NCBI RefSeq assembly: GCF_019977355.1
Contig: NZ_AP024655.1
Coordinates: forward strand, 4,836,001 to 4,900,000
Origin: Arthrobacter sp. NicSoilB8
Lineage (GTDB): Bacteria > Actinomycetota > Actinomycetes > Actinomycetales > Micrococcaceae
DNA length: 64,000 nt
Reading direction: 5' to 3'
This document shows, one piece after another, positions 1 to 64,000 of this stretch. The notes beneath the pieces were generated by a model that ran no database searches, was not told the DNA's origin, and saw nothing but the letters and a program-made list of their open reading frames with translations. A program made the position numbers and the translations under genes. Each line of letters opens with the position of its first letter. Position 1 is the first letter of the stretch.

Positions 1-1
1 C

Positions 2-190
2 CTTAACGATGGCTACCATCGGTTCCACGCATCGCGCGACCCCGGCTCGTTGTGGAACACCATCGCGACGCTGATCCAGCGCTATCGGGAATGCCCCTAG
101 CTCGGCTAGGGCAGCTTCGAACTCCCGCTGGACCGCTACGGGTACCGGTGGTTCCGGGTCCAGCGTCCGGGCGAACGCCGCATGCCCTGA
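2..190 (+). pseudogene. Decayed C-terminal end of a GH13 (alpha-amylase/trehalose-synthase-like) protein
   Basis: One frame reads from the window edge to a TGA at 188-190 and is interrupted only by two TAG codons, at 98-100 and 107-109. Upstream of them it encodes SLWNTIATLIQRYRECP and after them GSFELPLDRYGYRWFRV. This resembles the C-terminal part of GH13 maltosyltransferase/trehalose-synthase-like proteins, which carry a motif of the type RECPELGWGSFE followed by a YGYRWFR-like strand (recalled family knowledge). The first TAG sits where Glu (GAG) is expected and the second where Trp (TGG) is expected, each one base away. The most likely reading is a gene tail inactivated by two nonsense mutations. 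The 5' part lies outside the window, so whether the rest is intact is unknown. Confidence 0.5.
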
Positions 191-321
191 GGCGGGTAAC
201 CGCGGCGCCGTCAAAAACTAACCGGCCCCTTACCGTGCCGAAACGCGGACGCAACATTGGCGCAGGACACTGGAAGTGCCGGCAAGAGCAGGCACCAAAC
301 TCCAGTCCAGGAGGCCCCGCC

Positions 322-558
322 ATGTTGAAGGAAGCGAAAGCCCATGTAACCCGTATCCGCGCCCTCGACCAGCTGCACCGAGGCGACGAGATCGAGGCCC
401 GCCTGCGCGTCGGCCCGAATTACGACGACGTCGTGATCCGCCGCGGCAGTGTCCAGGAAACGGCCCCGGGAATCGGCGTCGTCTGGATCATGGACCGCCC
501 CACCGGCATGCGCAAAGCCATCAACGCAGACGAATGCACCGTCTGGCGGGTCGCCTGA
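322..558 (+). CDS. Small conserved-looking hypothetical protein (78 aa)
   Basis: I do not recognise the family. The frame is open further upstream, but the ATG at 322 is preceded by a clear ribosome-binding site (CCAGGAGG about 7 nt away), which decides the start. The protein is soluble, without membrane segments or signal peptide. It opens with a basic stretch (MLKEAKAHVTRIRALDQLHR) and its second half is beta-rich (VVIRRGSVQE, GVVWIMDRPTG). It stands alone between the decayed GH13 tail and a convergent MoaD-like gene that ends 5 nt downstream on the other strand. No function is proposed. Confidence 0.6.
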   Translation: MLKEAKAHVTRIRALDQLHRGDEIEARLRVGPNYDDVVIRRGSVQETAPGIGVVWIMDRPTGMRKAINADECTVWRVA

Positions 559-562
559 GGCC

Positions 563-901
563 TCAGCCTCCCGCCACGGACTGGATGATGAGGACCTCCT
601 GGCCAGGCGCCACCGTCGTCACCAGGCCCTGAAGCCGCCGGATTTCATTCCCGTTGACGTATATATTCACGTAACGGCGAACAGTTCCGGTCTCGTCCCG
701 CAGCCGGCGTGACAGCGCCGGGTAATCTCCGGTCACCGTATCCAGCAACCACTCCACCGTCACCGCTGATTCCGCGGGCGTAGTCAGGATGGACTGCCCG
801 CCGGCGAGCGGCTGGAGGACGCTCGGCAGGACTACGCTGATCGCCGACTCCGCGGGGACAGGCATGCCGTTGTTCATGAGCTCGTTGATGCCCTTACCCA
901 T
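563..901 (-). CDS. MoaD/ThiS-like ubiquitin-fold protein
   Basis: About 112 residues. The C-terminus ends in Gly-Gly (IIQSVAGG), the hallmark of MoaD/ThiS sulfur carriers, whose terminal glycine is adenylated and thiocarboxylated by a ThiF/MoeB-type enzyme. The body shows the expected pattern: VVLPSVLQPLAGGQ, then VEWLLDTVTGDYPALSRRL and a strand VNIYVNGNEIR. The ATG at 901 lies 4 nt after the stop of the upstream BNR-repeat gene, so the pair is probably translationally coupled. A shorter start (ATG near 870 or 858) is also possible because no strong ribosome-binding site is visible. MoaD-like proteins next to BNR/sialidase-like proteins occur repeatedly in actinobacteria (recalled). The sulfur acceptor is unknown, and no ThiF/MoeB partner is in the window. 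Confidence 0.7.
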   Translation of the reverse strand: MGKGINELMNNGMPVPAESAISVVLPSVLQPLAGGQSILTTPAESAVTVEWLLDTVTGDYPALSRRLRDETGTVRRYVNIYVNGNEIRRLQGLVTTVAPGQEVLIIQSVAGG

Positions 902-905
902 TTCG

Positions 906-2021
906 TCACGGCTGTGCCGGGACCAGGGCCGCGGACACCGCGGCTGCCCGCACGCACAGCACGTCCGGCAGGTGCGAGGCCACTTCGCTGAAGTGTTCCC
1001 CCTCGTCGGCGCTGGCGTAGACACTGCCGCCCCGGGTCCCAAAGTAGACGCCGGCGGGCTCCGCCTCGTCCACGCAGGCGGCATCGCGCAGCACCGCGTT
1101 GTATTCGGGGTCCGGGAGTCCGGCGTCGAGCCGCTTCCAGCTTGAGCCGGCGTCGTCCGTCCGGTGCACGGCCAGCTTTCCGTCCGGCGGAATCCGCTCG
1201 CCGTCGGCCTTTAGCGGGATCACCCAGGCGGTACCGGCCCGGCGGGGATGCGTCAGCATGACAAAGCCGAAGTCCGCCGGCAGCCCATCGGCGATCGACT
1301 CCCATGATTCGGCGTCGTCGTCGCTGCGGTACACGCCGTGGTGGTTTTGCGCGTACAGCCGGCCGTCGACGGCGGCGTCGGCCGCAATCTTGTGGACGCA
1401 CTGGCCGAATTCCGGGTTGGGATCCGGCATGAAGTATGCGGAGATCCCCCTGTTGCGCGGCTCCCAGGAGGCACCGCCGTCAAGCGAGCGGTAGACCCCT
1501 CCGGTGCTCATGGCCACGTGGACTTTCTCACCCGTCGGATCAACCACGATCGAGTGCGCCGCGGCGCCGCCATAGCCTGCACCCCATTCGCTGCGGTGCG
1601 GATGGTCCCAGAGACCGCGGTTGAGCTCAAAGTGCTCGCCGCCGTCGGTCGACTTCCAGACGGAGATCGGCTCGCAGCCTGCCCACACAACGCCCGGGCG
1701 GGAGTCGGCGTCGGGGTGGATCTGCCAGATCCGTTCCAGGGCGGCATCGGTGCCGTCCGGGAACGTGATGGCGCCGTTTTCGGGTTCGTTCCAGGTCCCG
1801 CCCAGGTCATCCGAGTGGAAAACGGTAGGGCCCCAATGCTCGGAGCGGACCCCGACAAGGATCCGGGTGCGTCCGTCGCGGGTATCGATGCCGATGCTGG
1901 GCACTTCGCTCATCAGGAAATGCGGGCCGGAAAGGGACCAGTCTTTGCGGTCCGGGCTCGTCGCCAGCCAGAGACCTTTCTTGGTGCCGATCGCCAGGAC
2001 ATAACTCTCTGCAGTAGCCAT
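906..2021 (-). CDS. BNR/Asp-box repeat beta-propeller protein (sialidase-like fold)
   Basis: A 371-residue cytoplasmic protein with several Asp-box/BNR-type motifs: STDGGEHF, SLDGGASWEP, SDDDAESWES, TDDAGSSWKR and SADEGEHF, spaced as in a six- or seven-bladed propeller. There is no signal peptide, unlike secreted sialidases, and no convincing sialidase arginine triad can be assigned. Family members are usually annotated as exo-alpha-sialidase or WD40/YVTN/BNR-like protein, without proven enzyme activity. The start ATG at 2021 follows a G-rich ribosome-binding site; a longer start at 2057 is less likely. The downstream MoaD-like gene follows after 4 nt, suggesting that the two proteins act together. 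Confidence 0.75.
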   Translation of the reverse strand: MATAESYVLAIGTKKGLWLATSPDRKDWSLSGPHFLMSEVPSIGIDTRDGRTRILVGVRSEHWGPTVFHSDDLGGTWNEPENGAITFPDGTDAALERIWQIHPDADSRPGVVWAGCEPISVWKSTDGGEHFELNRGLWDHPHRSEWGAGYGGAAAHSIVVDPTGEKVHVAMSTGGVYRSLDGGASWEPRNRGISAYFMPDPNPEFGQCVHKIAADAAVDGRLYAQNHHGVYRSDDDAESWESIADGLPADFGFVMLTHPRRAGTAWVIPLKADGERIPPDGKLAVHRTDDAGSSWKRLDAGLPDPEYNAVLRDAACVDEAEPAGVYFGTRGGSVYASADEGEHFSEVASHLPDVLCVRAAAVSAALVPAQP

Positions 2022-2111
2022 GCCCCCCATGCAACCATCCACACCGGACGGCCGCAATGGTTTTCTTCCCGCGCCGGCAGCGTCCCGCTTGGCCGGACGG
2101 CGCCGGCGCCG

Positions 2112-2321
2112 TCAGTCGACGAACTCCGACTGCGTCTCGATGAAGTCCCAGTCCGCGACCGTCAAGACGGTTCCGGCCGGGGACAGTTCACCAGGACGCG
2201 GGCCGCCCGCGGCGGCAATCCCCCGCTGCACAGCCTCCGGCAGTTCGGCGGTCCGGAGGTTTTCCCGGAGCCATTCCTTACTCGCCAAATCCAGATCCAG
2301 CCACCACATGTAGATCTCCAC
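2112..2321 (-). CDS. Small hypothetical protein (69 aa)
   Basis: Translation begins at a GTG (2321-2319) about 8 nt after AGGAGG, a near-ideal ribosome-binding site. The N-terminus MEIYMWWLDLDLASKEWLRE suggests an amphipathic helix. The remainder (GELSPAGTVLTVADWDFIET) contains a possible beta strand. There is no membrane segment, cysteine cluster or recognised motif. It is transcribed away from the universal stress gene and toward the BNR-repeat gene, about 90 nt upstream of the latter's start, so co-transcription is possible. Confidence 0.55.
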   Translation of the reverse strand: MEIYMWWLDLDLASKEWLRENLRTAELPEAVQRGIAAAGGPRPGELSPAGTVLTVADWDFIETQSEFVD

Positions 2322-2472
2322 GACGGCATCCTCCTCCTGTGTTCTTCAACCGTAGGCCCCGCCCGCGGGGTGTACAAGGGAAGCGGCGGCAAACAGCACC
2401 CGCAACCTCAGAAGCCGTGTGACCGGGGAGTAAGTCCCTGTTCAAGGCCGAACCCAGGCGCAAGAATGAAGC

Positions 2473-2958
2473 ATGCCCGCCGAGCCCGTCAACGGCCCGC
2501 CGCCTCTCGTGGTGGGCGTGCTTCCAGGACAGCATCCCGAGGTGCTGCAGACCGCGGCAACGCTCGCGAAGCGCCTCGCCGTGCCCCTGATCTGCGCCTA
2601 CGTGGACGAAGCAAGCTACCTCGTGGAGTGGGACCCGGCCCGGTCAGCGCACCGGCTCTCGCTGCACCCCGACGCGGACGACACCCGGATCCGGGCAACA
2701 ACCCAGGAGCTGCACTCCGTCATCGAAGCATGCTGCGCAGGCCTCGGAATCGACTGGACCCTGCGGACCTTGGCGGGCGACCCGGCCCGGGCGATCGGCA
2801 GGCTCGCCACCGACGCCCAGGCGCTCATGATCGTGGTGGGGACCCCCGAACGCGGCATCGGCCACCGCATTTCCGCGGCGCTCAACGGCTCCGTGGCGGC
2901 GTGGCTGAGCCACCATCAGGAGCGTCCGATCCTGATCGTTCCGGCCGAAAGAAAATAA
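2473..2958 (+). CDS. Universal stress protein (UspA family)
   Basis: 161 residues forming a single Usp alpha/beta domain. The N-terminal strand PLVVGVLPGQHPEVLQTAATLA gives the first beta-strand and helix. Near residues 127-143 the ATP-binding pattern G-x2-G-x9-G-S/T appears as GIGHRISAALNGSVA, followed by the last strand RPILIVPAE. Usp proteins bind ATP or associate with partners during stress and stationary phase; the specific role cannot be told from sequence. A strong terminator follows about 95 nt downstream, so this looks like a single-gene transcript. Confidence 0.85.
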   Translation: MPAEPVNGPPPLVVGVLPGQHPEVLQTAATLAKRLAVPLICAYVDEASYLVEWDPARSAHRLSLHPDADDTRIRATTQELHSVIEACCAGLGIDWTLRTLAGDPARAIGRLATDAQALMIVVGTPERGIGHRISAALNGSVAAWLSHHQERPILIVPAERK

Positions 2959-3051
2959 AGCGAAAGTTGTTATTCGGGGCGCTGGCGCTATCCCTCTACC
3001 GCCAAGTAAGCTCGATGTGTAGGCCAGAGGAAAGCCGCCTACCCCATAGCT

Positions 3052-3100
3052 GCTCCGGAGTGCGTATCCCCCAATAACGCACTCCGGAGCTCTTTAATTT
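3052..3100 (+). terminator. Rho-independent terminator with C-rich loop
   Basis: A perfect 14-bp stem (3052-3065 pairs with 3077-3090; arm GCTCCGGAGTGCGT) encloses the 11-nt loop ATCCCCCAATA and is followed by the T-rich tail TCTTTAATTT. It ends transcription after the stress gene or after a possible short transcript in 2960-3050. That stretch contains another small pairing (GTAGGC...GCCTAC, about 3018-3044). Two adjacent hairpins, one with a C-run loop, recall actinobacterial 6C-type small RNAs, but only five Cs are present, so an sRNA is only a possibility. Confidence 0.8.
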
Positions 3101-3140
3101 CCGGACGGTTCCGCCCCTGGAGCTTCCAGACCCTTGAAAC

Positions 3141-3157
3141 ATACCCCTAGGGGGTAT
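3141..3157. promoter_or_regulatory. Probable CsoR operator
   Basis: The palindrome ATACCCCTAGGGGGTAT lies 12 nt before the csoR start codon. CsoR-family copper sensors bind G-tract palindromes of the type TACCCC-N-GGGGTA, so this is very probably the autoregulatory operator controlling the csoR-copZ-copA operon. The site is close enough to the start that the transcript may have a very short leader. Confidence 0.8.
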
Positions 3158-3168
3158 ATGTTTGAGGC

Positions 3169-3531
3169 ATGAGCGAGTCCGAAGTTTCCGTCCCTTCCCC
3201 CCTGGAACCGGCCCGCCTGGACCCGCCGCCGCACGAGCAGCACGGCTACAGCTCCAACAAGGACGCCTACCTGCGCCGGCTCAAGCGGATCGAAGGCCAG
3301 GTGCGCGGTATCGCCCGCATGGTGGACGAGGACAAGTACTGCATCGACATCCTCACCCAGGTCGCCGCCGTCACCAAGGCCCTGCATGCCGTCAGCCTGG
3401 GGCTCGTGGAGGAGCACATCGGCCACTGCGTCGTCGGCGCCGCCTCCGAACCGGATCCGGAACTACGGGCCGAAACCATCGATTTCAAGGTCAAAGAGGC
3501 CACCGATGCCATCGGGCGCCTCCTGCGCTAG
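3169..3531 (+). CDS. csoR: CsoR-family copper-sensing transcriptional repressor
   Basis: 120 residues, all-helical CsoR/RcnR family. After an extended, Pro-rich N-terminus (residues 1-28) comes the conserved first helix YLRRLKRIEGQVRGIARMV. The metal-binding C-H-C set is visible as Cys in DKYCIDIL and His/Cys in EEHIGHCVV. Copper binding releases the repressor from its operator, which lies directly upstream at 3141-3157. The gene is first in an operon with a CopZ-like chaperone and a CopA-like ATPase, which supports copper rather than nickel or formaldehyde sensing. Confidence 0.9.
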   Translation: MSESEVSVPSPLEPARLDPPPHEQHGYSSNKDAYLRRLKRIEGQVRGIARMVDEDKYCIDILTQVAAVTKALHAVSLGLVEEHIGHCVVGAASEPDPELRAETIDFKVKEATDAIGRLLR

Positions 3532-3597
3532 GACCTGCACCCCCATCACACCACCGGGCCGGGGAACCACCCCTGCCCCGCGACAAAGGAGCACGCC

Positions 3598-3828
3598 ATG
3601 GGCACCGTTTCCACCACCGTCAACGTTTCCGGCATGACCTGCGGCCACTGCGTGTCCTCCGTCAGTGAAGAACTTGAGGCGCTCTCAGGCGTCGAAAAGG
3701 TCGACGTCGACCTCCACGCCGGCGGCATCTCCACCGTCACGATCACTTCCGCCGGCACATTGTCCTTCTCCGAGATCGGCGAGGCAGTCGCCGAAGCCGG
3801 CTACCTGATGGTCGCCAGCGAAGCCTGA
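3598..3828 (+). CDS. copZ: CopZ-like heavy-metal-associated copper chaperone
   Basis: A 76-residue single HMA domain with the beta-alpha-beta-beta-alpha-beta pattern and the metal motif GMTCGHC at residues 12-18. In this family it binds Cu(I) through the two cysteines in the cytoplasm and passes it to the P-type ATPase. An AAAGGAG ribosome-binding site precedes the ATG. It lies between csoR and copA on the same strand, with 66 nt and 73 nt gaps. Confidence 0.9.
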   Translation: MGTVSTTVNVSGMTCGHCVSSVSEELEALSGVEKVDVDLHAGGISTVTITSAGTLSFSEIGEAVAEAGYLMVASEA

Positions 3829-3901
3829 GCGCCGCTCGCGCCGGCGGACGGCGCAAAACAGACCAGGCAGCGGAAAAGTGCGAGAACAGGAAGGGACCGT
3901 G

Positions 3902-6253
3902 GTGAACGAGCAGTTGCTGGACCAGGCCGGAAGCCGTGTTATCGACCTCGATATCGAGGGCATGACCTGCGCCTCCTGCGTCAGCCGGGTCGAACGCAAG
4001 CTCGGAAAGCTCGACGGCGTGGAGGCCACCGTCAACCTCCCGCTCGAGTCCGCCCATGTCAGGGTCCCCGCGGCCATCACGGACGATCAAATCACGGCCA
4101 CTGTCGCCGCCGCCGGATACAAGGCCACCATCCGGTCCCCCCGGCACCCGGCTAATGTGGCTGACCCCCTCGAAATCCCGGCCGCACAGCCTTCGGTCAA
4201 CGGACGGGTGACCGGTGACGGCATCGAGGGTGCCACGCCCCCGGGTGAGCAGCCTGTATCGAAAACCGCAGCCGTGCTCCGCCCGCGGCTCATCGTGGCC
4301 GCCGTCCTCACCGTCCCGGTGTTCGCGATCTCCATGATCCCAGTGTTCCAGTTCCCGAACTGGGGCTGGGTGGCCGGGGCACTGGCGCTGCCGGTGGTCG
4401 CGTGGGCGGCGTGGCCGTTTCACCGGGCGGCGGCCATCAACGCGCGGCACATGGCCTCGACAATGGACACCCTGGTTTCCATTGGCGTGATCGCAGCCTT
4501 CGCGTTCTCCGCGGGGCAGCTTCTGGCAGACCCGCGCCTGACCGAGCACCCGGCGATGGAAGGCATGGGCTCCGGCGGCCTCTATTTCGAGGTCGCGTCC
4601 GTAGTGACCACGTTCCTGCTGCTGGGGCGCTATCTGGAGGCCGGCGCCAAGCGCAGGGCAGGCGATGCCCTCAAGGCCCTGCTCAGCCTTGGCGCCAAGG
4701 ACGCCACAGTGCTGCGCAACGGCCGTGAGGAACAGATCCCCGCCGGGCAATTGACGGTGGGAGAGGTGATGGTTGTCCGTCCGGGCGAAAAGATCGCCAC
4801 GGACGGCGTGGTCCTGGACGGCTCCTCGGCCGTGGACGCCTCGCTGGTGACCGGAGAATCCGTGCCGGTGGAGGTTGGTCCGGACAGCCTGGTCACCGGC
4901 GCCACGATCAACACCTCGGGCCGCCTCCTGGTCCGCGCCACCCGCGTCGGTTCCGAAACCACCCTGGCCCAGATGGGACGTCTTGTCTCCGCGGCGCAGA
5001 CCGGAAAGGCCCCCATCGCCCGGCTCGCTGACCGGATCAGCGCCGTCTTCGTCCCCGTCGTCCTCGCCGTCGCGGCCCTGACCTTCGGCGCCTGGCTGCT
5101 GGCCGCCGGCCCGGCCGCCGGCCCCGACGAGGTCCGCGCCGCCTTCACCGCCGCCGTCGCCGTGCTCGTCATTGCCTGCCCCTGCGCCCTGGGGCTGGCC
5201 ACGCCCGTGGGGCTGCTGACGGGAACCGGCCGGGGCGCCCAGCTCGGCATACTCATCAAGGGGCCGCAGGTCCTCGAGGATACCCGGACTGTGGACACGA
5301 TCCTGCTGGACAAGACCGGGACGGTCACCACCGGCCGCCTTGCCGTGGACGGCGTCCAAAGCTTCGGACCGCACAGCGAAGCCGAGGTGCTGCGCCTCGC
5401 AGGGGCCGTGGAGGACGCCTCCGAGCACCCGATCGCCCGGGCCATCGCAGCTTCGGCACTCTCGGCTGAGCGCCGGAACAACGGCTCCGGCTCCCTTCCC
5501 GCCGTCGCCGGCTTCCGCTCTGCGCCGGGTGGCGGAGTCCAGGGAACCGTCGAGGGCCGGCGTGTGACGGCCGGCCGTTCGGGCTGGCTGCAGACGAACG
5601 GCATCGCTCCCGAGGCCGCGCAGCTGCAGGCCCTTGCTGCCGCAGAAGGCTCCGGGGCCACCGCGATCTGGCTCGCCGTGGACGGGGAGCCCGCCGGCAT
5701 CATTAGCCTGAGGGATACGCTCAAGCCAGGCTCCGCGGCCGCGATCTCGCGGCTCCGCGGCCTCGGTCTCCGGCCGATCCTCCTGACCGGGGACAACGCC
5801 GCCGTCGCCGCCCAGGTGGCAGCCGCCGTCGGCATCGCTGCGGAGGATGTGTTCGCCGGTGTGCTGCCCGAGGGCAAGGTCGAGGCGGTGCGGAAGCTGC
5901 AGTCCGCCGGAGCCACGGTGGCCATGGCCGGCGACGGCGTCAATGACGCCGCTGCGCTGGCCCAGGCGGACCTCGGCATCGCCATGGGCTCCGGCACGGA
6001 CGTTGCCATCGAGGCCGCCGACCTGACAGTCATGGGCAACGATCTCGGGCAGGTGGCGCAGGCGATCGAGCTGTCCCGCAGGACGCTGGCCACCATCAAG
6101 ACCAACCTTTTCTGGGCCTTCTTCTACAACGCCGTGGGCATTCCGGTGGCGGCCCTGGGCCTGCTCAACCCGATGATCGCCGGCGCCGCGATGGCCGCAA
6201 GCTCCGTGCTGGTCGTGGCCAACTCGCTGCGGCTGCGCAGTTTCGGCAGGTAG
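3902..6253 (+). CDS. copA: Copper-exporting P1B-type ATPase
   Basis: About 783 residues. One N-terminal HMA domain (GMTCASC near residue 20) precedes the membrane core. The P-type ATPase landmarks are all present in order: TGES (~318), the transmembrane metal site CPC in IACPCALGLATP (~425), the phosphorylated DKTGT (~470), the P1B-specific HP in SEHPIARA (~510) and GDGVNDA (~677). The CPC motif and the neighbours indicate Cu(I) export from the cytoplasm. The frame is open back to 3878; the tandem GTG codons at 3899 and 3902 after AGGAAGGG are the best starts, and I chose the second for spacing. Confidence 0.93.
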   Translation: MNEQLLDQAGSRVIDLDIEGMTCASCVSRVERKLGKLDGVEATVNLPLESAHVRVPAAITDDQITATVAAAGYKATIRSPRHPANVADPLEIPAAQPSVNGRVTGDGIEGATPPGEQPVSKTAAVLRPRLIVAAVLTVPVFAISMIPVFQFPNWGWVAGALALPVVAWAAWPFHRAAAINARHMASTMDTLVSIGVIAAFAFSAGQLLADPRLTEHPAMEGMGSGGLYFEVASVVTTFLLLGRYLEAGAKRRAGDALKALLSLGAKDATVLRNGREEQIPAGQLTVGEVMVVRPGEKIATDGVVLDGSSAVDASLVTGESVPVEVGPDSLVTGATINTSGRLLVRATRVGSETTLAQMGRLVSAAQTGKAPIARLADRISAVFVPVVLAVAALTFGAWLLAAGPAAGPDEVRAAFTAAVAVLVIACPCALGLATPVGLLTGTGRGAQLGILIKGPQVLEDTRTVDTILLDKTGTVTTGRLAVDGVQSFGPHSEAEVLRLAGAVEDASEHPIARAIAASALSAERRNNGSGSLPAVAGFRSAPGGGVQGTVEGRRVTAGRSGWLQTNGIAPEAAQLQALAAAEGSGATAIWLAVDGEPAGIISLRDTLKPGSAAAISRLRGLGLRPILLTGDNAAVAAQVAAAVGIAAEDVFAGVLPEGKVEAVRKLQSAGATVAMAGDGVNDAAALAQADLGIAMGSGTDVAIEAADLTVMGNDLGQVAQAIELSRRTLATIKTNLFWAFFYNAVGIPVAALGLLNPMIAGAAMAASSVLVVANSLRLRSFGR

Positions 6254-6292
6254 GCCGCCCTTCCCCGGGCCGCCCAGCCTCAGGCGTCCGCT

Positions 6293-6565
6293 TCAAGCCG
6301 CGCCGTAGCGGACGGCAGCCTTGGCTTTGGCCTTGGCCGCTTCCTCCGCGCGGTCTTTTGCGGGGGCATGGGTCACCAGGGAGTCGAGCAGGTGCTGCGT
6401 GGCGTGCGCAATCTCATGGACAGCCCGGTTGAAGGCCTCTTCGTTGGCCTTGGACGGCTTGGTGCTGCCACTGATCTTGCGCACGTACTGCAGCGCCGCG
6501 GCCTCCACCTCGGCGGTGGTTGCGTGGGGTTCAAAATTGTGGAGGGTCCGGATATTTCGGCACAT
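6293..6565 (-). CDS. DUF2277 family protein
   Basis: A 90-residue protein starting MCRNIRTLHNFEP, the diagnostic opening of the DUF2277 family. A helical middle (EEAFNRAVHEIAHATQHLLDSL) is followed by an Ala/Lys-rich tail (EEAAKAKAKAAVRYG). Function is unknown for the whole family. It converges on copA, with only 39 nt between the two stop codons, and is transcribed independently of it. Confidence 0.85.
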   Translation of the reverse strand: MCRNIRTLHNFEPHATTAEVEAAALQYVRKISGSTKPSKANEEAFNRAVHEIAHATQHLLDSLVTHAPAKDRAEEAAKAKAKAAVRYGAA

Positions 6566-6618
6566 GCCTCCATGCTAGGTGCCTTCGGGCCCGGGAACGA
6601 GGGCCCCGGGCGGACTGC

Positions 6619-7737
6619 CTACGGCACGGGCTCGAAGTCGTTCGCGTGGTCCAGCACTGCCGGCATGGCCGCGCCGGTGCCCGACGAGGACCGGAGCTCG
6701 TCCACCCGGACCAGGACCACGCCGCCGACAATCAGGAGCCCGCCGAGCAGCTGGATGGTCCCGGGAAGTTCCCCGAGCAGGAGCCAGGCCCAGATGACGG
6801 CGAAGAGCACTTCGGTCAGCGAGACGAAGGACGCCACCTTGGATCCGAGCGCCCGCGCGGCGACAATTCCGGACACGTACGCCAGGACCGTGGCCAGCAC
6901 CACCAGGCCGCCGAGCGAGACCCACCAGGGGGTGACCCAGGGCCCCAGCCGGGTGTCGGCCGTGCTGAAGGCCATCGGCACCAGCCCGGTGGCGGCAGCG
7001 AGCCACATCACCGCGGCACCGACCATCAGTCCGCTGGAGGCCAGCACGATAGGCGGGAGGGTGTCGTTTTCCCTGGCAGTGATGAAGAAGTAGATCGCGA
7101 GGCAGACGGCGGCCGCAATCCCCCACAGCACGCCGATCAGATCAATCTTCACCGCGCCCGTGAGGTCCAGGACCAGGATGAGGCCGCCCAGCGACAGGAG
7201 CGTGCCGGCGATGGTCAGCGGGCGGGGACGCTTCCGGCTCGCGACCCACAACCAGAGCACGATGATGACGGGTGCAAGATACTCCAGCAGGAGGGCAACC
7301 CCTACGGACAGCCGGGACACGGCGTTGAAGTAGAACAGCTGGCACGCGGCGACCCCGATGAGGCCGAAAAGCAGGATGGTCAGCCAGTTGTCCTTGAGCT
7401 GGTGCCAGCGGCCGCGCAGCGCGGGGATGGCGGGAACCGCCAGGATCAGGGCGGCGCCGGTGAGCCGTGCCGTGACGGCCGCGCCGGGTGTCCATCCCGT
7501 TTCCAAGAGCGCCTTGGCGAAGGATCCGGAGAGCCCGAACACCGCTGACGAAAACAGGGCGATGCCCAGGCCCGAGGCCATGAAGCCGGACGCGGCACGC
7601 GCTGGCTTGGTGCCCGGCCGCTTAGCACCCGTAGCCCTGGTGCCCGGCACAGCGCCACCGGGTTCCGAGGCGGACCGCTTGGCGGCAAGATCTCGAACCG
7701 GGACGGCGGCGGTGCGGCGGGGGGCAGACACGGGCAT
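6619..7737 (-). CDS. EamA/DMT-superfamily transporter
   Basis: 372 residues with about ten hydrophobic segments in two EamA repeats, e.g. FSSAVFGLSGSFAKALLETG in repeat 1 and LTEVLFAVIWAWLLLGE in repeat 2. The conserved LLEYLAPVIIVLWLW region resembles RhtA-type amino-acid/metabolite exporters. The first ~50 residues are polar, basic and not part of the family; translation could also start at the ATG near 7581. The gene is divergent from the CGNR zinc-finger gene, with 66 nt between the starts, so that DNA-binding-like protein may regulate it (inference). The substrate is unknown. Confidence 0.85.
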   Translation of the reverse strand: MPVSAPRRTAAVPVRDLAAKRSASEPGGAVPGTRATGAKRPGTKPARAASGFMASGLGIALFSSAVFGLSGSFAKALLETGWTPGAAVTARLTGAALILAVPAIPALRGRWHQLKDNWLTILLFGLIGVAACQLFYFNAVSRLSVGVALLLEYLAPVIIVLWLWVASRKRPRPLTIAGTLLSLGGLILVLDLTGAVKIDLIGVLWGIAAAVCLAIYFFITARENDTLPPIVLASSGLMVGAAVMWLAAATGLVPMAFSTADTRLGPWVTPWWVSLGGLVVLATVLAYVSGIVAARALGSKVASFVSLTEVLFAVIWAWLLLGELPGTIQLLGGLLIVGGVVLVRVDELRSSSGTGAAMPAVLDHANDFEPVP

Positions 7738-7803
7738 TCTCCTGTCAGGAGTAAAGTAGGGTTATGGTCATGACATTACGCCCCGGCGCGGTAAGGAGTC
7801 AAG

Positions 7804-8346
7804 ATGGTTTTTGCCCCTGACACGGAAGTTGCCCTGCGCTCCGTGGTTAACCTCATCAACACCGCGGCCAACGGCGAGGAACATTTGGCCACCGCAAAGG
7901 ATCTGGATGCCTTCCTTGAGGCTGAGGGCTTCACCGGGTCCCGGACCCGGGACGAGGCGGAACTGGCCAGCGTGCGGCGGCTGCGCGGCGAGCTTGCCGA
8001 GCTCTGGCTCGCGGACGAGACGACTGCCGCGGAGACGGTCAACCGGCTGCTCCGGGAGGCCCATGCGCTCCCCCAACTGGTCAAGCACGATCCCTGGGAC
8101 TGGCATCTGCATGCCACCACTCCGGAGGCCCCGCTGGCAGACCGGATGAGCACGGAGGCGGCCATGGCAATCGTTGACGTCATCCGCAGCAAGGAAATGG
8201 ACCGCCTGCTGGTGTGCGCCGCGGACGACTGCGACGCCGTCGTACTCGATCTGAGCCGCAACCGCTCGAAGCGGTACTGCGACACCGGGAACTGCGCCAA
8301 CCGCGCGCACGTGGCCGCATACCGGGCGAGGAAGGCAGTGTCCTGA
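7804..8346 (+). CDS. CGNR zinc-finger (ABATE domain) protein
   Basis: 180 residues. The N-terminal two thirds match the helical ABATE-type domain (EVALRSVVNLINTAAN... LRGELAELW). The C-terminal ~40 residues carry the zinc finger: Cys pairs in LLVCAADDC and YCDTGNCANRAH, with the CxNR signature. The family is predicted to be DNA-binding and regulatory. It starts at an ATG after GGTAAGGAG and is divergent from the EamA exporter, which it may control. Confidence 0.85.
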   Translation: MVFAPDTEVALRSVVNLINTAANGEEHLATAKDLDAFLEAEGFTGSRTRDEAELASVRRLRGELAELWLADETTAAETVNRLLREAHALPQLVKHDPWDWHLHATTPEAPLADRMSTEAAMAIVDVIRSKEMDRLLVCAADDCDAVVLDLSRNRSKRYCDTGNCANRAHVAAYRARKAVS

Positions 8347-8401
8347 CGGCCGGGCCTGCGGCGTCAGGCCTGCGGCCCGTAGGGCTGCGGGTTTTGGGGC
8401 T

Positions 8402-8431
8402 GCAGTGGTCGGGCGCGCAGTGGTCGGGCGC
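8402..8431. repeat. Two 15-bp tandem copies, GCAGTGGTCGGGCGC
   Basis: Exact copies at 8402-8416 and 8417-8431 in the 92-bp gap between two convergent genes. The surrounding bases are rich in further imperfect GGCCTGCGGC-like repeats. This is probably replication slippage in a GC-rich spacer; no gene or terminator is evident. Confidence 0.7.
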
Positions 8432-8438
8432 GCAGGGG

Positions 8439-8801
8439 TTAGGCCTGAGGCCCGTCGCCGCGGGGATCGGCGGGGCCGGAGGCCCCGGGTCCGGACGGCG
8501 CGGACGGGCCGCCGTGGCCGGAGGGCCGCCGGGAGCTGAGGTTAACGCCGGAGCCCTTCCCCAGATCCTCGGCGTTTTCCTTGTGGCTCATCGAGAGCAT
8601 GGCGGCCACCACAAGGATCACAATGAACGCAATCCCGGCGCCGGTGAAGGCCAGATCGAAGCGGGGCGAGCGGGCGCTGCCGCCCGAGGCGAAGATCAGG
8701 ACGCCAAAGAAAACCACCACGGCCCAGAACGCGGAGAACATGAGCGGCCCCTTGACCGAGGTCCGCAGACTGCGGGGCGCTCCGGGTTTCTGCTGTGCCA
8801 A
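8439..8801 (-). CDS. Small membrane protein, unknown
   Basis: 120 residues with two transmembrane segments (FSAFWAVVVFFGVLIFASGG at ~23-42 and LAFTGAGIAFIVILVVAAML at ~50-70), so both termini lie on the same side. The last ~45 residues are a disordered Ser/Gly/Pro-rich tail (PSAPSGPGASGPADPRGDG). No family recognised. It is followed on the same strand by the region of short GC-rich repeats. It is probably a stand-alone gene; the next upstream gene on that strand ends 84 nt away. Confidence 0.65.
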   Translation of the reverse strand: MAQQKPGAPRSLRTSVKGPLMFSAFWAVVVFFGVLIFASGGSARSPRFDLAFTGAGIAFIVILVVAAMLSMSHKENAEDLGKGSGVNLSSRRPSGHGGPSAPSGPGASGPADPRGDGPQA

Positions 8802-8885
8802 GGTGATTTCCTCCTGCAGCCTGCGCGGGGAAGCGTGGCTGTCTTGTTACCGCAATTGTTCTACGCCGGGTAGAACCTGTCGGTA

Positions 8886-9479
8886 CTAGTTTACGGCCTT
8901 TGCGGAATCGCCCCGAGCATCGTGCCGCAGGGTCAGGCCCGACAGCATCCACAGGACACCGCTGATGATGGCTCCGCCGCCCGCAACGCCGAGGAGCGCG
9001 TGCGCCCCGAGGCCGATGAAGAACGGCAGCGCGATCGCGGTGCCCAGCCCGATCACGCCGGAGGCGATCCAGTCGCGGGCCAGGACGGACCGGCCTCGGC
9101 CCAGGATACCGGCGGCTAGTTCCGCAGCACCGGACGCGCCGAGACCCGCGGCTGCGATGGTTCCGAAGACGAGGGGGGTCGGGAGCATGACTACGGCCGC
9201 GCCGGCTCCGGCCAGGACGGCGCCGCCGGCGGAGAGGATCTTGCCGGCGCCTTCCCGCGGGCGGAACCCGGTCCTCGCCACGGTCCAGATCATTATGACG
9301 CCGGTGGCCAGCAGGTAGAGTCCCCCGGCCCAGCCCATGCCGGCCTCGGGCGGCGCCGCCCAGAACACGGTCACGGCGCCGAACACGAGCGCAACGGCGG
9401 CCCTGATAAGCACGGGCTTCCAGAGGTCGGCCGCGGCGCGGATGGCAGGGGTCGCGTCAGGCGCTGCGGGGAGAGTCAC
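8886..9479 (-). CDS. HdeD/DUF308-like integral membrane protein
   Basis: 197 residues with about six hydrophobic segments arranged in pairs, rich in Gly and Ala (VLIRAAVALVFGAVTVFWAA, GLYLLATGVIMIWTVA, SGVIGLGTAIALPFFIGLGA). This layout resembles the HdeD/DUF308 membrane family, linked to acid stress in enterobacteria but uncharacterised in actinobacteria. There is no signal peptide beyond the first transmembrane segment. The assignment rests on topology and general resemblance only. Confidence 0.6.
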   Translation of the reverse strand: MTLPAAPDATPAIRAAADLWKPVLIRAAVALVFGAVTVFWAAPPEAGMGWAGGLYLLATGVIMIWTVARTGFRPREGAGKILSAGGAVLAGAGAAVVMLPTPLVFGTIAAAGLGASGAAELAAGILGRGRSVLARDWIASGVIGLGTAIALPFFIGLGAHALLGVAGGGAIISGVLWMLSGLTLRHDARGDSAKAVN

Positions 9480-9619
9480 CCGTCCAGTTTAGTGCGAAGC
9501 CGCCACTGCGCGCGCCTGCCGGGCAGGCCGGCCCAGTGCGCCCCTGACGGCAGGGTCCGGCACGGCGCACTGATCGGAGCATTGACCGCGCATTTCACGA
9601 TGCATTGACCGCGCTGTAT

Positions 9620-10975
9620 TCACTGTGCGCCAAGGACCATCCAGCGGTCCGTCCGGGCGCGGAGACCCAGGGTCAGCGCCCGCGCCGCCATGTAGCCTAG
9701 GGAAAAGGCGGCCCAGAGCCAGAGCAAACCCGTGCCGGCGCCGGCGCCGGAATACCGCACGGCCAGCAGCAGCGGCAGGTAGGCGGCGAGATTGACGACG
9801 CCGGCGACCGCGAGATAGCGGGCGTCGCCCGCCCCGATGAGGACGCCGTCCAGGACGAAGACGTACCCGGCGAGCGGCTGCCCGGCGGCAAGCACCCACA
9901 GGGCGAGCGTGAGCGCGGCCCGGACGTCGGCGTCGGCGGTGAAGAGGGCGCCGGCCCACGGCGCCGCCGCGCCGAGGAGGATCCCGGTCAGGACGCCAAA
10001 CCCGATCCCCCACCGCGTCATGGTGCGCGTCAGCGTGCGTGCCGCCTCGGGCCGGGCCGCGCCGAGCTCCTTGCCAATCAGGGCCTGGGCCGCGATCGCG
10101 AGGGCGTCCAGGGCGAAGGCGAAGAACGTGAAGACGGTCATGGCCAGCTGGTGCGCGGCGAGATTGACGGGGCCCTGGGCAGTGACTACCACCACCGTGG
10201 CGAGAATCGCGATACGGAGGCTGAGCGTGCGCAGCATCAGCCAGGAGCCCACCTTGGTCATGGCCCGGATGCCGCGCCAGTCCGGCAGCAGGGACACCCC
10301 GTCGTTGCGGGCGTTGCGCCGGACGATCAGCACATAGACGGCCGCCATGGCCCACTGCGCGATGCTTGTGCCAACCGCCGACCCGGTCACGGACCAGCCC
10401 AGCCCGTAGACCAGGACCAGGTTCAGCGCGATATTCAGGGTGAAGCCCGCAGCGGCAACGGCCAGGGGGGTCCGGGTGTCCTGGAGCCCGCGCAGCACTC
10501 CGGTGCCCGCAAAGATCAGCAGCATCGCCACGAGGCCGGGCATGGACCCGCGCAGATAGTCCACGGCGAATCCATGGACCTCGCCGCGGGCACCCATCAG
10601 CTCCAGGAGCGGCCCGGCGGCCAGGAACCCCGCGGCCGCCAGGATGATCCCGAGTATCAGTGCCAGCCAGACCCCGTCCCGTCCGGCGGCGAGGGCCTTG
10701 GCCAGCTGGCCGTTGCCGATCGCCCGTGCCACTGCCGGCGTCGTGGAGTATGCGAGGAACACCATGAGCCCGACGGCGGTGTGCAGCACCGCCGAGGCCA
10801 GCCCGACGCCGGCAAGCTCGGCCACTCCCAGATGGCCCACGATGGCCGAGTCGGCGAGCAGGAACAGCGGTTCGGCGATGAGCGCACCGAACGCGGGCAC
10901 GGCGAGGCGGAGAATCTCCCGCCGGTGCCCCGCAGAGGGCGGCAGGGTCTCGGACAGCGGAGGGGAAGCAGGCAC
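9620..10975 (-). CDS. MATE-family multidrug/metabolite efflux transporter (DinF-like)
   Basis: 451 residues with 12 predicted membrane spans in two six-helix halves. The family start pattern is clear: HREILRLAVPAFGALIAEPLFLLADSAIVGHLG, with the conserved ADSAIVG. LGWSVTGSAVGTSIAQW in the first half and GAARPEAARTLTRTMTRWG at the half-boundary also fit. MATE proteins export organic cations or metabolites using Na+ or H+. The gene is divergent from the DoxX gene; the spacer between them carries a regulatory palindrome. Confidence 0.9.
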   Translation of the reverse strand: MPASPPLSETLPPSAGHRREILRLAVPAFGALIAEPLFLLADSAIVGHLGVAELAGVGLASAVLHTAVGLMVFLAYSTTPAVARAIGNGQLAKALAAGRDGVWLALILGIILAAAGFLAAGPLLELMGARGEVHGFAVDYLRGSMPGLVAMLLIFAGTGVLRGLQDTRTPLAVAAAGFTLNIALNLVLVYGLGWSVTGSAVGTSIAQWAMAAVYVLIVRRNARNDGVSLLPDWRGIRAMTKVGSWLMLRTLSLRIAILATVVVVTAQGPVNLAAHQLAMTVFTFFAFALDALAIAAQALIGKELGAARPEAARTLTRTMTRWGIGFGVLTGILLGAAAPWAGALFTADADVRAALTLALWVLAAGQPLAGYVFVLDGVLIGAGDARYLAVAGVVNLAAYLPLLLAVRYSGAGAGTGLLWLWAAFSLGYMAARALTLGLRARTDRWMVLGAQ

Positions 10976-11017
10976 GGCTTAACCCTAGCGGGGCCCGCGA
11001 AACGCCGTCGGACGTCG

Positions 11018-11054
11018 TTTAGTTGACATAACAACTAAATGACGGCACTATAAA
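11018..11054 (+). promoter_or_regulatory. Promoter with MarR-like operator upstream of the DoxX gene
   Basis: A perfect inverted repeat TTTAGTTG-N6-CAACTAAA occupies 11018-11039. It contains the -35 hexamer TTGACA (11023-11028) within it, and a -10-like CACTATAAA follows at 11046-11054. A dimeric repressor on this palindrome would cover the -35 box. The length and AT-rich arms are typical of MarR-family operators (family knowledge). No MarR gene is in the window, so the regulator must lie elsewhere. Confidence 0.65.
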
Positions 11055-11143
11055 ACTTGAAACTACAACTTTCTCACTGTTGCGGACCGGCCGGCATTGC
11101 GGCCCGGCCGCCACGGCGCCCCCGACCCTAGGAAGGGCACACC

Positions 11144-11578
11144 ATGAACCAGCCCGCACTGACCACCACCGCCCGGACCATCCTCCGTGTCATCACGGGA
11201 TTCCTGTTCGCCGCTCACGGCTGGCAGAAGTTCAACGAGTTCACCATCGCCGGCACCCAGGCAGCTTTCACCCAGATGGGAGTCCCGGCGGCCCAGGCGG
11301 CGGCTCCCGTGGTCGCCACCCTCGAACTCGTCGGCGGCGTCGCACTGATCCTGGGCGTGCTCACCCGCGTGTTTGCAGCCCTCCTCGCGGTGGACATGCT
11401 CGGCGCCCTGATCCTGGTCCACGCCGGCGCCGGCGTCTTCGTCGCGACCGGCGGCTATGAGCTCGTCCTGATCCTGGCGGCAGCCGCCCTCGCCGTGGCT
11501 CTCGTCGGCGCCGGCAACGCCTCGGTGGACAAGGCGCTCTTCGGCCGCAGCAACTCGAAGCTCAGCGTCCTCGCGTAA
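11144..11578 (+). CDS. DoxX-family membrane protein
   Basis: 144 residues with four transmembrane segments. The family signature is present: RVITGFLFAAHGWQKF near the N-terminus and LELVGGVALILGVLTR in the second helix. DoxX proteins are redox-linked membrane proteins; relatives respond to quinones, thiols or electrophiles and are often under MarR-type control, which fits the palindrome in the promoter. An AGGAAGG ribosome-binding site precedes the ATG. Confidence 0.88.
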   Translation: MNQPALTTTARTILRVITGFLFAAHGWQKFNEFTIAGTQAAFTQMGVPAAQAAAPVVATLELVGGVALILGVLTRVFAALLAVDMLGALILVHAGAGVFVATGGYELVLILAAAALAVALVGAGNASVDKALFGRSNSKLSVLA

Positions 11579-11729
11579 GGCTCCTGCCCCGGCACTTGCC
11601 AGCAGTCCCCGGCGGGCGGTCACCATGCGGTGGCCGCCCGCCGCCGCATGTCGACCGGTTATGGCGGCCCGGACAGCGATTGTGTCGCCGGCTGGCGGCG
11701 CCTGCCGGGCGCTTCAGTAAACTCACAGC

Positions 11730-12704
11730 ATGAGCGAGAACGCGCCCAATTCCGTGACCCTGCGCTTCCTGGCGGCTCCCACCGACGTCGGCCACAGCGG
11801 CTCGGTCGACGCCGGCACCGTACTGGAGTGGGTGGACAAGGCGGCCTACGCCGCCGCCGTTGGCTGGGCGAAGTCCTACTGCGTGACCGCCTATGTGGGC
11901 AACATCCACTTCGCGGATCCGGTCAACAGCGGCGACATGGTGGAGGTTGAGGCCACGATCGTCTACACCGGACGGTCCTCGATGCACATCCGCACCGTGG
12001 TCTCCTCGGGTGATCCGAAGGGCGGCCCTGCCACCATGCGCAGCCAGTGCATTGTGATCTTCGTGGCCGTGGGCGCCGACGGCAAGCCTATTCCGGTGCC
12101 GCAGTTTGAACCGGCGACCCCGGCCGAGATCGGGCAGCGGGACGACGCACTGGCCCGGATCAAGGTCCGCGAAGACATCGTCCAGGCCATGAGCGGACAG
12201 GAATATACCGATGCCGGCACGGCAGAGCGCGTGGTGCTGCGGTTCATGGCGGCGCCCACGGACGTGAACTGGGGCGGCAAGGTCCACGGCGGCATCGTGA
12301 TGAAGTGGATTGACGAGGCCGCCTACGTCTGCGCCTCCCGCTACTGCGGCATGGACACCGTGGCCGTGTTCTCCGGCGGCGTGCGGTTCTACCGCCCGCT
12401 GCTGATCGGCCACGTGGTGGAAGTGGAGGCCCGGCTGGTCTACACCGGAACAAAGGGCATGCACATCGCCGTCCATGTCCGCTCGGGAGATCCCAAGGGG
12501 CGCGAGCTGAACCTCACCACCTATTGCCTGACGGTCATGGTGGCCCGGGACGAGACCGGCACCTCGGTCCCGATCCCGCAGTGGGTGCCGGTGTCCGAGG
12601 AGGACAAGCGGCTGCATGCCCACGCCCGCGAGCTGCTGGAAATCCGCGGGCGGGCGCCCGGGAACCGGCTGCCCAACCACCTGCTCGCGGCAGGCAACGG
12701 CTAG
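11730..12704 (+). CDS. Acyl-CoA thioesterase with two fused hotdog domains
   Basis: 324 residues with two YciA-like hotdog domains (about 8-150 and 168-300) that share RFLAAPTDV/RFMAAPTDV openings. The C-terminal copy keeps the usual active-site pattern NWGGKVHGGIVMKWIDEAA. In the N-terminal copy the same place reads GHSGSVDAGTVLEWVDKAA, so the Asn and the Asp-Glu pair are altered. In animal ACOT7-type double hotdogs each half supplies one catalytic residue; whether that holds here is inference. It probably hydrolyses fatty acyl-CoA in the cytoplasm. It runs toward dnaB, with 27 nt between the stops. Confidence 0.85.
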   Translation: MSENAPNSVTLRFLAAPTDVGHSGSVDAGTVLEWVDKAAYAAAVGWAKSYCVTAYVGNIHFADPVNSGDMVEVEATIVYTGRSSMHIRTVVSSGDPKGGPATMRSQCIVIFVAVGADGKPIPVPQFEPATPAEIGQRDDALARIKVREDIVQAMSGQEYTDAGTAERVVLRFMAAPTDVNWGGKVHGGIVMKWIDEAAYVCASRYCGMDTVAVFSGGVRFYRPLLIGHVVEVEARLVYTGTKGMHIAVHVRSGDPKGRELNLTTYCLTVMVARDETGTSVPIPQWVPVSEEDKRLHAHARELLEIRGRAPGNRLPNHLLAAGNG

Positions 12705-12731
12705 CAGCCGGCGGACCGGCAGGGGGCAGGG

Positions 12732-14117
12732 CTAGAAGCCGCCGCCGCCTCCGGCGTCGGCGGCCATGTTGGCAAACCGCGAATAGTGGCCCTGGAAGGC
12801 CACAACAATGTCCTTCGTGGGGCCGTTACGGTGCTTGGCGATCAGGATATCGGCCTCGCCGGCTCGCGGCGACTCCTTGTCGTAAACGTCTTCACGGTGA
12901 AGCAGGATCACCATGTCGGCGTCCTGCTCGATGGAACCGGATTCGCGCAGATCCGAGACCATGGGCCGCTTGTCCTGGCGCTGCTCCGAGCCACGGTTCA
13001 GCTGCGACAGTGCGATCACCGGCACCTGGAGTTCCTTGGCCAGGAGCTTGAGCGCACGGGAGAACTCGGAGACTTCCTGCTGGCGGGACTCCACCTTCTT
13101 GCCCGAGCTCATGAGCTGCAGGTAGTCCAAAATCACGAGCTTGAGGTCATGCTGCTGCTTCAGGCGCCGGCACTTGGCACGGATTTCCATCAGCGACATG
13201 TTGGGGCTGTCATCGATGAACAGCGGGGCATCGTTCATGCGGCCCATGGTGGTGGCGATTTTGGACCACTGCTCGTCCTTGATGGTGCCCTTACGGAGGT
13301 CCTGAAGACCGATCGTGGCCTCGGCGGACAGCAGGCGCATGGCGATTTCGTTGCGGCCCATTTCGAGGGAGAACATGACGGTGGCGAGGTTGTTCTTAAT
13401 GGCAGCCGAGCGGGCGAAGTCCAGCGCGAACGTGGACTTACCGACGGCGGGGCGCGCGGCGATGACGATCATCTGGCCCGGGTGCAGGCCGTGGGTCAGT
13501 TCATCAAGCTCATAGAATCCGGTGGGGACGCCCACCATGCCTTCGCCGCGGTGCCCCGACGCCTCGATTTCGTCCACCGTGGACTCCATGACGTCCTTGA
13601 GGACCACATAGTCCTCGGCGGTGCGGCGCTCTGCCACGGCATAGACCTCGGCCTGGGCCTGGTTGACGAGGTCTTCGACTTCGCCGTCCTGTCCGTACCC
13701 GAGCTGGACGATCTTGGTTCCGGCGTTGACAAGGCGGCGCAGAACGGCGCGTTCGCCCACAATTTCGGCGTAGTACCCGGCGTTGGCCGCTGTGGGGACG
13801 GTCTGGATGAGTTCATGCAGGTAGGCGGGTCCACCAATCCTGTTGATTTCGCCGCGCTTGGTCAGCTCGTCCGAGACCGTCACGGCATCGGCGGGTTCAC
13901 CGCGGCCGTAGAGGTCAATGATGGCCTCATAGATGGTTTCGTGGGCCGGACGGTAGAAGTCCTGGCCGCGCAGGATCTCGACGACGTCGGCGATGGCGTC
14001 CTTGGACAGCATCATGCCGCCCAAGACGGACTGCTCCGCGGGGATGTCCTGCGGAGGCTTGCGGCTGCCCTCGGCGCCCCGCGTGCCCTCGACTGAGTCC
14101 AGATGCGTAACTGACAA
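12732..14117 (-). CDS. dnaB: Replicative DNA helicase DnaB
   Basis: 461 residues. An N-terminal helical domain (PPQDIPAEQSVLGGMMLSK...) is followed by the RecA-like ATPase core with Walker A ARPAVGKST (~215-225), Walker B VILDYLQLM and the DnaB motifs SQLNRGSEQR and RPMVSDLRESGSIEQD. There is no intein. The start is a TTG at 14117, preceded by GGAGG at 9-nt spacing; this gives MSVTHLDSVE, as expected for the family, whereas longer readings run into repeat DNA. The unusual 837-bp upstream region contains DnaA boxes and tandem repeats (separate entries). Confidence 0.95.
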   Translation of the reverse strand: MSVTHLDSVEGTRGAEGSRKPPQDIPAEQSVLGGMMLSKDAIADVVEILRGQDFYRPAHETIYEAIIDLYGRGEPADAVTVSDELTKRGEINRIGGPAYLHELIQTVPTAANAGYYAEIVGERAVLRRLVNAGTKIVQLGYGQDGEVEDLVNQAQAEVYAVAERRTAEDYVVLKDVMESTVDEIEASGHRGEGMVGVPTGFYELDELTHGLHPGQMIVIAARPAVGKSTFALDFARSAAIKNNLATVMFSLEMGRNEIAMRLLSAEATIGLQDLRKGTIKDEQWSKIATTMGRMNDAPLFIDDSPNMSLMEIRAKCRRLKQQHDLKLVILDYLQLMSSGKKVESRQQEVSEFSRALKLLAKELQVPVIALSQLNRGSEQRQDKRPMVSDLRESGSIEQDADMVILLHREDVYDKESPRAGEADILIAKHRNGPTKDIVVAFQGHYSRFANMAADAGGGGGF

Positions 14118-14284
14118 AACTGCCGTCCTCCGTTGTGTGCCGCGGCGGATATCCGTTCGCCGCGGCGCGTAAGCCCTGCGCCTTGATGCCCAGCTGCGTT
14201 GCAGCCGAGCAGTTCTGCTGCCCAGCCGTTTTTGATGCCGGGCTTGATGCCCGGCTGTATTACTTCCCCGCCGTTTAACAGCGC

Positions 14285-14344
14285 GTGTTCTCACACTCTG
14301 TGTTCTCACACCCTGTGTTCTAACACCGCCTGTTCTCACACCCG
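14285..14344. repeat. Four tandem 15-bp repeats upstream of dnaB
   Basis: Units at 14285-14299, 14300-14314, 14315-14329 and 14330-14344 share the core TGTTCTCACAC (unit 3 has TAACAC). Their regular one-and-a-half-helical-turn period and position beside DnaA boxes are reminiscent of iterons or multimer-binding sites. Slippage in non-coding DNA is the simpler alternative. Confidence 0.85.
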
Positions 14345-14462
14345 GTGGCATGAACCCGACCTATGCCGGCCGCTTCATTCGTATCAGTCAGCTCCGACAG
14401 TTCGCGTCGGGCCGCCGGTCCGACGCCGTCCAACCGCCATGCCGCCGCTTTGTCCATCGCCG

Positions 14463-14929
14463 TTATCCACAGCGTGGTGCGGCGGTGAGCCGCCGGGATC
14501 CGACGGCGGGGCTTCCTGCCTGGCGATCGCCCGGCAACCGCAGGTTTCCGCTTCCAAGCCCCGATATCCTGCAACGTTATCCCCCGATCGGGCAGGCACC
14601 AACCCGGCCGGCGCGCTCCCCTGTGGATAACCTGTGCACTAGTGGCCGGTGCTTGTGCACAGTCTGTGGGTAGAGCTGTGGATAGAAAAAAAGTTGAGTC
14701 CGTAATCCGCCATTGAACTGCGGAAACATTGGATTCATCTTGTGGACACAAAACATTTTTGCCGAGGCTTCATCCACAGCCTGCATCTTGCGGCTGGGGA
14801 TAGACCGCGGCGCGCGAGGCCATACTTGCCGCCCGATGTGCACATTTCGTGACCGGATTCACGGCGCCCGGCGGAATTGACGCCGGCCGCGGCGCACTGT
14901 ACGGGGGTTGCCGGGCATGCTGTGGATAA
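14463..14929. other. DnaA-box cluster with AT-rich stretch in the dnaB upstream region
   Basis: The 14118-14954 intergenic region has no supported gene. It contains three perfect DnaA boxes: TTATCCACA at 14463-14471, and its complement TGTGGATAA at 14622-14630 and 14921-14929. Two boxes have one mismatch (TGTGGATAG 14677-14685; TCATCCACA 14770-14778) and two are weaker (14665-14673, 14741-14749). Between boxes, 14684-14762 is conspicuously AT-rich for this genome. The region could be a DnaA-responsive promoter for dnaB and the divergent gene, a DnaA-titration site, or an origin-like element. The chromosome's usual oriC beside dnaA is not in the window. Confidence 0.7.
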
Positions 14930-14954
14930 CCGCAATCTGGCATAAGCTCTAACC

Positions 14955-15422
14955 ATGGGCGATGTACTGCTAGTCATGTTGCCTGCCCTCATTCTGACGG
15001 CGGTGCTCTGGGCGGTGGCCACGGCCTTGAAACCGCGGAATTTCGGCATCTCGGAGGCCGAGCGCTATCAACAGGAACTGGCGGTAAAGTCCCAGGCCCA
15101 CTACGCGGCGCAGGTCCGGGCCGCCGTGGCCGCCCGGGCCCGGGTTGAAGCGGCCACGCGCCCCAGCCAGAACTCCCAGCAGCAGTCCCAGCAGGCTGAT
15201 CACGCCCGCTCCGGCCAGCTGGCCCGAAGCGCCTCGACCTCGGCAGGGTCCCAGCCCGGCCACGGGGACGCCCTGCCCGGCGTCGGATACTTGAGCCCGC
15301 AACTCCTCCTGGAGCTGCAGTCCCTGGCCCGCAGCGGCCACAAGCTGAAGGCCATACAGTTGCTGCGGCAGTCGACGCACGCAGACCTCAAGACCTCCAA
15401 GAATTACGTAGATCGGCTGTAG
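14955..15422 (+). CDS. Membrane-anchored protein with L7/L12-like C-terminal motif
   Basis: 155 residues. One N-terminal transmembrane segment (VLLVMLPALILTAVLWAVAT, ~4-23) is followed by a Gln/Ala-rich linker (ARVEAATRPSQNSQQQSQQ) and a C-terminal ~45-residue motif. The motif, LLELQSLARSGHKLKAIQLL then ADLKTSKNYVDRL, resembles the helix-turn-helix of the ribosomal L7/L12 C-terminal domain (lysine-rich KxKAIxLLR...LKxxKxxVD). Function unknown. The start overlaps the DnaA-box region, and the next gene follows 3 nt after the stop. Confidence 0.65.
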   Translation: MGDVLLVMLPALILTAVLWAVATALKPRNFGISEAERYQQELAVKSQAHYAAQVRAAVAARARVEAATRPSQNSQQQSQQADHARSGQLARSASTSAGSQPGHGDALPGVGYLSPQLLLELQSLARSGHKLKAIQLLRQSTHADLKTSKNYVDRL

Positions 15423-15425
15423 CGC

Positions 15426-15998
15426 ATGGACTCCCTGCTCATTCCCGGACTGATCCTGGTTCTCGTGGCGGTCGGCGTACTGCTGGCCATCCGGGCTTGG
15501 AATCACCGCGGCGAACACCCTTATCCGGCGGCCGCGCCACAGCCTGGCCCCGACTCCGCCGAGCTCGCCCGAGCCTCGGCCGCCAAGCTCAACGAGGAGC
15601 AGCACCGGCGGCTCTATGCCCTGATCGCACAGGGGCAGGCCATGGCCGCGATCAAGGTGTACCTCGAGGCCACGGGTGAGGGCCTCCGGGCGTCCCGCGA
15701 CGCCGTCGCGGCACTCGCGGCGCACCCGCAGCCGTTCCGCGCCCCGGAGGCCGCACCGGCGGCCGTTCCGGACGAGGACGACGTGCCGCAGCGGTTCTCC
15801 TACCGCTACCGGGCTATCGCCAGCAAGGGCGATGTCACACGCGAGGTGAGCAGCAACATGCTCAACGATGAGATCTACGGGAGGATCCGCACCCTGGCCA
15901 AGAGCGGCGACACGGAGGCCGCCGCGACGGCCCTGACCCGCCACTCGGACATTTCCATGAAGCAGGCCAGGGAGTTCATCGCGCTGCTCGAAGACTGA
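15426..15998 (+). CDS. Membrane-anchored protein with two L7/L12-like motifs
   Basis: 190 residues. An N-terminal transmembrane segment (LLIPGLILVLVAVGVLLAI) is followed by two copies of the same helical motif: LYALIAQGQAMAAIKVYLEA at ~57-76 and IYGRIRTLAKSGDTEAAATA at ~150-169, the latter followed by DISMKQAREFIALLED. It starts 3 nt after the preceding gene, which has the same architecture, so the pair is a probable operon derived from duplication. No family name recognised beyond the L7/L12-CTD-like similarity. Confidence 0.65.
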   Translation: MDSLLIPGLILVLVAVGVLLAIRAWNHRGEHPYPAAAPQPGPDSAELARASAAKLNEEQHRRLYALIAQGQAMAAIKVYLEATGEGLRASRDAVAALAAHPQPFRAPEAAPAAVPDEDDVPQRFSYRYRAIASKGDVTREVSSNMLNDEIYGRIRTLAKSGDTEAAATALTRHSDISMKQAREFIALLED

Positions 15999-16052
15999 GG
16001 ACAGTCCGGCCACGGCTCCGTCCAGGCGCACCGCGGGGCGCGAGCGGAGGCT

Positions 16053-16113
16053 GGTCATCGGCGGGGCCGGGTCCTCCGCGCGGCCCGGTCATCGGCGGGG
16101 CCGGGTCCTCCGC
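16053..16113. repeat. 27-bp perfect direct repeat
   Basis: The sequence at 16053-16079 recurs exactly at 16087-16113, separated by 7 bp, beginning GGTCATCGGCGGGGCC. It lies between convergent genes, just after the stop codon of the zf-TFIIB gene on the minus strand. Local duplication is likely; the repeat adds no obvious hairpin. Confidence 0.8.
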
Positions 16114-16117
16114 AGTG

Positions 16118-16555
16118 CTAGAAGTCGAACAGGTCCCCCAGCCAGCCTTCCTTCTTCTTGGGACGGCGGCGGTCGTCATACCGCGGCTGGTCATACCCCG
16201 GCTGGTCATAGCCCGATTTGTCACGGCGCGGACGGTCGCGGGGCTCATCGTACCGGCGGTCGTCATAGCGGCGGTCATCCGGACGCCGGTCTTGCCGACG
16301 CGGGTCGAGGTTGTACAGCGGCGGCGGGATGTGGCCGGGTGGCGTAGGTGGGAACGCTGCGGGCGGCAGCGGTGCTGGCGGCTGCGGGCCCGCGGGGACG
16401 GCCGCTGCCGGGCCCAAGGACTCCGCAACCCGGTCGATGATCTTGTCCAGCTCGCCCCGGTCCAGCCACACTCCGCGGCATTGCGGGCAATAGTCAATCT
16501 CCACGCCGCTGCGTTCACTCATGATCAGGTCAATAGAATCCACGGGACACTTCAT
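16118..16555 (-). CDS. zf-TFIIB domain protein with disordered charged tail
   Basis: 145 residues. It opens with the zf-TFIIB zinc ribbon MKCPVDSIDLIMSERSGVEI then DYCPQCRGVWLDRGELDKII, i.e. one Cys near residue 3 and the CPxCxGxWLDRGEL signature. A Pro-rich linker (PQPPAPLPPAAFPPTPPG) leads to a low-complexity Arg/Asp/Tyr-rich region (DDRRYDDRRYDEPRDRPRRD, GYDQPGYDQPRYDD) and the hydrophobic end GWLGDLFDF. Function is unknown; the family is widespread. ATG 16555 is the only sensible start, although its ribosome-binding site is weak. Confidence 0.8.
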   Translation of the reverse strand: MKCPVDSIDLIMSERSGVEIDYCPQCRGVWLDRGELDKIIDRVAESLGPAAAVPAGPQPPAPLPPAAFPPTPPGHIPPPLYNLDPRRQDRRPDDRRYDDRRYDEPRDRPRRDKSGYDQPGYDQPRYDDRRRPKKKEGWLGDLFDF

Positions 16556-16604
16556 GTCCCGGACAACGAGCGGGCGCCCAAAAAGGTTCGGACGTCCCAC
16601 CTGC

Positions 16605-17231
16605 CTATCGCTGGGCGGAGATCCCGGCGAGCAGCTGCTCAAACGGCAGTGACTCCAGCGGGGCCGGCTTCCGCTGGGGCCCCGCGTCCTGCAGCAGGCC
16701 GACAAACTCCCCCGCCGCCCGGTCCACCCGGACCGACAGCGGTGAGCCGCCGTCGTCGTTGTTCCCCCAGTCCTGGGGCCCGGCGAAGACCGCGGTGGCG
16801 GCGATGCGGGTGCGCAGGTAGGTGAAGAGCGGCCGCATCGCAAAGTCCAGCACCATCTGGTGCCTGTCCGTGCCGGCGGTGGCCCCGAGAAGAACAGCCT
16901 TGCCCTCCAGCGACTTGGGATCGAGCACGTCGATGAAGGACTTGAAGAGCCCGCTGTAGGAGGCGCTGAACACGGGACTGACGGCGATGACGCCGTCGGA
17001 GGCTTCGACGCCTGTGATCACTTCAGCCAGCTTTGGGGCCGCATAGCCGGTTACAAAGTTGTTGGCGATGTCCACGGCGAGGTCCCGCAATTCCACGACC
17101 TCGATGTCCACGGCGTAGCCGGCCGCGGCGAGCTGCCGCTCGGCCGACGCCGCCAGCTGATCCGCCAGCAGGCGGCTCGATGAGGGGACGCCGAGTCCGG
17201 CGGAAATAACGGTGATACGGCGGGTTTCCAC
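16605..17231 (-). CDS. NADPH-dependent FMN reductase (flavodoxin fold)
   Basis: 208 residues of the NADPH-dependent FMN reductase family (CE1759-like subgroup). The N-terminal strand-loop ITVISAGLGVPSSSRLLADQ forms the FMN-phosphate site, and VSPVFSASYSGLFKSFIDVL and LLGATAGTDRHQMV form the flavin-contacting loops. It would supply reduced flavin to a monooxygenase or reduce quinones in the cytoplasm; no monooxygenase is adjacent here. The start is a GTG at 17231 after TAGGAG. Confidence 0.82.
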   Translation of the reverse strand: METRRITVISAGLGVPSSSRLLADQLAASAERQLAAAGYAVDIEVVELRDLAVDIANNFVTGYAAPKLAEVITGVEASDGVIAVSPVFSASYSGLFKSFIDVLDPKSLEGKAVLLGATAGTDRHQMVLDFAMRPLFTYLRTRIAATAVFAGPQDWGNNDDGGSPLSVRVDRAAGEFVGLLQDAGPQRKPAPLESLPFEQLLAGISAQR

Positions 17232-17357
17232 GAGGTGCTCCTAAGTTGAATCCAGGTCAGCAATGCCATTACATGCGTTTGCATCTACCTGAACAAGAGG
17301 CGGGCGAGCGGATTTATTCCCGTCCGCATTCCGCAACTGAGCAGCGCAGGACCGGGG

Positions 17358-18218
17358 TCAGAGCAGGACCCAGCCTTCGATGCAGCTCACGGAATCTCCG
17401 CCCACCCAGATGTCCGCCCCGACGGCATCGACATAGATCCGGCCGGCCCGGCCCAGTGCGGTCCCCTGCGCTGCGACGTAGGACTCCGGGGCCCGTCCGC
17501 TGCCGATTAGCCATTGGGCCGCACCTGCGTTGAAGCTGCCCGTGACGGGGTCTTCCGCGGCGGCGTCGCCCGGGACGAAGGTGCGCACCTCGAAGTCGAC
17601 GGCGGATCCGTCACGGTGCGGCCCGATAACGCCGGCCTTGAGGCCCGCCATGGCCGCATAGTCCGGGCGGACGCCCAGCACCTGCTCCGCCGATTCCAGC
17701 AGCACGCCAATCCAGTCCGGGCCGTTGACCAGCCAGGACGCGTCCAGCAGCGCTTCTCGGGGCAGCCCCAGGCCGGCTGCGATGCGCACCAGATCCTCCT
17801 CCGCCACGGCCCCCGAGCGGGTCAGCGGCGGGGCCGCGAACGCGAGGCGTCCGCCGTCGCGCCTGAGCCTCACCAGCCCGGCCCCGCACTCCTGGACCAC
17901 CACACCGTCCTGCTTCGGGATGCCGCCCGCCTCGAGCCAGGCGTGGGCTGAGCCCAGGGTGGGATGACCGGCGAAGGGAAATTCTTCGCTGCCGGTGAAG
18001 ATCCGCACCTGGTAGTCGGCCTCGGGGTGTGTGGGCGGCAGCAGGAAGGCTGTCTCCGCAAGGTTGGTCCAGTTGGCGAACCGCTGCATCGTCTCCGTCG
18101 CGAGGCCCTCGGCATCGCCGACGACGGCCAGCGGATTTCCGCGGTAGGGCTCGGCGGAGAAGACGTCCACCTGGTTGAAGGGACGAAGGCGGGGCGCGGC
18201 GGCGGGACCGGGGTTCAC
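17358..18218 (-). CDS. PhzF-family isomerase/epimerase-like protein
   Basis: 286 residues with the two-lobed PhzF/DapF fold. Diagnostic stretches are FNQVDVFSAEPYRGNPLAVV, the conserved Glu in NLAETAFLLPP, FTGSEEFPFAGHPTLGSAHA and EDPVTGSFNAGAAQWLI. PhzF isomerises a phenazine precursor, but most genomic homologs have unknown substrates and no phenazine genes are here. Translation starts at GTG 18218; the divergent DUF1801 gene begins about 100 nt away across a short tandem repeat. Confidence 0.9.
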   Translation of the reverse strand: MNPGPAAAPRLRPFNQVDVFSAEPYRGNPLAVVGDAEGLATETMQRFANWTNLAETAFLLPPTHPEADYQVRIFTGSEEFPFAGHPTLGSAHAWLEAGGIPKQDGVVVQECGAGLVRLRRDGGRLAFAAPPLTRSGAVAEEDLVRIAAGLGLPREALLDASWLVNGPDWIGVLLESAEQVLGVRPDYAAMAGLKAGVIGPHRDGSAVDFEVRTFVPGDAAAEDPVTGSFNAGAAQWLIGSGRAPESYVAAQGTALGRAGRIYVDAVGADIWVGGDSVSCIEGWVLL

Positions 18219-18249
18219 CGCAGAAGGCTATCACCGGCGCCGTCCGCGG

Positions 18250-18297
18250 CTGACAACACGGCCGACAACACGGCTGACAGTGCGGCTGACAGTACTG
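18250..18297. repeat. Four tandem 12-bp repeats in a divergent promoter region
   Basis: Units CTGACAACACGG, CCGACAACACGG, CTGACAGTGCGG and CTGACAGTACTG fill 18250-18297, between the divergent phzF-like and DUF1801 starts. Units 1-2 and 3-4 are more alike, suggesting duplication in steps. They could influence promoter spacing; otherwise slippage. Confidence 0.8.
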
Positions 18298-18320
18298 CCC
18301 GCGTCTGCCAGACTGCCCCC

Positions 18321-18743
18321 ATGGCTGAAAACAAGACCCAGACAACCGGCGCGTCCGTGGAGGACTTCCTCGCCGCCGTCGAGCATCCGGTCCGGCGCGG
18401 GGACGGGCTGCGCCTCCTGGCGCTGATGTCCAGGACCACGGGCCGGCCGGCGGAAATGTGGGGCCCGACGATTGTGGGATTCGGCCGCTACCACTACAAA
18501 TACGAGAGCGGACGGGAGGGAGACTCCCCCGCGGTCGGGTTCTCGCCCAGGAAGTCCAGCCTCTCCCTCTACGGCCTCACGTACGGGCTGGAAGCCGCCG
18601 AACTGCTCGGCAGCCTCGGGAAGCACAAGACCGGCGCCGGGTGCCTGTACGTCAACAAGCTCGACGACGTCGACGAGGCCGTGCTGGCGGAACTGATCCG
18701 GTTCGGCTACCGGTACGTCACCACGGTGCTGCACCAGGGCTAG
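18321..18743 (+). CDS. DUF1801 domain protein
   Basis: 140 residues matching the DUF1801 (YdhG-like) fold: a start TGASVEDFLAAVEHPVRRGD, then EMWGPTIVGFGRYHYKYESG and the C-terminal GAGCLYVNKLDDVDEAVLAE. The fold is related to the frataxin-like/YdhG group with no established activity. The ATG at 18321 follows the 12-bp repeats directly and no strong ribosome-binding site is visible. Confidence 0.82.
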   Translation: MAENKTQTTGASVEDFLAAVEHPVRRGDGLRLLALMSRTTGRPAEMWGPTIVGFGRYHYKYESGREGDSPAVGFSPRKSSLSLYGLTYGLEAAELLGSLGKHKTGAGCLYVNKLDDVDEAVLAELIRFGYRYVTTVLHQG

Positions 18744-18757
18744 GCCGGCCCGGCCCA

Positions 18758-18824
18758 AGCAACGCGGGGTCATTTACGGTCCATCCGGAGGTCCGGGATG
18801 GGCCGTAAATGACCCCGCGTTGCT
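18758..18824. repeat. Long palindromic element, copy 1 (family AGCAACGCGGGGTCA)
   Basis: Arms 18758-18786 and 18796-18824 pair over 29 positions with one G-T wobble (18780/18802), around the 9-nt loop GGAGGTCCG. The outer 15 bp, AGCAACGCGGGGTCA, are identical to those of a second element at 56871-56937. There is no T-run on either side, so it is not a classical terminator. It lies between the convergent DUF1801 and rplI genes. Confidence 0.9.
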
Positions 18825-18837
18825 GTTAAACACAGAG

Positions 18838-18881
18838 GGCCCCCGTTATCGTTTTCCCGGGGGAAACCAATAGCGGGGGCC
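18838..18881 (-). terminator. Terminator-like hairpin after rplI
   Basis: GGCCCCCGTTAT (18838-18849) pairs with ATAGCGGGGGCC (18870-18881), with one wobble. Inside it TTTTCCC/GGGAAA can form a second stem. It lies 49 nt beyond the rplI stop and directly beside the long palindrome. It is the best candidate for ending the rpsF-ssb-rpsR-rplI transcript, although the U-tract is poor. Confidence 0.6.
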
Positions 18882-18929
18882 TTCCGGCAGTTCAGGACTG
18901 CCTAGCCGGAGAGGCTGTAGCCGAAAGGG

Positions 18930-19382
18930 CTACTTGCCTGCGACGACGTCGAGTTCGATCACAGCGGAAACGTCGTCGTGCAGACGGACGTTTGCCTGGT
19001 AGGAACCGGTCGACTTGATGTGTGCCGGCAGTTCAACCTTGCGCTTGTCGATGCGGCCCAGGCCAGCGGCCTCAACAGCGTCGGCCACGTCGCCCTGCTT
19101 GACGGTGCCGAACAGGCGTCCGGTCTCGCCGGCCTTGACGACCAGCTTGACCGGCTTGGCGGAGAGTGCAGCGGCCTGCTTCTGAGCGTCTTCCAGGGAA
19201 GCGTGCTCGCGGGCAACGCGGGCAGCCTTGATGGACTCAACCTGCTTCTCGCCACCCTTGGACCAGGTCAGGGCGAAGTTGCGTGGCAGCAGGTAGTTAC
19301 GTGCGTAACCGTCCTTGACCTCGACAACATCGCCAGCAGCACCGAGACCGGTTACTTCGTGGGTCAGAATGAGCTTTGCCAT
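18930..19382 (-). CDS. rplI: 50S ribosomal protein L9
   Basis: 150 residues. It starts [20 protein letters not shown] with the L9 signature [14 protein letters not shown], continues through the long connecting helix, and ends with the C-terminal rRNA-binding domain ([20 protein letters not shown]). It is last in the rpsF-ssb-rpsR-rplI operon, 17 nt after rpsR. L9 binds 23S rRNA at the base of the L1 stalk. Confidence 0.98.
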
Positions 19383-19399
19383 GTTAGTTAATCCCTTCC

Positions 19400-19639
19400 T
19401 TAGCCGCGGCCAGCGCCGGAGTAAGGCAGCAGAGCAACTTCGCGGGCGTTCTTGATTGCCTGGGCGATCTTGCGCTGTTCCTGCACCGTGACGCCAGTGA
19501 CGCGACGGGCGCGGATCTTTCCGCGGTCGGAGATGAACTTGCGCAGCAATGCTACGTCCTTGTAGTCGATGACAGTGATGTCAGCGGCCTTCAAGGGGTT
19601 GGACTTTGGTTTGGGCTTACGGAGTTCAGCCTTAGCCAT
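19400..19639 (-). CDS. rpsR: 30S ribosomal protein S18
   Basis: 79 residues from [17 protein letters not shown]. The S18 core is clear: [20 protein letters not shown], then [20 protein letters not shown]. No zinc-binding cysteines are present, as in the C-minus form. An ATAGGAG ribosome-binding site precedes ATG 19639. S18 pairs with S6 (rpsF, same operon) in the 30S platform. Confidence 0.97.
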
Positions 19640-19764
19640 CGTGGAGCTCCTATTCGATGGAGCCCGTGGATATTGATCCACGGGATGGTGGTGATCCGGC
19701 GCAGTCTGCACCCGGCCGCCGTGCGGCGTCCAGGCGGCTTTCGTTGCCGGACCTTAGATGTTGT

Positions 19765-20340
19765 TTAGAAGGGAGGTTCGGAATCCGGGCCGTTGCCCCA
19801 GCCGCCGCCCGCATTGCTGACCCCGGGCGTGGCCCACGGATCCTCCTGCGCGGCGGGCTGGTTGCCGCCCCATGTTCCGCCGGTGTTGCCGCCCTGGTTT
19901 GCACCCTGGCCGCCACCGAAGCCACCGCCGCTGTTGCCGCCGCCGAAGCCGCCCTGTCCACCCTGACCGCCGGAGCGCTGGGTGCGGTTGACCTTGGCAT
20001 TGGCGTAGCGCAGGCTCGGGCCGATTTCATCGACCTCGAGCTCGATAACGGTGCGCTTCTCGCCTTCTTTTGTTTCGTAGGAACGGCTCTTCAGGCGGCC
20101 GGAAACGATCACGCGCATGCCCTTGGTCAGGGACTCGGCGACGTTTTCGGCTGCTTCACGCCAGACCGACGCGCGGAGGAACAGGGTTTCCCCGTCCTTC
20201 CACTCATTGGACTGCCGGTCGAAGGTGCGGGGAGTAGAAGCGATGGTGAAATTCGCTACGGCCGAACCGGACGGTGTGAACCTGAGTTCGGGGTCATTGG
20301 TGAGGTTACCGATAACCGTGATAGTGGTTTCGCCTGCCAT
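19765..20340 (-). CDS. ssb: Single-stranded DNA-binding protein
   Basis: 191 residues. The OB fold occupies ~1-110 ([26 protein letters not shown]-like [25 protein letters not shown]). A Gly/Asn/Gln-rich linker ([20 protein letters not shown]) leads to the acidic tip SEPPF, which recruits replication and repair partners. It sits between rpsF and rpsR as in most bacteria. The S6-SSB-S18-L9 order plus dnaB nearby marks the core replication/ribosome locus. Confidence 0.97.
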
Positions 20341-20395
20341 CTACTGCCTCCTTGTGCGTTCCTGCGGGATGAAGATTGAACGGTTGTCCGCTGAA

Positions 20396-20701
20396 TTACT
20401 CAGCAACAACTTTCTGCTCTTCGGGGCGGGTGATCTTGGTGCGCATGATGGTCTCGTTGAGACTCAGCTGGCGGTCAAGTTCCTTGGCGGTAGCCGGCTC
20501 AGCGGTGAAGTTCACCACGGCGTAGATACCTTCGGACTTCTTCTGGATTTCGTAGGCCAGGCGACGACGGCCCCAGATGTCAACCTTTTCGATGGTTCCA
20601 CCATCGTTGGTGATGACGTTCAGGAACTTCTGAAGCGACGGCTCAACGGCACGCTCTTCGACCTCGGGGTCGATGATTACCATCAATTCGTAAGGACGCA
20701 T
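20396..20701 (-). CDS. rpsF: 30S ribosomal protein S6
   Basis: 101 residues from [20 protein letters not shown]. The S6 ferredoxin-like fold continues with [20 protein letters not shown] and [10 protein letters not shown]. The chosen ATG (20701) has AAAGGAGGT 10 nt upstream; an upstream in-frame ATG at 20713 would begin inside the ribosome-binding region. It is first in the operon. The leader can form a structure hiding the ribosome-binding site (separate entry). Confidence 0.97.
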
Positions 20702-20757
20702 ATGTGAACCCACCTCCTTTGGGCTAAGCGGTTACGGCATTTCCGTAACAGGAGGTT
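20702..20757 (-). promoter_or_regulatory. Putative S6:S18-responsive rpsF leader
   Basis: In the mRNA sense, ACCUCCU (20756-20750) is complementary over 7 bp to AGGAGGU (20718-20712), which is the rpsF ribosome-binding site. Nested inside is a perfect hairpin GUUACGG-AAAUG-CCGUAAC (20749-20731), followed by unpaired CGCUUAGCCC. An S6:S18-binding rpsF leader with a conserved CCG next to a hairpin is known in several phyla. This arrangement fits, but exact identity to that motif was not tested. Confidence 0.55.
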
Positions 20758-20959
20758 CATTTGCGGTGCCGTGCAATGCCCCGGCCTCCGGAACGGGGGC
20801 AGGGCGCAGCACAGACTTCAATAGCTTAGTGCATCCGGAGCGGTTCCGCGATTCCGTGCCCCCACCGTACGGCTCCGCGGCCGGCCCCGGAAGGGCGCCG
20901 GCTGCCATGTGGATAACTGCGGCGCGGGATGGTCGCCGTCGGCATGCCATGATCAGGGA

Positions 20960-21643
20960 ATGAACACCGGATCCCTGCCCCGACGTACTGTGCGCATCAG
21001 GAGGAGCCGCCTGCGTTTCGCCGTCATGCTGCTGGCCGGGTTGCTTGCCGCCACGGCGGCCGGCTTGGCCGGGCACTGGGTGCAGGCTCCCACCATTGGC
21101 TGGTGCGGGGCTGCCCTGACCTACATCGTCTGGGTCTGGCTCGTCATCGGGCGCCTCGATCCCGCGGACACACGGCTGCACGCCACAGCGGAAGACCCGT
21201 CCCGCAGCACGACGGACCTGCTCATCCTGGCTGCAAACATTGCCAGCCTGGGTGCGGCGGCGGCGGTCATCGTGGATTCCCACAACAACACGGACACCGT
21301 GTCCCGGATTGCCGGCGGCTTGCTCGCGGTGGTCTCGGTCGCACTGTCCTGGACGCTGGTCCAGACACTTTTCACCTTGCGCTACGCGGAGTTGTACTAC
21401 GGAACAGGCACGAAGGCAGGCTCCCGGGTGGGCGGCATCGACTTCAACCAGAGCCGGCCGCCGCAGTACACCGACTTCGCCTACCTGGCCACAAGCCTTG
21501 GCATGACCTACCAGGTCTCGGACACCGCCCTGCAGAACCACGGCATCCGAGCCGAGGCGCTCAAGCACAGCCTGCTGTCCTACCTCTTTGGGACCATCAT
21601 CCTGGCCACCACCATCAACCTCGTGGTCGGCGTCGCCGCGTAG
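20960..21643 (+). CDS. DUF1345 family membrane protein
   Basis: 227 residues with five or six transmembrane segments (FAVMLLAGLLAATAAGLAGH, LTYIVWVWLVIGRLD, LLILAANIASLGAAAAVIV, IAGGLLAVVSVALSWTLVQT). The characteristic DUF1345 segment TLFTLRYAELYY precedes the conserved GGIDFN..PPQYTDFAYLATSLGMTYQVSD. Function unknown. The best start is ATG 20960 after AGGG. A hairpin without a T-run (GTTGCCTG/CAGGCAAC, 21668-21689) follows the gene. Confidence 0.85.
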   Translation: MNTGSLPRRTVRIRRSRLRFAVMLLAGLLAATAAGLAGHWVQAPTIGWCGAALTYIVWVWLVIGRLDPADTRLHATAEDPSRSTTDLLILAANIASLGAAAAVIVDSHNNTDTVSRIAGGLLAVVSVALSWTLVQTLFTLRYAELYYGTGTKAGSRVGGIDFNQSRPPQYTDFAYLATSLGMTYQVSDTALQNHGIRAEALKHSLLSYLFGTIILATTINLVVGVAA

Positions 21644-21986
21644 GACGGAGGATGCGGGCCGCCTCGAGTTGCCTGCCGCATCAGGCAACGTGGACGGCTC
21701 TGCGGCCCGATCCGAGTACTTCTGGGTCTCACTACTCGTGTTTTGCAAACCCTGTACTCGATTATCCGAACTTCCTAGTCCCCGGGTAAAACCCAAGCTA
21801 CATTGGCATCAGCACAGCCATTTGGTCAGGGCTTACGGTCCAATCTGGAGCGTTATCCCGGACCATTGTTTTGCAGGCGACATTGGCGTGTGGAAGCTGA
21901 ATTATTCAGTTTGGGCTGCTTTCTCTTTTCCGAAAGAGGCTGGAACCCTGACTGATTGGTCTCTTGGGGATGGAATCGGGGCACCC
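21644..21986. other. Intergenic leader of the LuxR-type regulator gene
   Basis: 343 bp without a supported gene. It holds the hairpin at 21668-21689 and is visibly richer in A/T from about 21720, with stretches such as GATTATCC and AATTATTCAGTTTGG, as expected of a promoter/leader region. The frame of the downstream gene is open here, but codons and composition look non-coding. No clear -35/-10 pair can be fixed. Confidence 0.5.
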
Positions 21987-24692
21987 ATGGTTTTGTTTGG
22001 CCGGGAAAAGGAAATCGCCCGCGTCCTCGCGCTGATCCGGAGCCCCCGGGAATCCGCACTGGCGGTCACGGGCGGCCACGGGAGCGGCAAGTCAGCACTG
22101 CTGGCAGAGCTCCAGAATTTGCACGAGCACAGGACGGTGCTCCTCCGCGCCAATCCGTCAGAGTCGACGTGGCCGTTTTCCGGTCTTACGGCCCTGCTCA
22201 ACGGAATCGACGATCCTGCGCTGACACCCCTCACCGACTATGTGGCCACCTCACCCCGCGGAACCCTCGACGCTGCAGACCTTTCGACGATGCTCCTCTC
22301 CGCGGTCCGGCAATGGACCGCAGACCGCACGGTGGTGGTTGTTGACGATGCCGAGCAACTGGATCCTGCCAGCCAGACCATTCTCGGCTTCGTGGCCCGG
22401 CGCCTTGCTGGTACAGGGCTCGTGCTCATTGTCAGCATGCGCGGTGAGGCGCCGGACAGTCCGTTCGCCCGGATGGCCACTCTTCACCTGGAGAATCTGA
22501 GCCATAGCGACATTGTGAGAATGCTCGAATCCCTGACGCCTGGGCCGGTCGGCCAGGCAGCAATCCACGCTGTTGCCGCGGCCACCCACGGCAATCCCTT
22601 GGCAGCGATTGAGCTCTACGATGAGCTGACTAAGCGCCAGGTTCAGGGGAAATACGCCCTCCCCATCCCCTTACACTGGGATGGAAGCTTTGAGCCTGAT
22701 CTGGCGGCCTCGATTTCGGCGTTTTCGCCGCGGGCACGGCTGGCCGCCGATCTCCTTTCCCTTTCTTACCGGAGCAGCGCAGGTCTTCTGAAAGAAATGC
22801 CCGGGGACCTCTGGGCGGGCGTGGATGAAATTGTCTCCGCCGGAATTGCCGTCCGTACCGGATCGTACGTCAGAATTCAGAACCAAATGCTGCGCGCCCA
22901 TATTTTCTCGGCCATGCAGCCGGCGGAAAGAACCGAACATCACCGCGCACTGGCTGCGGCCGCCGAAACCGCGGACCACGAGGCGTGGCCGTGGCATCTG
23001 AGCTACACCCCGGCCGCGCGCCGGGACACGTCGTTCAGCCTGCTCCGCCACGCGGTTGAACTTGTTCGGGCTGAGGAGACGCAATCCGCGGTCGAGTACA
23101 TCGAGCGGGCCCTCGCCATCAACCCCTGGGAGGCCGAGACGGCCGCCAGGCTAGGCACCGTCGCGGAGGTGTTGTTCAGTAGGGGTGAATTCGTCCACGC
23201 GAAACGCTACCTGGACTGGGCGCAACGGATCACGAAGAACCGGGCCCTGACGCTGCGACTCACAGGGCTCGATTTCCAGATGGAGCTGATGAAGGGCAAT
23301 TCCATGCGGCCGAGCATGATGATTCGGCTGATCAAGGAATTCGGGCATCACGATCCGGGACTCTCCGCCTGCCTCCTGTCCATCGGCGCCCTGCACATGG
23401 CCGAACGCTGGCAGGTCGAGGACGCCGGGCTGCTGTTGGAGCATGCGGAGCAGTTCCTGGGTGACGCGTCCGGCGAAGCCGTGGCCGTGAACCAGCGCGC
23501 AAGGCTTCTGGCCGACGCCGTCAAAGGGAGCGTTGACCGGATCTCGCGAGCTGCCGACGGCGGCGCCAACAGTTCCCCCGCGTCGCTGCTGCTCAAGGGC
23601 CGTGCCCTGACGTATGCCGAGAACTATGAAGGAGCCCGCGACCTCTTTTCCCTCGTCCGGAACCTGAGCGCGGCCAGCGATGCGAACTGGAGTGAGACTG
23701 CTCGGTATTTCGCGGCGGACAATGAAATCCGTGCCGGAAACTTTCGTTCCGCCGTGGCGCTGATAGACGAGATTGCCGGTTCCGCAACCAGCCAGCAGTA
23801 TCACCGCGGGATGCGCAATAACTTCCTCCTCTGGCGGGCGTACTCCGTCGGCGACACGGTGGAGGCTCAGGCCTGCCTCGCAGAGGCCCAAAGGTTTGTC
23901 AGGGCCGACGCGCCTGCGCGGACGGTAGCGCAGTTGTTCGCGTGGCAGGGACATTTTGCGCTGATGCGCGGCGACCTTGAGGAGGCCGGTGCCCTGCTGT
24001 CCAGGGCTGCCGAAATTGGCATGGACTTCAGCAACCCGGCCCTTTTGCGCTGCGAGTCGGACCTCGTTGAAGTGCTCGTCAGGTCAGGTCACCGGCGCGA
24101 GGCCGCCCGAGCCCTCACCAGGTTGGAGTACAGGTCAGCCGGCCTGAAATCCCGATGGCTGCTGATGGCCGTGTCCCGCTCCCGCGCATTGGTCGCAGAG
24201 GGCGAACGCTCTTTGGAGCTTTTCGTTCAGGCCCTGGATTCGTGGCAGAAGGACGATTCCCTGTTCGAGCGGGCCAGGACACTTCTTTGCTATGCCGAGC
24301 GGCTGGAGACTTGCGGGAGGCATAAAGACGGCAGGAACGCCCTGCTGAGGTCAAAGGCGCTCTTCGAAGAGTCAGGCGCCGCCTCCTGGACGCAGCATGT
24401 TGACGCGATGCTGCTCGGCGACGGCGTGCGGGATGTTCCGGAGATCCAGAGCCCGGCCCTACTGCTGCTCACGGACCAAGAGCGCGAACTTGTTCAACTC
24501 GTGGCCCGGGGCCGGCGCAACAAGGAAATCGCCGCATCGCTGTTCGTGTCCGTTAGGACGGTTGAGGTGCGCCTCACTGCGATTTATCGGAAACTGGCAG
24601 TCCAGTCCCGATCCCAGTTGACGTGCCTCGTATCGGCCGGACCCACGCCATTCCCGGAGTTGGCCGGCGAGGAATCCCCTCTGGCTGTTTAG
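21987..24692 (+). CDS. Large LuxR-family transcriptional regulator with N-terminal ATPase domain
   Basis: About 901 residues. The N-terminal AAA/NACHT-like ATPase has Walker A GGHGSGKSAL (~28-37) and Walker B TVVVVDDAEQLD (~115-126). A long helical TPR-like middle (~350-800; e.g. ESAVEYIERALAINPWEAET) leads to a C-terminal LuxR helix-turn-helix (~826-890: LTDQERELVQLVARGRRNKE, IAASLFVSVRTVEVRLTAIY). This is the MalT/LAL architecture: ATP and an inducer drive multimerisation and activation. The chosen start is ATG 21987 (MVLFGREKEI). It lies directly upstream of the polysaccharide locus on the same strand and is a plausible activator of it (inference). Confidence 0.88.
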   Translation: MVLFGREKEIARVLALIRSPRESALAVTGGHGSGKSALLAELQNLHEHRTVLLRANPSESTWPFSGLTALLNGIDDPALTPLTDYVATSPRGTLDAADLSTMLLSAVRQWTADRTVVVVDDAEQLDPASQTILGFVARRLAGTGLVLIVSMRGEAPDSPFARMATLHLENLSHSDIVRMLESLTPGPVGQAAIHAVAAATHGNPLAAIELYDELTKRQVQGKYALPIPLHWDGSFEPDLAASISAFSPRARLAADLLSLSYRSSAGLLKEMPGDLWAGVDEIVSAGIAVRTGSYVRIQNQMLRAHIFSAMQPAERTEHHRALAAAAETADHEAWPWHLSYTPAARRDTSFSLLRHAVELVRAEETQSAVEYIERALAINPWEAETAARLGTVAEVLFSRGEFVHAKRYLDWAQRITKNRALTLRLTGLDFQMELMKGNSMRPSMMIRLIKEFGHHDPGLSACLLSIGALHMAERWQVEDAGLLLEHAEQFLGDASGEAVAVNQRARLLADAVKGSVDRISRAADGGANSSPASLLLKGRALTYAENYEGARDLFSLVRNLSAASDANWSETARYFAADNEIRAGNFRSAVALIDEIAGSATSQQYHRGMRNNFLLWRAYSVGDTVEAQACLAEAQRFVRADAPARTVAQLFAWQGHFALMRGDLEEAGALLSRAAEIGMDFSNPALLRCESDLVEVLVRSGHRREAARALTRLEYRSAGLKSRWLLMAVSRSRALVAEGERSLELFVQALDSWQKDDSLFERARTLLCYAERLETCGRHKDGRNALLRSKALFEESGAASWTQHVDAMLLGDGVRDVPEIQSPALLLLTDQERELVQLVARGRRNKEIAASLFVSVRTVEVRLTAIYRKLAVQSRSQLTCLVSAGPTPFPELAGEESPLAV

Positions 24693-25014
24693 CGGCCCCC
24701 TGCTCCCCCGCTTCCTTCCTACACCTCCGGCACCTCCGGGGTCTGCCCGGAGCGGGATGAGCCGCGCCCTCGGAAAAAGGCGCCCCCCGCCACGTTCAAT
24801 AAGGCCACATCCACAATCCCGCAGATCCCGCAGACTTCCCCTGCTTGGACCACATGGAGCCGCCGTTTCCCGTTTTTTCCGCTCGCGCAGGGCTAGTTTT
24901 TTCGTAGTGCACGGAGTGAACGGCCGAGATGCGTCGATGTGACCGGCATCCGCCGGCACGATTCGGAACGAATCGGCTTCGCGCCCAAAGGTTCGGCGAG
25001 AAAGTAGGTGGGGG
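24693..25014. other. Intergenic region before the polysaccharide operon
   Basis: 322 bp without a convincing gene. It contains two T6 tracts (about 24873 and 24897), a perfect palindrome CGATTCG-GAA-CGAATCG at 24959-24975, and a G-rich ribosome-binding-like AGGTGGGGG just before 25015. The palindrome is a candidate operator for the operon; the T-tracts lack a strong hairpin upstream. Confidence 0.45.
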
Positions 25015-25317
25015 ATGACTGTTTGGCCAGTGGCACGTCAGTTCAGGCAACCTGACGGGACTAGTCCGGCCCCAGGCGCCGAGCGCCTCCTCGCCTGGGA
25101 CGCGGCAGCAGCCGCCCCTTACAGGTTCAATCCGGCCGTCACCGGCCGGGTTGCCGGGTCCGTTGCTGCACAACGGACCCACGAACAAGAGCTGGCAGCT
25201 TCCGGACCTGACGGAACCCTCGTTCAGAAGCTGCCAGCCGTCGTCGCCCGCGGAGCTGCGGTACGGTTTCCGCGTCCGTGCGCCGGCGTCCCGGGCAACG
25301 GGAGGATGACCCGGTGA
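25015..25317 (+). CDS. Doubtful 100-aa frame leading the polysaccharide operon
   Basis: It has an ATG after AGGTGGGGG, and its TGA overlaps the next gene's GTG (GTGA), as in coupled genes. However, the protein (MTVWPVARQFRQPDGTSPAP...) has no recognisable domain, membrane segment or secondary-structure pattern, and the DNA contains two strong hairpins (25156-25180 and 25191-25238). It could be a leader peptide, a gene remnant or untranslated leader. I keep it only as a possibility. Confidence 0.25.
   Translation: MTVWPVARQFRQPDGTSPAPGAERLLAWDAAAAAPYRFNPAVTGRVAGSVAAQRTHEQELAASGPDGTLVQKLPAVVARGAAVRFPRPCAGVPGNGRMTR
25156..25238. repeat. Two strong adjacent hairpins in the operon leader
   Basis: Hairpin 1 has 10-bp arms GGGTCCGTTG (25156-25165) and CAACGGACCC (25171-25180) with loop CTGCA. 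Hairpin 2 has perfect 12-bp arms GCTGGCAGCTTC (25191-25202) and GAAGCTGCCAGC (25227-25238) with a 24-nt loop. They lie 75-160 nt before the first confident gene of the polysaccharide operon. They could act in RNA as an attenuator or processing site; no T-run follows. Confidence 0.75.
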
Positions 25318-25976
25318 GCGAGCTTTTGCTGATCTCTGCCAGCGGGCTCGCCCGTGAGGTTCTGGCCACGGTTCGCAGCAGCGGGCGCTATGACGTCGTC
25401 GGCTTCCTCGATGACGACGAGGAGATGTCCGGGATTGAAGTGGACGGAGCGCCGGTTCTGGGAACCATCGACGACGCGGTCCGCTACACCCACGCTTTCC
25501 TTCTGGTCTGCGTGGATTCCGGCCGTCCCCGACAGGCCGTCGTGGAACGCCTGAGCGCGATGGGTATTGGCACCAACCGCTACGCCACCGTGATCGACGC
25601 GACGGTCCGAATGCCTGATGGATGCCGGATCGGCCGGGGCAGCATCCTGCTTCAGAACGTGACGCTGACGGCCTCGGTCACCCTGGGCGGCCACGTGGTG
25701 GCCATGCCGGGCGTCACCTTCACGCACGACGACGTCGTGGACGACTACGCAACGTTCGCCGCCGGCACTTCCCTTGGCGGCGGCGTGAGAATTGGCCGGG
25801 CGGCCCACCTCGGGATGAACTCCAGCGTGCGCGAACGCACTTCGGTAGGCTCCTACGCGACGATCGGCATGGGCGCCGCGGTTCTCGGGGACGTCCCCGA
25901 CGGCGAAACGTGGGTGGGTGTGCCGGCGCACCCGGTCCGCGACGCGGGCTTCAACGCAACGGCGGCCGAGCTGTGA
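25314..25976 (+). CDS. NeuD/PglD-like sugar O/N-acyltransferase
   Basis: 220 residues. A Rossmann-like N-terminus (SELLLISASGLAREVLATVR, then VVGFLDDDEEMSG) precedes a left-handed beta-helix of hexapeptide repeats (IGRGSILLQNVTLTASVTLG, HDDVVDDYATFAAG, IGRAAHLGMNSSVRE) and the C-terminal GVPAHPVRD. Members acetylate nucleotide-activated amino sugars or sialic-acid precursors. The start is GTG 25314, overlapping the preceding stop, and its own stop overlaps the next GTG. With the DegT aminotransferase in the same operon it suggests synthesis of an N-acylated amino sugar. Confidence 0.85.
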   Translation: MSELLLISASGLAREVLATVRSSGRYDVVGFLDDDEEMSGIEVDGAPVLGTIDDAVRYTHAFLLVCVDSGRPRQAVVERLSAMGIGTNRYATVIDATVRMPDGCRIGRGSILLQNVTLTASVTLGGHVVAMPGVTFTHDDVVDDYATFAAGTSLGGGVRIGRAAHLGMNSSVRERTSVGSYATIGMGAAVLGDVPDGETWVGVPAHPVRDAGFNATAAEL

Positions 25977-27058
25977 ACCGCGCGGCGATCCGGCTCGGGT
26001 TCGGAAACCATGAAAGACCGAAGAAGCTGACGCGTCGTCCGTTAGTTTCGGTCGTCATCCCCTGTTACAACTACGCCCGCTACCTCCCGCAGGCTGTGGC
26101 ATCGGTCATGAGCCAGGCCGGCGTCGAGCTGGACGTCATCATTGTCGATGACGCCTCCACCGACGCCAGTCCGCAGGTTGCGAGGCAGCTTGCCGCCGGG
26201 GACAAGCGAATCAGCGCGGTCTTGCACAGTCAAAACCTGGGACACATCGCGAGCTACAACGACGGCCTGTCTCGGGTCCAAGGCGAGTATGTTGTCTTGC
26301 TGTCGGCGGACGACCTGCTGGCGCCAGGATCGCTGGCGCGGTCCACAGCCCTGATGGAAGCCCACCCTGGCGTCGGGCTGGTCTACGGCTATGCCCAGGA
26401 ATTTCACGACAAGGTACCTCCGACGGCCGAGATGCGGCAGTCGTGGTCGCTCTGGACCGGCGACGAGTGGACCCGGATCATGTGCAGGCGGGGATCCAAC
26501 ATCATCGTGAATCCCGAGGCGGTACTCCGGCGTTCCGTCATGGATCGGCTCGGCGGCTACCGGCCGGACATGCCGCATTCGGCGGATATGGAGCTTTGGC
26601 TGCGCGCCGCGGACCTCGGTTCAGTCGGACGAGTCAACGGAAACGTTCAGGCCTTCTACCGGGTCCATGGGCTGAACATGCACCTGACGGATTTCGGTGG
26701 TGGGCTGGCGGACATCCAGGCGCGACGTCATGTCTTCGAGGACATGGCCGGTGTGCCCGGATCGGCCCTGGACCGGCAACCCGGACTGTTGCGCATGGCC
26801 CGACACGCCCTGGCAGTTGAAGCAGTCCGCGCCGCCAACCAGGCACTCGACAGAGGCGGCATGCACGCGAGTGTGGCAAGCGAGCTGGCCACGTTCGCGG
26901 TCGAGACTGACGCCGGCGTTACCGGCTCTGCGCCGTGGAGGGCTTTCCGCATTCGCCAGAACGGCCGCATGTCCGCCTCTCGGCGTCGGCTCGCCGGCAA
27001 GGCGGATTACTGGCGCTGGTCCTTGCGGTGGCGCCGCTGGAGGCGATTTGGCGTATGA
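25973..27058 (+). CDS. Family 2 glycosyltransferase (copy A)
   Basis: 361 residues, GT-A fold. The N-terminal pattern VSVVIPCYNYARYLPQAVAS and DVIIVDDASTDAS binds the nucleotide sugar, with a DXD-like SADD in VVLLSADDLLAPG. The acceptor region shows MPHSADMELWLRAADLG. No membrane segments; it acts at the cytoplasmic membrane face. GTG 25973 overlaps the NeuD-like stop, and the TGA overlaps the flippase ATG. It is clearly paralogous to the glycosyltransferase at 29678, including the WRRWRRFGV ending. Confidence 0.9.
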   Translation: MNRAAIRLGFGNHERPKKLTRRPLVSVVIPCYNYARYLPQAVASVMSQAGVELDVIIVDDASTDASPQVARQLAAGDKRISAVLHSQNLGHIASYNDGLSRVQGEYVVLLSADDLLAPGSLARSTALMEAHPGVGLVYGYAQEFHDKVPPTAEMRQSWSLWTGDEWTRIMCRRGSNIIVNPEAVLRRSVMDRLGGYRPDMPHSADMELWLRAADLGSVGRVNGNVQAFYRVHGLNMHLTDFGGGLADIQARRHVFEDMAGVPGSALDRQPGLLRMARHALAVEAVRAANQALDRGGMHASVASELATFAVETDAGVTGSAPWRAFRIRQNGRMSASRRRLAGKADYWRWSLRWRRWRRFGV

Positions 27059-28545
27059 CGGCGACCGCATCCCCCGGACTCAGGCAGCGCATCGGTCACG
27101 GACTCGCCTGGAGCAGCATCAACAGCCTCGTCCTGCGTCTGAGCGGATTCGCTGTGGGCATCGTTCTTGCCTGGCTCCTAGCGCCGGCTCAGTTCGGGGT
27201 TTTCGCCGTGGCCCTGAGCGTTCAGGCAGTGTTGATATCGCTGGCTGATCTCGGAATGAGCGCTGACCTCGTACGCTCAGAGGACCCGGCCAGGAAGGCG
27301 CCTACCGTCGCCACACTGGCCGCCGTCTCCGGAACCATACTGACGGTGACGATGGCGGCGTCGGCCCAAGGGCTGGCGGATCTGCTGGGCAGCCACGACG
27401 CCGGACCTGTCATCGCAGTCATGTCCCTGTCCCTGCTGTTCGCCAGCCTCGGCGTCGTGCCGTACGCGGCCCTGCAGCGGCTTTTCGCACAGAAGAAGCT
27501 TTTCGGCATTTCATGCGTTGAATTCGTTGTCGGGACCTCGCTGACTATCGCACTGGTGCTTGCCGGTTGGGGGGTTATGGGCCTGGCCGTTGCCCGGATC
27601 TCGGCGCAGGCAGTCTCGGTGGTCCTCCAATTTGTCCTCTCCGGGGAGCGCCCCCGATTCGGCTTCGACCGGCAAGTGGCCCCTGGGGTCCTGGACTACG
27701 GCCTGCCTGTAGCGGGTGCCAACATGTTGTCCTGGGCGCTGTTGAATGTTGACACCGTCGCCATCTCACGCCTTGCCGGTCCCGTGGCGCTCGGGTTCTA
27801 TTTCCTGGCGTTTAACATCTCGAACTGGCCGATGAGCGCCCTCGGCCAGGTGGTTCGTTCCGTCTCGATTCCAGCGTTCGCCAGGTTGGCCCGGGGACGG
27901 GCGGATAAGAGCTTCGCGGCCATGCTCGGGCCGGTGTGGGCCGTCTCCCTGCTGGCCGGACTGATGTTGGCGGTTTTGGCCGGACCTGTGGTCGAACTTG
28001 TCTACGGGCCTAAATGGCTGCCCGCGTCATTGATCCTGGGCTGGCTCGGAATCTTCGGGGCACTGCGAACCCTCTTTGACCTTTCCGCTTCGTATCTCCT
28101 CGCTCGGGGCGCAGCCCGGGTCACGCTCGTCGTTCAGGTTGTCTGGATCGCCGGCCTCATCCCCGCCGTCCTGCTCGGCATCAGCCTGGCCGGAACGGCC
28201 GGAGTGGCCGCAGCTCACCTGGCAACAGCCCTTCTTGTTGTGTGCCCGGCCTACGCCTTATCCCTGCGCCGCAGCGGTGCAGACCTGCGGGCGGTGGCCT
28301 CACGGCTCTGGCCACCCCTGGCCGCGGCCGTACCGGCAGCAGCCGCCGCCATGCTCACGATTTCCCTCCTGCCGACCCCGGTGGCCCAACTTTTCGCCGG
28401 GGGTGCAGCCGGCGCGGGCGTCTACATTCTGCTGCTGGCCCGATGGTTCAACCGACAAGTCCGGGCCGCGGCCCGCTGCGTGACAGATACCGATACACCG
28501 GACCGCGGCAAAGAAGTATCGGAAACTCCAGGATCCACGAGCTGA
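27055..28545 (+). CDS. Lipid-linked oligosaccharide flippase (Wzx-like, MOP superfamily)
   Basis: 496 residues with 12-14 transmembrane segments typical of polysaccharide-transport proteins. The N-terminal signature is GLAWSSINSLVLRLSGFAVG, then ADLGMSADLVRS and VVPYAALQRLFAQKKLFGIS, followed by a conserved middle VAGANMLSWALLNVDTVAIS. It would flip the undecaprenyl-linked repeat unit across the membrane. The start ATG overlaps the preceding stop (ATGA). One flippase and one ligase/polymerase in the two facing operons fits a single glycan pathway. Confidence 0.88.
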   Translation: MTATASPGLRQRIGHGLAWSSINSLVLRLSGFAVGIVLAWLLAPAQFGVFAVALSVQAVLISLADLGMSADLVRSEDPARKAPTVATLAAVSGTILTVTMAASAQGLADLLGSHDAGPVIAVMSLSLLFASLGVVPYAALQRLFAQKKLFGISCVEFVVGTSLTIALVLAGWGVMGLAVARISAQAVSVVLQFVLSGERPRFGFDRQVAPGVLDYGLPVAGANMLSWALLNVDTVAISRLAGPVALGFYFLAFNISNWPMSALGQVVRSVSIPAFARLARGRADKSFAAMLGPVWAVSLLAGLMLAVLAGPVVELVYGPKWLPASLILGWLGIFGALRTLFDLSASYLLARGAARVTLVVQVVWIAGLIPAVLLGISLAGTAGVAAAHLATALLVVCPAYALSLRRSGADLRAVASRLWPPLAAAVPAAAAAMLTISLLPTPVAQLFAGGAAGAGVYILLLARWFNRQVRAAARCVTDTDTPDRGKEVSETPGSTS

Positions 28546-28556
28546 AAAGGAACATC

Positions 28557-29672
28557 ATGACTACTCATCGCGTGCCGCTGGTCGACTTGGCCCAACAGCA
28601 GCGGCAGATCAACGACACTATCCGTGAGGGCTTCAACCGGGTCATTGCGGAAAGCAGCTTCGTCCTCGGGCCCCAAGTCGGGGAGTTCGAAGAAGCCTGG
28701 GCACGGTACTGCGGCGCGCAGTTCGCCGTCGGCGTGGGAAACGGGACCGACGCCATCGAACTTGCCCTACGGGCGTCCGGCGTCAAGCCCGGAGATGACG
28801 TGATTGTGCCGGCCAATACCTTTGTTGCCACCGCGGGCGCCGTCATGCGTGCGGGCGCCAATCTTGTTCTAGCGGACTGCGACAGCGATTTCCTGGTGGC
28901 TCCCGGGAGTGTCGGGGAAAGGCTGACACCGCGGACCAAAGCCGTCATAGGCGTTCATCTGTTCGGCCAGGCGGCTCCCATGGAACTGCTTCGCCTGGCA
29001 ACGAACGCAGACGTGACGCTTGTTGAGGACATGGCCCAGGCCCAGGGTGCACAACGCTTCGGCGCGCGCGCGGGAACGTTGGGCGACGTCGCTGCCACGA
29101 GCTTCTATCCGGGAAAAAACCTCGGAGCATACGGGGATGCCGGGGCCGTCATGACGAGCTCGGCAGCAATTGCCGACCAACTCCGGAAGCTTCGCAACCA
29201 CGGCGGAATCACCCGCTATGAACATGGCGACATCGGATTCAACTCGCGGATGGACACCCTTCAGGCGGTGGTTCTGTCTGCCAAGCTCGCACTCCTGGAT
29301 CAATGGAACCAAGAGCGGGCGGAGGCCGCGGAGCTGTACGCCACGCTTCTGGAAGGTCTCGACGACGTCGTTCTGCCCGCCACCGCGCCCGGCAACGAAC
29401 ACGTGTTCCACCTGTACGTCGTCCGCGTCCCCGGGCGCGACCGCGACCGTATTGTCGCCAGGCTGAACGCAAGCGGCGTTGGAGCCGGTGTCCACTATCC
29501 CCTGCCCATCCACCTGCTGCCAGCCTACGAGTTCCTTGGCCACCGCCGGGGATCCTTTCCCGAGGCAGAAAAACACTCACAGCAAATACTGTCCCTTCCC
29601 CTCTACCCGGGAATCACAACGGCCCAGCAGGAATTCGTCGCGGAGCAACTGCGTGCGTCTTTGGAGAAGTGA
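28557..29672 (+). CDS. DegT/DnrJ/EryC1/StrS-family sugar aminotransferase
   Basis: 371 residues, PLP-dependent fold type I. The N-terminus VPLVDLAQQQRQINDTIREG is typical of the family, as are GNGTDAIELALRASGVKPGD, TFVATAGAVMRAGA and VEDMAQAQGA. The PLP-lysine lies in SFYPGKNLGAYGDAGAV, and the C-terminal GVHYPLPIHLLPAY is also diagnostic. It converts a nucleotide keto-sugar to an amino sugar. The AAAAGGA ribosome-binding site favours ATG 28557, 11 nt after the flippase stop. Confidence 0.93.
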   Translation: MTTHRVPLVDLAQQQRQINDTIREGFNRVIAESSFVLGPQVGEFEEAWARYCGAQFAVGVGNGTDAIELALRASGVKPGDDVIVPANTFVATAGAVMRAGANLVLADCDSDFLVAPGSVGERLTPRTKAVIGVHLFGQAAPMELLRLATNADVTLVEDMAQAQGAQRFGARAGTLGDVAATSFYPGKNLGAYGDAGAVMTSSAAIADQLRKLRNHGGITRYEHGDIGFNSRMDTLQAVVLSAKLALLDQWNQERAEAAELYATLLEGLDDVVLPATAPGNEHVFHLYVVRVPGRDRDRIVARLNASGVGAGVHYPLPIHLLPAYEFLGHRRGSFPEAEKHSQQILSLPLYPGITTAQQEFVAEQLRASLEK

Positions 29673-29677
29673 GAAAA

Positions 29678-30778
29678 ATGGAGAATACGGTACAAAGCCT
29701 TGATCGACGGATCCGGGTCAAGCCCCGGACCGCACAGGCACACACGGCCACGGTGACGGTCGTGATTCCCTGTTACAACTACGCGAACTTCCTTCCCTAC
29801 GCCGTCCACAGCTGCCTTTCCCAAGAAGAGGTTGAGGTCGACGTAATCATCGTCGACGACGCCTCCACGGACGCCAGCCTGTCCGTGGCCAAAGATCTCG
29901 CCGCAACGCACCCGAATGTCGCCGTGCTGGCGCACGAGCGAAACAGGGGGATGGTGTCTACGTTTAACGACGGAGCAAGAATAGCTTCCGGAGAGTTCCT
30001 GGTGCGGCTCGACGCGGACGACCTGCTAACTCCCGGGTCCCTTGCCCGAGCAACGCAGCTCGCCCGGGCATACCCCTCCGTTGGACTCGTCTACGGTCAC
30101 CCGATTCACTTTGCCACCGAGAGCCTGCCGGAGCCCCGACGCCAGGCGTCGGCGTGGACTATCTGGCCGGGGTACGACTGGCTGAGGGGACGGTGCCGCT
30201 CCGCGCAGAACGTCATCACCTCACCGGAGGTGCTGATGCGCCGGTCCGTCCTTGAACACATCGGGTACCAGGCACCACTCCGGCATACACCCGACATGGA
30301 GCTGTGGCTGCGTATTGCCGCATTCGCGGACATCGCCTATATCCACGGCGCTGACCAAGCCTGGCATCGGGATCACCCGAACAGCATGTCGGCGACGGAA
30401 GTGGACGGCAGCCTGGATCTTGGCGAGCGGTATGAAGTCTTCGAAACACTCTTCGGCGGCCTAGCCGGGGAAATACCCGGGGCCGATGAGCTTTTCCAGG
30501 ATGCCCGGGCGGCGCTGGTCAACGAGGCACTTTACACGGCTGGATTGGAACTCGATCGAGGCCTGCCTGATCCGGAGCTTTTCACGGCCTACCGAGCGTT
30601 CGCGAAGGATGTTGACCCCGGAATCGAGGGGTCGGCCGCGTGGGAGACACTGTCCCGAAGGGTCAACAGCCCCGCTCCGGGCGCCACCGCCGGAGTTCTG
30701 CCGTTCCTGCGCCGTGTCAAGGGCCGCATCCGCACCAACGTGAATTGGCGCAAATGGCACAGAAATGGGGTGTTCTAA
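29678..30778 (+). CDS. Family 2 glycosyltransferase (copy B)
   Basis: 366 residues with the same GT-A layout as the enzyme at 25973: VTVVIPCYNYANFLPYAVHS, DVIIVDDASTDASLSVAKDL, LVRLDADDLLTPGSLARATQ and HTPDMELWLRIAAFADI. It keeps a canonical DAD in place of copy A's SAD. It begins 5 nt after the aminotransferase stop. Tandem use of two related enzymes suggests two different linkages built by diverged duplicates. Confidence 0.9.
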   Translation: MENTVQSLDRRIRVKPRTAQAHTATVTVVIPCYNYANFLPYAVHSCLSQEEVEVDVIIVDDASTDASLSVAKDLAATHPNVAVLAHERNRGMVSTFNDGARIASGEFLVRLDADDLLTPGSLARATQLARAYPSVGLVYGHPIHFATESLPEPRRQASAWTIWPGYDWLRGRCRSAQNVITSPEVLMRRSVLEHIGYQAPLRHTPDMELWLRIAAFADIAYIHGADQAWHRDHPNSMSATEVDGSLDLGERYEVFETLFGGLAGEIPGADELFQDARAALVNEALYTAGLELDRGLPDPELFTAYRAFAKDVDPGIEGSAAWETLSRRVNSPAPGATAGVLPFLRRVKGRIRTNVNWRKWHRNGVF

Positions 30779-30779
30779 C

Positions 30780-32045
30780 GTGCAGCAGCAATGGAGGTCG
30801 ATACAACGCTTGAGTGCCCGGTTGCGAACCAACGGTGCGAGAGACGTCGCCCAGCGGCTTGCCAAACGCACGGCCAGGAAGATCTCGACCACCTTTCGGA
30901 CCTCAGAGCTGGATTTCCCGCTGCTGTATGGCGATATCGCCGACTCGACAGGCCTGCAGCTCCCAGCACCACCACCCCGTCCGTCTAGCGAGCCCCTCCG
31001 GATTGCCTGGATATGCACCCCTCCCGGGCCCGGGAGCGGAGGTCATACGACGCTCTTCCGCATGGTGCAGGAGCTGGAACGGCGCGGCCACGCCTGCACC
31101 CTGTTGCTCTACAACCGCCACGGCGCCGAACTGGCGCACCACACTGCCGTGATTCGCCGGCACTGGCCGTGGCTTCGGGCAGACATTCGCTACGTACCTG
31201 CCGAAATCGAGGGGTATGACGCGAGCGTGGCCAGCTCCTGGGAGACAGCCCATGTACTAGCCACGAGGGGGACGGCCGCGCAGCACAGGTTCTACTTCGT
31301 GCAAGACTTCGAGCCCTACTTCTACCCGCGCGGGAGTCTCTATGCGTTGGCCGAGGACACCTACAGGTTCGGTTTTCGGCACATCGCCGTCGGACACATG
31401 GTCCAGCACCTGATCGACGACGAATCAGGGGCGGCAGCCGTCGTCGCCCCCTTTGGTTGCGACACGGGAGTGTATCGCCTCGAGAATACCGGCGCCCGCA
31501 CGGGAGTCGTGTTCTTTGCGCGCCCTGACGTGGACCGCCGGGGATTCCTGCTGGCCAAGTTGGCGCTGGAGGAATTTCACGCCAGGCACCCCGAGCAGTT
31601 GATCACGAGCTATGGGGACCGCCCGGAAAGTTGGGACATCCCCCATGTCCATGCCGGGAAGCTCTCGCCGTCCGATCTCAATAGGCTCTACAATCAGTCC
31701 GCTGCCGGACTGGCCCTCTCCTTCACCAACGTTTCCCTTGTTCCGGAGGAAATGCTCGCGGCCGGTATGACGCCCGTGGTCAATGATTCTCCTCTGGCCC
31801 GGATGGGCCTGAGCAATTCCCACGTGAGCTGGGCCAACCCGACACCGGCCGGGCTCGCTGCCGCCCTGTGCAGCGCAGTGGAAGAGCCTCCGTCGGCGGA
31901 CCGGCTGGCGATGATCGCGGCGAGTGTGCGTCCCGGGTGGGAACCAGCACAGCGCGTTGTCGCGGACGAACTCGAACGCGCCTGCTACGGATACGCCCTG
32001 TCGCATTCAAAACCAGTAGGAGCAGGTGAACATCTTGAACAGTGA
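30780..32045 (+). CDS. WsaF-like rhamnosyltransferase
   Basis: About 421 residues, GT-B type. Features match the WsaF beta-1,2-rhamnosyltransferase family: IAWICTPPGPGSGGHTTLFR, RRGHACTLLLYNRHGAE, the characteristic RFYFVQDFEPYFYPRGSLYA, and VVFFARPDVDRRGFLLAKLA. WsaF transfers rhamnose from dTDP-beta-L-rhamnose to an S-layer glycan (established for Geobacillus). No dTDP-rhamnose synthesis genes are in the window. The start GTG 30780, 1 nt after the preceding stop, is favoured over the overlapping ATG 30765. Confidence 0.8.
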   Translation: MQQQWRSIQRLSARLRTNGARDVAQRLAKRTARKISTTFRTSELDFPLLYGDIADSTGLQLPAPPPRPSSEPLRIAWICTPPGPGSGGHTTLFRMVQELERRGHACTLLLYNRHGAELAHHTAVIRRHWPWLRADIRYVPAEIEGYDASVASSWETAHVLATRGTAAQHRFYFVQDFEPYFYPRGSLYALAEDTYRFGFRHIAVGHMVQHLIDDESGAAAVVAPFGCDTGVYRLENTGARTGVVFFARPDVDRRGFLLAKLALEEFHARHPEQLITSYGDRPESWDIPHVHAGKLSPSDLNRLYNQSAAGLALSFTNVSLVPEEMLAAGMTPVVNDSPLARMGLSNSHVSWANPTPAGLAAALCSAVEEPPSADRLAMIAASVRPGWEPAQRVVADELERACYGYALSHSKPVGAGEHLEQ

Positions 32046-32895
32046 CGTCACTGCAGCGCCCAAAATAGCCGGCGGCGACGCGTCGCACTTCGTTCTGACG
32101 CGCTTCAACGTGCGCTCTTTCTACCATGCTTCTGAACCGACTGACGAGTGGCTCCGGGAGCGCTTGCGGCTGTTCCGTCAGTATTGTTTGCCCGCGATGG
32201 CCGATCAGTCGTCCTCACAATTTTTGTGGCTGGTCTTCGTCGATGATCAAAGCCCGCAGTGGTTCCGCCAGGAAATCGAAAAGGATGCCCGGGGAACATT
32301 CGAAACAGTCTATGTCTCCGGTGCATTTACAGCGGAGACAGTTTCTGAGGCTGTAGCAGATCGAACGGATGCCCCCTACATCCTGACGACCAGGGTGGAC
32401 AACGACGACGCCGTCGCGCGGGACTTTGTCCAAACGATACAGGGCTGCTTTCAGCGTCAGGACTTCGAATTCATCAACCTCGTAAACGGCGCCCAATATG
32501 CCGAAGGGAGGGCTTATTTGCGTCCCTACACCAAGAATCCCTTCCTGTCCCTCATCGAAGCGGCAGGAACGGCCGCGCCGGAGACAGTGTTCGTCGAACA
32601 TCATTACCGTGTCGACGAACGCGGCCCAGTACGAAATATCCGGACTGCACATCCCATGTGGCTCCAGGTCATCCACGGCGGGAATGTCCTCAATGAAATT
32701 GTCGGACTCAGGGTCCCGGGGCATCGCATTGCCCGGTTCTTCAACTGCGGCCTCGACTTCAACGACAGTTTCGTCGACTTGTTCGCAGAGACTTCCAAGG
32801 GCACGGCCCGGATTCTTTGGCGCTTTGCGCGAAAGCCGGCTCGGGTCACCGAGCTTTGGCGGGCGACCTTCGCCAAGAGAATCAGCCGGAGCTGA
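32026..32895 (+). CDS. Putative rhamnosyltransferase, copy A (GT-A)
   Basis: 289 residues of the bacterial putative rhamnosyltransferase family. Conserved blocks are HFVLTRFNVRSFY, WLRERLRLFRQYCLPAMADQ, FLWLVFVDDQSPQWFRQEI, the DXD-type TRVDNDDAVARDF, and MWLQVIHGGNVLNE. It overlaps the WsaF-like gene by 20 nt, with the GTG start placed after AGTAGGAG. A diverged paralog occurs on the opposite strand at 36933-37868. Confidence 0.75.
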   Translation: MNILNSDVTAAPKIAGGDASHFVLTRFNVRSFYHASEPTDEWLRERLRLFRQYCLPAMADQSSSQFLWLVFVDDQSPQWFRQEIEKDARGTFETVYVSGAFTAETVSEAVADRTDAPYILTTRVDNDDAVARDFVQTIQGCFQRQDFEFINLVNGAQYAEGRAYLRPYTKNPFLSLIEAAGTAAPETVFVEHHYRVDERGPVRNIRTAHPMWLQVIHGGNVLNEIVGLRVPGHRIARFFNCGLDFNDSFVDLFAETSKGTARILWRFARKPARVTELWRATFAKRISRS

Positions 32896-32940
32896 CCGTT
32901 GCAGCGTGTTAAGGTGTCGGGCTCCTGCCAAGAGGCGGCG

Positions 32941-34110
32941 ATGGCCGCCAGGCCCCGCTGCATTGTGCACTGCTCGATGCCCTACAACGGTCGCGGCTGG
33001 GCCGAGACCTGCGCCTTGATGGTCAGCCGGTTCCCCGGACAGGGACTCGCGCCCACGGTGGTGCTGCCGCGCGCAACCCGGTCAATGGCTCCGGGGGTAC
33101 ACGTGGTGGAAAGCATCCTATACCCGGCGTCACGTCTGCCGTGGCGGCTGATCGAACCGATGAGCGATGCCGCCCTCGACCGCGCTTACCGCCGGGAATT
33201 GCGGCGGGCCGACCCGGCGGCAACAGTCGTCTACGCGTGGCCCGGGATCTCGATCGAGCACGTGGCGGCCGCCAAGGAACGCGGGTTCCTCGTGGTGCGG
33301 CAGATGATCAACTCGGGCCAGGCCATGGCCAAGCGCCTCCTTGACGGCGCCTACGTCGTGCGCGGGCTCGAGCCACGGCACGGCATCTCCGAGCAGGCCG
33401 TGGCTCTCGAGAAGACCGAGCTCGCGATGTATGACCACGTACTTGCGCCGAATGCCCTCACGGCCGAGTCGCTCCTCGAGGTCGGGATCCCCGCGGACCG
33501 CATCGTGCCGACGAGCTTCGGCTGGTCGCCCAAGCGCTTCGGGCGGGTGGGCGGCGCCCGCCGCGTCCACGACTCGCGGCCGCTCAGGTTCCTTTTCGTC
33601 GGGCGAGCCGGGCTACGAAAGGGGATCCCCGAACTGCTGGAAGCCTGGGAACTCGCCGGGGAGCCTGGCGAGCTGTTCGTCGTCGGCGACGCCGAACCTT
33701 CCGTGCATGATCTACTGAACGCCGCCGTCTGCCGGGGGTCGGTAGTGCACGTCCCCTTCACGGACAATGTTGGGTCCTTCTACGCGACGAGCGACGTGTT
33801 CGTCATGCCGAGCCACGAGGAGGGCGGACCGCAGGTCACGCTCGAAGCCGGCGGATTCGGGCTGGCTGCGGTGGTGACGCCGATGGGGGAGGCCCGTCTC
33901 ATCGAGCACGAACGCAACGGCCTCGTCGTCCCGGCTGGCGATGCCGCCAGCTTGGCTGCGGCCCTGCGCCGGCTGGCCGACGACGGACCGCTGCGGCAAA
34001 CCCTCGGTCGACAGGTCGCGGTGGACGCCATGGCCTTTACGTATGACCGGGTAAGTGCACGACACGCAGACCTGCTTGTCGGCTTACTACGGGCCCGCAA
34101 CGGCGGGTAG
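32941..34110 (+). CDS. Family 4 glycosyltransferase
   Basis: About 389 residues, GT-B fold. The C-terminal donor domain is unmistakable: RPLRFLFVGRAGLRKGIPEL, VVHVPFTDNVGSFYATSDVF, MPSHEEGGPQVTLEAGGFGL with the E-x7-E pattern, and GLVVPAGDAASLAAALRRL. ATG 32941 after AAGAGGCGG is preferred; a TTG at 32899 would add 14 residues. It is the last gene of the + strand operon. A short hairpin (34136-34151) lies before the convergent ligase gene. Confidence 0.85.
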   Translation: MAARPRCIVHCSMPYNGRGWAETCALMVSRFPGQGLAPTVVLPRATRSMAPGVHVVESILYPASRLPWRLIEPMSDAALDRAYRRELRRADPAATVVYAWPGISIEHVAAAKERGFLVVRQMINSGQAMAKRLLDGAYVVRGLEPRHGISEQAVALEKTELAMYDHVLAPNALTAESLLEVGIPADRIVPTSFGWSPKRFGRVGGARRVHDSRPLRFLFVGRAGLRKGIPELLEAWELAGEPGELFVVGDAEPSVHDLLNAAVCRGSVVHVPFTDNVGSFYATSDVFVMPSHEEGGPQVTLEAGGFGLAAVVTPMGEARLIEHERNGLVVPAGDAASLAAALRRLADDGPLRQTLGRQVAVDAMAFTYDRVSARHADLLVGLLRARNGG

Positions 34111-34201
34111 CCCTTCACGAAGACCAATCGGTCATTCGGGGATTACCCCGACAACGTGATTGCGGGCTTGGTGGGCATAGCCCCGGTGGGGGCGTCGGAG
34201 A

Positions 34202-35506
34202 CTACGGCGCCGACCGCACCATTGACGCTGATACCCCGAACATCATAAACAGCAGCCCTGCGGACATGGGGAAGCCCAGCCCATCGAAGAATGCGAACGA
34301 TAGGGCAGTGGCCGCCACGGAGGCCGAGACCGCCGCACCCAACTGGCCCATGCCGGCGTCGGCGGATCGGCCTGTCGCCTTCCACGGAATGATGATTGAC
34401 ATCACCACAAGAACCAGGAATGCGGCAAGGCCCAGCACACCGACCTCGATCAACAAACCCAAAAACTGATTATCAAGAATCAAATATTGCGGTAGGAAAG
34501 TGCTGAATCCGCGGCCCAAAAACGGACTCCGCTGAGCTATTTCAAAAGCCGCGGCATAAGAATTCGTTCTTGATGCTGTGCTCGAATCATCTGCCACGCC
34601 AAGGAACATTCCTTTCAGCGTTCCCGCCATCCCGGGGACAGCCGAATACATGATGCCCCCCAACCCGACTGCCGCAAAAACGGCATACAAGCGGACCTTG
34701 GGTGACCAACGAGGTGAAAGAACCAGAATTCCGGCGAGAACGCCAATGAGTGCTGAACGGGAAACCGACAGCATGGAGGCAAACGTGATCACCATTGCCG
34801 GAACCCAGCGAATGAACACGGCGCGATTGGTGTCGGTCATGGCCAAAGAGATCGCAATCGGCAGTGTCATGCATAGCACCACCCCGTATTCCAGCGGGTG
34901 AGCCGCCATCCCTTGGGGCCGGATGAACCCTCCTCGGCCCTCCACGCCGGAAAGGGAGGAATCCACGGCGAACCCAGGCAATGAGATCCAGTCAATTAGC
35001 GATTGTCCCGTCCAGAACTGGGCTAGTCCCAACGACGCCATCAGGGTGCCCGCAAGCACGATGCGCCGGAGGAAAGTTTGCAGGCGTTCCCGCGTCCGAA
35101 TTCCATCGGCGGCAATGAGCGCGATGCCGACCCATCCCGCCAGACGCAGCATCCCGCTGTCGGCCGGACTCGATTCCGCACCCGGCAGACCGCGGAAGTT
35201 TGCATAGGCATAGCTGGCCAGAACACAGCCGACGAACACCAGCAAGGCCGTCCGGATGACTCGGGCACCTCCTTTATAAGGAACGACCACCCCCACTCTG
35301 TTCCAGATCCACCAGAGAAGGCCCACGAGGCCCCAGAGCGTGGAGGGCCTGCCGGCCGAGCCCAATACTGGAATCGTCAGATAAGAAGGGAGGGCGCAAA
35401 CAAGCACGAGATAAACCGTCAGAAACGATGTAGCGTCCCAGCCGGGACGCTCTACCGGGTAAATCTCAGGCTGTGGTCGCGGACTGCGCCGCAGTTTCAG
35501 TGGCAC
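34202..35506 (-). CDS. O-antigen ligase/polymerase (Wzy-like) membrane protein
   Basis: 434 residues with 10-12 transmembrane segments and the large periplasmic-type loop of the O-antigen ligase (Wzy_C) family. Family landmarks include GFIRPQGMAAHPLEYGVVLC, MLSVSRSALIGVLAGILVLS and RSPFLGRGFSTFLPQYLILD followed by NQFLGLLIEVGVLGLAAFLV. It would polymerise or ligate the lipid-linked repeat unit outside the membrane. The start GTG 35506 overlaps the upstream Wzz-like gene by 41 nt. Around 34400-34700 the DNA is noticeably A/T-rich for this genome. Confidence 0.85.
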   Translation of the reverse strand: MPLKLRRSPRPQPEIYPVERPGWDATSFLTVYLVLVCALPSYLTIPVLGSAGRPSTLWGLVGLLWWIWNRVGVVVPYKGGARVIRTALLVFVGCVLASYAYANFRGLPGAESSPADSGMLRLAGWVGIALIAADGIRTRERLQTFLRRIVLAGTLMASLGLAQFWTGQSLIDWISLPGFAVDSSLSGVEGRGGFIRPQGMAAHPLEYGVVLCMTLPIAISLAMTDTNRAVFIRWVPAMVITFASMLSVSRSALIGVLAGILVLSPRWSPKVRLYAVFAAVGLGGIMYSAVPGMAGTLKGMFLGVADDSSTASRTNSYAAAFEIAQRSPFLGRGFSTFLPQYLILDNQFLGLLIEVGVLGLAAFLVLVVMSIIIPWKATGRSADAGMGQLGAAVSASVAATALSFAFFDGLGFPMSAGLLFMMFGVSASMVRSAP

Positions 35507-36170
35507 GGTGCCTCGTCCTTTCCGAGCGGCGACGTGATCGCGCCCATCTGTCAGAGAGGGCCGCCGCAGAGGCAGTGAGACTCAGGCCCAATACCCAGAC
35601 GGCCGCGCTGGCTTTGGCTTCGCTCGTCCGGGTTCGGGAATAGGCGAAGACCTCCGGCCGCAACGGCACGGTCTCCACACCGATCCTTACGTTCTTCCCG
35701 ACCCCGCTTTCATCTTGAATGGAAGTCGAAGCCGCCGAAATGTCGCCAGCCACCTCGTACAAGGCAGAAGACACGCGTTCGGGGCTGGAATCGACCGCCT
35801 GGATCCGGATGACGGGCGCATTGAAAATTCTCTCCCACTGTCCACCGGCATCAGCCATCGTGACGGAAACCCCTTCCCGGACACCGAGTCCGTACAGCTC
35901 GGCCGTTGGCGAGGATAGCTTCACGGAGGGTCGTACGGCGTTGACCCTTACTGCCACTACGCTGGTGAAATTTATCAGGGGTTGCGCAAACGTATCGTCA
36001 GTCCTCGACGACGCCACCCCGCCTGGCACGACAAAAACCACATCCATCTGCGCCGCATAGACGCGAGGAGTGAGCATGAGCGCTGTACAGACGAGCCATG
36101 TGCAGGCGACCCCTGCCACAACGACGTACCAGCGTCGTAGCAGCAGGGAGAGCAGCTGCGCCATGGTCAT
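35466..36170 (-). CDS. Wzz-like chain-length/capsule protein, second copy
   Basis: 234 residues. It has an N-terminal membrane segment after a short basic start (LLRRWYVVVAGVACTWLVCT), an extracytoplasmic region, a second membrane segment (AAVWVLGLSLTASAAAL) and a basic cytoplasmic tail. The LLxRRWYVVxAG start matches polysaccharide co-polymerases, which control chain length. There is no tyrosine-kinase domain. Its ATG overlaps the stop of the preceding related gene (ATGA). The two Wzz-like proteins are diverged paralogs. Confidence 0.7.
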   Translation of the reverse strand: MTMAQLLSLLLRRWYVVVAGVACTWLVCTALMLTPRVYAAQMDVVFVVPGGVASSRTDDTFAQPLINFTSVVAVRVNAVRPSVKLSSPTAELYGLGVREGVSVTMADAGGQWERIFNAPVIRIQAVDSSPERVSSALYEVAGDISAASTSIQDESGVGKNVRIGVETVPLRPEVFAYSRTRTSEAKASAAVWVLGLSLTASAAALSDRWARSRRRSERTRHRATETAAQSATTA

Positions 36171-36955
36171 GGCAGCGTAGCCCGAACGTTGGCCTTATGG
36201 GCTGGTTCCACAGACTCCTCATCCCCCGTGTCCGGCTCGAGCGGCCGGGATTCCGGTGACTTTGCCCCCCGCAACCGCCGCGGCCTTCGCCCCGGGGCCG
36301 GGTCCGGCGTTTCGGTCGACCCTCCCGGGGCCGGACGTTCCGCGCTTCCACGCCTCATTCGCCTGGCAAGCAGCAGCCCGTCCAACATTCTGGCCAGGAG
36401 CACAGTGCCTACGGCTCCGGCTCCTGCGGTGACGATGATGAGCTGCAGCTGGGCCTTGTTCTCCATGCTGGACTCGGGAGCCACGACGATCGTCTTCAGA
36501 TTGATCCTTGAGTACTCCGGGACGGACAACTCGTCCTGCATGGCTTTGAGCGTGGCCGGCACAGTGCCCAAAGCGGCCTTCAAGCCGCCCATCGTCTCGC
36601 CTGGGTTAGGGCTGGAGACCTTGACAACAACGACTGCCCCGCTGGTGGACCGGTCCGCGTCGACGCTGTAGGTCATGGCTGGAAAATTCTCCAGGACGGG
36701 CGCGCGCACCTCTGCTGCATTGGCCCGTCGTGTCAGTACGTCAAGTGCCTGCGACATTCCCACTAGGTAGAGGTAAGGGTTTCCGGTGGCCCCCACCGTC
36801 GCCGACGGAGGCATGAGCACAAGACTGCCGCTGGCTTCGTAGGTAGCAGGAACCCTCTCATACACCACAGCACACATACCTGCGGTCAGGGCGAGGCCGG
36901 CCAGCACCACGTACCAACGTCTTGCGAGGCTTCTAATAAGTTCCTTCAGTTGCAT
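36167..36955 (-). CDS. Wzz-like chain-length/capsule protein, first copy
   Basis: 262 residues. Membrane segment 1 is in RRWYVVLAGLALTAGMCAVV (~12-31), followed by an extracytoplasmic portion (VPATYEASGSLVLMPPSATV) and segment 2 (IIVTAGAGAVGTVLLARMLD). The long basic, Pro-rich cytoplasmic tail has no Walker motifs, so this is a regulator of polymer length rather than a BY-kinase. The start overlaps the rhamnosyltransferase gene end by 23 nt, with a GAGGGGGG ribosome-binding site. Confidence 0.72.
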   Translation of the reverse strand: MQLKELIRSLARRWYVVLAGLALTAGMCAVVYERVPATYEASGSLVLMPPSATVGATGNPYLYLVGMSQALDVLTRRANAAEVRAPVLENFPAMTYSVDADRSTSGAVVVVKVSSPNPGETMGGLKAALGTVPATLKAMQDELSVPEYSRINLKTIVVAPESSMENKAQLQLIIVTAGAGAVGTVLLARMLDGLLLARRMRRGSAERPAPGGSTETPDPAPGRRPRRLRGAKSPESRPLEPDTGDEESVEPAHKANVRATLP

Positions 36956-37868
36956 CTGCTTCCCCCCTCACAGGGCCCGCCTTTCCGACAGACAGTACTT
37001 CCTTTACCCTGCTGAGACCATCCTTGCCCAAGACCAATATCATGAGCCATTTAACCGTCGATCTGCCACGTTCGCCCAAGTATCGAGCAGGAGCCGCCAC
37101 TAAGTTTTCCCAGCGCAGTGCCCTGTCAGAAGGATAACCGGTATCGGGTGAAATAACCGGAAAACTTTTAACATGAAGCACAGCTGAAACCATTCTCCCT
37201 CGAACCCGATTGCTCACATTTCCGCCGTGAACTACCTGCAACCAGGCGGGGGATCCAGCAATTTCCCGGACAGGCATGCTTTTACCGAGGAGATTGTGCC
37301 AGTCGGCCCAGCACGTCACCGGTTCATCCCACGATTCGACCACTGAACAAAAGGCATTTCGGCGGTCGATTCGTGAGTAGAGGTTCTTTCCTTTCAGTAT
37401 CAGGCCCCGGGAAAAGTAAATCGCCGTCCGGCCGGTCGGGATGCCGGCCTGAATTTGAAGCCGTTCGGCAAAATCCACGGCTAATCCATCATCATTGTCG
37501 AGATTTGTCGTGACCAATCTTTTCCGCGGTTTTCCCACGACCTCGATCAGATCTGCCAGCAGCTCCTCGTGGTTGACGCTTTCCCGGAAGATCGGCACAA
37601 AGCCGCCATCGCCGGCGAGCCGGGGAATCATCTCCTTTAGCCATGAAGGACTCTCGGGATCGAAATAGACCACCCAACGGAAGTTCCCGGAAGTCTGTGC
37701 CCGAACGGAAGGCAGGCAGAATCGCTCGAAGAGATCAACCCTGTCCCTGAGCCAGCCCTCCTGCGCGCGGACCTGGCTTTCCCTGCCCGCCGTGGGCAGG
37801 TTGAAACGGGTCAGCAGAACGTGGTCCACCTCGAAGCCCCGAGAACCAGACACAGACATGCCATTCAT
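36933..37868 (-). CDS. Putative rhamnosyltransferase, copy B (GT-A)
   Basis: 311 residues, same family as the gene at 32026: HVLLTRFNLPT, WLRDRVDLFERFCLPSVRAQ, FRWVVYFDPESPSWLKEMI, TTNLDNDDGLAVDFAERLQI and AWLQVVHGGNVSNRVRG align with copy A block by block. It is translationally coupled (ATGA) to the GH-type lipoprotein gene upstream. Presence of one copy per operon links the two operons to the same product. Confidence 0.78.
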   Translation of the reverse strand: MNGMSVSGSRGFEVDHVLLTRFNLPTAGRESQVRAQEGWLRDRVDLFERFCLPSVRAQTSGNFRWVVYFDPESPSWLKEMIPRLAGDGGFVPIFRESVNHEELLADLIEVVGKPRKRLVTTNLDNDDGLAVDFAERLQIQAGIPTGRTAIYFSRGLILKGKNLYSRIDRRNAFCSVVESWDEPVTCWADWHNLLGKSMPVREIAGSPAWLQVVHGGNVSNRVRGRMVSAVLHVKSFPVISPDTGYPSDRALRWENLVAAPARYLGERGRSTVKWLMILVLGKDGLSRVKEVLSVGKAGPVRGEADATEGTY

Positions 37869-39307
37869 CCTTTCGCTGCACTCCCGGTCAATGTGAAGAC
37901 CGAGTTCGGTCCGGCCGTCAGGTTTACTGTCCCTTCGACCATCAAAGCGTCATCGACGGCCTTCATATCGCGTCCGGAATCGGTGATGAACGTGGACAAC
38001 GGCATCGTCCCGGTCAGTCCCGGTAGTCGCACAGTTACTTTCATCGCCGAGTCGGACGTATTCCGTCCGAAGACCGAGACCCGTCCTGACGCCGGGTCCT
38101 GGAAGGCCACTACGTCGACGCTTTCGTCACTGGACGAAGCCGCGATGCGGACAGCATCACGGGGCGTGTACCGGATCAATTGCCGGAGGACGAAGTACGC
38201 CTTGCGTGGACTGTACGTATGCTGGGCGGCGTCATAGGCGAGGAGGCCCCAGTAGCCTTCACTTTCGTGGTGTTCGTAATAGCCGTCCCACGCGTCGTAT
38301 TGCATGAGCCCCGCGGCGCCCTCCAGCAGGAGACTGATCGCCAGGGAGGCTGTCTGCGCGGCGGATGACCAGTCGGCGGGGTTCGGTGAACCCGTGTCAC
38401 AGCCCGGGCAGGGCCCGGAGAATTCCGTGACCCAGTAGTCCAGGTCGGGATGGGAGGATTTGGCCAGCGCCTCCGCCGCACCACCGGAGCCGCCGTCGTA
38501 GCTGTGGATCCCGAAATGCGCCATCCGGGACATGACCAGGGAATCCTCGTCCAGTGCCTGCAGATATTCGGAGGTGGCCTTGCCGGCGGAGGCTGTGTCC
38601 GGTCCGACGAGCCGCATGTCGCGAAGGCCCAGGCCGTCCAGGCGGACCACAAGTTTGTGCAGGAGCCGTACATATTGTTCCGGCGCCACCTGGGGTCCTT
38701 CGATCCCGTTCCAGTCGGTCTCGTTCATGGGGCTAAGCAAGGTGAAGTCCAGCTTCCGGGCATTCCGTCCGTAGGCGACCATGGAAGCAATCATGCGGAC
38801 CCACTGGTCCTCGGCTGCCGTGTCGATGTGATTGCCACCCATCCACTCCGGCACGCCGCCCATGACGTTGACCATGACCTGTTGTCCAGGCTTGGACGAG
38901 ATGTACTCAATGGTGTTCCACAGATCGGCCATCTTGCCGCGTTCGTAGATGGGTGTGTAGCGGGCCCAGTCAATGGTGGCGGGGTTGGACGGGTCCTCTT
39001 CCGTTTCCCAATCGGCCTTATCGATGATCACGCGCCAGTTGACCTCGCCTAGATCGGCAATCATGTCGATCGCGGGCCGGAGCCGGCCGTTGTCCCAGCT
39101 GTGGACGTTCGCGTTCACCCCCAGTCCCGAGACCGTCTGGAAGCGCAGCGGCCCCTCGGGACTGGGGGTATCTGACACAACAGGTCCGCTGGACGCGGGC
39201 TGGGACGCAGATTCCCGCCGAACGTCCGCGGGGCTGCCGGAACACGCGGTGATCAGCGCCATGCACCCCGCGATCCCCGCGGCCGCGAAGCGTTTGACGG
39301 CTCTCAT
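37865..39307 (-). CDS. Secreted lipoprotein glycoside hydrolase (clan GH-A, GH30/GH39-like)
   Basis: About 480 residues. A lipoprotein signal (RAVKRFAAAGIAGCMALITAC, lipobox LITAC) places it on the outer face of the membrane. The TIM-barrel carries the two glutamates expected of a retaining GH-A enzyme: the acid/base in LLSPMNETDWNG and the nucleophile in YWVTEFSGPC. A C-terminal beta-sandwich (VDVVAFQDPASGRVSVFGRN) fits the GH30-type layout. It may trim or release the glycan made by the locus (inference). The start is uncertain: ATG 39307 keeps a compact signal peptide, while GTG 39331 is also in frame. Confidence 0.72.
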   Translation of the reverse strand: MRAVKRFAAAGIAGCMALITACSGSPADVRRESASQPASSGPVVSDTPSPEGPLRFQTVSGLGVNANVHSWDNGRLRPAIDMIADLGEVNWRVIIDKADWETEEDPSNPATIDWARYTPIYERGKMADLWNTIEYISSKPGQQVMVNVMGGVPEWMGGNHIDTAAEDQWVRMIASMVAYGRNARKLDFTLLSPMNETDWNGIEGPQVAPEQYVRLLHKLVVRLDGLGLRDMRLVGPDTASAGKATSEYLQALDEDSLVMSRMAHFGIHSYDGGSGGAAEALAKSSHPDLDYWVTEFSGPCPGCDTGSPNPADWSSAAQTASLAISLLLEGAAGLMQYDAWDGYYEHHESEGYWGLLAYDAAQHTYSPRKAYFVLRQLIRYTPRDAVRIAASSSDESVDVVAFQDPASGRVSVFGRNTSDSAMKVTVRLPGLTGTMPLSTFITDSGRDMKAVDDALMVEGTVNLTAGPNSVFTLTGSAAKG

Positions 39308-39333
39308 CCGTGTTCCATTCTTCCCCTTCACGG

Positions 39334-42300
39334 CTATTGACTAACGACGACGTCGACCCAGTAGTTGGTGTTGTTGTAGCTGTCCGTGGGGAACCCTGTC
39401 GAGGTGCCGTACCGGTACACGCCGTTGGGTCCGTCCGTGCCGGATGCGAGGCCATGCAACGGTGCCTTGTCAGCGGCGGATGTGAAGTATCCGCTGTTGG
39501 ACGAGTAGGAACCGTTCGGGGCGTAGTAGGACACCACATAGGTGGTGTTCGCCGAGATCGGCACCGGCGAGGAGAACGTCGCCTGCTGCCAGCCCGAGGC
39601 CGTCTCCCCCGCGAACGTCACCGACGCCAGGAGCGTCCCCGTGGCCGTCCACAGATGCCCGATGTGGGTTCCGGTGTTCGAACTGCCCTTGTAGAACCGG
39701 ACACCCGTCACCGTCCCGGCCACATCCGACCGGAACTTCATCCCCAGTTCCACGGCATTCGGGTCATTGGCCGCCAGGGTGGCAGGCACCGACGTCGGAT
39801 TGAACACGGTGCAGGGACACGAGGACGGAGCCGCGGCCGTGGTGAATGTCCACGAGTACGGCGCCATGGTCTGCCCCGTGGCATTTGTCGCACCGCTGAC
39901 CGTGACGCCGTACGTGGTGCTAAACGCGAGAGCACTCGAAGGAGTAAAAGTCGCGGTCCTTGTCGTCGAGTCATAGCCGACCGTGCCGGCCACCGCTGCG
40001 TTGGCCGCGTCCTTCACGGAGAACACCACCGAAGCAGCCGTCACCGCCTGATCAAACGTCGCGGCAGGCTTCACCGCCACATCGACAGCCGAGGCGCTGT
40101 TCGCCGGCGACACCGACGAAACAACCGGCGCCGCGTTCGGGGAGGTGGTGGCGAGAACGACGTCGACCCAGTAGTTGGTGTTGTTGTAGCTGTCCGTGGG
40201 GAACCCTGTCGAGGTGCCGTACCGGTACACGCCGTTGGGTCCGTCCGTGCCGGATGCGAGGCCATGCAACGGTGCCTTGTCAGCGGCGGATGTGAAGTAT
40301 CCGCTGTTGGACGAGTAGGAACCGTTCGGGGCGTAGTAGGACACCACATAGGTGGTGTTCGCCGAGATCGGCACCGGCGAGGAGAACGTCGCCTGCTGCC
40401 AGCCCGAGGCCGTCTCCCCCGCGAACGTCACCGACGCCAGGAGCGTCCCCGTGGCCGTCCACAGATGCCCGATGTGGGTTCCGGTGTTCGAACTGCCCTT
40501 GTAGAACCGGACACCCGTCACCGTCCCGGCCACATCCGACCGGAACTTCATCCCCAGTTCCACGGCATTCGGGTCATTGGCCGCCAGGGTGGCAGGCACC
40601 GACGTCGGATTGAACACGGTGCAGGGACACGAGGACGGAGCCGCGGCCGTGGTGAATGTCCACGAGTACGGCGCCATGGTCTGCCCCGTGGCATTTGTCG
40701 CACCGCTGACCGTGACGCCGTACGTGGTGCTAAACGCGAGAGCACTCGAAGGAGTAAAAGTCGCGGTCCTTGTCGTCGAGTCATAGCCGACCGTGCCGGC
40801 CACCGCTGCGTTGGCCGCGTCCTTCACGGAGAACACCACCGAAGCAGCCGTCACCGCCTGATCAAACGTCGCGGCAGGCTTCACCGCCACATCGACAGCC
40901 GAGGCGCTGTTCGCCGGCGACACCGACGAAACAACCGGAGGTACGGGACTGGACGTCGTCGCGAAGACAACGTCGACCCAGTAATTGGAATTGCCGAAGC
41001 TGTCGCTCGGGAAGGAGCTTGCACTGCCATAACGGTAGACACCGTTGGATCCGTCCAGGCCGCTGACCAGGCCGTGTAGCGGTGGCGCATCAGCTCCGTT
41101 ATTGAAGTAGCCGGCGTCAGCGGAATAGGAACCGTTCGGGGCGTAGTAGGACACCACATAGGTGGTGTTCGCCGAGATCGGCACCGGCGAGGAGAACGTC
41201 GCCTGCTGCCAGCCCGAGGCCGTCTCCCCCGCGAACGTCACCGACGCCAGGAGCGTCCCCGTGGCCGTCCACAGATGCCCGGTATGGGTTCCGGTGTTCG
41301 AACTGCCCTTGTAGAACCGGACACCCGTCACCGTCCCGGCCACATCCGACCGGAACTTCATCCCCAGTTCCACGGCATTCGGGTCATTGGCCGAAGCTGT
41401 TGTCGGCACCGAATTTGAGCTGAAAACATTACACGGGCAAGTGACGGCAGCGGCAGTGGTGAACGCCCACGAATAGGGGGCCGCCATAGTCTGCCCCGTA
41501 GCATTCGTCGCACCGCTGACTGTGGCCGTGTAGGTGGTCCCAGGGCTGAGGGCCGTACCGGGAGTAAACGTCGCGGTCCTGGCCGTCGAGTCATAGCCGA
41601 CCGTGCCGGCCACCGCTGCGTTGGCCGCGTCCTTCACTGAGAACACCACCGAAGCAGCCGTCACCGCCTGATCAAACGTCGCGGCAGGCTTCACGGCTGT
41701 GTCGACGCTGACGGAGTTGTTGGTCGGCGACACGGCCGCGATCGTCGGCGCGGCCGGCGGCGCCGCCGTCGTGAACGTCCATGAATATGGTGCCGCCATG
41801 GATTGTCCCGTGGAATTCGTGGCACCACTGACCGTGGCCGTGTAGCTGGTACTGAAGGACAGGGGTGACCCGGGGGTGAACGTCGCTGTGTTCGTGGCCG
41901 AGTCGTATGTCACCGAACCTTGGACGGCAGTGTTTGCCGCGTTCTTCAGAACGAACGTGACAGACCCGGCCGTTACCGCCTGGTTGAAGGTCGCGGAGGG
42001 CTTCACCGCGACGTCGACGCCTGTTGCATTGTTGGACGGTGACACCGATGAGAGTGCCGGGGCGGGGCTGCTGGACGGCGTGAAGACAGCATCCACCCAG
42101 TAGTACTCCGCGTCATAGACCTGATCAGGGAAGGAAGACGACGCACCGTATTTGTAGAATCCGTTCGGGCTGCCGGGCACGCTGCGTGTGAAGTGCAGCG
42201 GGGCCCCGCCCGTGCTGCCGTTCCCGGCAGGTGCCGGCGAGGGATGGTTGTAGAAGTAGGCGGCGTCCTGGGCGTAGTGGCCGGCCGGCGCGAAGTACGA

Positions 42301-44523
42301 CACTACGTATTTCGTGTTCGCAGTGACTGCGAGGGGCGGGGACAGAGTGGCACTCTGCCAGCCGGTCGCCGATTCACCGCTGAAAGTCACTGTGGCAAGC
42401 CGCTGTCCGGATTCGCTCCAGACGTTGCCCACGTGCGTCCCGGTGTTCTTGGCGGACTTGTAGAACCGCAAGGCGCTGATGGTTCCAGCGACGTCGGAGT
42501 AGAACTTAGCCCCGACCTCTGTTCCATTTGTGTCACCGGCGTCAGGAACGGCCGGACTGACATTGACGCCGATCATGGAACACGGGCATGACACATTCGT
42601 GACTCTGCCGGCAGAGGGCGATTCGATGTTGCCGCTGTCATCAACGGCCCTGGACCGCAAAGTCGACGTCGGGTTTCCGTGCGCATTCCAGCTATACGTC
42701 CAGCTTGAGGTGCCCGTCGCCGGACGCCAGCTTGCACCGCCGTCGGTCGAGACCTCGACGCCGGCAACCACGCCGCCGGTATCGGCGGCCGTGCCCGTCA
42801 CGGTCACAGTCGTGCCGTCCGAGACCGTCGATCCTGCCGCAGGTGAAACGATCGTTGATGTCGGAGCCGTCGAATCGGTCGACGCCGCAGCAGCCACCAA
42901 GCCAGCCGTGATAGTCGTTGGCTGCGTGCCCATGTCAGCGAAGAGATTGACCGTGGCTTGCTGCATGTTCTTGTCAGCCGCTTTTCCTGTGGTGAAGCCG
43001 TCCAACCCCCAGGACCACTGCACTGTGCCCGAACCAAAGACCAGGGCTCCGCTCTGAGCCCTGTACATTGTCAGGTTGTGTGTCGCGGCCTGACCGCCCA
43101 GCGTCCTGGAACCATAGTCGGTGAAGACTTCCGCCGATGAACTGACGGTGTTGGAAAGCCGGAACGAGCCGGCCGGCCGGAACCCGTTGTCGGCGTCGAT
43201 GTCCCACTCGTAGCCCAGGGTGCCGACCCCGGCGCCCAGGGTGGCCGAAGCTCCGGCGGTCAAGTTCGCAATGGCGGTCCCGCGCCATAGCCTGAGCTGT
43301 TTGTAGGCTGAGGGGACCACGATGTCGGTGGTTCCGGAGTTGACGATGAAGAACTGCCCTGTCAGGGAATTCTCCGGGTTACCTCCACCACCGGCCGTCC
43401 CGTAACGCGGGTCCCGCCAGGTTCCGGTCCACGCGACCGGGTCTGTGGGCCCGTCAAAGTGCGTGTCCTTGTAGGACACGAGGGTCCTGTCCGCCGTGTT
43501 CGTGCCATCGGAACTCGGTTCCAGTCTCGTCTTCCAGAACATTTCATTGCCGCTGAAGAACGCCAGGTTCACACCGGCATCCCGGGCTGCTTCCACGTTC
43601 GCCCGTTGATCCGCCGTCCAGTACTCGTCGTGCCCCACTGACATGAAGACCTTGTGATTGAGCAGCAGCGGAGCCCGGGTGGAGACGTCGATCCCGCTCA
43701 TGTAGCTCACGTCGTATCCGTTGGCCTCCATGAAGCGGATCATCGGGTACTCGGCGTACATCAGCCAGCTTCTGCCTTGGTCGTCCGCTGCTGAATTGAA
43801 GGGCCGGTTGTACGAGACTTTGAATGCAGACTTGTAGGACAGCGGTTCCCCCGCCGGGCAGGACACTGTGCAGCTGTACAGGCTGTTGCCGCCATAGGTG
43901 TTGTATGCCTGCCATGTGGAATCCGACGTTTGAAAGAGCATGGCGGAGTGCGCAGCATCGTCGCGGACCACGAAAGGGATGACGCTCACGCCGGTGGTAT
44001 CGTTGCGGACCAGCCGGGCCAGATAGACGCCGGACACCGCTGTATCCGGCACCTGCCATGTGGCCGACACCGCCCAGTTACCGCAGTCAATGAGACCCGT
44101 TGCGGAGAAAGTCGCGCACGCCGGCTGGGTCTGCGGCAGGGCGGCACTCGGCAGCACGTTGGCCGCAATCTTGCGCGCGCCAAGTCCCTGGTAATAGCCA
44201 AGGCGATAGATATCGATGTGATACGAAGTGGCCGGAGTCTTGATCTTGAACTTGATCGAGCTGCCGATATTGACGCTCATGGACGTGGCATAGCCCTGGA
44301 TCGTGCTGCTGCCCGCGCCGGTAACCTGCCACTCCGAAGCCGGGTTGCCTGTCTGGGTGTTTTCGCAGGCCACTTTGCTCACAATCGGCGCGGTGCATGG
44401 CCCCGCCGCGGTCGCCGCCGGGACGCCCAGGACGGACAAGGCCGCGGCGAGTAGGGCCGTAATCACGGCGGTGACTGTCGGCCGGATCATCCGTCGGGGC
44501 AAAAAGGCGTGTGCAGACTTCAC
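39334..44523 (-). CDS. Giant secreted protein: N,N-dimethylformamidase-like domain plus DUF4082/Ig repeats
   Basis: 1729 residues. A signal peptide (~1-41, ending VPAATAAG) is followed by a domain resembling the N,N-dimethylformamidase large subunit (~45-545; GYYQGLGARKIA, FMSVGHDEYWTADQRANVE, FFSGNEMFWKTRL). An Ig-like domain (~555-640) precedes four DUF4082 domains alternating with four SbsA-type Ig domains, e.g. FYKGSSNTGTHTGHLWTATG and SASAVDVAVKPAATFDQAVT. Approximate order: DUF4082, Ig, Ig, DUF4082, Ig, DUF4082, Ig, DUF4082. No sortase or membrane anchor is seen. GTG 44523 follows GGGAG. As first gene of the - strand polysaccharide operon it may bind or modify the surface glycan; amidase activity is unproven. 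Confidence 0.85.
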   Translation of the reverse strand: MKSAHAFLPRRMIRPTVTAVITALLAAALSVLGVPAATAAGPCTAPIVSKVACENTQTGNPASEWQVTGAGSSTIQGYATSMSVNIGSSIKFKIKTPATSYHIDIYRLGYYQGLGARKIAANVLPSAALPQTQPACATFSATGLIDCGNWAVSATWQVPDTAVSGVYLARLVRNDTTGVSVIPFVVRDDAAHSAMLFQTSDSTWQAYNTYGGNSLYSCTVSCPAGEPLSYKSAFKVSYNRPFNSAADDQGRSWLMYAEYPMIRFMEANGYDVSYMSGIDVSTRAPLLLNHKVFMSVGHDEYWTADQRANVEAARDAGVNLAFFSGNEMFWKTRLEPSSDGTNTADRTLVSYKDTHFDGPTDPVAWTGTWRDPRYGTAGGGGNPENSLTGQFFIVNSGTTDIVVPSAYKQLRLWRGTAIANLTAGASATLGAGVGTLGYEWDIDADNGFRPAGSFRLSNTVSSSAEVFTDYGSRTLGGQAATHNLTMYRAQSGALVFGSGTVQWSWGLDGFTTGKAADKNMQQATVNLFADMGTQPTTITAGLVAAAASTDSTAPTSTIVSPAAGSTVSDGTTVTVTGTAADTGGVVAGVEVSTDGGASWRPATGTSSWTYSWNAHGNPTSTLRSRAVDDSGNIESPSAGRVTNVSCPCSMIGVNVSPAVPDAGDTNGTEVGAKFYSDVAGTISALRFYKSAKNTGTHVGNVWSESGQRLATVTFSGESATGWQSATLSPPLAVTANTKYVVSYFAPAGHYAQDAAYFYNHPSPAPAGNGSTGGAPLHFTRSVPGSPNGFYKYGASSSFPDQVYDAEYYWVDAVFTPSSSPAPALSSVSPSNNATGVDVAVKPSATFNQAVTAGSVTFVLKNAANTAVQGSVTYDSATNTATFTPGSPLSFSTSYTATVSGATNSTGQSMAAPYSWTFTTAAPPAAPTIAAVSPTNNSVSVDTAVKPAATFDQAVTAASVVFSVKDAANAAVAGTVGYDSTARTATFTPGTALSPGTTYTATVSGATNATGQTMAAPYSWAFTTAAAVTCPCNVFSSNSVPTTASANDPNAVELGMKFRSDVAGTVTGVRFYKGSSNTGTHTGHLWTATGTLLASVTFAGETASGWQQATFSSPVPISANTTYVVSYYAPNGSYSADAGYFNNGADAPPLHGLVSGLDGSNGVYRYGSASSFPSDSFGNSNYWVDVVFATTSSPVPPVVSSVSPANSASAVDVAVKPAATFDQAVTAASVVFSVKDAANAAVAGTVGYDSTTRTATFTPSSALAFSTTYGVTVSGATNATGQTMAPYSWTFTTAAAPSSCPCTVFNPTSVPATLAANDPNAVELGMKFRSDVAGTVTGVRFYKGSSNTGTHIGHLWTATGTLLASVTFAGETASGWQQATFSSPVPISANTTYVVSYYAPNGSYSSNSGYFTSAADKAPLHGLASGTDGPNGVYRYGTSTGFPTDSYNNTNYWVDVVLATTSPNAAPVVSSVSPANSASAVDVAVKPAATFDQAVTAASVVFSVKDAANAAVAGTVGYDSTTRTATFTPSSALAFSTTYGVTVSGATNATGQTMAPYSWTFTTAAAPSSCPCTVFNPTSVPATLAANDPNAVELGMKFRSDVAGTVTGVRFYKGSSNTGTHIGHLWTATGTLLASVTFAGETASGWQQATFSSPVPISANTTYVVSYYAPNGSYSSNSGYFTSAADKAPLHGLASGTDGPNGVYRYGTSTGFPTDSYNNTNYWVDVVVSQ
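39347..40938. repeat. Two identical 782-bp direct copies inside the giant gene
   Basis: The stretch 39347-40128 is, by direct reading, identical to 40157-40938 (period 810 bp, 270 codons), each copy encoding one DUF4082 and one Ig domain. A third unit (about 40967-41750) has the same period but is only partly identical, with exact blocks such as the one near 41127-41280. Identity at silent sites implies recent duplication or gene conversion. It also makes the locus prone to length change and assembly collapse. Confidence 0.92.
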
Positions 44524-44859
44524 TGTGGACTCCCTGCTGGGGCGCGGTCGCTCTAGGGTGCGGCCACGGCGTCTGCACTACCTTGGCCTGACGAGGACAC
44601 CGATAGCTCGGAGCCCACGTGTTTGGTGCTGTTCAGTTGTTTTGAAGCCGGTCGCACCTGGAAGCGTCGGGATGACTTTCCGCGGCAGTCCGGAACCTGG
44701 ACCACCAACCGTACGGGGCTTCCCTACGCCTTGAACTCTAGGACCGCCCCGGGACCCCAGCCAGAGCTTCGGAGTCAACTTTGTGGGTATCCGCAGGATC
44801 CTTGTGGATCTGCAGTTTGCGTCGCAACCCTCCCTGACCTGCTGTTACGCCGTCTTCTG
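44524..44859. other. Intergenic region upstream of the giant gene
   Basis: 336 bp between the M18 aminopeptidase stop and the giant gene's GTG. It should hold the promoter of the whole - strand polysaccharide operon. On the minus strand a TTGACT-like -35 is near 44780, but no matching -10 at good spacing could be settled. A short direct repeat GGCGTAACAG sits at the M18 stop. I saw no gene or strong hairpin. Confidence 0.4.
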
Positions 44860-46176
44860 TTACGCCGCGGCGCGGAAGAACGTCCGGGTTACCGTGGCCA
44901 GCCAGTGCGGGTCCTCGACCCCGCAGAGCTCGCGCGCCGAGTGCATCGACAGCAGGGGCACACCGACGTCGACCGTCCGGATCCCCAGCCGGGTCGCGGT
45001 CAGCGGGCCGATCGTCGAGCCGCACGGCATCACGTTGTTGGAGACGAACTCCTGGTACGGGATCCCGGCGTCGGTGCACAGCCGCGCCCAGAGGGCGGCC
45101 CCGGCGGCGTCGGTCGCGTAGCGCTGGTTGGCGTTGATCTTCAGAAGCGGGCCGCCGTTCAGGACCGGCCGGTTGGCGGGGTCGTGCCGGTCCGGGTAGT
45201 TCGGGTGCACGGCATGGCCAGCGTCCGCCGAGACGCAGAACGACGCCGCGAAGGCCTGACGGCGCTGGCTTGCCGAGGCGCCGAGCCCGTCACTGATCCG
45301 CACCAGGACGTCTTCGAGGATGGGACCGCACGCGCCGGAGCGGGATGCCGAGCCGATTTCCTCGTGGTCAAAGGCGGCCAGCACGGCGATCGGCGCACCG
45401 TCGGGCAGCGGCGTGCCAGCGTGGGCGATCAGCGCCGTGAGCCCGGCGTGCGTCGCGGAGAGGTTGTCGAGCCGGCCGGAGGCGAACAATTCGCCCTTTG
45501 CGCCGAACACCGCCGGGGCCTGGGTGTCCGCGATGACGACGTCGTAGCCGCCGATCTGCGCCGGATCCACCTCGGCGTCCGTGACCCTCGCCGCGAGGAG
45601 GCCGAGCAGGTCCTCGCCGGCAGGATCGCCCAGGCCGAACACCGGGTTCATGTGCTGCTGCTTGTCCAGGGCCAGGCCCTCGTTCACGGCCCGGTCCAGG
45701 TGGATGGCGAGCTGCGGGAAGCGCAGCAGCGGGCCCGTGGCCGTGAGGTGCTGGGTGCCGTCGCGCAGGACGAGGCGGCCGGCGAGCTGGAGTTCGCGGT
45801 CCAGCCACGAGTTCAGGAGGGGTCCGCCGTAGACCTCGACGCCGGCCTGCAGCCAGCCGAACTTGCCCGTGGTGGGCTTGGGCTTGAGTTTGAAGGACGG
45901 CGAATCGGTGTGGGCGCCGAGGATGTTGAAGCCCGTGGTTGGGCCGGCGCTGGCGGGCACCACCCAGGCGATGAGGGCGCCGTCGCGGATCACATAGAAC
46001 TTGCCGGCCGCGGCGGATGCAGTCCCGTCCCACGGCTTCAGCTCGTCGAGGCCCGTGAAGCCCGCCCCGTCCAGCCGGCGCGCGGCCTCGTGGACGGCGT
46101 GGAAGCTCGACGGCGACGCGCTGACGTAGGCGCCGAGGTCCTGGATGTGCTCTGCGGCAGTGCTCGGTGTTGGCAT
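44860..46176 (-). CDS. apeB: M18-family aminopeptidase
   Basis: 438 residues. Family M18 zinc aminopeptidase motifs are all visible: GAHTDSPSFKLKPKP (metal-ligand His-x-Asp), SGRLDNLSATHAGL (bridging Asp), AAFDHEEIGSASRSGACGPI (catalytic/ligand Glu-Glu), SADAGHAVHPNYPDRHDP, and the C-terminal GVPLLSMHSARELCG (ligand His). It removes N-terminal residues, probably acidic or neutral, from peptides in the cytoplasm. The start at ATG 46176 (MPTPSTAAEH) matches the family N-terminus; longer readings enter GC-rich non-coding DNA. Confidence 0.93.
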   Translation of the reverse strand: MPTPSTAAEHIQDLGAYVSASPSSFHAVHEAARRLDGAGFTGLDELKPWDGTASAAAGKFYVIRDGALIAWVVPASAGPTTGFNILGAHTDSPSFKLKPKPTTGKFGWLQAGVEVYGGPLLNSWLDRELQLAGRLVLRDGTQHLTATGPLLRFPQLAIHLDRAVNEGLALDKQQHMNPVFGLGDPAGEDLLGLLAARVTDAEVDPAQIGGYDVVIADTQAPAVFGAKGELFASGRLDNLSATHAGLTALIAHAGTPLPDGAPIAVLAAFDHEEIGSASRSGACGPILEDVLVRISDGLGASASQRRQAFAASFCVSADAGHAVHPNYPDRHDPANRPVLNGGPLLKINANQRYATDAAGAALWARLCTDAGIPYQEFVSNNVMPCGSTIGPLTATRLGIRTVDVGVPLLSMHSARELCGVEDPHWLATVTRTFFRAAA

Positions 46177-46258
46177 GGATTTGAGTCTAGCCCGGTCCGT
46201 ACCGTCGCCGGGGTGGGCCGGCCGGGGCCGGCGGTCGGGTGGGCCGGGCGCCGTCGGC

Positions 46259-47169
46259 CTATACCGTGACGTTGAGACCGGCGGTGTAGCCGGCCGATAC
46301 CGAGCCGCCCATGGAGGGCAGCTGATAGATCCCGCCGTCATTGCCGAAGACGTTGTCGGATTTCAGAGTCGTGCGGGGGAAGTTGCGGGCGCTGGATTCG
46401 TAGCCGGCGGAGGCGTAGACCTCAGCGCACGCCGCCTCCGTCAGCGCGATCTGGGACACGGCCAGGACCTGCCCGGCCGCCGTCGCGTTGCTCATGGATT
46501 CGAAGACCTCGAAGTGGATGTGAGGCCAACGGCCGCTATAGGCGCCGGGGTAGATGGTCGTGAAGGTGACCTGCCCGTTGGTGTCGGCCTCCTGGACCCC
46601 GCGGAGGTAGTTCTCGTTCTGGAGCCCTGAGTCGTACATGGAGTACTTGCCGTCGCGGTCACAGTGCCAGGCGTAGACGGCGGCACCGGCCAGCGGGGTG
46701 CAGCCGCTGGCGTTGTCGAGAAGGGTCAGCGTGACGGTCAGCGGTACGCCCTGCGCCGTGCGCGTGGAGCTTCCGAGCTGGACCTGATGTCCCGGCGGAC
46801 CACGCCGGAGGCCTCGAGGACGTTGGGTCCGTTGGAACCGTCCCCGGGATAGGGACCGGCCGTTTCCTGCGGGATTTCGACGCCGCACTCGGCGATCGCG
46901 CGGGCCAGCGCCGGCGTGGCCGCCGGCGAGGCTCCCGTGGTTGCTGCCGCTGCGGCCGACGCTGTCGACTCTGCCTGTGCCGAAGCGGCGGAGGCCGACG
47001 TCGAACTGCTCCCGGCACCGCCGGAGCTGCAGGCCGCCAGGGCGGCGGCCGTCCCCGCGCCGAGGAACATGCCCAGCGAGCGGCGGCTCATGAGGGTGGA
47101 GAGATCGAATTCCAGGCCTTGGTCGTGATTGGGGTGCGGCTCGTGCGGTGGCCGGGGCGTTGTGGTCAT
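46259..47169 (-). pseudogene. Secreted intradiol ring-cleavage dioxygenase with a 1-nt frameshift
   Basis: Two overlapping frames together encode one ~303-residue protein. The 5' frame (47169 down to ~46777) has a Tat-like/lipobox start (MSRRSLGMFL... LAACS), a Ser/Ala-rich linker and ECGVEIPQETAGPYPGDGSN. The 3' frame (to 46259) has the dioxygenase core GAAVYAWHCDRDGKYSMYDS and the iron-ligand region RWPHIHFEVF. Around 46775-46779 the coding strand reads AGCTCGGAAGC where AGC-TTC-GGA-AGC (SFGS) would join the frames, i.e. one missing base. Either a true inactivating deletion or a sequencing error. Confidence 0.8.
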
Positions 47170-47237
47170 GAACCCATCGAACCCGGCAGCGCTATGGGCT
47201 GGTTAGACCCTTCCTGTGATGCGGCTGTGCTTGGGCC

Positions 47238-47373
47238 GGACATGCTCTCCCCTCGGTCCCGGGAATGGACATGTCCCCCAGGCACCACGGGACATGCCCT
47301 CCCCTCGGGCCAAGCAATGGACATCTTGGCACTATGTCCACTGCCGGACGCCAGGGGAGGGCATGTCCCGTGG
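47238..47373. repeat. Palindromic repeat element, GGACATG...CTCCCCT family
   Basis: Perfect 21-bp arms at 47285-47305 and 47353-47373 (beginning CCACGGGACATGCC) flank 47 bp, which itself contains TGGACAT...ATGTCCA. A related unit, GGACATGCTCTCCCCTCGG, starts at 47238, and the self-complementary GGACATGTCC lies at about 47267-47276. It fills most of the 271-bp gap between the broken dioxygenase and the permease gene; no gene is present there. Confidence 0.85.
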
Positions 47374-47440
47374 CTGCGGGACCGCCGCGAGGGCTGAATC
47401 TGCGGGAGGCCCCGGCCCGTGACCTGCAGCCGGACGGAGC

Positions 47441-48868
47441 CTAGGAGACCGGCCCGGCGCCTACCGTTGCTTCCTCGGCGGGAGCCTCAGCCGCACCTGC
47501 TGCGGGAACTGTGGCCTTGGCGCCGTTCCTGCGGTAGCGGACAACGCCGATTCCCACCACGACGGCGGCGAGGGCCAGTGAGAGCAGCAGAGATTCCCGT
47601 GTGGATTCCAGGATCACCATGCCGACCAGGAGGGCGACGATGCTGATGATGGCCACCCAGGTCAGGTACGGGAAGAGCCACATCTTCAGCTGGAGGTCCT
47701 TGGCTGCGGCGCCCATGCGGCGGCGCAGGATCAGCTGGGAGGTCGCGATCACGAGCCACACGAACAGCGCGATGGCGCCGGAGGTGTTGACCAGGAACAG
47801 GAACACGGTGTCCGGGGCGATGTAGTTCAGTCCGACGGTGACAAAACCGACCACGGTGGAGGCCAGGACCGCGGAAGAGGGCACGCCGCTCTTGGAAATC
47901 CGCATCCAGGACCGGGGGGCGTCCCCGCGCCGGGACAGCGAGAACAGCATGCGGCTGGCCGTGTAGAGACCCGAGTTGAGGCAGGAGAGGACCGAGGTCA
48001 GCACCACGATGTCCATGATGGTGCCGGCACCGGGGATGCCGAACAGCTCGATCACCGCAACGTAGGGGCTCTTGGCGACGGAGGCGGAGTTCCAGGGCAG
48101 CAGGGTGACCACAATGGCGATGGAACCGATGTAGAAGACGAGGATCCGCCAGACGGTGGACTTCACAGCCTTCTTGACGGCGTCGACCGGGTTCTCGGAT
48201 TCGCCGGCGGCGATGGTGGCAATCTCGGCCCCGAAGAAGGAGAACACGACGACGAGGATGCCGGCGAGGACGGCGCCGGGACCGTTGGGCATGAACCCGC
48301 CGTTACCGATCAGGTTGTCCAGTCCGGGTGCGGGCACGCCGGGGACGAGGCCGAGGATCGCGGCGGCACCGAAGAGCAGGAAGAGCACGATTGCGGCGAC
48401 TTTGATGGAAGCGAACCAGAATTCGAACTCGCCGTAGGACTTCACGGACCCGAGGTTGGTCAGCGTCAGCAGCACCATCAGGGCAAGCGCCCATACCCAC
48501 TGGTCGATGCCGGGCACCCAGCGGTGCATGATGGCCGCCCCCGCCGTGGCCTCGATGCCGAGGACGATGATCCAGAACCATGCGTAGAGCCAGCCGATGC
48601 TGAACCCTGCCCAGCGGCCCAGGGCTTTGTCCGCGTAAGTGGAAAATGAGCCGGTTTCGGGGTTGGCCGCAGCCATTTCGCCCAGCATGCGCATCACGAG
48701 GATGACGACGAGTCCCGCCGCGGCGTAGGCAACCAGGATGCCCGGGCCGGCCTGCTGGATCGCCGCACCCGAACCGACAAACAGTCCGGCGCCGATCACG
48801 CCGGCGATGGCAATCATGGACAGATGCCTGGGTTTCAGGGATTTTGAGAGCTGCTGGTCAGCGTGCAT
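47441..48868 (-). CDS. Amino-acid permease (APC family, GABA-permease-like)
   Basis: 475 residues with 12 transmembrane segments. The APC signature is at the N-terminus: LKPRHLSMIAIAGVIGAGLF, VGSGAAIQQAGPGILVAYA and RMLGEMAAANPETGSFSTYA. VFSFFGAEIATIAAGESENP in TM6 is typical of the GABA/AnsP/lysine subgroup. It imports an amino acid with protons. It is a single gene; about 300 bp upstream hold its promoter. Confidence 0.92.
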   Translation of the reverse strand: MHADQQLSKSLKPRHLSMIAIAGVIGAGLFVGSGAAIQQAGPGILVAYAAAGLVVILVMRMLGEMAAANPETGSFSTYADKALGRWAGFSIGWLYAWFWIIVLGIEATAGAAIMHRWVPGIDQWVWALALMVLLTLTNLGSVKSYGEFEFWFASIKVAAIVLFLLFGAAAILGLVPGVPAPGLDNLIGNGGFMPNGPGAVLAGILVVVFSFFGAEIATIAAGESENPVDAVKKAVKSTVWRILVFYIGSIAIVVTLLPWNSASVAKSPYVAVIELFGIPGAGTIMDIVVLTSVLSCLNSGLYTASRMLFSLSRRGDAPRSWMRISKSGVPSSAVLASTVVGFVTVGLNYIAPDTVFLFLVNTSGAIALFVWLVIATSQLILRRRMGAAAKDLQLKMWLFPYLTWVAIISIVALLVGMVILESTRESLLLSLALAAVVVGIGVVRYRRNGAKATVPAAGAAEAPAEEATVGAGPVS

Positions 48869-49165
48869 GGAAGCGCCGTCCTTCGTGGGGGTTCAGGCCC
48901 GTTTAATGCCGGCGCAGCATGTGTTCCATGTGCGCGGCGGGCCGCGATGTCGTTTCACCCTAGACCGCGCGGCACACGGCCCGTCTTGTGCAGTCCCACA
49001 AATGACGCCAGGCCCAACCGGACTTAGGCCCAACAAGAAGGCCCCCGCGGCAACTAAAGTTGATCCCAGGGCAATTCTGTAATGTGCGTGAAACCACTGC
49101 TTCGCGGGCTACCCGCCGGTAGTCAGCACGCACGGCCGGCTGGCTGCTTCCCGGCGGGGTCCCGG
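48869..49165. other. Intergenic region upstream of the permease
   Basis: 297 bp between the permease start and the stop of a response-regulator gene, both on the minus strand. I see no open frame with coding character. The A/T-richer part near 49050-49085 (GCAACTAAAGTTGATCC, GCAATTCTGTAATG) includes AACT-AA-AGTT, a small palindrome, and is the most promoter-like segment. Confidence 0.4.
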
Positions 49166-49873
49166 CTAGTAGTCCGCGTTGCTCGGCACCACGAGGCCGG
49201 TCTCGTACGCGTAGACCACGGCCTGGACGCGGTCGCGCAGATGGAGCTTGGTCAGTATCCGGCGCACGTGCGTCTTGACCGTGGCCTCGGACAGGAAGTA
49301 CCGGTGCGCGATTTCGGCGTTGGAGAGCCCCTCCGCCAACGCCCCGAGCATCTCGTTCTCGCGGGGCGTCAGGTCCTCCAGCAACGGATCCTTCGCCGGG
49401 CGTGCCGGACTGGCGGCCGGCTGTCCGCCGGCTCCAGCACCGCGGACATAAGTCTCCAGCAGCCGCTGCGTCACGCGCGGGGCCACGACGGCGTCGCCGC
49501 TGGCCACCACCCGGACCGCGCCGATCAGTTCGGCCGGCGCCACGTCCTTGAGCAGAAAGGCCGAAGCCCCGGCCCGCAGCCCGGCGAAGGCGTACTCGTC
49601 GAGGTCGAAGGTGGTCAGGATGATGATTTTGGCGGCGGAACCCGAGGCCGCGATGGCCCGGGTGGCCTCGATCCCGTCCAGCACCGGCATCCGCACATCC
49701 ATCAGGACGACGTCGGGCGCAAGCTCCCGGACGTGCCGGACCGCCTCGGCGCCATTGGACGCCTCGCCCACGATGCGCAGATCGTCTTCCCCTTCCAGGA
49801 TGAGGCGGAAGCCCATTCGAAGCAGCGGCTGGTCATCCACCAGCAGAACGCGGATGGGTCCTTTATCGACCAC
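49166..49873 (-). CDS. NarL/LuxR-type response regulator
   Basis: 235 residues. The receiver domain has the acidic pair in [12 protein letters not shown], the phosphorylated Asp in [13 protein letters not shown], the switch Thr in IIILTTFD and Lys in LLKDVAP. A Gly/Ala/Pro-rich linker leads to the LuxR helix-turn-helix ([40 protein letters not shown]). The GTG start at 49873 overlaps the kinase gene by 11 nt after AGGGGGA. It is partner of the upstream histidine kinase and probably regulates the ABC genes of the same operon. Confidence 0.9.
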
Positions 49874-51224
49874 AGTTCCCCCTTGTTTCCGTTGCAGTTT
49901 CCGCTGCAGCGCCTTCATTGCAGTTCAGTTCCGCCCGCACCCGCCAGCCGCGGTCACCGGCGCGGCCGGCCTGCACGGTGCCGGCGTAGATCCTGGCCCG
50001 CTCCCGCATTCCGGCGATTCCCTGGCCGGTGCCGAGGGGCTCCGGTGCGTCGGGCTTGGTCTGCGCGCCGGCCCCTGGACTGCCGGATTCAACGGTTCCC
50101 CTGCCGTCGTCGACCACGTCAATGGTGACCAGGGAACCGTTCCGGACAATACTGACGTCCACGCGGCTGAGCGCACGTCCGTAGCGCAGCACATTGGTCA
50201 GCGACTCCTGCACGATCCTGTAGACGGTCAGCTGGAACGCCGCATCGCCGGGCAGGGACGGGCCGGTGTGCGTGTAGTGCAGCGGCAGGCCGGCGGTGCG
50301 GAAGCCCTCGAGCAGTTTGGCCAGGTTGTCCCCGGCCACCAGCGGCTCGCGCGGAGCGTGTCCGCCGGCGGAATCCTCGCGCAGCACGCCGAGGACGCGC
50401 CGCATGTCGGCCAGGGCGGTGCGTCCTGTCCGGGAGAGTTCGGCGAGAACGCCGGCGGCGCGCTCGGGATCCTTCTTGACCACGACGGCGGCGCCGTCCG
50501 ACAGGCTGATCATCACGGTCAGCGAGTGCGCCACGACGTCGTGCATTTCTCGCGCGATCCGGTTTCGTTCCGTGACCGAGCCCAGTTGCTGGGCCCGGGC
50601 GGCCCAGGCCGCGATCTCGTGCTCATGCTCGCGCCGCTGCCGGACCGATATCCCGATCCCGGTGGCGATCACGTTGGACAGGGCGATGCTGATGGCGGCC
50701 GCGATGCTCGTGACGAGCTGGAAGTTCTCCGGCGTGCTGACCGCCATGTCCGGAAGCCGCCCGTCCAGCGGGCCGGCGGCCAGCATGAAATACACGAGCA
50801 CCAGCGGCGCCGTCGTCAGGGCCAGGGCGGCCAGGGCGAAACGGCGCGTGCGGGCGACGGCCACGGCGTACAGCGAAAACCAGAGCCCGGCGGAGACATT
50901 GGATCCCCACGGATGCAGGTACGTGACGGCCAGTTCCAGTGCCCCCACGGCCGCCGCCACCTGCACGGGATAGGCGCGCCGGAACAGCAGGACCGGGGCG
51001 GCGGCCGCGAGCAGCGCGGCGACGGGCCAGTCGCCGTCGATCAGCGACTCCACCGCCGTGGGCGTGACCAGGACGAGGTAGCAGAGCACCACCAGGACAT
51101 CCATGACCCGCGGATTGGCCAGCAGGTAACGCCTGAGCCGTCCGCGCCGTCGGGCGGTGAGCTCGGCGAAGGACGCGTCAGCCGCTGCGGCTGACGCGTC
51201 CTTCACAGGCACTGCATCGATCAT
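49863..51224 (-). CDS. HisKA_3-type sensor histidine kinase
   Basis: 453 residues with five or six N-terminal membrane segments (about 40-200) and no large extracellular sensor loop. The phospho-acceptor His lies in [20 protein letters not shown] and the HATPase region in [13 protein letters not shown] and [16 protein letters not shown]. This DesK/LiaS-like layout usually senses the membrane or works with a transporter. It follows two ABC-transporter genes on the same strand, 30 nt after the permease stop. Confidence 0.9.
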
Positions 51225-51254
51225 GCTCCGAGCCTAGACGTTAGGCCCGCCGGC

Positions 51255-52145
51255 CTACACGTCCCGCTTCTTGAGCAGGATCCCGGCCAGAAGCACGGGG
51301 ATAACCACCCAGGCACCCAGGACCAGGCCGGCCTGCCAGGCTTCCAGGGTGTCCGGGACATGGTTCAGGGCGGTCAGCGGATCCACGGTGTTGCCGGGCA
51401 GGTACTTGCGGGCTTCGACAAAGAAGTCGCCCGGAATGAGCTGAAAGGCAATCGGGGCGACGAAGAACAGGCCGACCAGGCTCATGATGCCGCCCGCGGA
51501 GTTCCGGATCAGGGTGCCCAGGGCCAGGCCGATCGCCGCGACTGCTGCGACGTAGATGCTGTTGACGAGGAGCATCTTGACCGACTGTGAGCTGCCCAGG
51601 TCCAGGGCGAGGCCGTAGTTATCCAGGATCGGCACCGACACGAACCCGGCGGCCAGGGCGGACGCGGCGGTCACGACGAACGAGGTCAGCACCACCACCA
51701 CGAGCTTGGCCGCGAACGCGGGGATGCGCTTGGGCACGGCCGCGAACGTGGACCGGGCCATGCCGGTGGTGAATTCCGAACTCATCAGCAGCACGCCGAG
51801 CGAGCCGAGGATCAGCTGGGCGAAGGCGATGCCGGAGGTCGGGACGCCGACGGCGAGGTCCCCGCCCTGCGCCGCCATCCTGGCGGCCGCCTCCGGATCC
51901 CGGCCCGCGGCCTCGGAGAACTGACCGGTCCCCCAGGCCGAGAGGGCACCGAACCCCACCATGACGATCACCGTGGAGCCGAGCAGGATCAGCGTGGAGA
52001 GCAGGGTGCGGAACTTGATGAATTCGGAGTTGAGGACCCTCAGGAAGGTGGGGCCGGGGCCGGAACTGGTGCCGTTTCCGGAGCGCTGCATGCGGGGTTC
52101 CGCGTCTCGGGGGGACGGCGTGGATTCAACGGTTGTGGAGCTCAT
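51255..52145 (-). CDS. ABC transporter permease (ABC-2 type)
   Basis: 296 residues with six transmembrane segments: FRTLLSTLILLGSTVIVMVG, FAQLILGSLGVLLMSSEFTT, LVVVVLTSFVVTAASALAAG and more. SSEFTTGMARSTFAAVPKR is the conserved coupling region of ABC-2 exporters of this kind. Preceded by its ATPase gene with a 3-nt gap; followed by a kinase/regulator pair. Substrate unknown; such modules often expel antimicrobial peptides or lipids. Confidence 0.87.
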   Translation of the reverse strand: MSSTTVESTPSPRDAEPRMQRSGNGTSSGPGPTFLRVLNSEFIKFRTLLSTLILLGSTVIVMVGFGALSAWGTGQFSEAAGRDPEAAARMAAQGGDLAVGVPTSGIAFAQLILGSLGVLLMSSEFTTGMARSTFAAVPKRIPAFAAKLVVVVLTSFVVTAASALAAGFVSVPILDNYGLALDLGSSQSVKMLLVNSIYVAAVAAIGLALGTLIRNSAGGIMSLVGLFFVAPIAFQLIPGDFFVEARKYLPGNTVDPLTALNHVPDTLEAWQAGLVLGAWVVIPVLLAGILLKKRDV

Positions 52146-52148
52146 GGC

Positions 52149-53090
52149 TTAGTTGCCTCCGGCTTCGACGGGAACGGTGCCCGCGGTGATCAGCGAATGG
52201 TATTCGACCTCATCCTTGGTCAGTTCCATGTAGGCCTCCTCGAGGCTGGCCTGGAGCGGGGTGAGTTCGTAGATCATGACGTGGTTTTCCAGCGCCACGG
52301 TGGCAATCTGCCGCGGGTCCAGCCCCATGACTTCGAGGAGTTCCCGTTCCTGGACCTCCACCGAGACACCGGTTCCGGCCAGCAGCTGCATGAGCCGGTC
52401 CGGCTGGTCGGTCCGGACCCGTGTGCGGCCCTGGCCCTTGCCGGTGATGATCTCCTGGATCGGGGCGTCCGCGATGATCCTGCCGCGGCCGATCACGATC
52501 AGGTGGTCCGCCGTGACGGCCATTTCGCTCATGAGGTGGCTGGAGAGGAACACCGTGCGGCCCTCGGAGGCCAGGTATTTCACGAGGTTGCGGACCCACA
52601 CCACCCCCTCCGGGTCAAGACCGTTGACGGGCTCGTCGAGGATGACGGTCTGCGGGTCGCCCAGGAGGGCCGCGGCGATGCCCAGCCGCTGGCCCATGCC
52701 GAGGGAGAAGCCGCCCACTTTCTTCTTGGCCACCTCGGCCAGCCCGGTCATCTCGATGACGTCGTGGACGCGCTTCTTGGGGATGCTGTGCGTCGCGGCC
52801 ATGGCCAGCAGATGGTTGTAGGCGGAGCGGCTCGTGTGGACGGCCTTCGCGTCCAGCAGCGCGCCGACGTCGCGCAGCGGGGCGGTGTGCCCGGTGAGCG
52901 GAGATCCGTTGACGGTCACGGAGCCCGACGTCGGCCGGTCCAGTCCCATGATCATGCGCATGGTGGTGGACTTGCCGGCCCCGTTGGGGCCCAGGAAGCC
53001 GGTGACCCGGCCGGCTTCGACAGTGAAGTTGACGCCGGCGACGGCGGTCTTGTCGCCGTAAACCTTGGTCAGGCCTCGTGCTTCGATCAT
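52149..53090 (-). CDS. ABC transporter ATP-binding protein
   Basis: 313 residues. Walker A GPNGAGKST (~35-43), a modified signature FSLGMGQRLGIA in place of LSGGQ (common in this subfamily), Walker B TVILDEPVNGLDPEG and the H-loop FLSSHLMSEM are all present. The C-terminal ~90 residues (RVRTDQPDRLMQLLAGTGVS) form the regulatory extension of CcmA/NatA-like proteins. First gene of a four-gene unit: ATPase, permease, kinase, regulator. Confidence 0.93.
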   Translation of the reverse strand: MIEARGLTKVYGDKTAVAGVNFTVEAGRVTGFLGPNGAGKSTTMRMIMGLDRPTSGSVTVNGSPLTGHTAPLRDVGALLDAKAVHTSRSAYNHLLAMAATHSIPKKRVHDVIEMTGLAEVAKKKVGGFSLGMGQRLGIAAALLGDPQTVILDEPVNGLDPEGVVWVRNLVKYLASEGRTVFLSSHLMSEMAVTADHLIVIGRGRIIADAPIQEIITGKGQGRTRVRTDQPDRLMQLLAGTGVSVEVQERELLEVMGLDPRQIATVALENHVMIYELTPLQASLEEAYMELTKDEVEYHSLITAGTVPVEAGGN

Positions 53091-53253
53091 GGAAGCGTTC
53101 CTTTGCGTAGCGGGAGATTATCCGGGGCGCCGCAGTCACGGGCCCGTCCGCACCCCACGCTACCGATGCCGGGTGCGTAATTCGCCGGTCTCAGGGATGA
53201 TTCAGGGTCGAATCAGGGTAGTCCGGGAGGATGACGCGTCCGCCGGCGTGAGC

Positions 53254-54750
53254 TCAGCCTAGCGGCGAGTAGTAGGTCAGCGCGCCGCGGCGGACGGTGA
53301 ATTCCACGCTTCGCACGCCGGGCATGACCTCGCCGTCGACGGCCAGGACCATGGGCCCGTCCCCCGGTTCCACCGTGATGCGGTCCGTTTCGGTGAGGTG
53401 GGTGATCCCGGAGCTGGCCACGGTGCCGGTGAGCACGGCCCAGAGCAGCCGCAGCCGGGCGAGCGGCTCATCGGCCGTGATCATCCGCAGGTCCAGGACG
53501 CCGTCCGCCAGCACGGGACGCACCAGCGGCGCGTGGTCACGGGGATAGTAGCGGCCGCGGCCGATGTACAGGATCCACAGCCGGTGCCTGACCCCGTTCA
53601 CGATCAGGGTGGTGGGGGTGCCCGCCGCGAAGGTCCGGAACATGGCCACCACGCCGGCCAGCGGTTTGCCCAGTGCCGGCTGGAGCTGTTCCCGCCGGCG
53701 GACCAGGTTCGGATAGAGGCCGATGCTGGCCGTATTGAGCATGCTCAGTTCAAGGTGCTCGGGGCTGTCGGGGAGCCCGCGCTCCACGCTCACGTGGCCG
53801 ACGTCGGCCACGGCAGCCTGACCGTGCGAGGCCGCCTGCACGGCCGCCTCCAGGGTGGGCGTCCCGGCGTCGCGGGCGAAGTGGTTGAGCGTTCCGCCGG
53901 GGAGCACCAACAGCGGGAGGGAATGTTCGACGGCGGCTGCCGCGGCGGCGCCGACAGTTCCGTCGCCGCCCCAGACGCCGAGGGCCGCAATGCCCTGCCG
54001 TGTCGCGACCCCGGCGATTTCGGCGGCGACGTCCTCGTTATGCCCGATTTCCTGTACATACGCCTTGGGGAATATCTTTTGCAGGGCGGCCGCGGTCTCG
54101 TCCGCGTAGGACCCGCCGAGGGTATTGATCGCGATGCAGAGCCCCTGGCCGTCGGGGAGTTCCGCGGCCCGGACTGCGTTGCGGCGGGTCTCCGGGAAAG
54201 GCGGCCGGACCGGCCACCACTTCCGCGTGACCAGGGCCGCGCCGGCGCCGATCGCCGAGCCGAACAGCACATCCGAGGGCCAGTGTGCGCCCGTGTGGAC
54301 TCGGGAGTAGGCCACCCCGGCCGCGACGGGGGCCAGCGCCGCACCCAGCCCGGGACGGACCATGCCGACGCCGAGCGCGAAGGCAACCGCGGAAGCGGAG
54401 TGGCCCGACGGCATTGACGAACTCGTCGGCTGGGGGTTGACGAAGCGGAAGACCGGAAGGTGTTCGGGCAGGGGGCGGGCCCGGGGCAGGAGGGTCTTGA
54501 AAACCAGGTTCGTGACCGCGGATGCCACGCCTTGGGCGATGAGCCCGTGCAGGGCTGCCCGGCGCGTCTTTCCGGGCACGAGGGCCATCACGCCGGCAAT
54601 GCCGAACCAAAGCTTGCCCTTGTTGGCGGCGGCGGACAGCTGGCGGAAGAACTCATCGTGGCCCCCGCCCGGCAGATTGGAGACGGCGCGCACCAGCTTG
54701 CGGTCGAATTTCGACAGGCGGCCCGGGGCCTTCCTCAGCATGGTTCGCAT
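53254..54750 (-). CDS. PAP2 phosphatase fused to diacylglycerol/lipid kinase domain
   Basis: 498 residues. The N-terminal membrane part carries all three PAP2 phosphatase motifs: KTLLPRARP, SSMPSGHSAS and SRVHTGAHWPSDVLFG (to ~170). From ~195 a DAGK/LCB5 kinase domain follows with VWGGDGTVGAAAAAAVEHSL and LPGGTLNHFARDAGTP, ending in the beta-sandwich lobe. The fusion would both dephosphorylate and phosphorylate lipids (phosphatidate, undecaprenyl or related). This bifunctional architecture is known in actinobacteria; the physiological substrate is not. Confidence 0.9.
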   Translation of the reverse strand: MRTMLRKAPGRLSKFDRKLVRAVSNLPGGGHDEFFRQLSAAANKGKLWFGIAGVMALVPGKTRRAALHGLIAQGVASAVTNLVFKTLLPRARPLPEHLPVFRFVNPQPTSSSMPSGHSASAVAFALGVGMVRPGLGAALAPVAAGVAYSRVHTGAHWPSDVLFGSAIGAGAALVTRKWWPVRPPFPETRRNAVRAAELPDGQGLCIAINTLGGSYADETAAALQKIFPKAYVQEIGHNEDVAAEIAGVATRQGIAALGVWGGDGTVGAAAAAAVEHSLPLLVLPGGTLNHFARDAGTPTLEAAVQAASHGQAAVADVGHVSVERGLPDSPEHLELSMLNTASIGLYPNLVRRREQLQPALGKPLAGVVAMFRTFAAGTPTTLIVNGVRHRLWILYIGRGRYYPRDHAPLVRPVLADGVLDLRMITADEPLARLRLLWAVLTGTVASSGITHLTETDRITVEPGDGPMVLAVDGEVMPGVRSVEFTVRRGALTYYSPLG

Positions 54751-54773
54751 TGCACCACCATACTGCCGGACAG

Positions 54774-54825
54774 GGCGTGCCGCAGGTGCGGCGCAGGGTG
54801 TCCGGCGTGCCGCAGGTCCGGCGCA
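54774..54825. repeat. Two 22-bp imperfect direct copies
   Basis: GGCGTGCCGCAGGTGCGGCG (54774 on) recurs at 54804 with one change (GGTCCGG), period 30 bp. It fills the short spacer between the MFS stop and the PAP2-kinase start. It is likely slippage; it may shape the spacer transcript but shows no standard terminator. Confidence 0.7.
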
Positions 54826-54848
54826 AGCGCAGGTGCAGCGCGGCTCCC

Positions 54849-56036
54849 TTACCTCGCGGGAAGGGACTTTGCGGCACCGGCGAGCAGCAGAGCCACCAGA
54901 ATCGGAATCCCGATCGCCAGCAGCGCGGTCCTGATCCCCGTCACATCGCCCAGGAAGCCCAGCAGGGGCGGCCCGGCGAGGAACGCGATGTAGCCCAGCG
55001 TGGACACGACGGACACCCGGGCGGCCGCCTTCCTGGGGTCATCCGCCGCGGCCGACATTCCGATCGGGAACGCCAGGGCCGCCCCGACGCCCCAGAGCAC
55101 GGCGCCGGCCGCGGCCAGCCAGATGCTACCGGCGAACACGAAGAGGCACAGGCCCGCGGCTGCCGCGGCCATGCTGGCGCGGAGAACGGCCACCCGGCCG
55201 TAGACGTCGATCGCGCGGCCGCCGAAGAAACGCATCGCGGTCATTGCCAGCACAAAGGCGGCGAACAGCAGCGCCCCCGTGGACTGTTCGGCGCCGAGGC
55301 CGTCAACCGCGGCCTTGGCAATCCAGTCGTTGCCGGCGCCCTCGGTCAAGGTGGCGCCCAGGACAACGACGCCAATCAGCAGCGTGCGGCTATCCCGCCA
55401 GGCTGACCCGCCCTTGGCATGGCCGGTGTCCCCTGCTTCGGGCAGGGCGGCGGCCAGATGGGGCAGGAAGTACCGGGGGGCCACCGCGGTCAGGACGGCG
55501 ACGACGGCGGCGATGACCAGCAGGTGTTCCGGGAGTCCGACCCCCAGGGTGGACAGGCCTGCGCCGATCAGGGCTCCGACGAAGGCCCCGCCGCTGAAGG
55601 CCGCGTGGAACTGCGGCATGATGGTGCGGCCGAGCCGGTGTTCGACGTCGGCGCCTTCGATGTTCTGGGAGACATCCCACAGTCCGACGCCGATTCCGAA
55701 GAAGAACAGGGCAATCGCCGTCCCCGGGACGGAGGCCGCCATCAGGGCCAGCGCCACGCCGACGCCGGCTGTCGCGGCAACGAGTCCGGCGCTGCGCACC
55801 GCGTTGGCCGTGCCGATCCGGCCCACGACGAACCCGGCCGTGGGGAGGGCGATCAGCGAGCCGACCGCCAGACACAGCAGCAGGGTTCCCATCTGGCCCG
55901 AGGTGATGTGCAGGATCTCCGTCACCGCGGGGATGCGGGCGGCCCAGCTGGCGAAGACCAGGCCGTTGATGCCGAAGACGAGGAAGGTGGCCCCGGCGGC
56001 GGCCTTCAGCTGGGGGCCGGTTGCGGTACTGGTCAT
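54849..56036 (-). CDS. MFS transporter (sugar/drug type)
   Basis: 395 residues with 12 transmembrane segments: ATFLVFGINGLVFASWAARI, MGTLLLCLAVGSLIALPTAG, GTAIALFFFGIGVGLWDVSQ, etc. The pattern WAARIPAVTEIL...GQMGTLLL and NIEGADVEHRLGRTIMPQFH is typical of a widespread MFS group often linked to DeoR/ROK regulators. Its ATG overlaps the DeoR stop (ATGA), so the regulator and transporter are made together. Substrate unknown, possibly a sugar derivative. Confidence 0.88.
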   Translation of the reverse strand: MTSTATGPQLKAAAGATFLVFGINGLVFASWAARIPAVTEILHITSGQMGTLLLCLAVGSLIALPTAGFVVGRIGTANAVRSAGLVAATAGVGVALALMAASVPGTAIALFFFGIGVGLWDVSQNIEGADVEHRLGRTIMPQFHAAFSGGAFVGALIGAGLSTLGVGLPEHLLVIAAVVAVLTAVAPRYFLPHLAAALPEAGDTGHAKGGSAWRDSRTLLIGVVVLGATLTEGAGNDWIAKAAVDGLGAEQSTGALLFAAFVLAMTAMRFFGGRAIDVYGRVAVLRASMAAAAAGLCLFVFAGSIWLAAAGAVLWGVGAALAFPIGMSAAADDPRKAAARVSVVSTLGYIAFLAGPPLLGFLGDVTGIRTALLAIGIPILVALLLAGAAKSLPAR

Positions 56037-56806
56037 ACGATCACTGCTTCCACCGAGTGTTGGGCGAGTTGGGCAAGTTCTTCCGTACTGAGCTGCCGGT
56101 CCGTCACGATGGCATCCACGGCGTCCAAGGATGCCACGAGGGCGACGGCACTGGCATTCCATTTGGACCCGGCACAGGCGACGATCACCCTGGCCGCGGA
56201 TTCGAGGCCGGCGCGCTTCACGGCGGCGTCGTCGAGATCGTGGGCCAGGAGTCCGTCTTTGAGGTTTACGGCGCAGGGCGTGACCACCGCGGCGTCGAAA
56301 CGCAGCGAGCGGATATTGGCTTCCGTCATCGGCCCGCGAAAGGACAGTTCACCCGGGACGAGGCTGCCGCCGGGCATCAGGACGTCGGGGCGGCGCCCCG
56401 CCGTCGGGTCATCCGGGGACAGTGCGGTGACGGCACGCAGCGACATTGGCATGATGGTCATCTCACGCTGGCGCAGCTGGCGGGCGATCTCCGTGGCCGT
56501 CGTGCCGCTGTCCAGCCAGACATGTCCCCTGTCCTGGAGCAGGGCCGCGACACCCGCGGCGATGCGTACCTTGGCGGCGTGGTCCTCCAGCTCGCGTTGC
56601 CCGTATTCCGGGTTCTCGCCGCTGAATACCAAGCTTCTGGCTCCGCCGTGTACCCTCCGGAGCACGCCGTGGAGCGCCAGGACGTCGAGGTCGCGCCGGA
56701 TCGTGGCCCCCGATGCGCCGCAGGCGGTCATCAGTTCGTCCACCGTCACATGCTCCCGGCTGCGCAGCAGTTCGCCGATCAGGCGGTGCCGCTCGTCAGT
56801 GCTCAT
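56033..56806 (-). CDS. DeoR-family transcriptional repressor
   Basis: About 257 residues. The N-terminal helix-turn-helix has the DeoR signature HVTVDELMTACGASGATIRR, DLDVLALHGVLRRVHGGARS. The C-terminal sugar-phosphate-binding domain includes VWLDSGTTATEIARQL, SFRGPMTEANIRSLRFDAAV and IVACAGSKWNASAVA. ATG 56806 is chosen; a TTG at 56812 is also in frame. It probably represses its own operon with the MFS gene, using the palindrome just upstream. Confidence 0.9.
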   Translation of the reverse strand: MSTDERHRLIGELLRSREHVTVDELMTACGASGATIRRDLDVLALHGVLRRVHGGARSLVFSGENPEYGQRELEDHAAKVRIAAGVAALLQDRGHVWLDSGTTATEIARQLRQREMTIMPMSLRAVTALSPDDPTAGRRPDVLMPGGSLVPGELSFRGPMTEANIRSLRFDAAVVTPCAVNLKDGLLAHDLDDAAVKRAGLESAARVIVACAGSKWNASAVALVASLDAVDAIVTDRQLSTEELAQLAQHSVEAVIV

Positions 56807-56825
56807 GCTCAAACGCTAACACTTT

Positions 56826-56841
56826 GTGATCATTTAATCAC
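56826..56841. promoter_or_regulatory. Candidate DeoR operator
   Basis: GTGAT-N6-ATCAC is a perfect inverted repeat in an A/T-rich patch 20 nt upstream of the deoR-like start, overlapping where its promoter should be. DeoR/GlpR regulators commonly bind such short A/T-rich inverted repeats, so autoregulation is a reasonable inference. Confidence 0.5.
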
Positions 56842-56870
56842 CAATTGCGCAGCCACAGCGTGGCCGGAAC

Positions 56871-56937
56871 AGCAACGCGGGGTCAGATACGGCCCGTAAC
56901 CTCCCCCGGAATGGACCGTATCTGACCCCGCGTTGCT
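56871..56937. repeat. Long palindromic element, copy 2 (family AGCAACGCGGGGTCA)
   Basis: Perfect 22-bp arms at 56871-56892 and 56916-56937 (23 bp when the flanking C/G pair is counted) surround a 23-nt centre. The outer 15 bp equal copy 1 at 18758. The next positions differ (GATACGG here, TTTACGG there), yet both arms changed together, so pairing is preserved. It lies between the ABC-F stop and the deoR-like promoter; no T-run follows on either strand. Confidence 0.9.
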
Positions 56938-56958
56938 GTGTGGACTCCGTGCTGCGGC

Positions 56959-58641
56959 CTAGCGGGCGCGTTCGACGCGCTTTTCGTCCCAGACCGGTTC
57001 GGCCGATTCGTAGACCTTGCCGTCGGAACCGAAGACCAGGAAGCGGTCGAAGGTGCGGGCGAACCAGCGGTCGTGGGTGACCGCCAGGACGGTGCCCTCG
57101 AAGTGGTCGATCGCCCGTTCCAGCGCCTCGGCCGAGTGCAGGTCCAGGTTGTCCGTGGGCTCGTCGAGCAGCAGCAGGGTGGCCCCGGAGAGCTGGAGGA
57201 GCAGGATCTGGAAGCGTGCCTGCTGGCCGCCGGAGAGGGATTCGTACTTCTGCTCGGACTGCCCGGCGAGGCCGTAGCCGTCCAGGGCGCCGGCGGCGGC
57301 TTCGCGGCCCAGCCCGGAGCGGTGCTCGTCGCCCCGGTGCAGGATCTCCAGCAGGGTCTTGCCCAGCAGGTCGGGCCGGACGTGGGTCTGGGCGAAGAAG
57401 CCGGGCCGGATCCGGGCGCCGAGTTTCACGGTGCCCTCGTGCGGGACCTCCGCGATCTCGACGTCGGAGACCGGCAGGTGTTCCCGCTCCGGATCGGTGC
57501 CGCCGGTGGCGAGCAGGCGCAGGAAGTGGCTCTTGCCCGAACCGTTGGATCCGAGGACGCCCACCCGGTCGCCAAACCAGATCTCGGTGGAGAACGGCTT
57601 CATGAGGCCCGTTAGTTCCAGCTTTTCGGCCACGATGGCGCGCTTGGCGGTGCGTCCGCCCTTCAGCCGCATCTTTACGTTCTGCTCGATGGGCAGGGCC
57701 TCGGGCGGGCCGGCCTCGAGGAACTTCGCGAGCCGGGTCTGGGCGGCGTGGTACCGGTTGGCCATGTCGGAGCGGAAAGCGGCCTTGTTCTTGTACATGT
57801 TGACGAGTTCCTTGAGCTTCACGTGCTCCTCGTCCCAGCGCTTGCGCAGCTCCTCGAAGCGCGCGTTCCGATCCGCGCGGGCGTCAACGTAGGAGCCGAA
57901 CCCGCCGCCGTGGACCCAGGCGCCGGCTCCGTTGATGCCGGGTTCCAGCGTGACGATGCGGCCCGCGGCGTTGTTGAGTAGTTCGCGGTCGTGGCTGATG
58001 AAGAACACGGTCTTTTTCGACTCGTTGAGCTTGGCCTCGAGCCAGCGCTTGCCCGGGACGTCAAGGTAGTTGTCCGGCTCGTCAAGGAGCAGCAGTTCAT
58101 CGGGTCCGGCGAAGAGGGCCTCGAGGACCAGCCGTTTCTGCTCGCCGCCGGAGAGGCTCGACGCCGGGCGGTGCTGGGCGCGGTCGAACGGCAGGCCAAG
58201 GGCCGCCATGCAGACCTCATCCCAGACGGTCTCGACGTCATAGCCGCCCGCGTCGCCCCAGTCCACGATCGCCTGGGCGTAGTCCATCTGGGTGGGCTCG
58301 TCGTCGTGCTCCATCATGGCGAGCTCCGCCTCGTCCACGGCACGCGCGGCGGCGGCCAGGGCCGGCGGGGCCGCGGAAACCAGGAGGTCGCGGACCGTGG
58401 AGTCGTCCCGGACCTGGCCCACGAACTGGCGCATGATCCCCATGTTGCCGGAGCGGCCGATCACGCCTTCATCGGGAACGAGATCGCCGGAAATGATCCG
58501 GAACAGTGTGGTCTTGCCGGTTCCGTTCGGCCCGATCAGCGCCGTCTTGGTGCCGTCCGGGACCTTGAATGTCACCCCGTTGAGCAGCTGGGTGCCGTCG
58601 GAGAGGAAGTAGTCGATGCCGGAAACGTCAATATGAGCCAC
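56959..58641 (-). CDS. ABC-F family ATPase (ribosome-associated type)
   Basis: 560 residues with two ABC domains and no membrane segments. Domain 1: Walker A IGPNGTGKTT, signature SSLSGGEQKRL, Walker B LLLLDEPDNYLD. A charged linker follows (~245-330, KRWDEEHVKLKELVNMYKNK). Domain 2: GSNGSGKSH, ESLSGGQQARF, LLLLDEPTDNLD. ABC-F proteins act on ribosomes, either in translation control or antibiotic resistance. The class cannot be fixed here, though the linker is moderate in length. GTG 58641 start after GGGAAGA. Confidence 0.93.
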   Translation of the reverse strand: MAHIDVSGIDYFLSDGTQLLNGVTFKVPDGTKTALIGPNGTGKTTLFRIISGDLVPDEGVIGRSGNMGIMRQFVGQVRDDSTVRDLLVSAAPPALAAAARAVDEAELAMMEHDDEPTQMDYAQAIVDWGDAGGYDVETVWDEVCMAALGLPFDRAQHRPASSLSGGEQKRLVLEALFAGPDELLLLDEPDNYLDVPGKRWLEAKLNESKKTVFFISHDRELLNNAAGRIVTLEPGINGAGAWVHGGGFGSYVDARADRNARFEELRKRWDEEHVKLKELVNMYKNKAAFRSDMANRYHAAQTRLAKFLEAGPPEALPIEQNVKMRLKGGRTAKRAIVAEKLELTGLMKPFSTEIWFGDRVGVLGSNGSGKSHFLRLLATGGTDPEREHLPVSDVEIAEVPHEGTVKLGARIRPGFFAQTHVRPDLLGKTLLEILHRGDEHRSGLGREAAAGALDGYGLAGQSEQKYESLSGGQQARFQILLLQLSGATLLLLDEPTDNLDLHSAEALERAIDHFEGTVLAVTHDRWFARTFDRFLVFGSDGKVYESAEPVWDEKRVERAR

Positions 58642-58710
58642 GCGTTCAATCTTCCCACGGTCTTCCGGCAGCCTCCCCGCGGTCCGGCGGCGCCGACTTT
58701 TCGGGATCGC

Positions 58711-60744
58711 TCAGCTGGCCCGGGTGAGGAACTCCTTGAGCAGCGGTCCGGACGTGGTGGCCCCGAGGCCGCCGTCCTCGACGAACACGGCGACGGCCAG
58801 GTCACCGTGCACGGCCACGATCCATGCGTGGGTCTTGGGCGGGTTGTCGTTGCCGAACTCGGCCGTTCCGGTCTTCGCGCCGACGGGCTCGCCCGGGACG
58901 GACGCCAGGAACCCGGCGTGGCCGCTGGTCACGACGGCGCGCATCATGTCGGCCAGGGACGCGGCTTCCGCCGCCGTGACCGGCGTTTCGGCGGTCGCGG
59001 CCGGGGCGGGGGCCGACGGAGCCGGGGTGTCGGTCGTCGCGGCACCGGACGGCGAAGTCGCCGGCGACGTGCCGGCTGTTCCGGTGCCGGCCGGGGCGGT
59101 GCTCTCGCCGCCCGGGGAAGTGACGCCCTCGTTCGGATTCAACACCAGCTGGGCCGCCACCGGGGCTCCCTTGGCCACGGAGCCGGCCATGATGGCGGCG
59201 GCCAGCGGGGACAGGAGCACCTTGCCCTGGCCGATCATTGAAGCGGCATGTTCGGTGCCTTCGGCGGCTCCGGGCACGGAACCGAGGAATGCGGCGGCCC
59301 CCAGCGCGGGCGCTTCGACGGCCACGCCCAGCGACGTCGCGGCCGATTCGAGCTGCGCCTGGCTGACGGTGCCGCGGGCGTTGATGAAGGCGGTGTTGCA
59401 GGAGTGGGCAAAGGCGTCGCGCAGCGTCACGGAGCCCAGGGAGGACGCGGGGTAGCCTTCGGCGTTTTTGAAGGTGCGGCCGTCCACGGTGAGCGTGGGC
59501 GGGCAGTCCACCTTGGAATCGGGGGTCATTCCGTTGCGGAACATGGCCAGGGAGTCGACCATTTTGAAGATCGAACCGGGGGCGTACTGGCCCAGCATCG
59601 CGGTGTCGTAGCCGTTGCTGCCCGGGCCTGACGCGGCCGCCAGGACAGCACCGCTGGAGGGTCGGAGCGCCACGATGGCCGACGCCGGACCGACCTTGCC
59701 GAGGACATCCTCCGCGAGCTCCTGCAGCTTCGGGTCCAGGGTGGTCTTCAGCGGGGTTCCCACTTTTATCTCAGTCTGGAACTGCTGGCGGCGCCCCCCG
59801 TTGGGCAAAGTCTGCTTTTCTTCGGCCGTGAGGCCTCCCTTTTCGGCGAAGACCTGGATGCCGTCGCTGCCGCGCAACTGCGCGTCGTATTGCTGTTGCA
59901 GGCCGCCGGTGCCGGTAGTGTCCCCGGCCTTGAGCTCCCCGTTCGATTTTTCAATCTGTTCGGCATTCGCCTCGGCTGCGGTGCCCAGCAGGGCGCGGGC
60001 GAAGGTGCGGGTCGGTGCCAGCGGGAGAGAGTCCCGGACGGCGCGGGCGCCGGGGATCTCGCCGATCTGCGCGTCAGTGATGGTCCGTCCATCCTCACGC
60101 AGGGTGATGGCGGCAACGAAAGCCTCGGGGCCTGATGCCTGAACCTGTTGGGCGTAGGCCGCGGGGTCAACTCCCACCAGCTGGGCCAGCTTGGTGGCGG
60201 AGTCGGCGGGGTCCGCGCCGCCGAGTGCGGGCTTGTCGATGCCAACGTTCACCACCGGCCGGTACGTGACCAGCGGGACGCCCCCGGCTCCCAGGATGTC
60301 GGCCCGCGCCGGCGTATGGGTCGCCGTGTAGACGATCTCGCCTTCGGCCAACTCGGGGACCAGGGTGGCCGGGTTCCATACTGTCAGCCACTTGTCGCCG
60401 GACTTCTTGAACTCGGCGAAGGTGGTGTACTTCCACTCCCCGGAGCCGATCTTCCAGCTGTAGTTCAGCGGCACTGTGGCCTTATCGGACTCCAGGGTCA
60501 GTTGGCCGCTTTCCACCGCAGGCTTGACCGGGTCCATCCCCTTGAAGATTTCCTTCAACCGATCGTTGGCGGCGCCCGATTCCTTCCCCTCAAAGGCGAC
60601 GGAGCCGACGTCGAGCGCGGACACCGCGGAGGCAAGCTGCTTGGCAGCGCTTTCGGCGCCGGCGCGGCCGTCGTCGCAGGCCACCAGCGAGGCGCCAAGA
60701 ACAAGACCCACTAGGGCCAGTGCAAGTTTTGATGAGTTCCCCAT
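58711..60744 (-). CDS. Penicillin-binding lipoprotein transpeptidase (class B, MecA-N type)
   Basis: 677 residues. A lipoprotein signal (LALVGLVLGASLVACDD) anchors it outside the membrane. An N-terminal NTF2-like MecA_N domain (~30-145) precedes the dimerisation region and the transpeptidase domain, with SxxK in APGSIFKMV, SxN in AHSCNTAF and KTG in GAKTGTAEF. A Ser/Thr/Pro/Ala-rich insertion of about 50 residues (TAGTSPATSPSGAATTDTPA) interrupts the catalytic domain before KTG. It crosslinks peptidoglycan; resemblance to PBP2a-type architecture does not by itself show resistance. Confidence 0.92.
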   Translation of the reverse strand: MGNSSKLALALVGLVLGASLVACDDGRAGAESAAKQLASAVSALDVGSVAFEGKESGAANDRLKEIFKGMDPVKPAVESGQLTLESDKATVPLNYSWKIGSGEWKYTTFAEFKKSGDKWLTVWNPATLVPELAEGEIVYTATHTPARADILGAGGVPLVTYRPVVNVGIDKPALGGADPADSATKLAQLVGVDPAAYAQQVQASGPEAFVAAITLREDGRTITDAQIGEIPGARAVRDSLPLAPTRTFARALLGTAAEANAEQIEKSNGELKAGDTTGTGGLQQQYDAQLRGSDGIQVFAEKGGLTAEEKQTLPNGGRRQQFQTEIKVGTPLKTTLDPKLQELAEDVLGKVGPASAIVALRPSSGAVLAAASGPGSNGYDTAMLGQYAPGSIFKMVDSLAMFRNGMTPDSKVDCPPTLTVDGRTFKNAEGYPASSLGSVTLRDAFAHSCNTAFINARGTVSQAQLESAATSLGVAVEAPALGAAAFLGSVPGAAEGTEHAASMIGQGKVLLSPLAAAIMAGSVAKGAPVAAQLVLNPNEGVTSPGGESTAPAGTGTAGTSPATSPSGAATTDTPAPSAPAPAATAETPVTAAEAASLADMMRAVVTSGHAGFLASVPGEPVGAKTGTAEFGNDNPPKTHAWIVAVHGDLAVAVFVEDGGLGATTSGPLLKEFLTRAS

Positions 60745-60856
60745 GGCGCCATTATGCCCCGGGCCCCCGACAACTCCGTTGTCACATCACGCCGTCACAG
60801 TGGTCAGGGACGGACCGCCGTCATAGAGGCCAGGACCAGAAGGCGGTCACGCCGGG

Positions 60857-61513
60857 CTACGGCCGCCGGATGATTCTGCGTTGCGCGGCCACGGCGATTG
60901 CGGCGGTGCGGTTGTCCACGCCGAGCTTGCCGTAGATGTGCACCAGGTGGGTCTTGACCGTGGCCTCGGAAATGAACAGCTGCTTCGCGATCGCCCGGTT
61001 TCCCATCCCGGTGGCCAGCAGTTCGAGCAACTGGATCTCGCGGGCGGACAGTGCCGGCTCCGGATTCCGGATCCGGCCCATCAGCCGGGCAGCGACCTCG
61101 GGTGCCAGCGCCGTCCCGCCGGCGGCGGCGGCGAGCACCGCCTGGCGGATCTGTTCGGGCGGGGCGTCCTTGAGCATGTAGCCGCTGGCTCCGGCCTCGA
61201 CGGCAGCGAGGATGTCGGCGTCGGAGTCATAGGTGGTGAGAATGAGCACCGGGGGAGCCGGCTGGCCGGCCTCTCCCGCCTTGATGCGGCCGGTGGCGGT
61301 AACTCCATCCATGCCGGCACCCATCTGCAGGTCCATGAGCACCACATCCGCTGGCTCGCCCAGGGTATGGAGCTTGGCCAGTCCGGCCAGGGCGGCGCCG
61401 CCGTCGGCTGCCTCGGCCACCACGGTGATGCCCTGCAGGTCACCGAGCATCGCCCGCAGCCCGGCCCGGACCACCGGGTGGTCATCCACCAGGAAGACTC
61501 TGATATTTTTCAT
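60857..61513 (-). CDS. NarL/LuxR-type response regulator
   Basis: 218 residues. The receiver has VFLVDDHPVVRAGLRA, phospho-Asp in VVLMDLQMGAGMDGV, LILTTYDSD and YMLKDAPP. The LuxR helix-turn-helix is LSAREIQLLELLATGMGNRA followed by [20 protein letters not shown]. Its ATG overlaps the kinase stop (ATGA), giving tight coupling. Divergent from an FtsX-type permease gene starting at 63066, its likely target (inference). Confidence 0.92.
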   Translation of the reverse strand: MKNIRVFLVDDHPVVRAGLRAMLGDLQGITVVAEAADGGAALAGLAKLHTLGEPADVVLMDLQMGAGMDGVTATGRIKAGEAGQPAPPVLILTTYDSDADILAAVEAGASGYMLKDAPPEQIRQAVLAAAAGGTALAPEVAARLMGRIRNPEPALSAREIQLLELLATGMGNRAIAKQLFISEATVKTHLVHIYGKLGVDNRTAAIAVAAQRRIIRRP

Positions 61514-62877
61514 GGCCGGCCCCCGCCCGCCTGCGCTGACGCGGCGGGGAAGCCTGGCGCTTCGCCCAGCGGCAGCCGGATGGCCACCACGGTGCCCTCG
61601 CCCGGGGCGGATTCGACATCCAGCTGGCCGTGCAGCGCGGCCACGCGTTCGCGCAGCGATGTCAGGCCATAGCCGGAACCGTCCGGGCGGCCAGTTGCGG
61701 CCGCCGGGTCGAATCCGATGCCGTCGTCGAAGATGTCCATGGCCACTTCCGGACCGAGGAAGGACAGGGTGACGACGGCGCTGCTCGCCTGCGCGTGAAC
61801 CCGGACGTTGGCCAGGCTCGCCTGCGCGGCCCGCAGCAGGGCAGTCTGGTGAGCACCGGGGAGTTCCGCCGGCGGGCCTTCGACGTCGAGGCGGCAGCGC
61901 AGTCCGGCACCGCGCGCGGCAGCTTCAGCCTCGGTCGTTTCGCACAGGCGGTGGAGGCTGGCCACGAGGGAGCCGTCCTCGAGGTCAGGGGACTGGAGGG
62001 CCCGGACGAAGTTGCGGGCCTCGGCAAGGTTGGCCGCGGCCGTGTCCCGGACGATGCGGAGCCTTTCCCGTGCCACGGCGGGATCGCCGTCGTCCAGGGC
62101 TTTCTCGGCCGCGCGGCCCATCAGCACAATGCTGGACAGGCCTTGGGCGAGGGTGTCGTGGATTTCGCGGGCCAGCCGGGTGCGCTCGGCCAGGGTGCCG
62201 GCGTCGTGCTGGGTCCTGGCGAGTTCGGCACGGGTGCGGCGGAGTTCCTCGGCCGCCAGCCGCTGGTTCTCCGCCTCTAGGAACAGCGCCCGATAAGCCA
62301 GCCCGGTGACCACGGCGAAGGCCGCGCCAAACGCGGGACCGAGCACCATGGGCAGCTGCAGCGCCACGCTGGCCGGCTCCGCAGTGGCCTGCCCCGACGG
62401 TGCAACACCGCCGTTGTGGAACCAAAGGGCCACGATGACCAGCAGGGTGCTCAGGGCGATCGCCGGCAGAGCAACTCGGCGCCGAAGCACGTGCAGCTGC
62501 AGGAAGAACAGCGGGAAGGCCAGCCAGACGAAGTCGGCGCTGGCCCAGATCAGCAGCAGCCAGAGAAGGCTGACGCCGCCCAGCCACCAGCCCGAGTAGG
62601 GCCGCGGATCGAACCGGGCCGGGCGGGCGGCATGCCGCTTCTCCAGGACGGTGCCCAGGAGGTAGACGGCGGCGAGCAGCAGCGCCAGCAAAAGGGTGAT
62701 CCAGCCTGTGCCGTGGATTCCGCCGGTGAGGAGCCGGACGAGGGCCACCAGGAGCAGCACCGCGAAGCCGACGTGAAGACTCACCCGCAGGACGCGCAGG
62801 ATGCCGGCCGCCCCGGTGGGCTCCGTGCCGGCCTGCGGCGTGCCGTTGTGGACCGTGTTCACGGCGTCGCCCTCCAT
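61510..62877 (-). CDS. HisKA_3-type sensor histidine kinase
   Basis: 455 residues with about six N-terminal membrane segments (VSLHVGFAVLLLVALVRLLT onward, to ~200). The cytoplasmic phospho-acceptor domain has RTRLAREIHDTLAQGLSSIV and the ATPase domain has FDDGIGFDPAAATGRPDGSG, YGLTSLRERVAALHG. The regulator gene is co-translated after it. ATG 62877 is the best start. It faces a divergent ABC-type permease gene, an arrangement common for self-regulated export modules. Confidence 0.92.
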   Translation of the reverse strand: MEGDAVNTVHNGTPQAGTEPTGAAGILRVLRVSLHVGFAVLLLVALVRLLTGGIHGTGWITLLLALLLAAVYLLGTVLEKRHAARPARFDPRPYSGWWLGGVSLLWLLLIWASADFVWLAFPLFFLQLHVLRRRVALPAIALSTLLVIVALWFHNGGVAPSGQATAEPASVALQLPMVLGPAFGAAFAVVTGLAYRALFLEAENQRLAAEELRRTRAELARTQHDAGTLAERTRLAREIHDTLAQGLSSIVLMGRAAEKALDDGDPAVARERLRIVRDTAAANLAEARNFVRALQSPDLEDGSLVASLHRLCETTEAEAAARGAGLRCRLDVEGPPAELPGAHQTALLRAAQASLANVRVHAQASSAVVTLSFLGPEVAMDIFDDGIGFDPAAATGRPDGSGYGLTSLRERVAALHGQLDVESAPGEGTVVAIRLPLGEAPGFPAASAQAGGGRP

Positions 62878-63065
62878 GCTTCCAGCCTAGTGCCGGCAGG
62901 ACAGCGCTCCGGCGGAAAACCGTCTGTCCCCGGCGGAATCAACCGATTGGCTGACCGTGCGGCCGTCCTCCCGGCGCCGGCGGTCCAGCCGGGCGGCCGA
63001 TGTCGCGAAGCCGGGCGGACGGAAGGCTTGAAGCAACGCCACCCACGTCACGAAGAAGGACAACC

Positions 63066-64000
63066 ATGTATCTCGCCATCCGCGATATCCGCTTCGCCAA
63101 AGGGCGGTTTGCCCTCATGGGCGCGGTCGTCGCCCTCATCACGCTCCTGCTCGTCATGCTCTCCGGGCTCACCGCCGGTCTCGGCAACCAGTCGACCTCG
63201 GCTCTCGCCGCCCTCCCGGCGGACCAGCTGGTCTTCGGCGCCCCGGCCGGGAGCCCGCCCAAGGCCTCATTCACGGAGTCCGAAGTCACCCGTGCCCAGC
63301 AGGCCGAGTGGATGGCACGCGACGGCGTCGCCCGGGCCGATGCCCTGGGAATCAGCCAAAGCCGCTTCCAGGCGCTGGGCCCCGGGGGCGTTCCGGCACG
63401 CACGGCAAGCGTGGCAGTCTTCGGCACTGAGCCCGGCACCGGCCTGGCACCCGCCCCGCTGGCCGAGGGAACCGTCGCCGTCGGGGCAGGCCTCGCGGCG
63501 GAACTGGACCTCAGCATTGGCAGCCGCGCCTCGGTCGGCGGAACGGACCTGATCGTGACGGCGATCGTGCCGGAGCAGTGGTATTCGCACACCGGCGTCG
63601 TGTGGACCACGCTGAACGACTGGCAGAAGCTGGCGCACATCCCCGACGGCGGCGCCGCAACGGTACTCGCCGTGAAGTTCGACGGCGGGAAATTCGACGG
63701 CGGAACAGCCGACGCAGGCGGCTCCGACTCTGAAAAGATCAGCGCCGCACCCGGGGCCGACACCGTTGCCGCCAATGCTGCCGCGGCAACCGTCAGCACC
63801 ACCGTTGAGGGATCTTTCCAGGCCCTCGGCTCCTACAAGAGCGAGAACGGCTCACTGCTGCTCATGCAGGCGTTCCTGTACGGCATCTCCGCCCTCGTGA
63901 TTGTCGCCTTCCTGACGGTGTGGACGGTCCAGCGCACCCGCGACATAGCCGTCCTGAAGGCCCTGGGCGGGTCCGCCCGTTACATCCTCCGGGACGCCAT
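63066..64000 (+). CDS. FtsX/MacB-type ABC transporter permease (3' end outside window)
   Basis: At least 311 residues; the gene runs off the window. ATG 63066 follows AAGGA. It starts MYLAIRDIRFAKGRFALMGA with TM1 AVVALITLLLVMLSGLTAGL, then a large extracytoplasmic domain (~35-250) containing short repeats (KFDGGKFDGGTADAGG), and TM2 MQAFLYGISALVIVAFLTVW followed by the FtsX-typical RTRDIAVLKALGGSARYILR. It should work with an ATPase encoded downstream. A long open frame on the opposite strand here is a codon shadow. Confidence 0.85.
   Translation, partial: MYLAIRDIRFAKGRFALMGAVVALITLLLVMLSGLTAGLGNQSTSALAALPADQLVFGAPAGSPPKASFTESEVTRAQQAEWMARDGVARADALGISQSRFQALGPGGVPARTASVAVFGTEPGTGLAPAPLAEGTVAVGAGLAAELDLSIGSRASVGGTDLIVTAIVPEQWYSHTGVVWTTLNDWQKLAHIPDGGAATVLAVKFDGGKFDGGTADAGGSDSEKISAAPGADTVAANAAAATVSTTVEGSFQALGSYKSENGSLLLMQAFLYGISALVIVAFLTVWTVQRTRDIAVLKALGGSARYILRDA

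Follow-up and report, generated by a model that had tools for sequence, protein, structure and literature searches.

The closest described counterparts of the palindromes analyzed here are the REP elements, dispersed extragenic palindromes at gene 3' ends that form repeat-specific pairs with a flanked partner gene (PMC3733652); this partner, the RAYT (TnpA_REP), is single-copy and vertically inherited (PMC8049555). In the account given in PMC3733652, RAYT is the one known partner enzyme class of REP-type repeats, some REP families are without a known partner, and the CGTC-tagged REPs apparently lack a dedicated transposase. Inverted repeats are also recognized by streptococcal AbiEi, the antitoxin of a type IV toxin-antitoxin system, which is described as binding each 23-bp half of its repeat separately, and in the model of its authors the outer ~11 bp (TGTTGCTTTTA) are assigned to the winged helix, the remainder to the second domain (PMC3985639). 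In the case of IS1272, inverted-repeat targets are reported to be replaced by the incoming element without target-site duplication (PMC5678879). Here we describe a palindrome family, P1, from Arthrobacter sp. NicSoilB8, which is probably a dispersed REP-like element whose partner is a single-copy, vertically inherited AbiEi-Vsr-like nuclease encoded between two P1 copies.

The window (the whole 64-kb stretch of DNA that was analyzed) contains two P1 palindromes (family-1) of 67 bp each, neither assigned to a strand, at 18758..18824 (copy 1) and 56871..56937 (copy 2). In copy 1, the left outer block CAACGCGGGGTCA (18760..18772, + strand) is followed by the left spacer (18773..18778, +), which is variable across the P1 family and pairs with the right spacer (18804..18809, - strand); the 13-nt loop (18785..18797, +) recurs unchanged, in reverse orientation, in an element with unrelated flanks at C1:1452754, and the reverse complement of the outer block lies at 18810..18822 (-). 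In copy 2, the left outer block CAACGCGGGGTCA occupies 56873..56885 (+), the 13-nt loop 56898..56910 (+), and the reverse complement of the block 56923..56935 (-). The first-pass annotation had reported both palindromes, with common 15-bp outer arms and a paired inner difference between the copies (TTTACGG/CCGTAAA versus GATACGG/CCGTATC), and was correct in each respect. Copy 1 is located 14 bp downstream of the stop of a + strand ORF ending at 18743 and 105 bp from the stop of ORF 18930-19382 (-), read as rplI; copy 2 is 21 bp from the stop of ORF 56959-58641 (-), read as an ABC-F protein, and 58 bp upstream of ORF 56033-56812 (-), read as a DeoR-type regulator (these names come from ORF reading alone). 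Both strands of both copies fold, as RNA, at -58.6 to -62.2 kcal/mol (z -9.2 to -10.6), and none of 200 shuffled sequences was as stable; a known RNA family was ruled out given that Rfam produced no match above the gathering score in the 64-kb window. A hairpin scan of the window also detected an 89-bp inverted repeat at 47285-47373 (arms longer than 20 bp, by eye unrelated to P1), which is as strong as both P1 copies, and one weaker extra hairpin at 51168-51204.

P1 extends far beyond these two copies. The 15-mer AGCAACGCGGGGTCA occurs exactly 88 times in the 5.17-Mb genome (0 times when the pattern is read backwards), which contains 68 whole 67-bp elements at no more than 3 mismatches in 30 positions (control, 0) and 70 copies at no more than 2 mismatches in 24 positions, 65 of the latter exact. 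With the own genome counted, 90 of 150 same-genus genomes carry at least one copy, the maximum being 78. The proposal of a dispersed, REP-like palindrome family that a search of this genome and its relatives would reveal was thus borne out. A scan of named genomes yielded at least 80 loci, all of them, among the matches listed, from Arthrobacter, Pseudarthrobacter, Paenarthrobacter or a Micrococcaceae MAG; viral contigs contained no exact match to the P1 pattern, on which ground a viral origin of P1 was ruled out. On contig C1 of the own genome, the stretch between ~1.95 and 3.2 Mb contains exact P1 arms at no more than 4 places, a lower density than in the rest of the contig; possibly, P1 is rarer toward the terminus.

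The length of the element is fixed. Among 199 candidates from a pooled scan, the gap between the 11-nt arm cores is 37 nt in 189, 36 in 4 and 38 in 2, that is, a 67-bp element in 189 of 195, the remaining 4 candidates being of odd lengths, spurious or rearranged. In the 186 of the 189 fixed-length elements that have 30-bp flanks (56 from the own genome and 130 from other genomes), each arm consists of a nearly invariant 13-bp outer block at positions 3-15, a variable 6-bp spacer (16-21), GCCC (22-25) and, mostly, AT (26-27), and the arms enclose a 13-nt loop that is nearly free in sequence. The invariance of the blocks across these elements is largely by construction because the elements were found through the blocks, mostly by exact or near-exact match; in a less block-biased check, a third mismatch was allowed in four other genomes, and no extra copies appeared. 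The 7-nt inner segment is the same on both arms in 77 of the 186 elements, compared to 12 expected after re-dealing the arms (maximum 22 in 1000 shuffles), and differs between the arms in 109. Hence, the preservation of pairing despite sequence change that had been noted in the window is real, and co-variation exceeds the shuffles elsewhere as well, but the pairing is incomplete and compensation not obligatory. In the 20-base outward flank, no position is fixed, and the flanks do not pair as an extended stem (3.25 of 10 positions paired vs 3.18 expected). One P1 copy (L126 210-276) carries an 8-bp tandem duplication inside one arm, for which slippage or repair is possible.

The placement of P1 is where terminators lie. 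Gene context was assigned with a simple codon-based gene caller for the 168 elements whose loci span 2.5 kb or more: 74 elements lie between convergent genes, 65 are tandem near the upstream 3' end, 6 are divergent, 3 are inside a called ORF and 20 are at a locus edge, compared with 246 convergent, 882 tandem and 202 divergent among all adjacent gene pairs of the same loci. The median distance from the stop codon to P1 is 11-14 bp. Among the 186 elements, T accounts for 50, 59 and 43% of the first three bases outside each end, so that the observation of no T-run, although true of both window copies, does not carry over to the family, which is T-rich at these bases. Classical REPs are likewise described as sitting at gene 3' ends (PMC3733652). 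At the ends of the 186 elements, direct repeats of k=2-5, 8 and 9 are no commoner than with shuffled partners, and one of k=6 was seen against 0.03 expected; in the absence of a target-site duplication, P1 does not qualify as a MITE of a DDE transposase. Nor do its ends fit the core-site consensus of attC-like recombination sites.

Palindrome-bounded nuclease genes are present in one of two close species, G042 and G093, that were compared at P1 sites. Where G093 has a P1 palindrome, G042 contains two insertions, each carrying one gene (at L298 9761-10818 and L294 8519-9684) bounded by other palindromes, P2 (62 bp, 8 copies across 5 of the loci examined) and P3. Both products, by appearance, combine an AbiEi-type region with a DUF559/MTES_1575 (Vsr-like REase) domain; one scores above the Pfam cut-offs for AbiEi_4 and DUF559 and the other below, and the two align with each other at E 8e-10. 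These genes led to the prediction of a similar gene between P1 copies in the own genome. Among the 7 nuclease homologs encoded there, one (C1:3853340-3854263, 308 aa) has P1 on both sides and a second (L303) is bounded on both sides by P4, a palindrome with 28 copies in this genome, including the two at L303 (control, 0); within ~350 bp, a single hairpin accompanies three of the remaining homologs and no hairpin the last two.

The P1 nuclease consists of an AbiEi-like DNA-binding region (residues ~6-202) and a Vsr/homing-endonuclease-like domain (residues ~205-308). Structure comparison assigns residues 6-202 to the AbiEi fold, with a winged helix and the AbiEi second domain (PADLOC AbiEi match, 1.3e-10), and the C-terminal domain shows a Vsr-like fold; Foldseek alone gives no PDB match at E≤0.001 among the structures listed (best, 3r3p at 0.011), and the scores for Pfam DUF559 and MTES_1575 are below cut-off. 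Across 51 homologs, there is no variation at E210 and D242 and almost none at D255, H259 and D268; conservation of this kind is expected of a working nuclease. Compared with the homing endonuclease I-Bth0305I and Vsr, for which the family label is EDxHD, the P1 nuclease is distinct in being flanked by palindromes and was not seen in an intron or intein.

Gene and palindrome are linked at one conserved locus. Among the 30 orthologs that are the best matches (72-100% identity), 28 have P1 on both sides and 2 on one side; one of the latter, L334, with P1 22 bp from the gene, is one-sided owing to a contig end 75 bp away on the other side. In the 28 two-sided loci, the upstream P1 ends 57-68 bp before the start of the ortholog match. 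All 29 orthologs with full flanks fall into one linkage group on each side (tblastx, single linkage), and the listed matches include one match of at least 70% identity per genome, so that the gene is single-copy. The common neighbors therefore indicate a single locus, passed on vertically, for the P1 nuclease, and a mobile palindrome-nuclease-palindrome unit is ruled out for P1 by the same 29 testable loci. The two P1 copies around the gene appear often to be relatives of each other: in the 27 of 30 loci where the flanking loops were compared (L338, which has a 36-nt gap, L320 and L334 were left out), the loops match within 3 of 13 positions in the same orientation in 11 pairs and inverted in 4 (overlapping classes), the background of loop matches between genomes being 4.6%.

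The gene is found only in P1 genomes. Orthologs (best E <1e-125, plus one partial 78% match in G051) are present in 41 of the 150 genomes, each of which carries at least 7 P1 copies, whereas the 60 P1-free genomes have no ortholog. The other 49 of the 90 P1 genomes are without an ortholog, 20 of these with at least 10 copies and up to 49; therefore, either P1 persists without the nuclease or the gene was lost or missed. Among the nearest relatives of the own genome (70 copies, with the gene) in the rplI region (30 loci), G117 has 35 P1 copies and the gene, and G087 (4 copies), G019 (3) and G050 (27) are without it, so that the rule linking gene and palindrome has exceptions among near relatives. 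Copies exact at all 24 block positions comprise 846 of 1048 in genomes with an ortholog vs 321 of 517 in those without; the per-genome median of the exact share is 0.82 (41 genomes with ortholog) vs 0.62 (27 without, with at least 5 copies), at p 9e-5, and p-values across genomes are too small because the genomes are related. Spacer pairing differs slightly, 398 of 504 with the nuclease vs 213 of 300 without (p 0.013 on non-independent cells), in a sample of 84 vs 50 elements from 7 genomes chosen by availability of sequence, where four of the five nuclease-free genomes contributed only exact-block copies.

Examination of related nucleases shows that the type of palindrome follows the nuclease clade. 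A tree of 51 sequences supports the P1 clade at 100/100, and its sister clade (57-62% identity, support 88/95) is accompanied by another palindrome, P5, GTTGCYCTATCA...; among 10 loci of the sister clade, 8 carry P5 on both flanks and 2 on a single flank, and their neighborhoods link in 9 of the 10 to one side of the gene and in 8 to the opposite side. P5 is 61 bp long in all 14 pattern matches, and its TCA-to-TGA distance is 43 nt, as in P1; the outer block is changed between P1 and P5, and the inner geometry is unchanged. A clade with ~50% identity (L350-L359, support 97/92), which many of the 150 genomes carry, lacks flanking hairpins at all 10 loci examined; it is a natural negative control and, possibly, a domesticated form. 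Among 26 loci from outside the genus (one per genome, the best matches out of 121 of 149 genomes with a match), a hairpin is present on both sides in 9, on one side in 6 and on neither in 11, with 0 hairpins in 52 control windows; 7 of the 9 two-sided loci share at least an 11-mer across the gene, that is, the same palindrome (7 of 26). The P1 and P5 nuclease clades are told apart by 18 residues, of which 14 map to the second AbiEi domain, 2 to the nuclease domain and 2 to the winged helix, so that the data do not bear out the winged helix as the seat of the P1/P5 difference; the preponderance of the second domain, though it is the outer block that differs, speaks against a simple assignment of the winged helix to the outer block.

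P1 copies disperse and turn over. Three pairs of own-genome elements have identical 13-nt loops (0 differences) in unrelated flanks, which indicates that they were moved or copied; the spacer differences are fully paired in the pair that includes window copy 1 and only partly paired in the other two. At the rplI site of copy 1, P1 is present at the same place in 15 of the 30 species loci (own included; one of these elements is truncated, and another has a degraded arm) and missing from the other 15, by eye. For sites with P1 in one of G042 and G093, 18 queries were used, of which 13 were readable by eye (for L257, L268 and L269, the alignment covered a single side), 4 had no match in the stretches compared, and one (L241) matched nothing but the genome from which it came. 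At the 13 sites, the other species has an ordinary hairpin in 5 cases, another palindrome family or palindrome-bounded insertion in 3, a decayed copy in 1, nothing in 2, and 2 are ambiguous; thus, different hairpins take each other's place at a given gene end. The alternation of hairpins at the same sites is reminiscent of IS1272; however, IS1272 is an insertion sequence, whereas the replacing unit here is a palindrome or a palindrome-bounded nuclease gene.

In situ comparison of 16 orthologous P1 elements of these two species (for 6 of the 22 in G042, no counterpart was present in the G093 set compared) revealed 6 differences in 544 block positions vs 34 in 464 positions of spacer, AT and loop (p 3e-7), a comparison that is less affected by selection of the elements, chosen at no more than 3 of 24 block mismatches, but not free of it. 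The paired spacer alone changed at 16 of 192 positions and the flanks at 345 of 4642; one orthologous copy has, by eye, decayed past 3 of 24 mismatches. The blocks are kept and the spacer is changed, though pairing alone would protect both, which suggests a reader of the sequence of the P1 blocks. In this one genome pair, the 6 block changes divide into 4 in the genome without the nuclease and 2 in its counterpart.

A 1268-bp IS30-family element (NF033563 at 1.2e-77 for the L033 copy) interrupts the loop of three P1 copies (L032, L033 and L034, at G000:C1:1432468, 3908206 and 4704320), with 3-bp duplications, CGA and CGG, in two of the three and an ambiguous case in the third; the split loop in L034 is that of an intact copy ~14 kb off, at C1:4689957. 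Being an insertion into the P1 loop, this element was ruled out as the source of the palindrome. Its subterminal repeats carry TAGCAACGC and, at one end, TAGCAACGCGGGG, which are similar to the P1 outer block, and this similarity may be linked to target finding by the IS.

Compared with REP/RAYT and REPtrons, P1 is alike in consisting of multi-copy extragenic palindromes, in the gene-end context, in the flanked partner and in vertical inheritance, but its partner is a non-homologous nuclease of AbiEi and Vsr-like parts. The RAYT that the first-pass annotation suggested as a cognate enzyme was not found: this genome has 0 matches to the Y1 (HUH) transposase profile (Y1_Tnp, PF01797), on which ground a RAYT/IS200-type mobilizer was rejected for this genome, and the same search was positive in 5 of 14 control genomes. 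The fixed 67 bp of P1 contrast with the 20-40 bp given for REPs in PMC3733652, and the tags GTAG/CGTC of the two large REP super-families are absent from P1, the ends of which are AGCAACG/CGTTGCT (not every REP is defined by a tag). The CGTC-tagged REPs resemble P1 as REP-like palindromes apparently without a dedicated transposase and differ in sequence, and the treatment of them in PMC3733652, so far as seen, names no nuclease partner. With the AbiEi antitoxin and its 23-3-23 inverted-repeat box, P1 and its nuclease share the fold and sequence of residues 6-202 and half-sites with an outer conserved and an inner part, as the box is described in PMC3985639; the P1 partner, however, is fused to a nuclease, and the P1 sites are not confined to its own promoter but dispersed at gene ends.

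We infer that the nuclease binds, cuts and spreads P1. One monomer would occupy each P1 half, its outer 13-bp block and inner GCCC being divided between the winged helix and the second AbiEi domain, and the two Vsr-like nuclease domains would meet over the 13-nt center. A nick or cut at the center of P1, or at other gene-end hairpins, could lead to templated repair, through which the palindrome would be copied, restored and spread, other hairpins would be replaced, and the blocks would be kept. Vsr nicks at mismatches; if the P1 nuclease does likewise, arm-to-arm repair would also yield paired changes. The upstream P1 copy may double as an operator of the nuclease gene, and the gene-end hairpin is probably also a bidirectional terminator, a role that would account for the tolerance of P1 at gene ends by the host. 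The alternative initial reading of P1 as a protein-binding site used genome-wide fits an AbiEi/Vsr-like partner, with the P1 copies as its putative sites.

Arguably, P1 could be nothing but a host-selected bidirectional terminator, the spread of which is incidental and two copies of which the nuclease merely uses as operator and terminator. The context of the elements is compatible with such a role (74 convergent and 65 tandem 3'-side of 168, a median of 11-14 bp past the stop), as are the T enrichment just outside both ends, the very stable hairpins and the ordinary hairpin in the other species at 5 of the 13 one-sided sites (by eye). We nevertheless consider this unlikely: a terminator needs no fixed sequence, yet 6 of 544 block positions changed in situ vs 16 of 192 in the paired spacer, and neither the constant length (67 bp in 189 of 195), nor the absence of the ortholog from P1-free genomes, nor the switch to P5 with the nuclease clade would be explained.

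Quite improbable, in our assessment, is a regulon of which P1 is the operator, with the AbiEi-like region as a genome-wide repressor and the nuclease domain vestigial, because P1 is located behind genes and not in promoters, and because the invariance of E210 and D242 and near invariance of D255, H259 and D268 in the 51 homologs are as expected of a working nuclease; the binding of AbiEi to inverted repeats in its own promoter, as described in PMC3985639, and the end of the upstream P1 57-68 bp before the ortholog match start in all 28 two-sided loci would agree with it. Harder still to credit is a miniature element spread by another transposase, with the nuclease gene as a passenger caught between two copies. 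The identical-loop copies in unrelated flanks do attest to dispersal, and P1 is indeed a target of the IS30-family element, which inserts into the loop, but there is no target-site duplication, and the arrangement recurs with P5, P2, P3 and P4 and in other genera, which would require too many independent passengers. The reading of P1 as a REP-like element with the AbiEi-Vsr-like nuclease as its partner remains the probable one. Whether it extends further is, in our estimate, an even call: there would be a class of palindrome-nuclease pairs, widespread in actinobacteria and non-homologous to REP/RAYT, in which an AbiEi-Vsr-like protein reads the two half-sites of its own palindrome family and cuts gene-end hairpins, and so copies, repairs and exchanges palindromes genome-wide, several such pairs would compete for terminator sites, and arm-to-arm repair would yield compensatory changes that mimic RNA covariation.

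P1 and its nuclease together look like a new kind of genome-wide bacterial repeat system. We found no description of a pairing between a palindrome and an AbiEi-Vsr-like nuclease in the CC-licensed PMC literature, preprints being outside the scope, and a prior description is possible. If the proposed partnership is true, a non-homologous enzyme would fill the role of RAYT, and this genomic lifestyle would have evolved more than once. It would further suggest a function for actinobacterial proteins that are now filed as AbiEi or DUF559 and provide natural pairs of nucleases and sites with clear half-site codes, and it would serve as a warning that paired changes in hairpins need not reflect selection at the RNA level.
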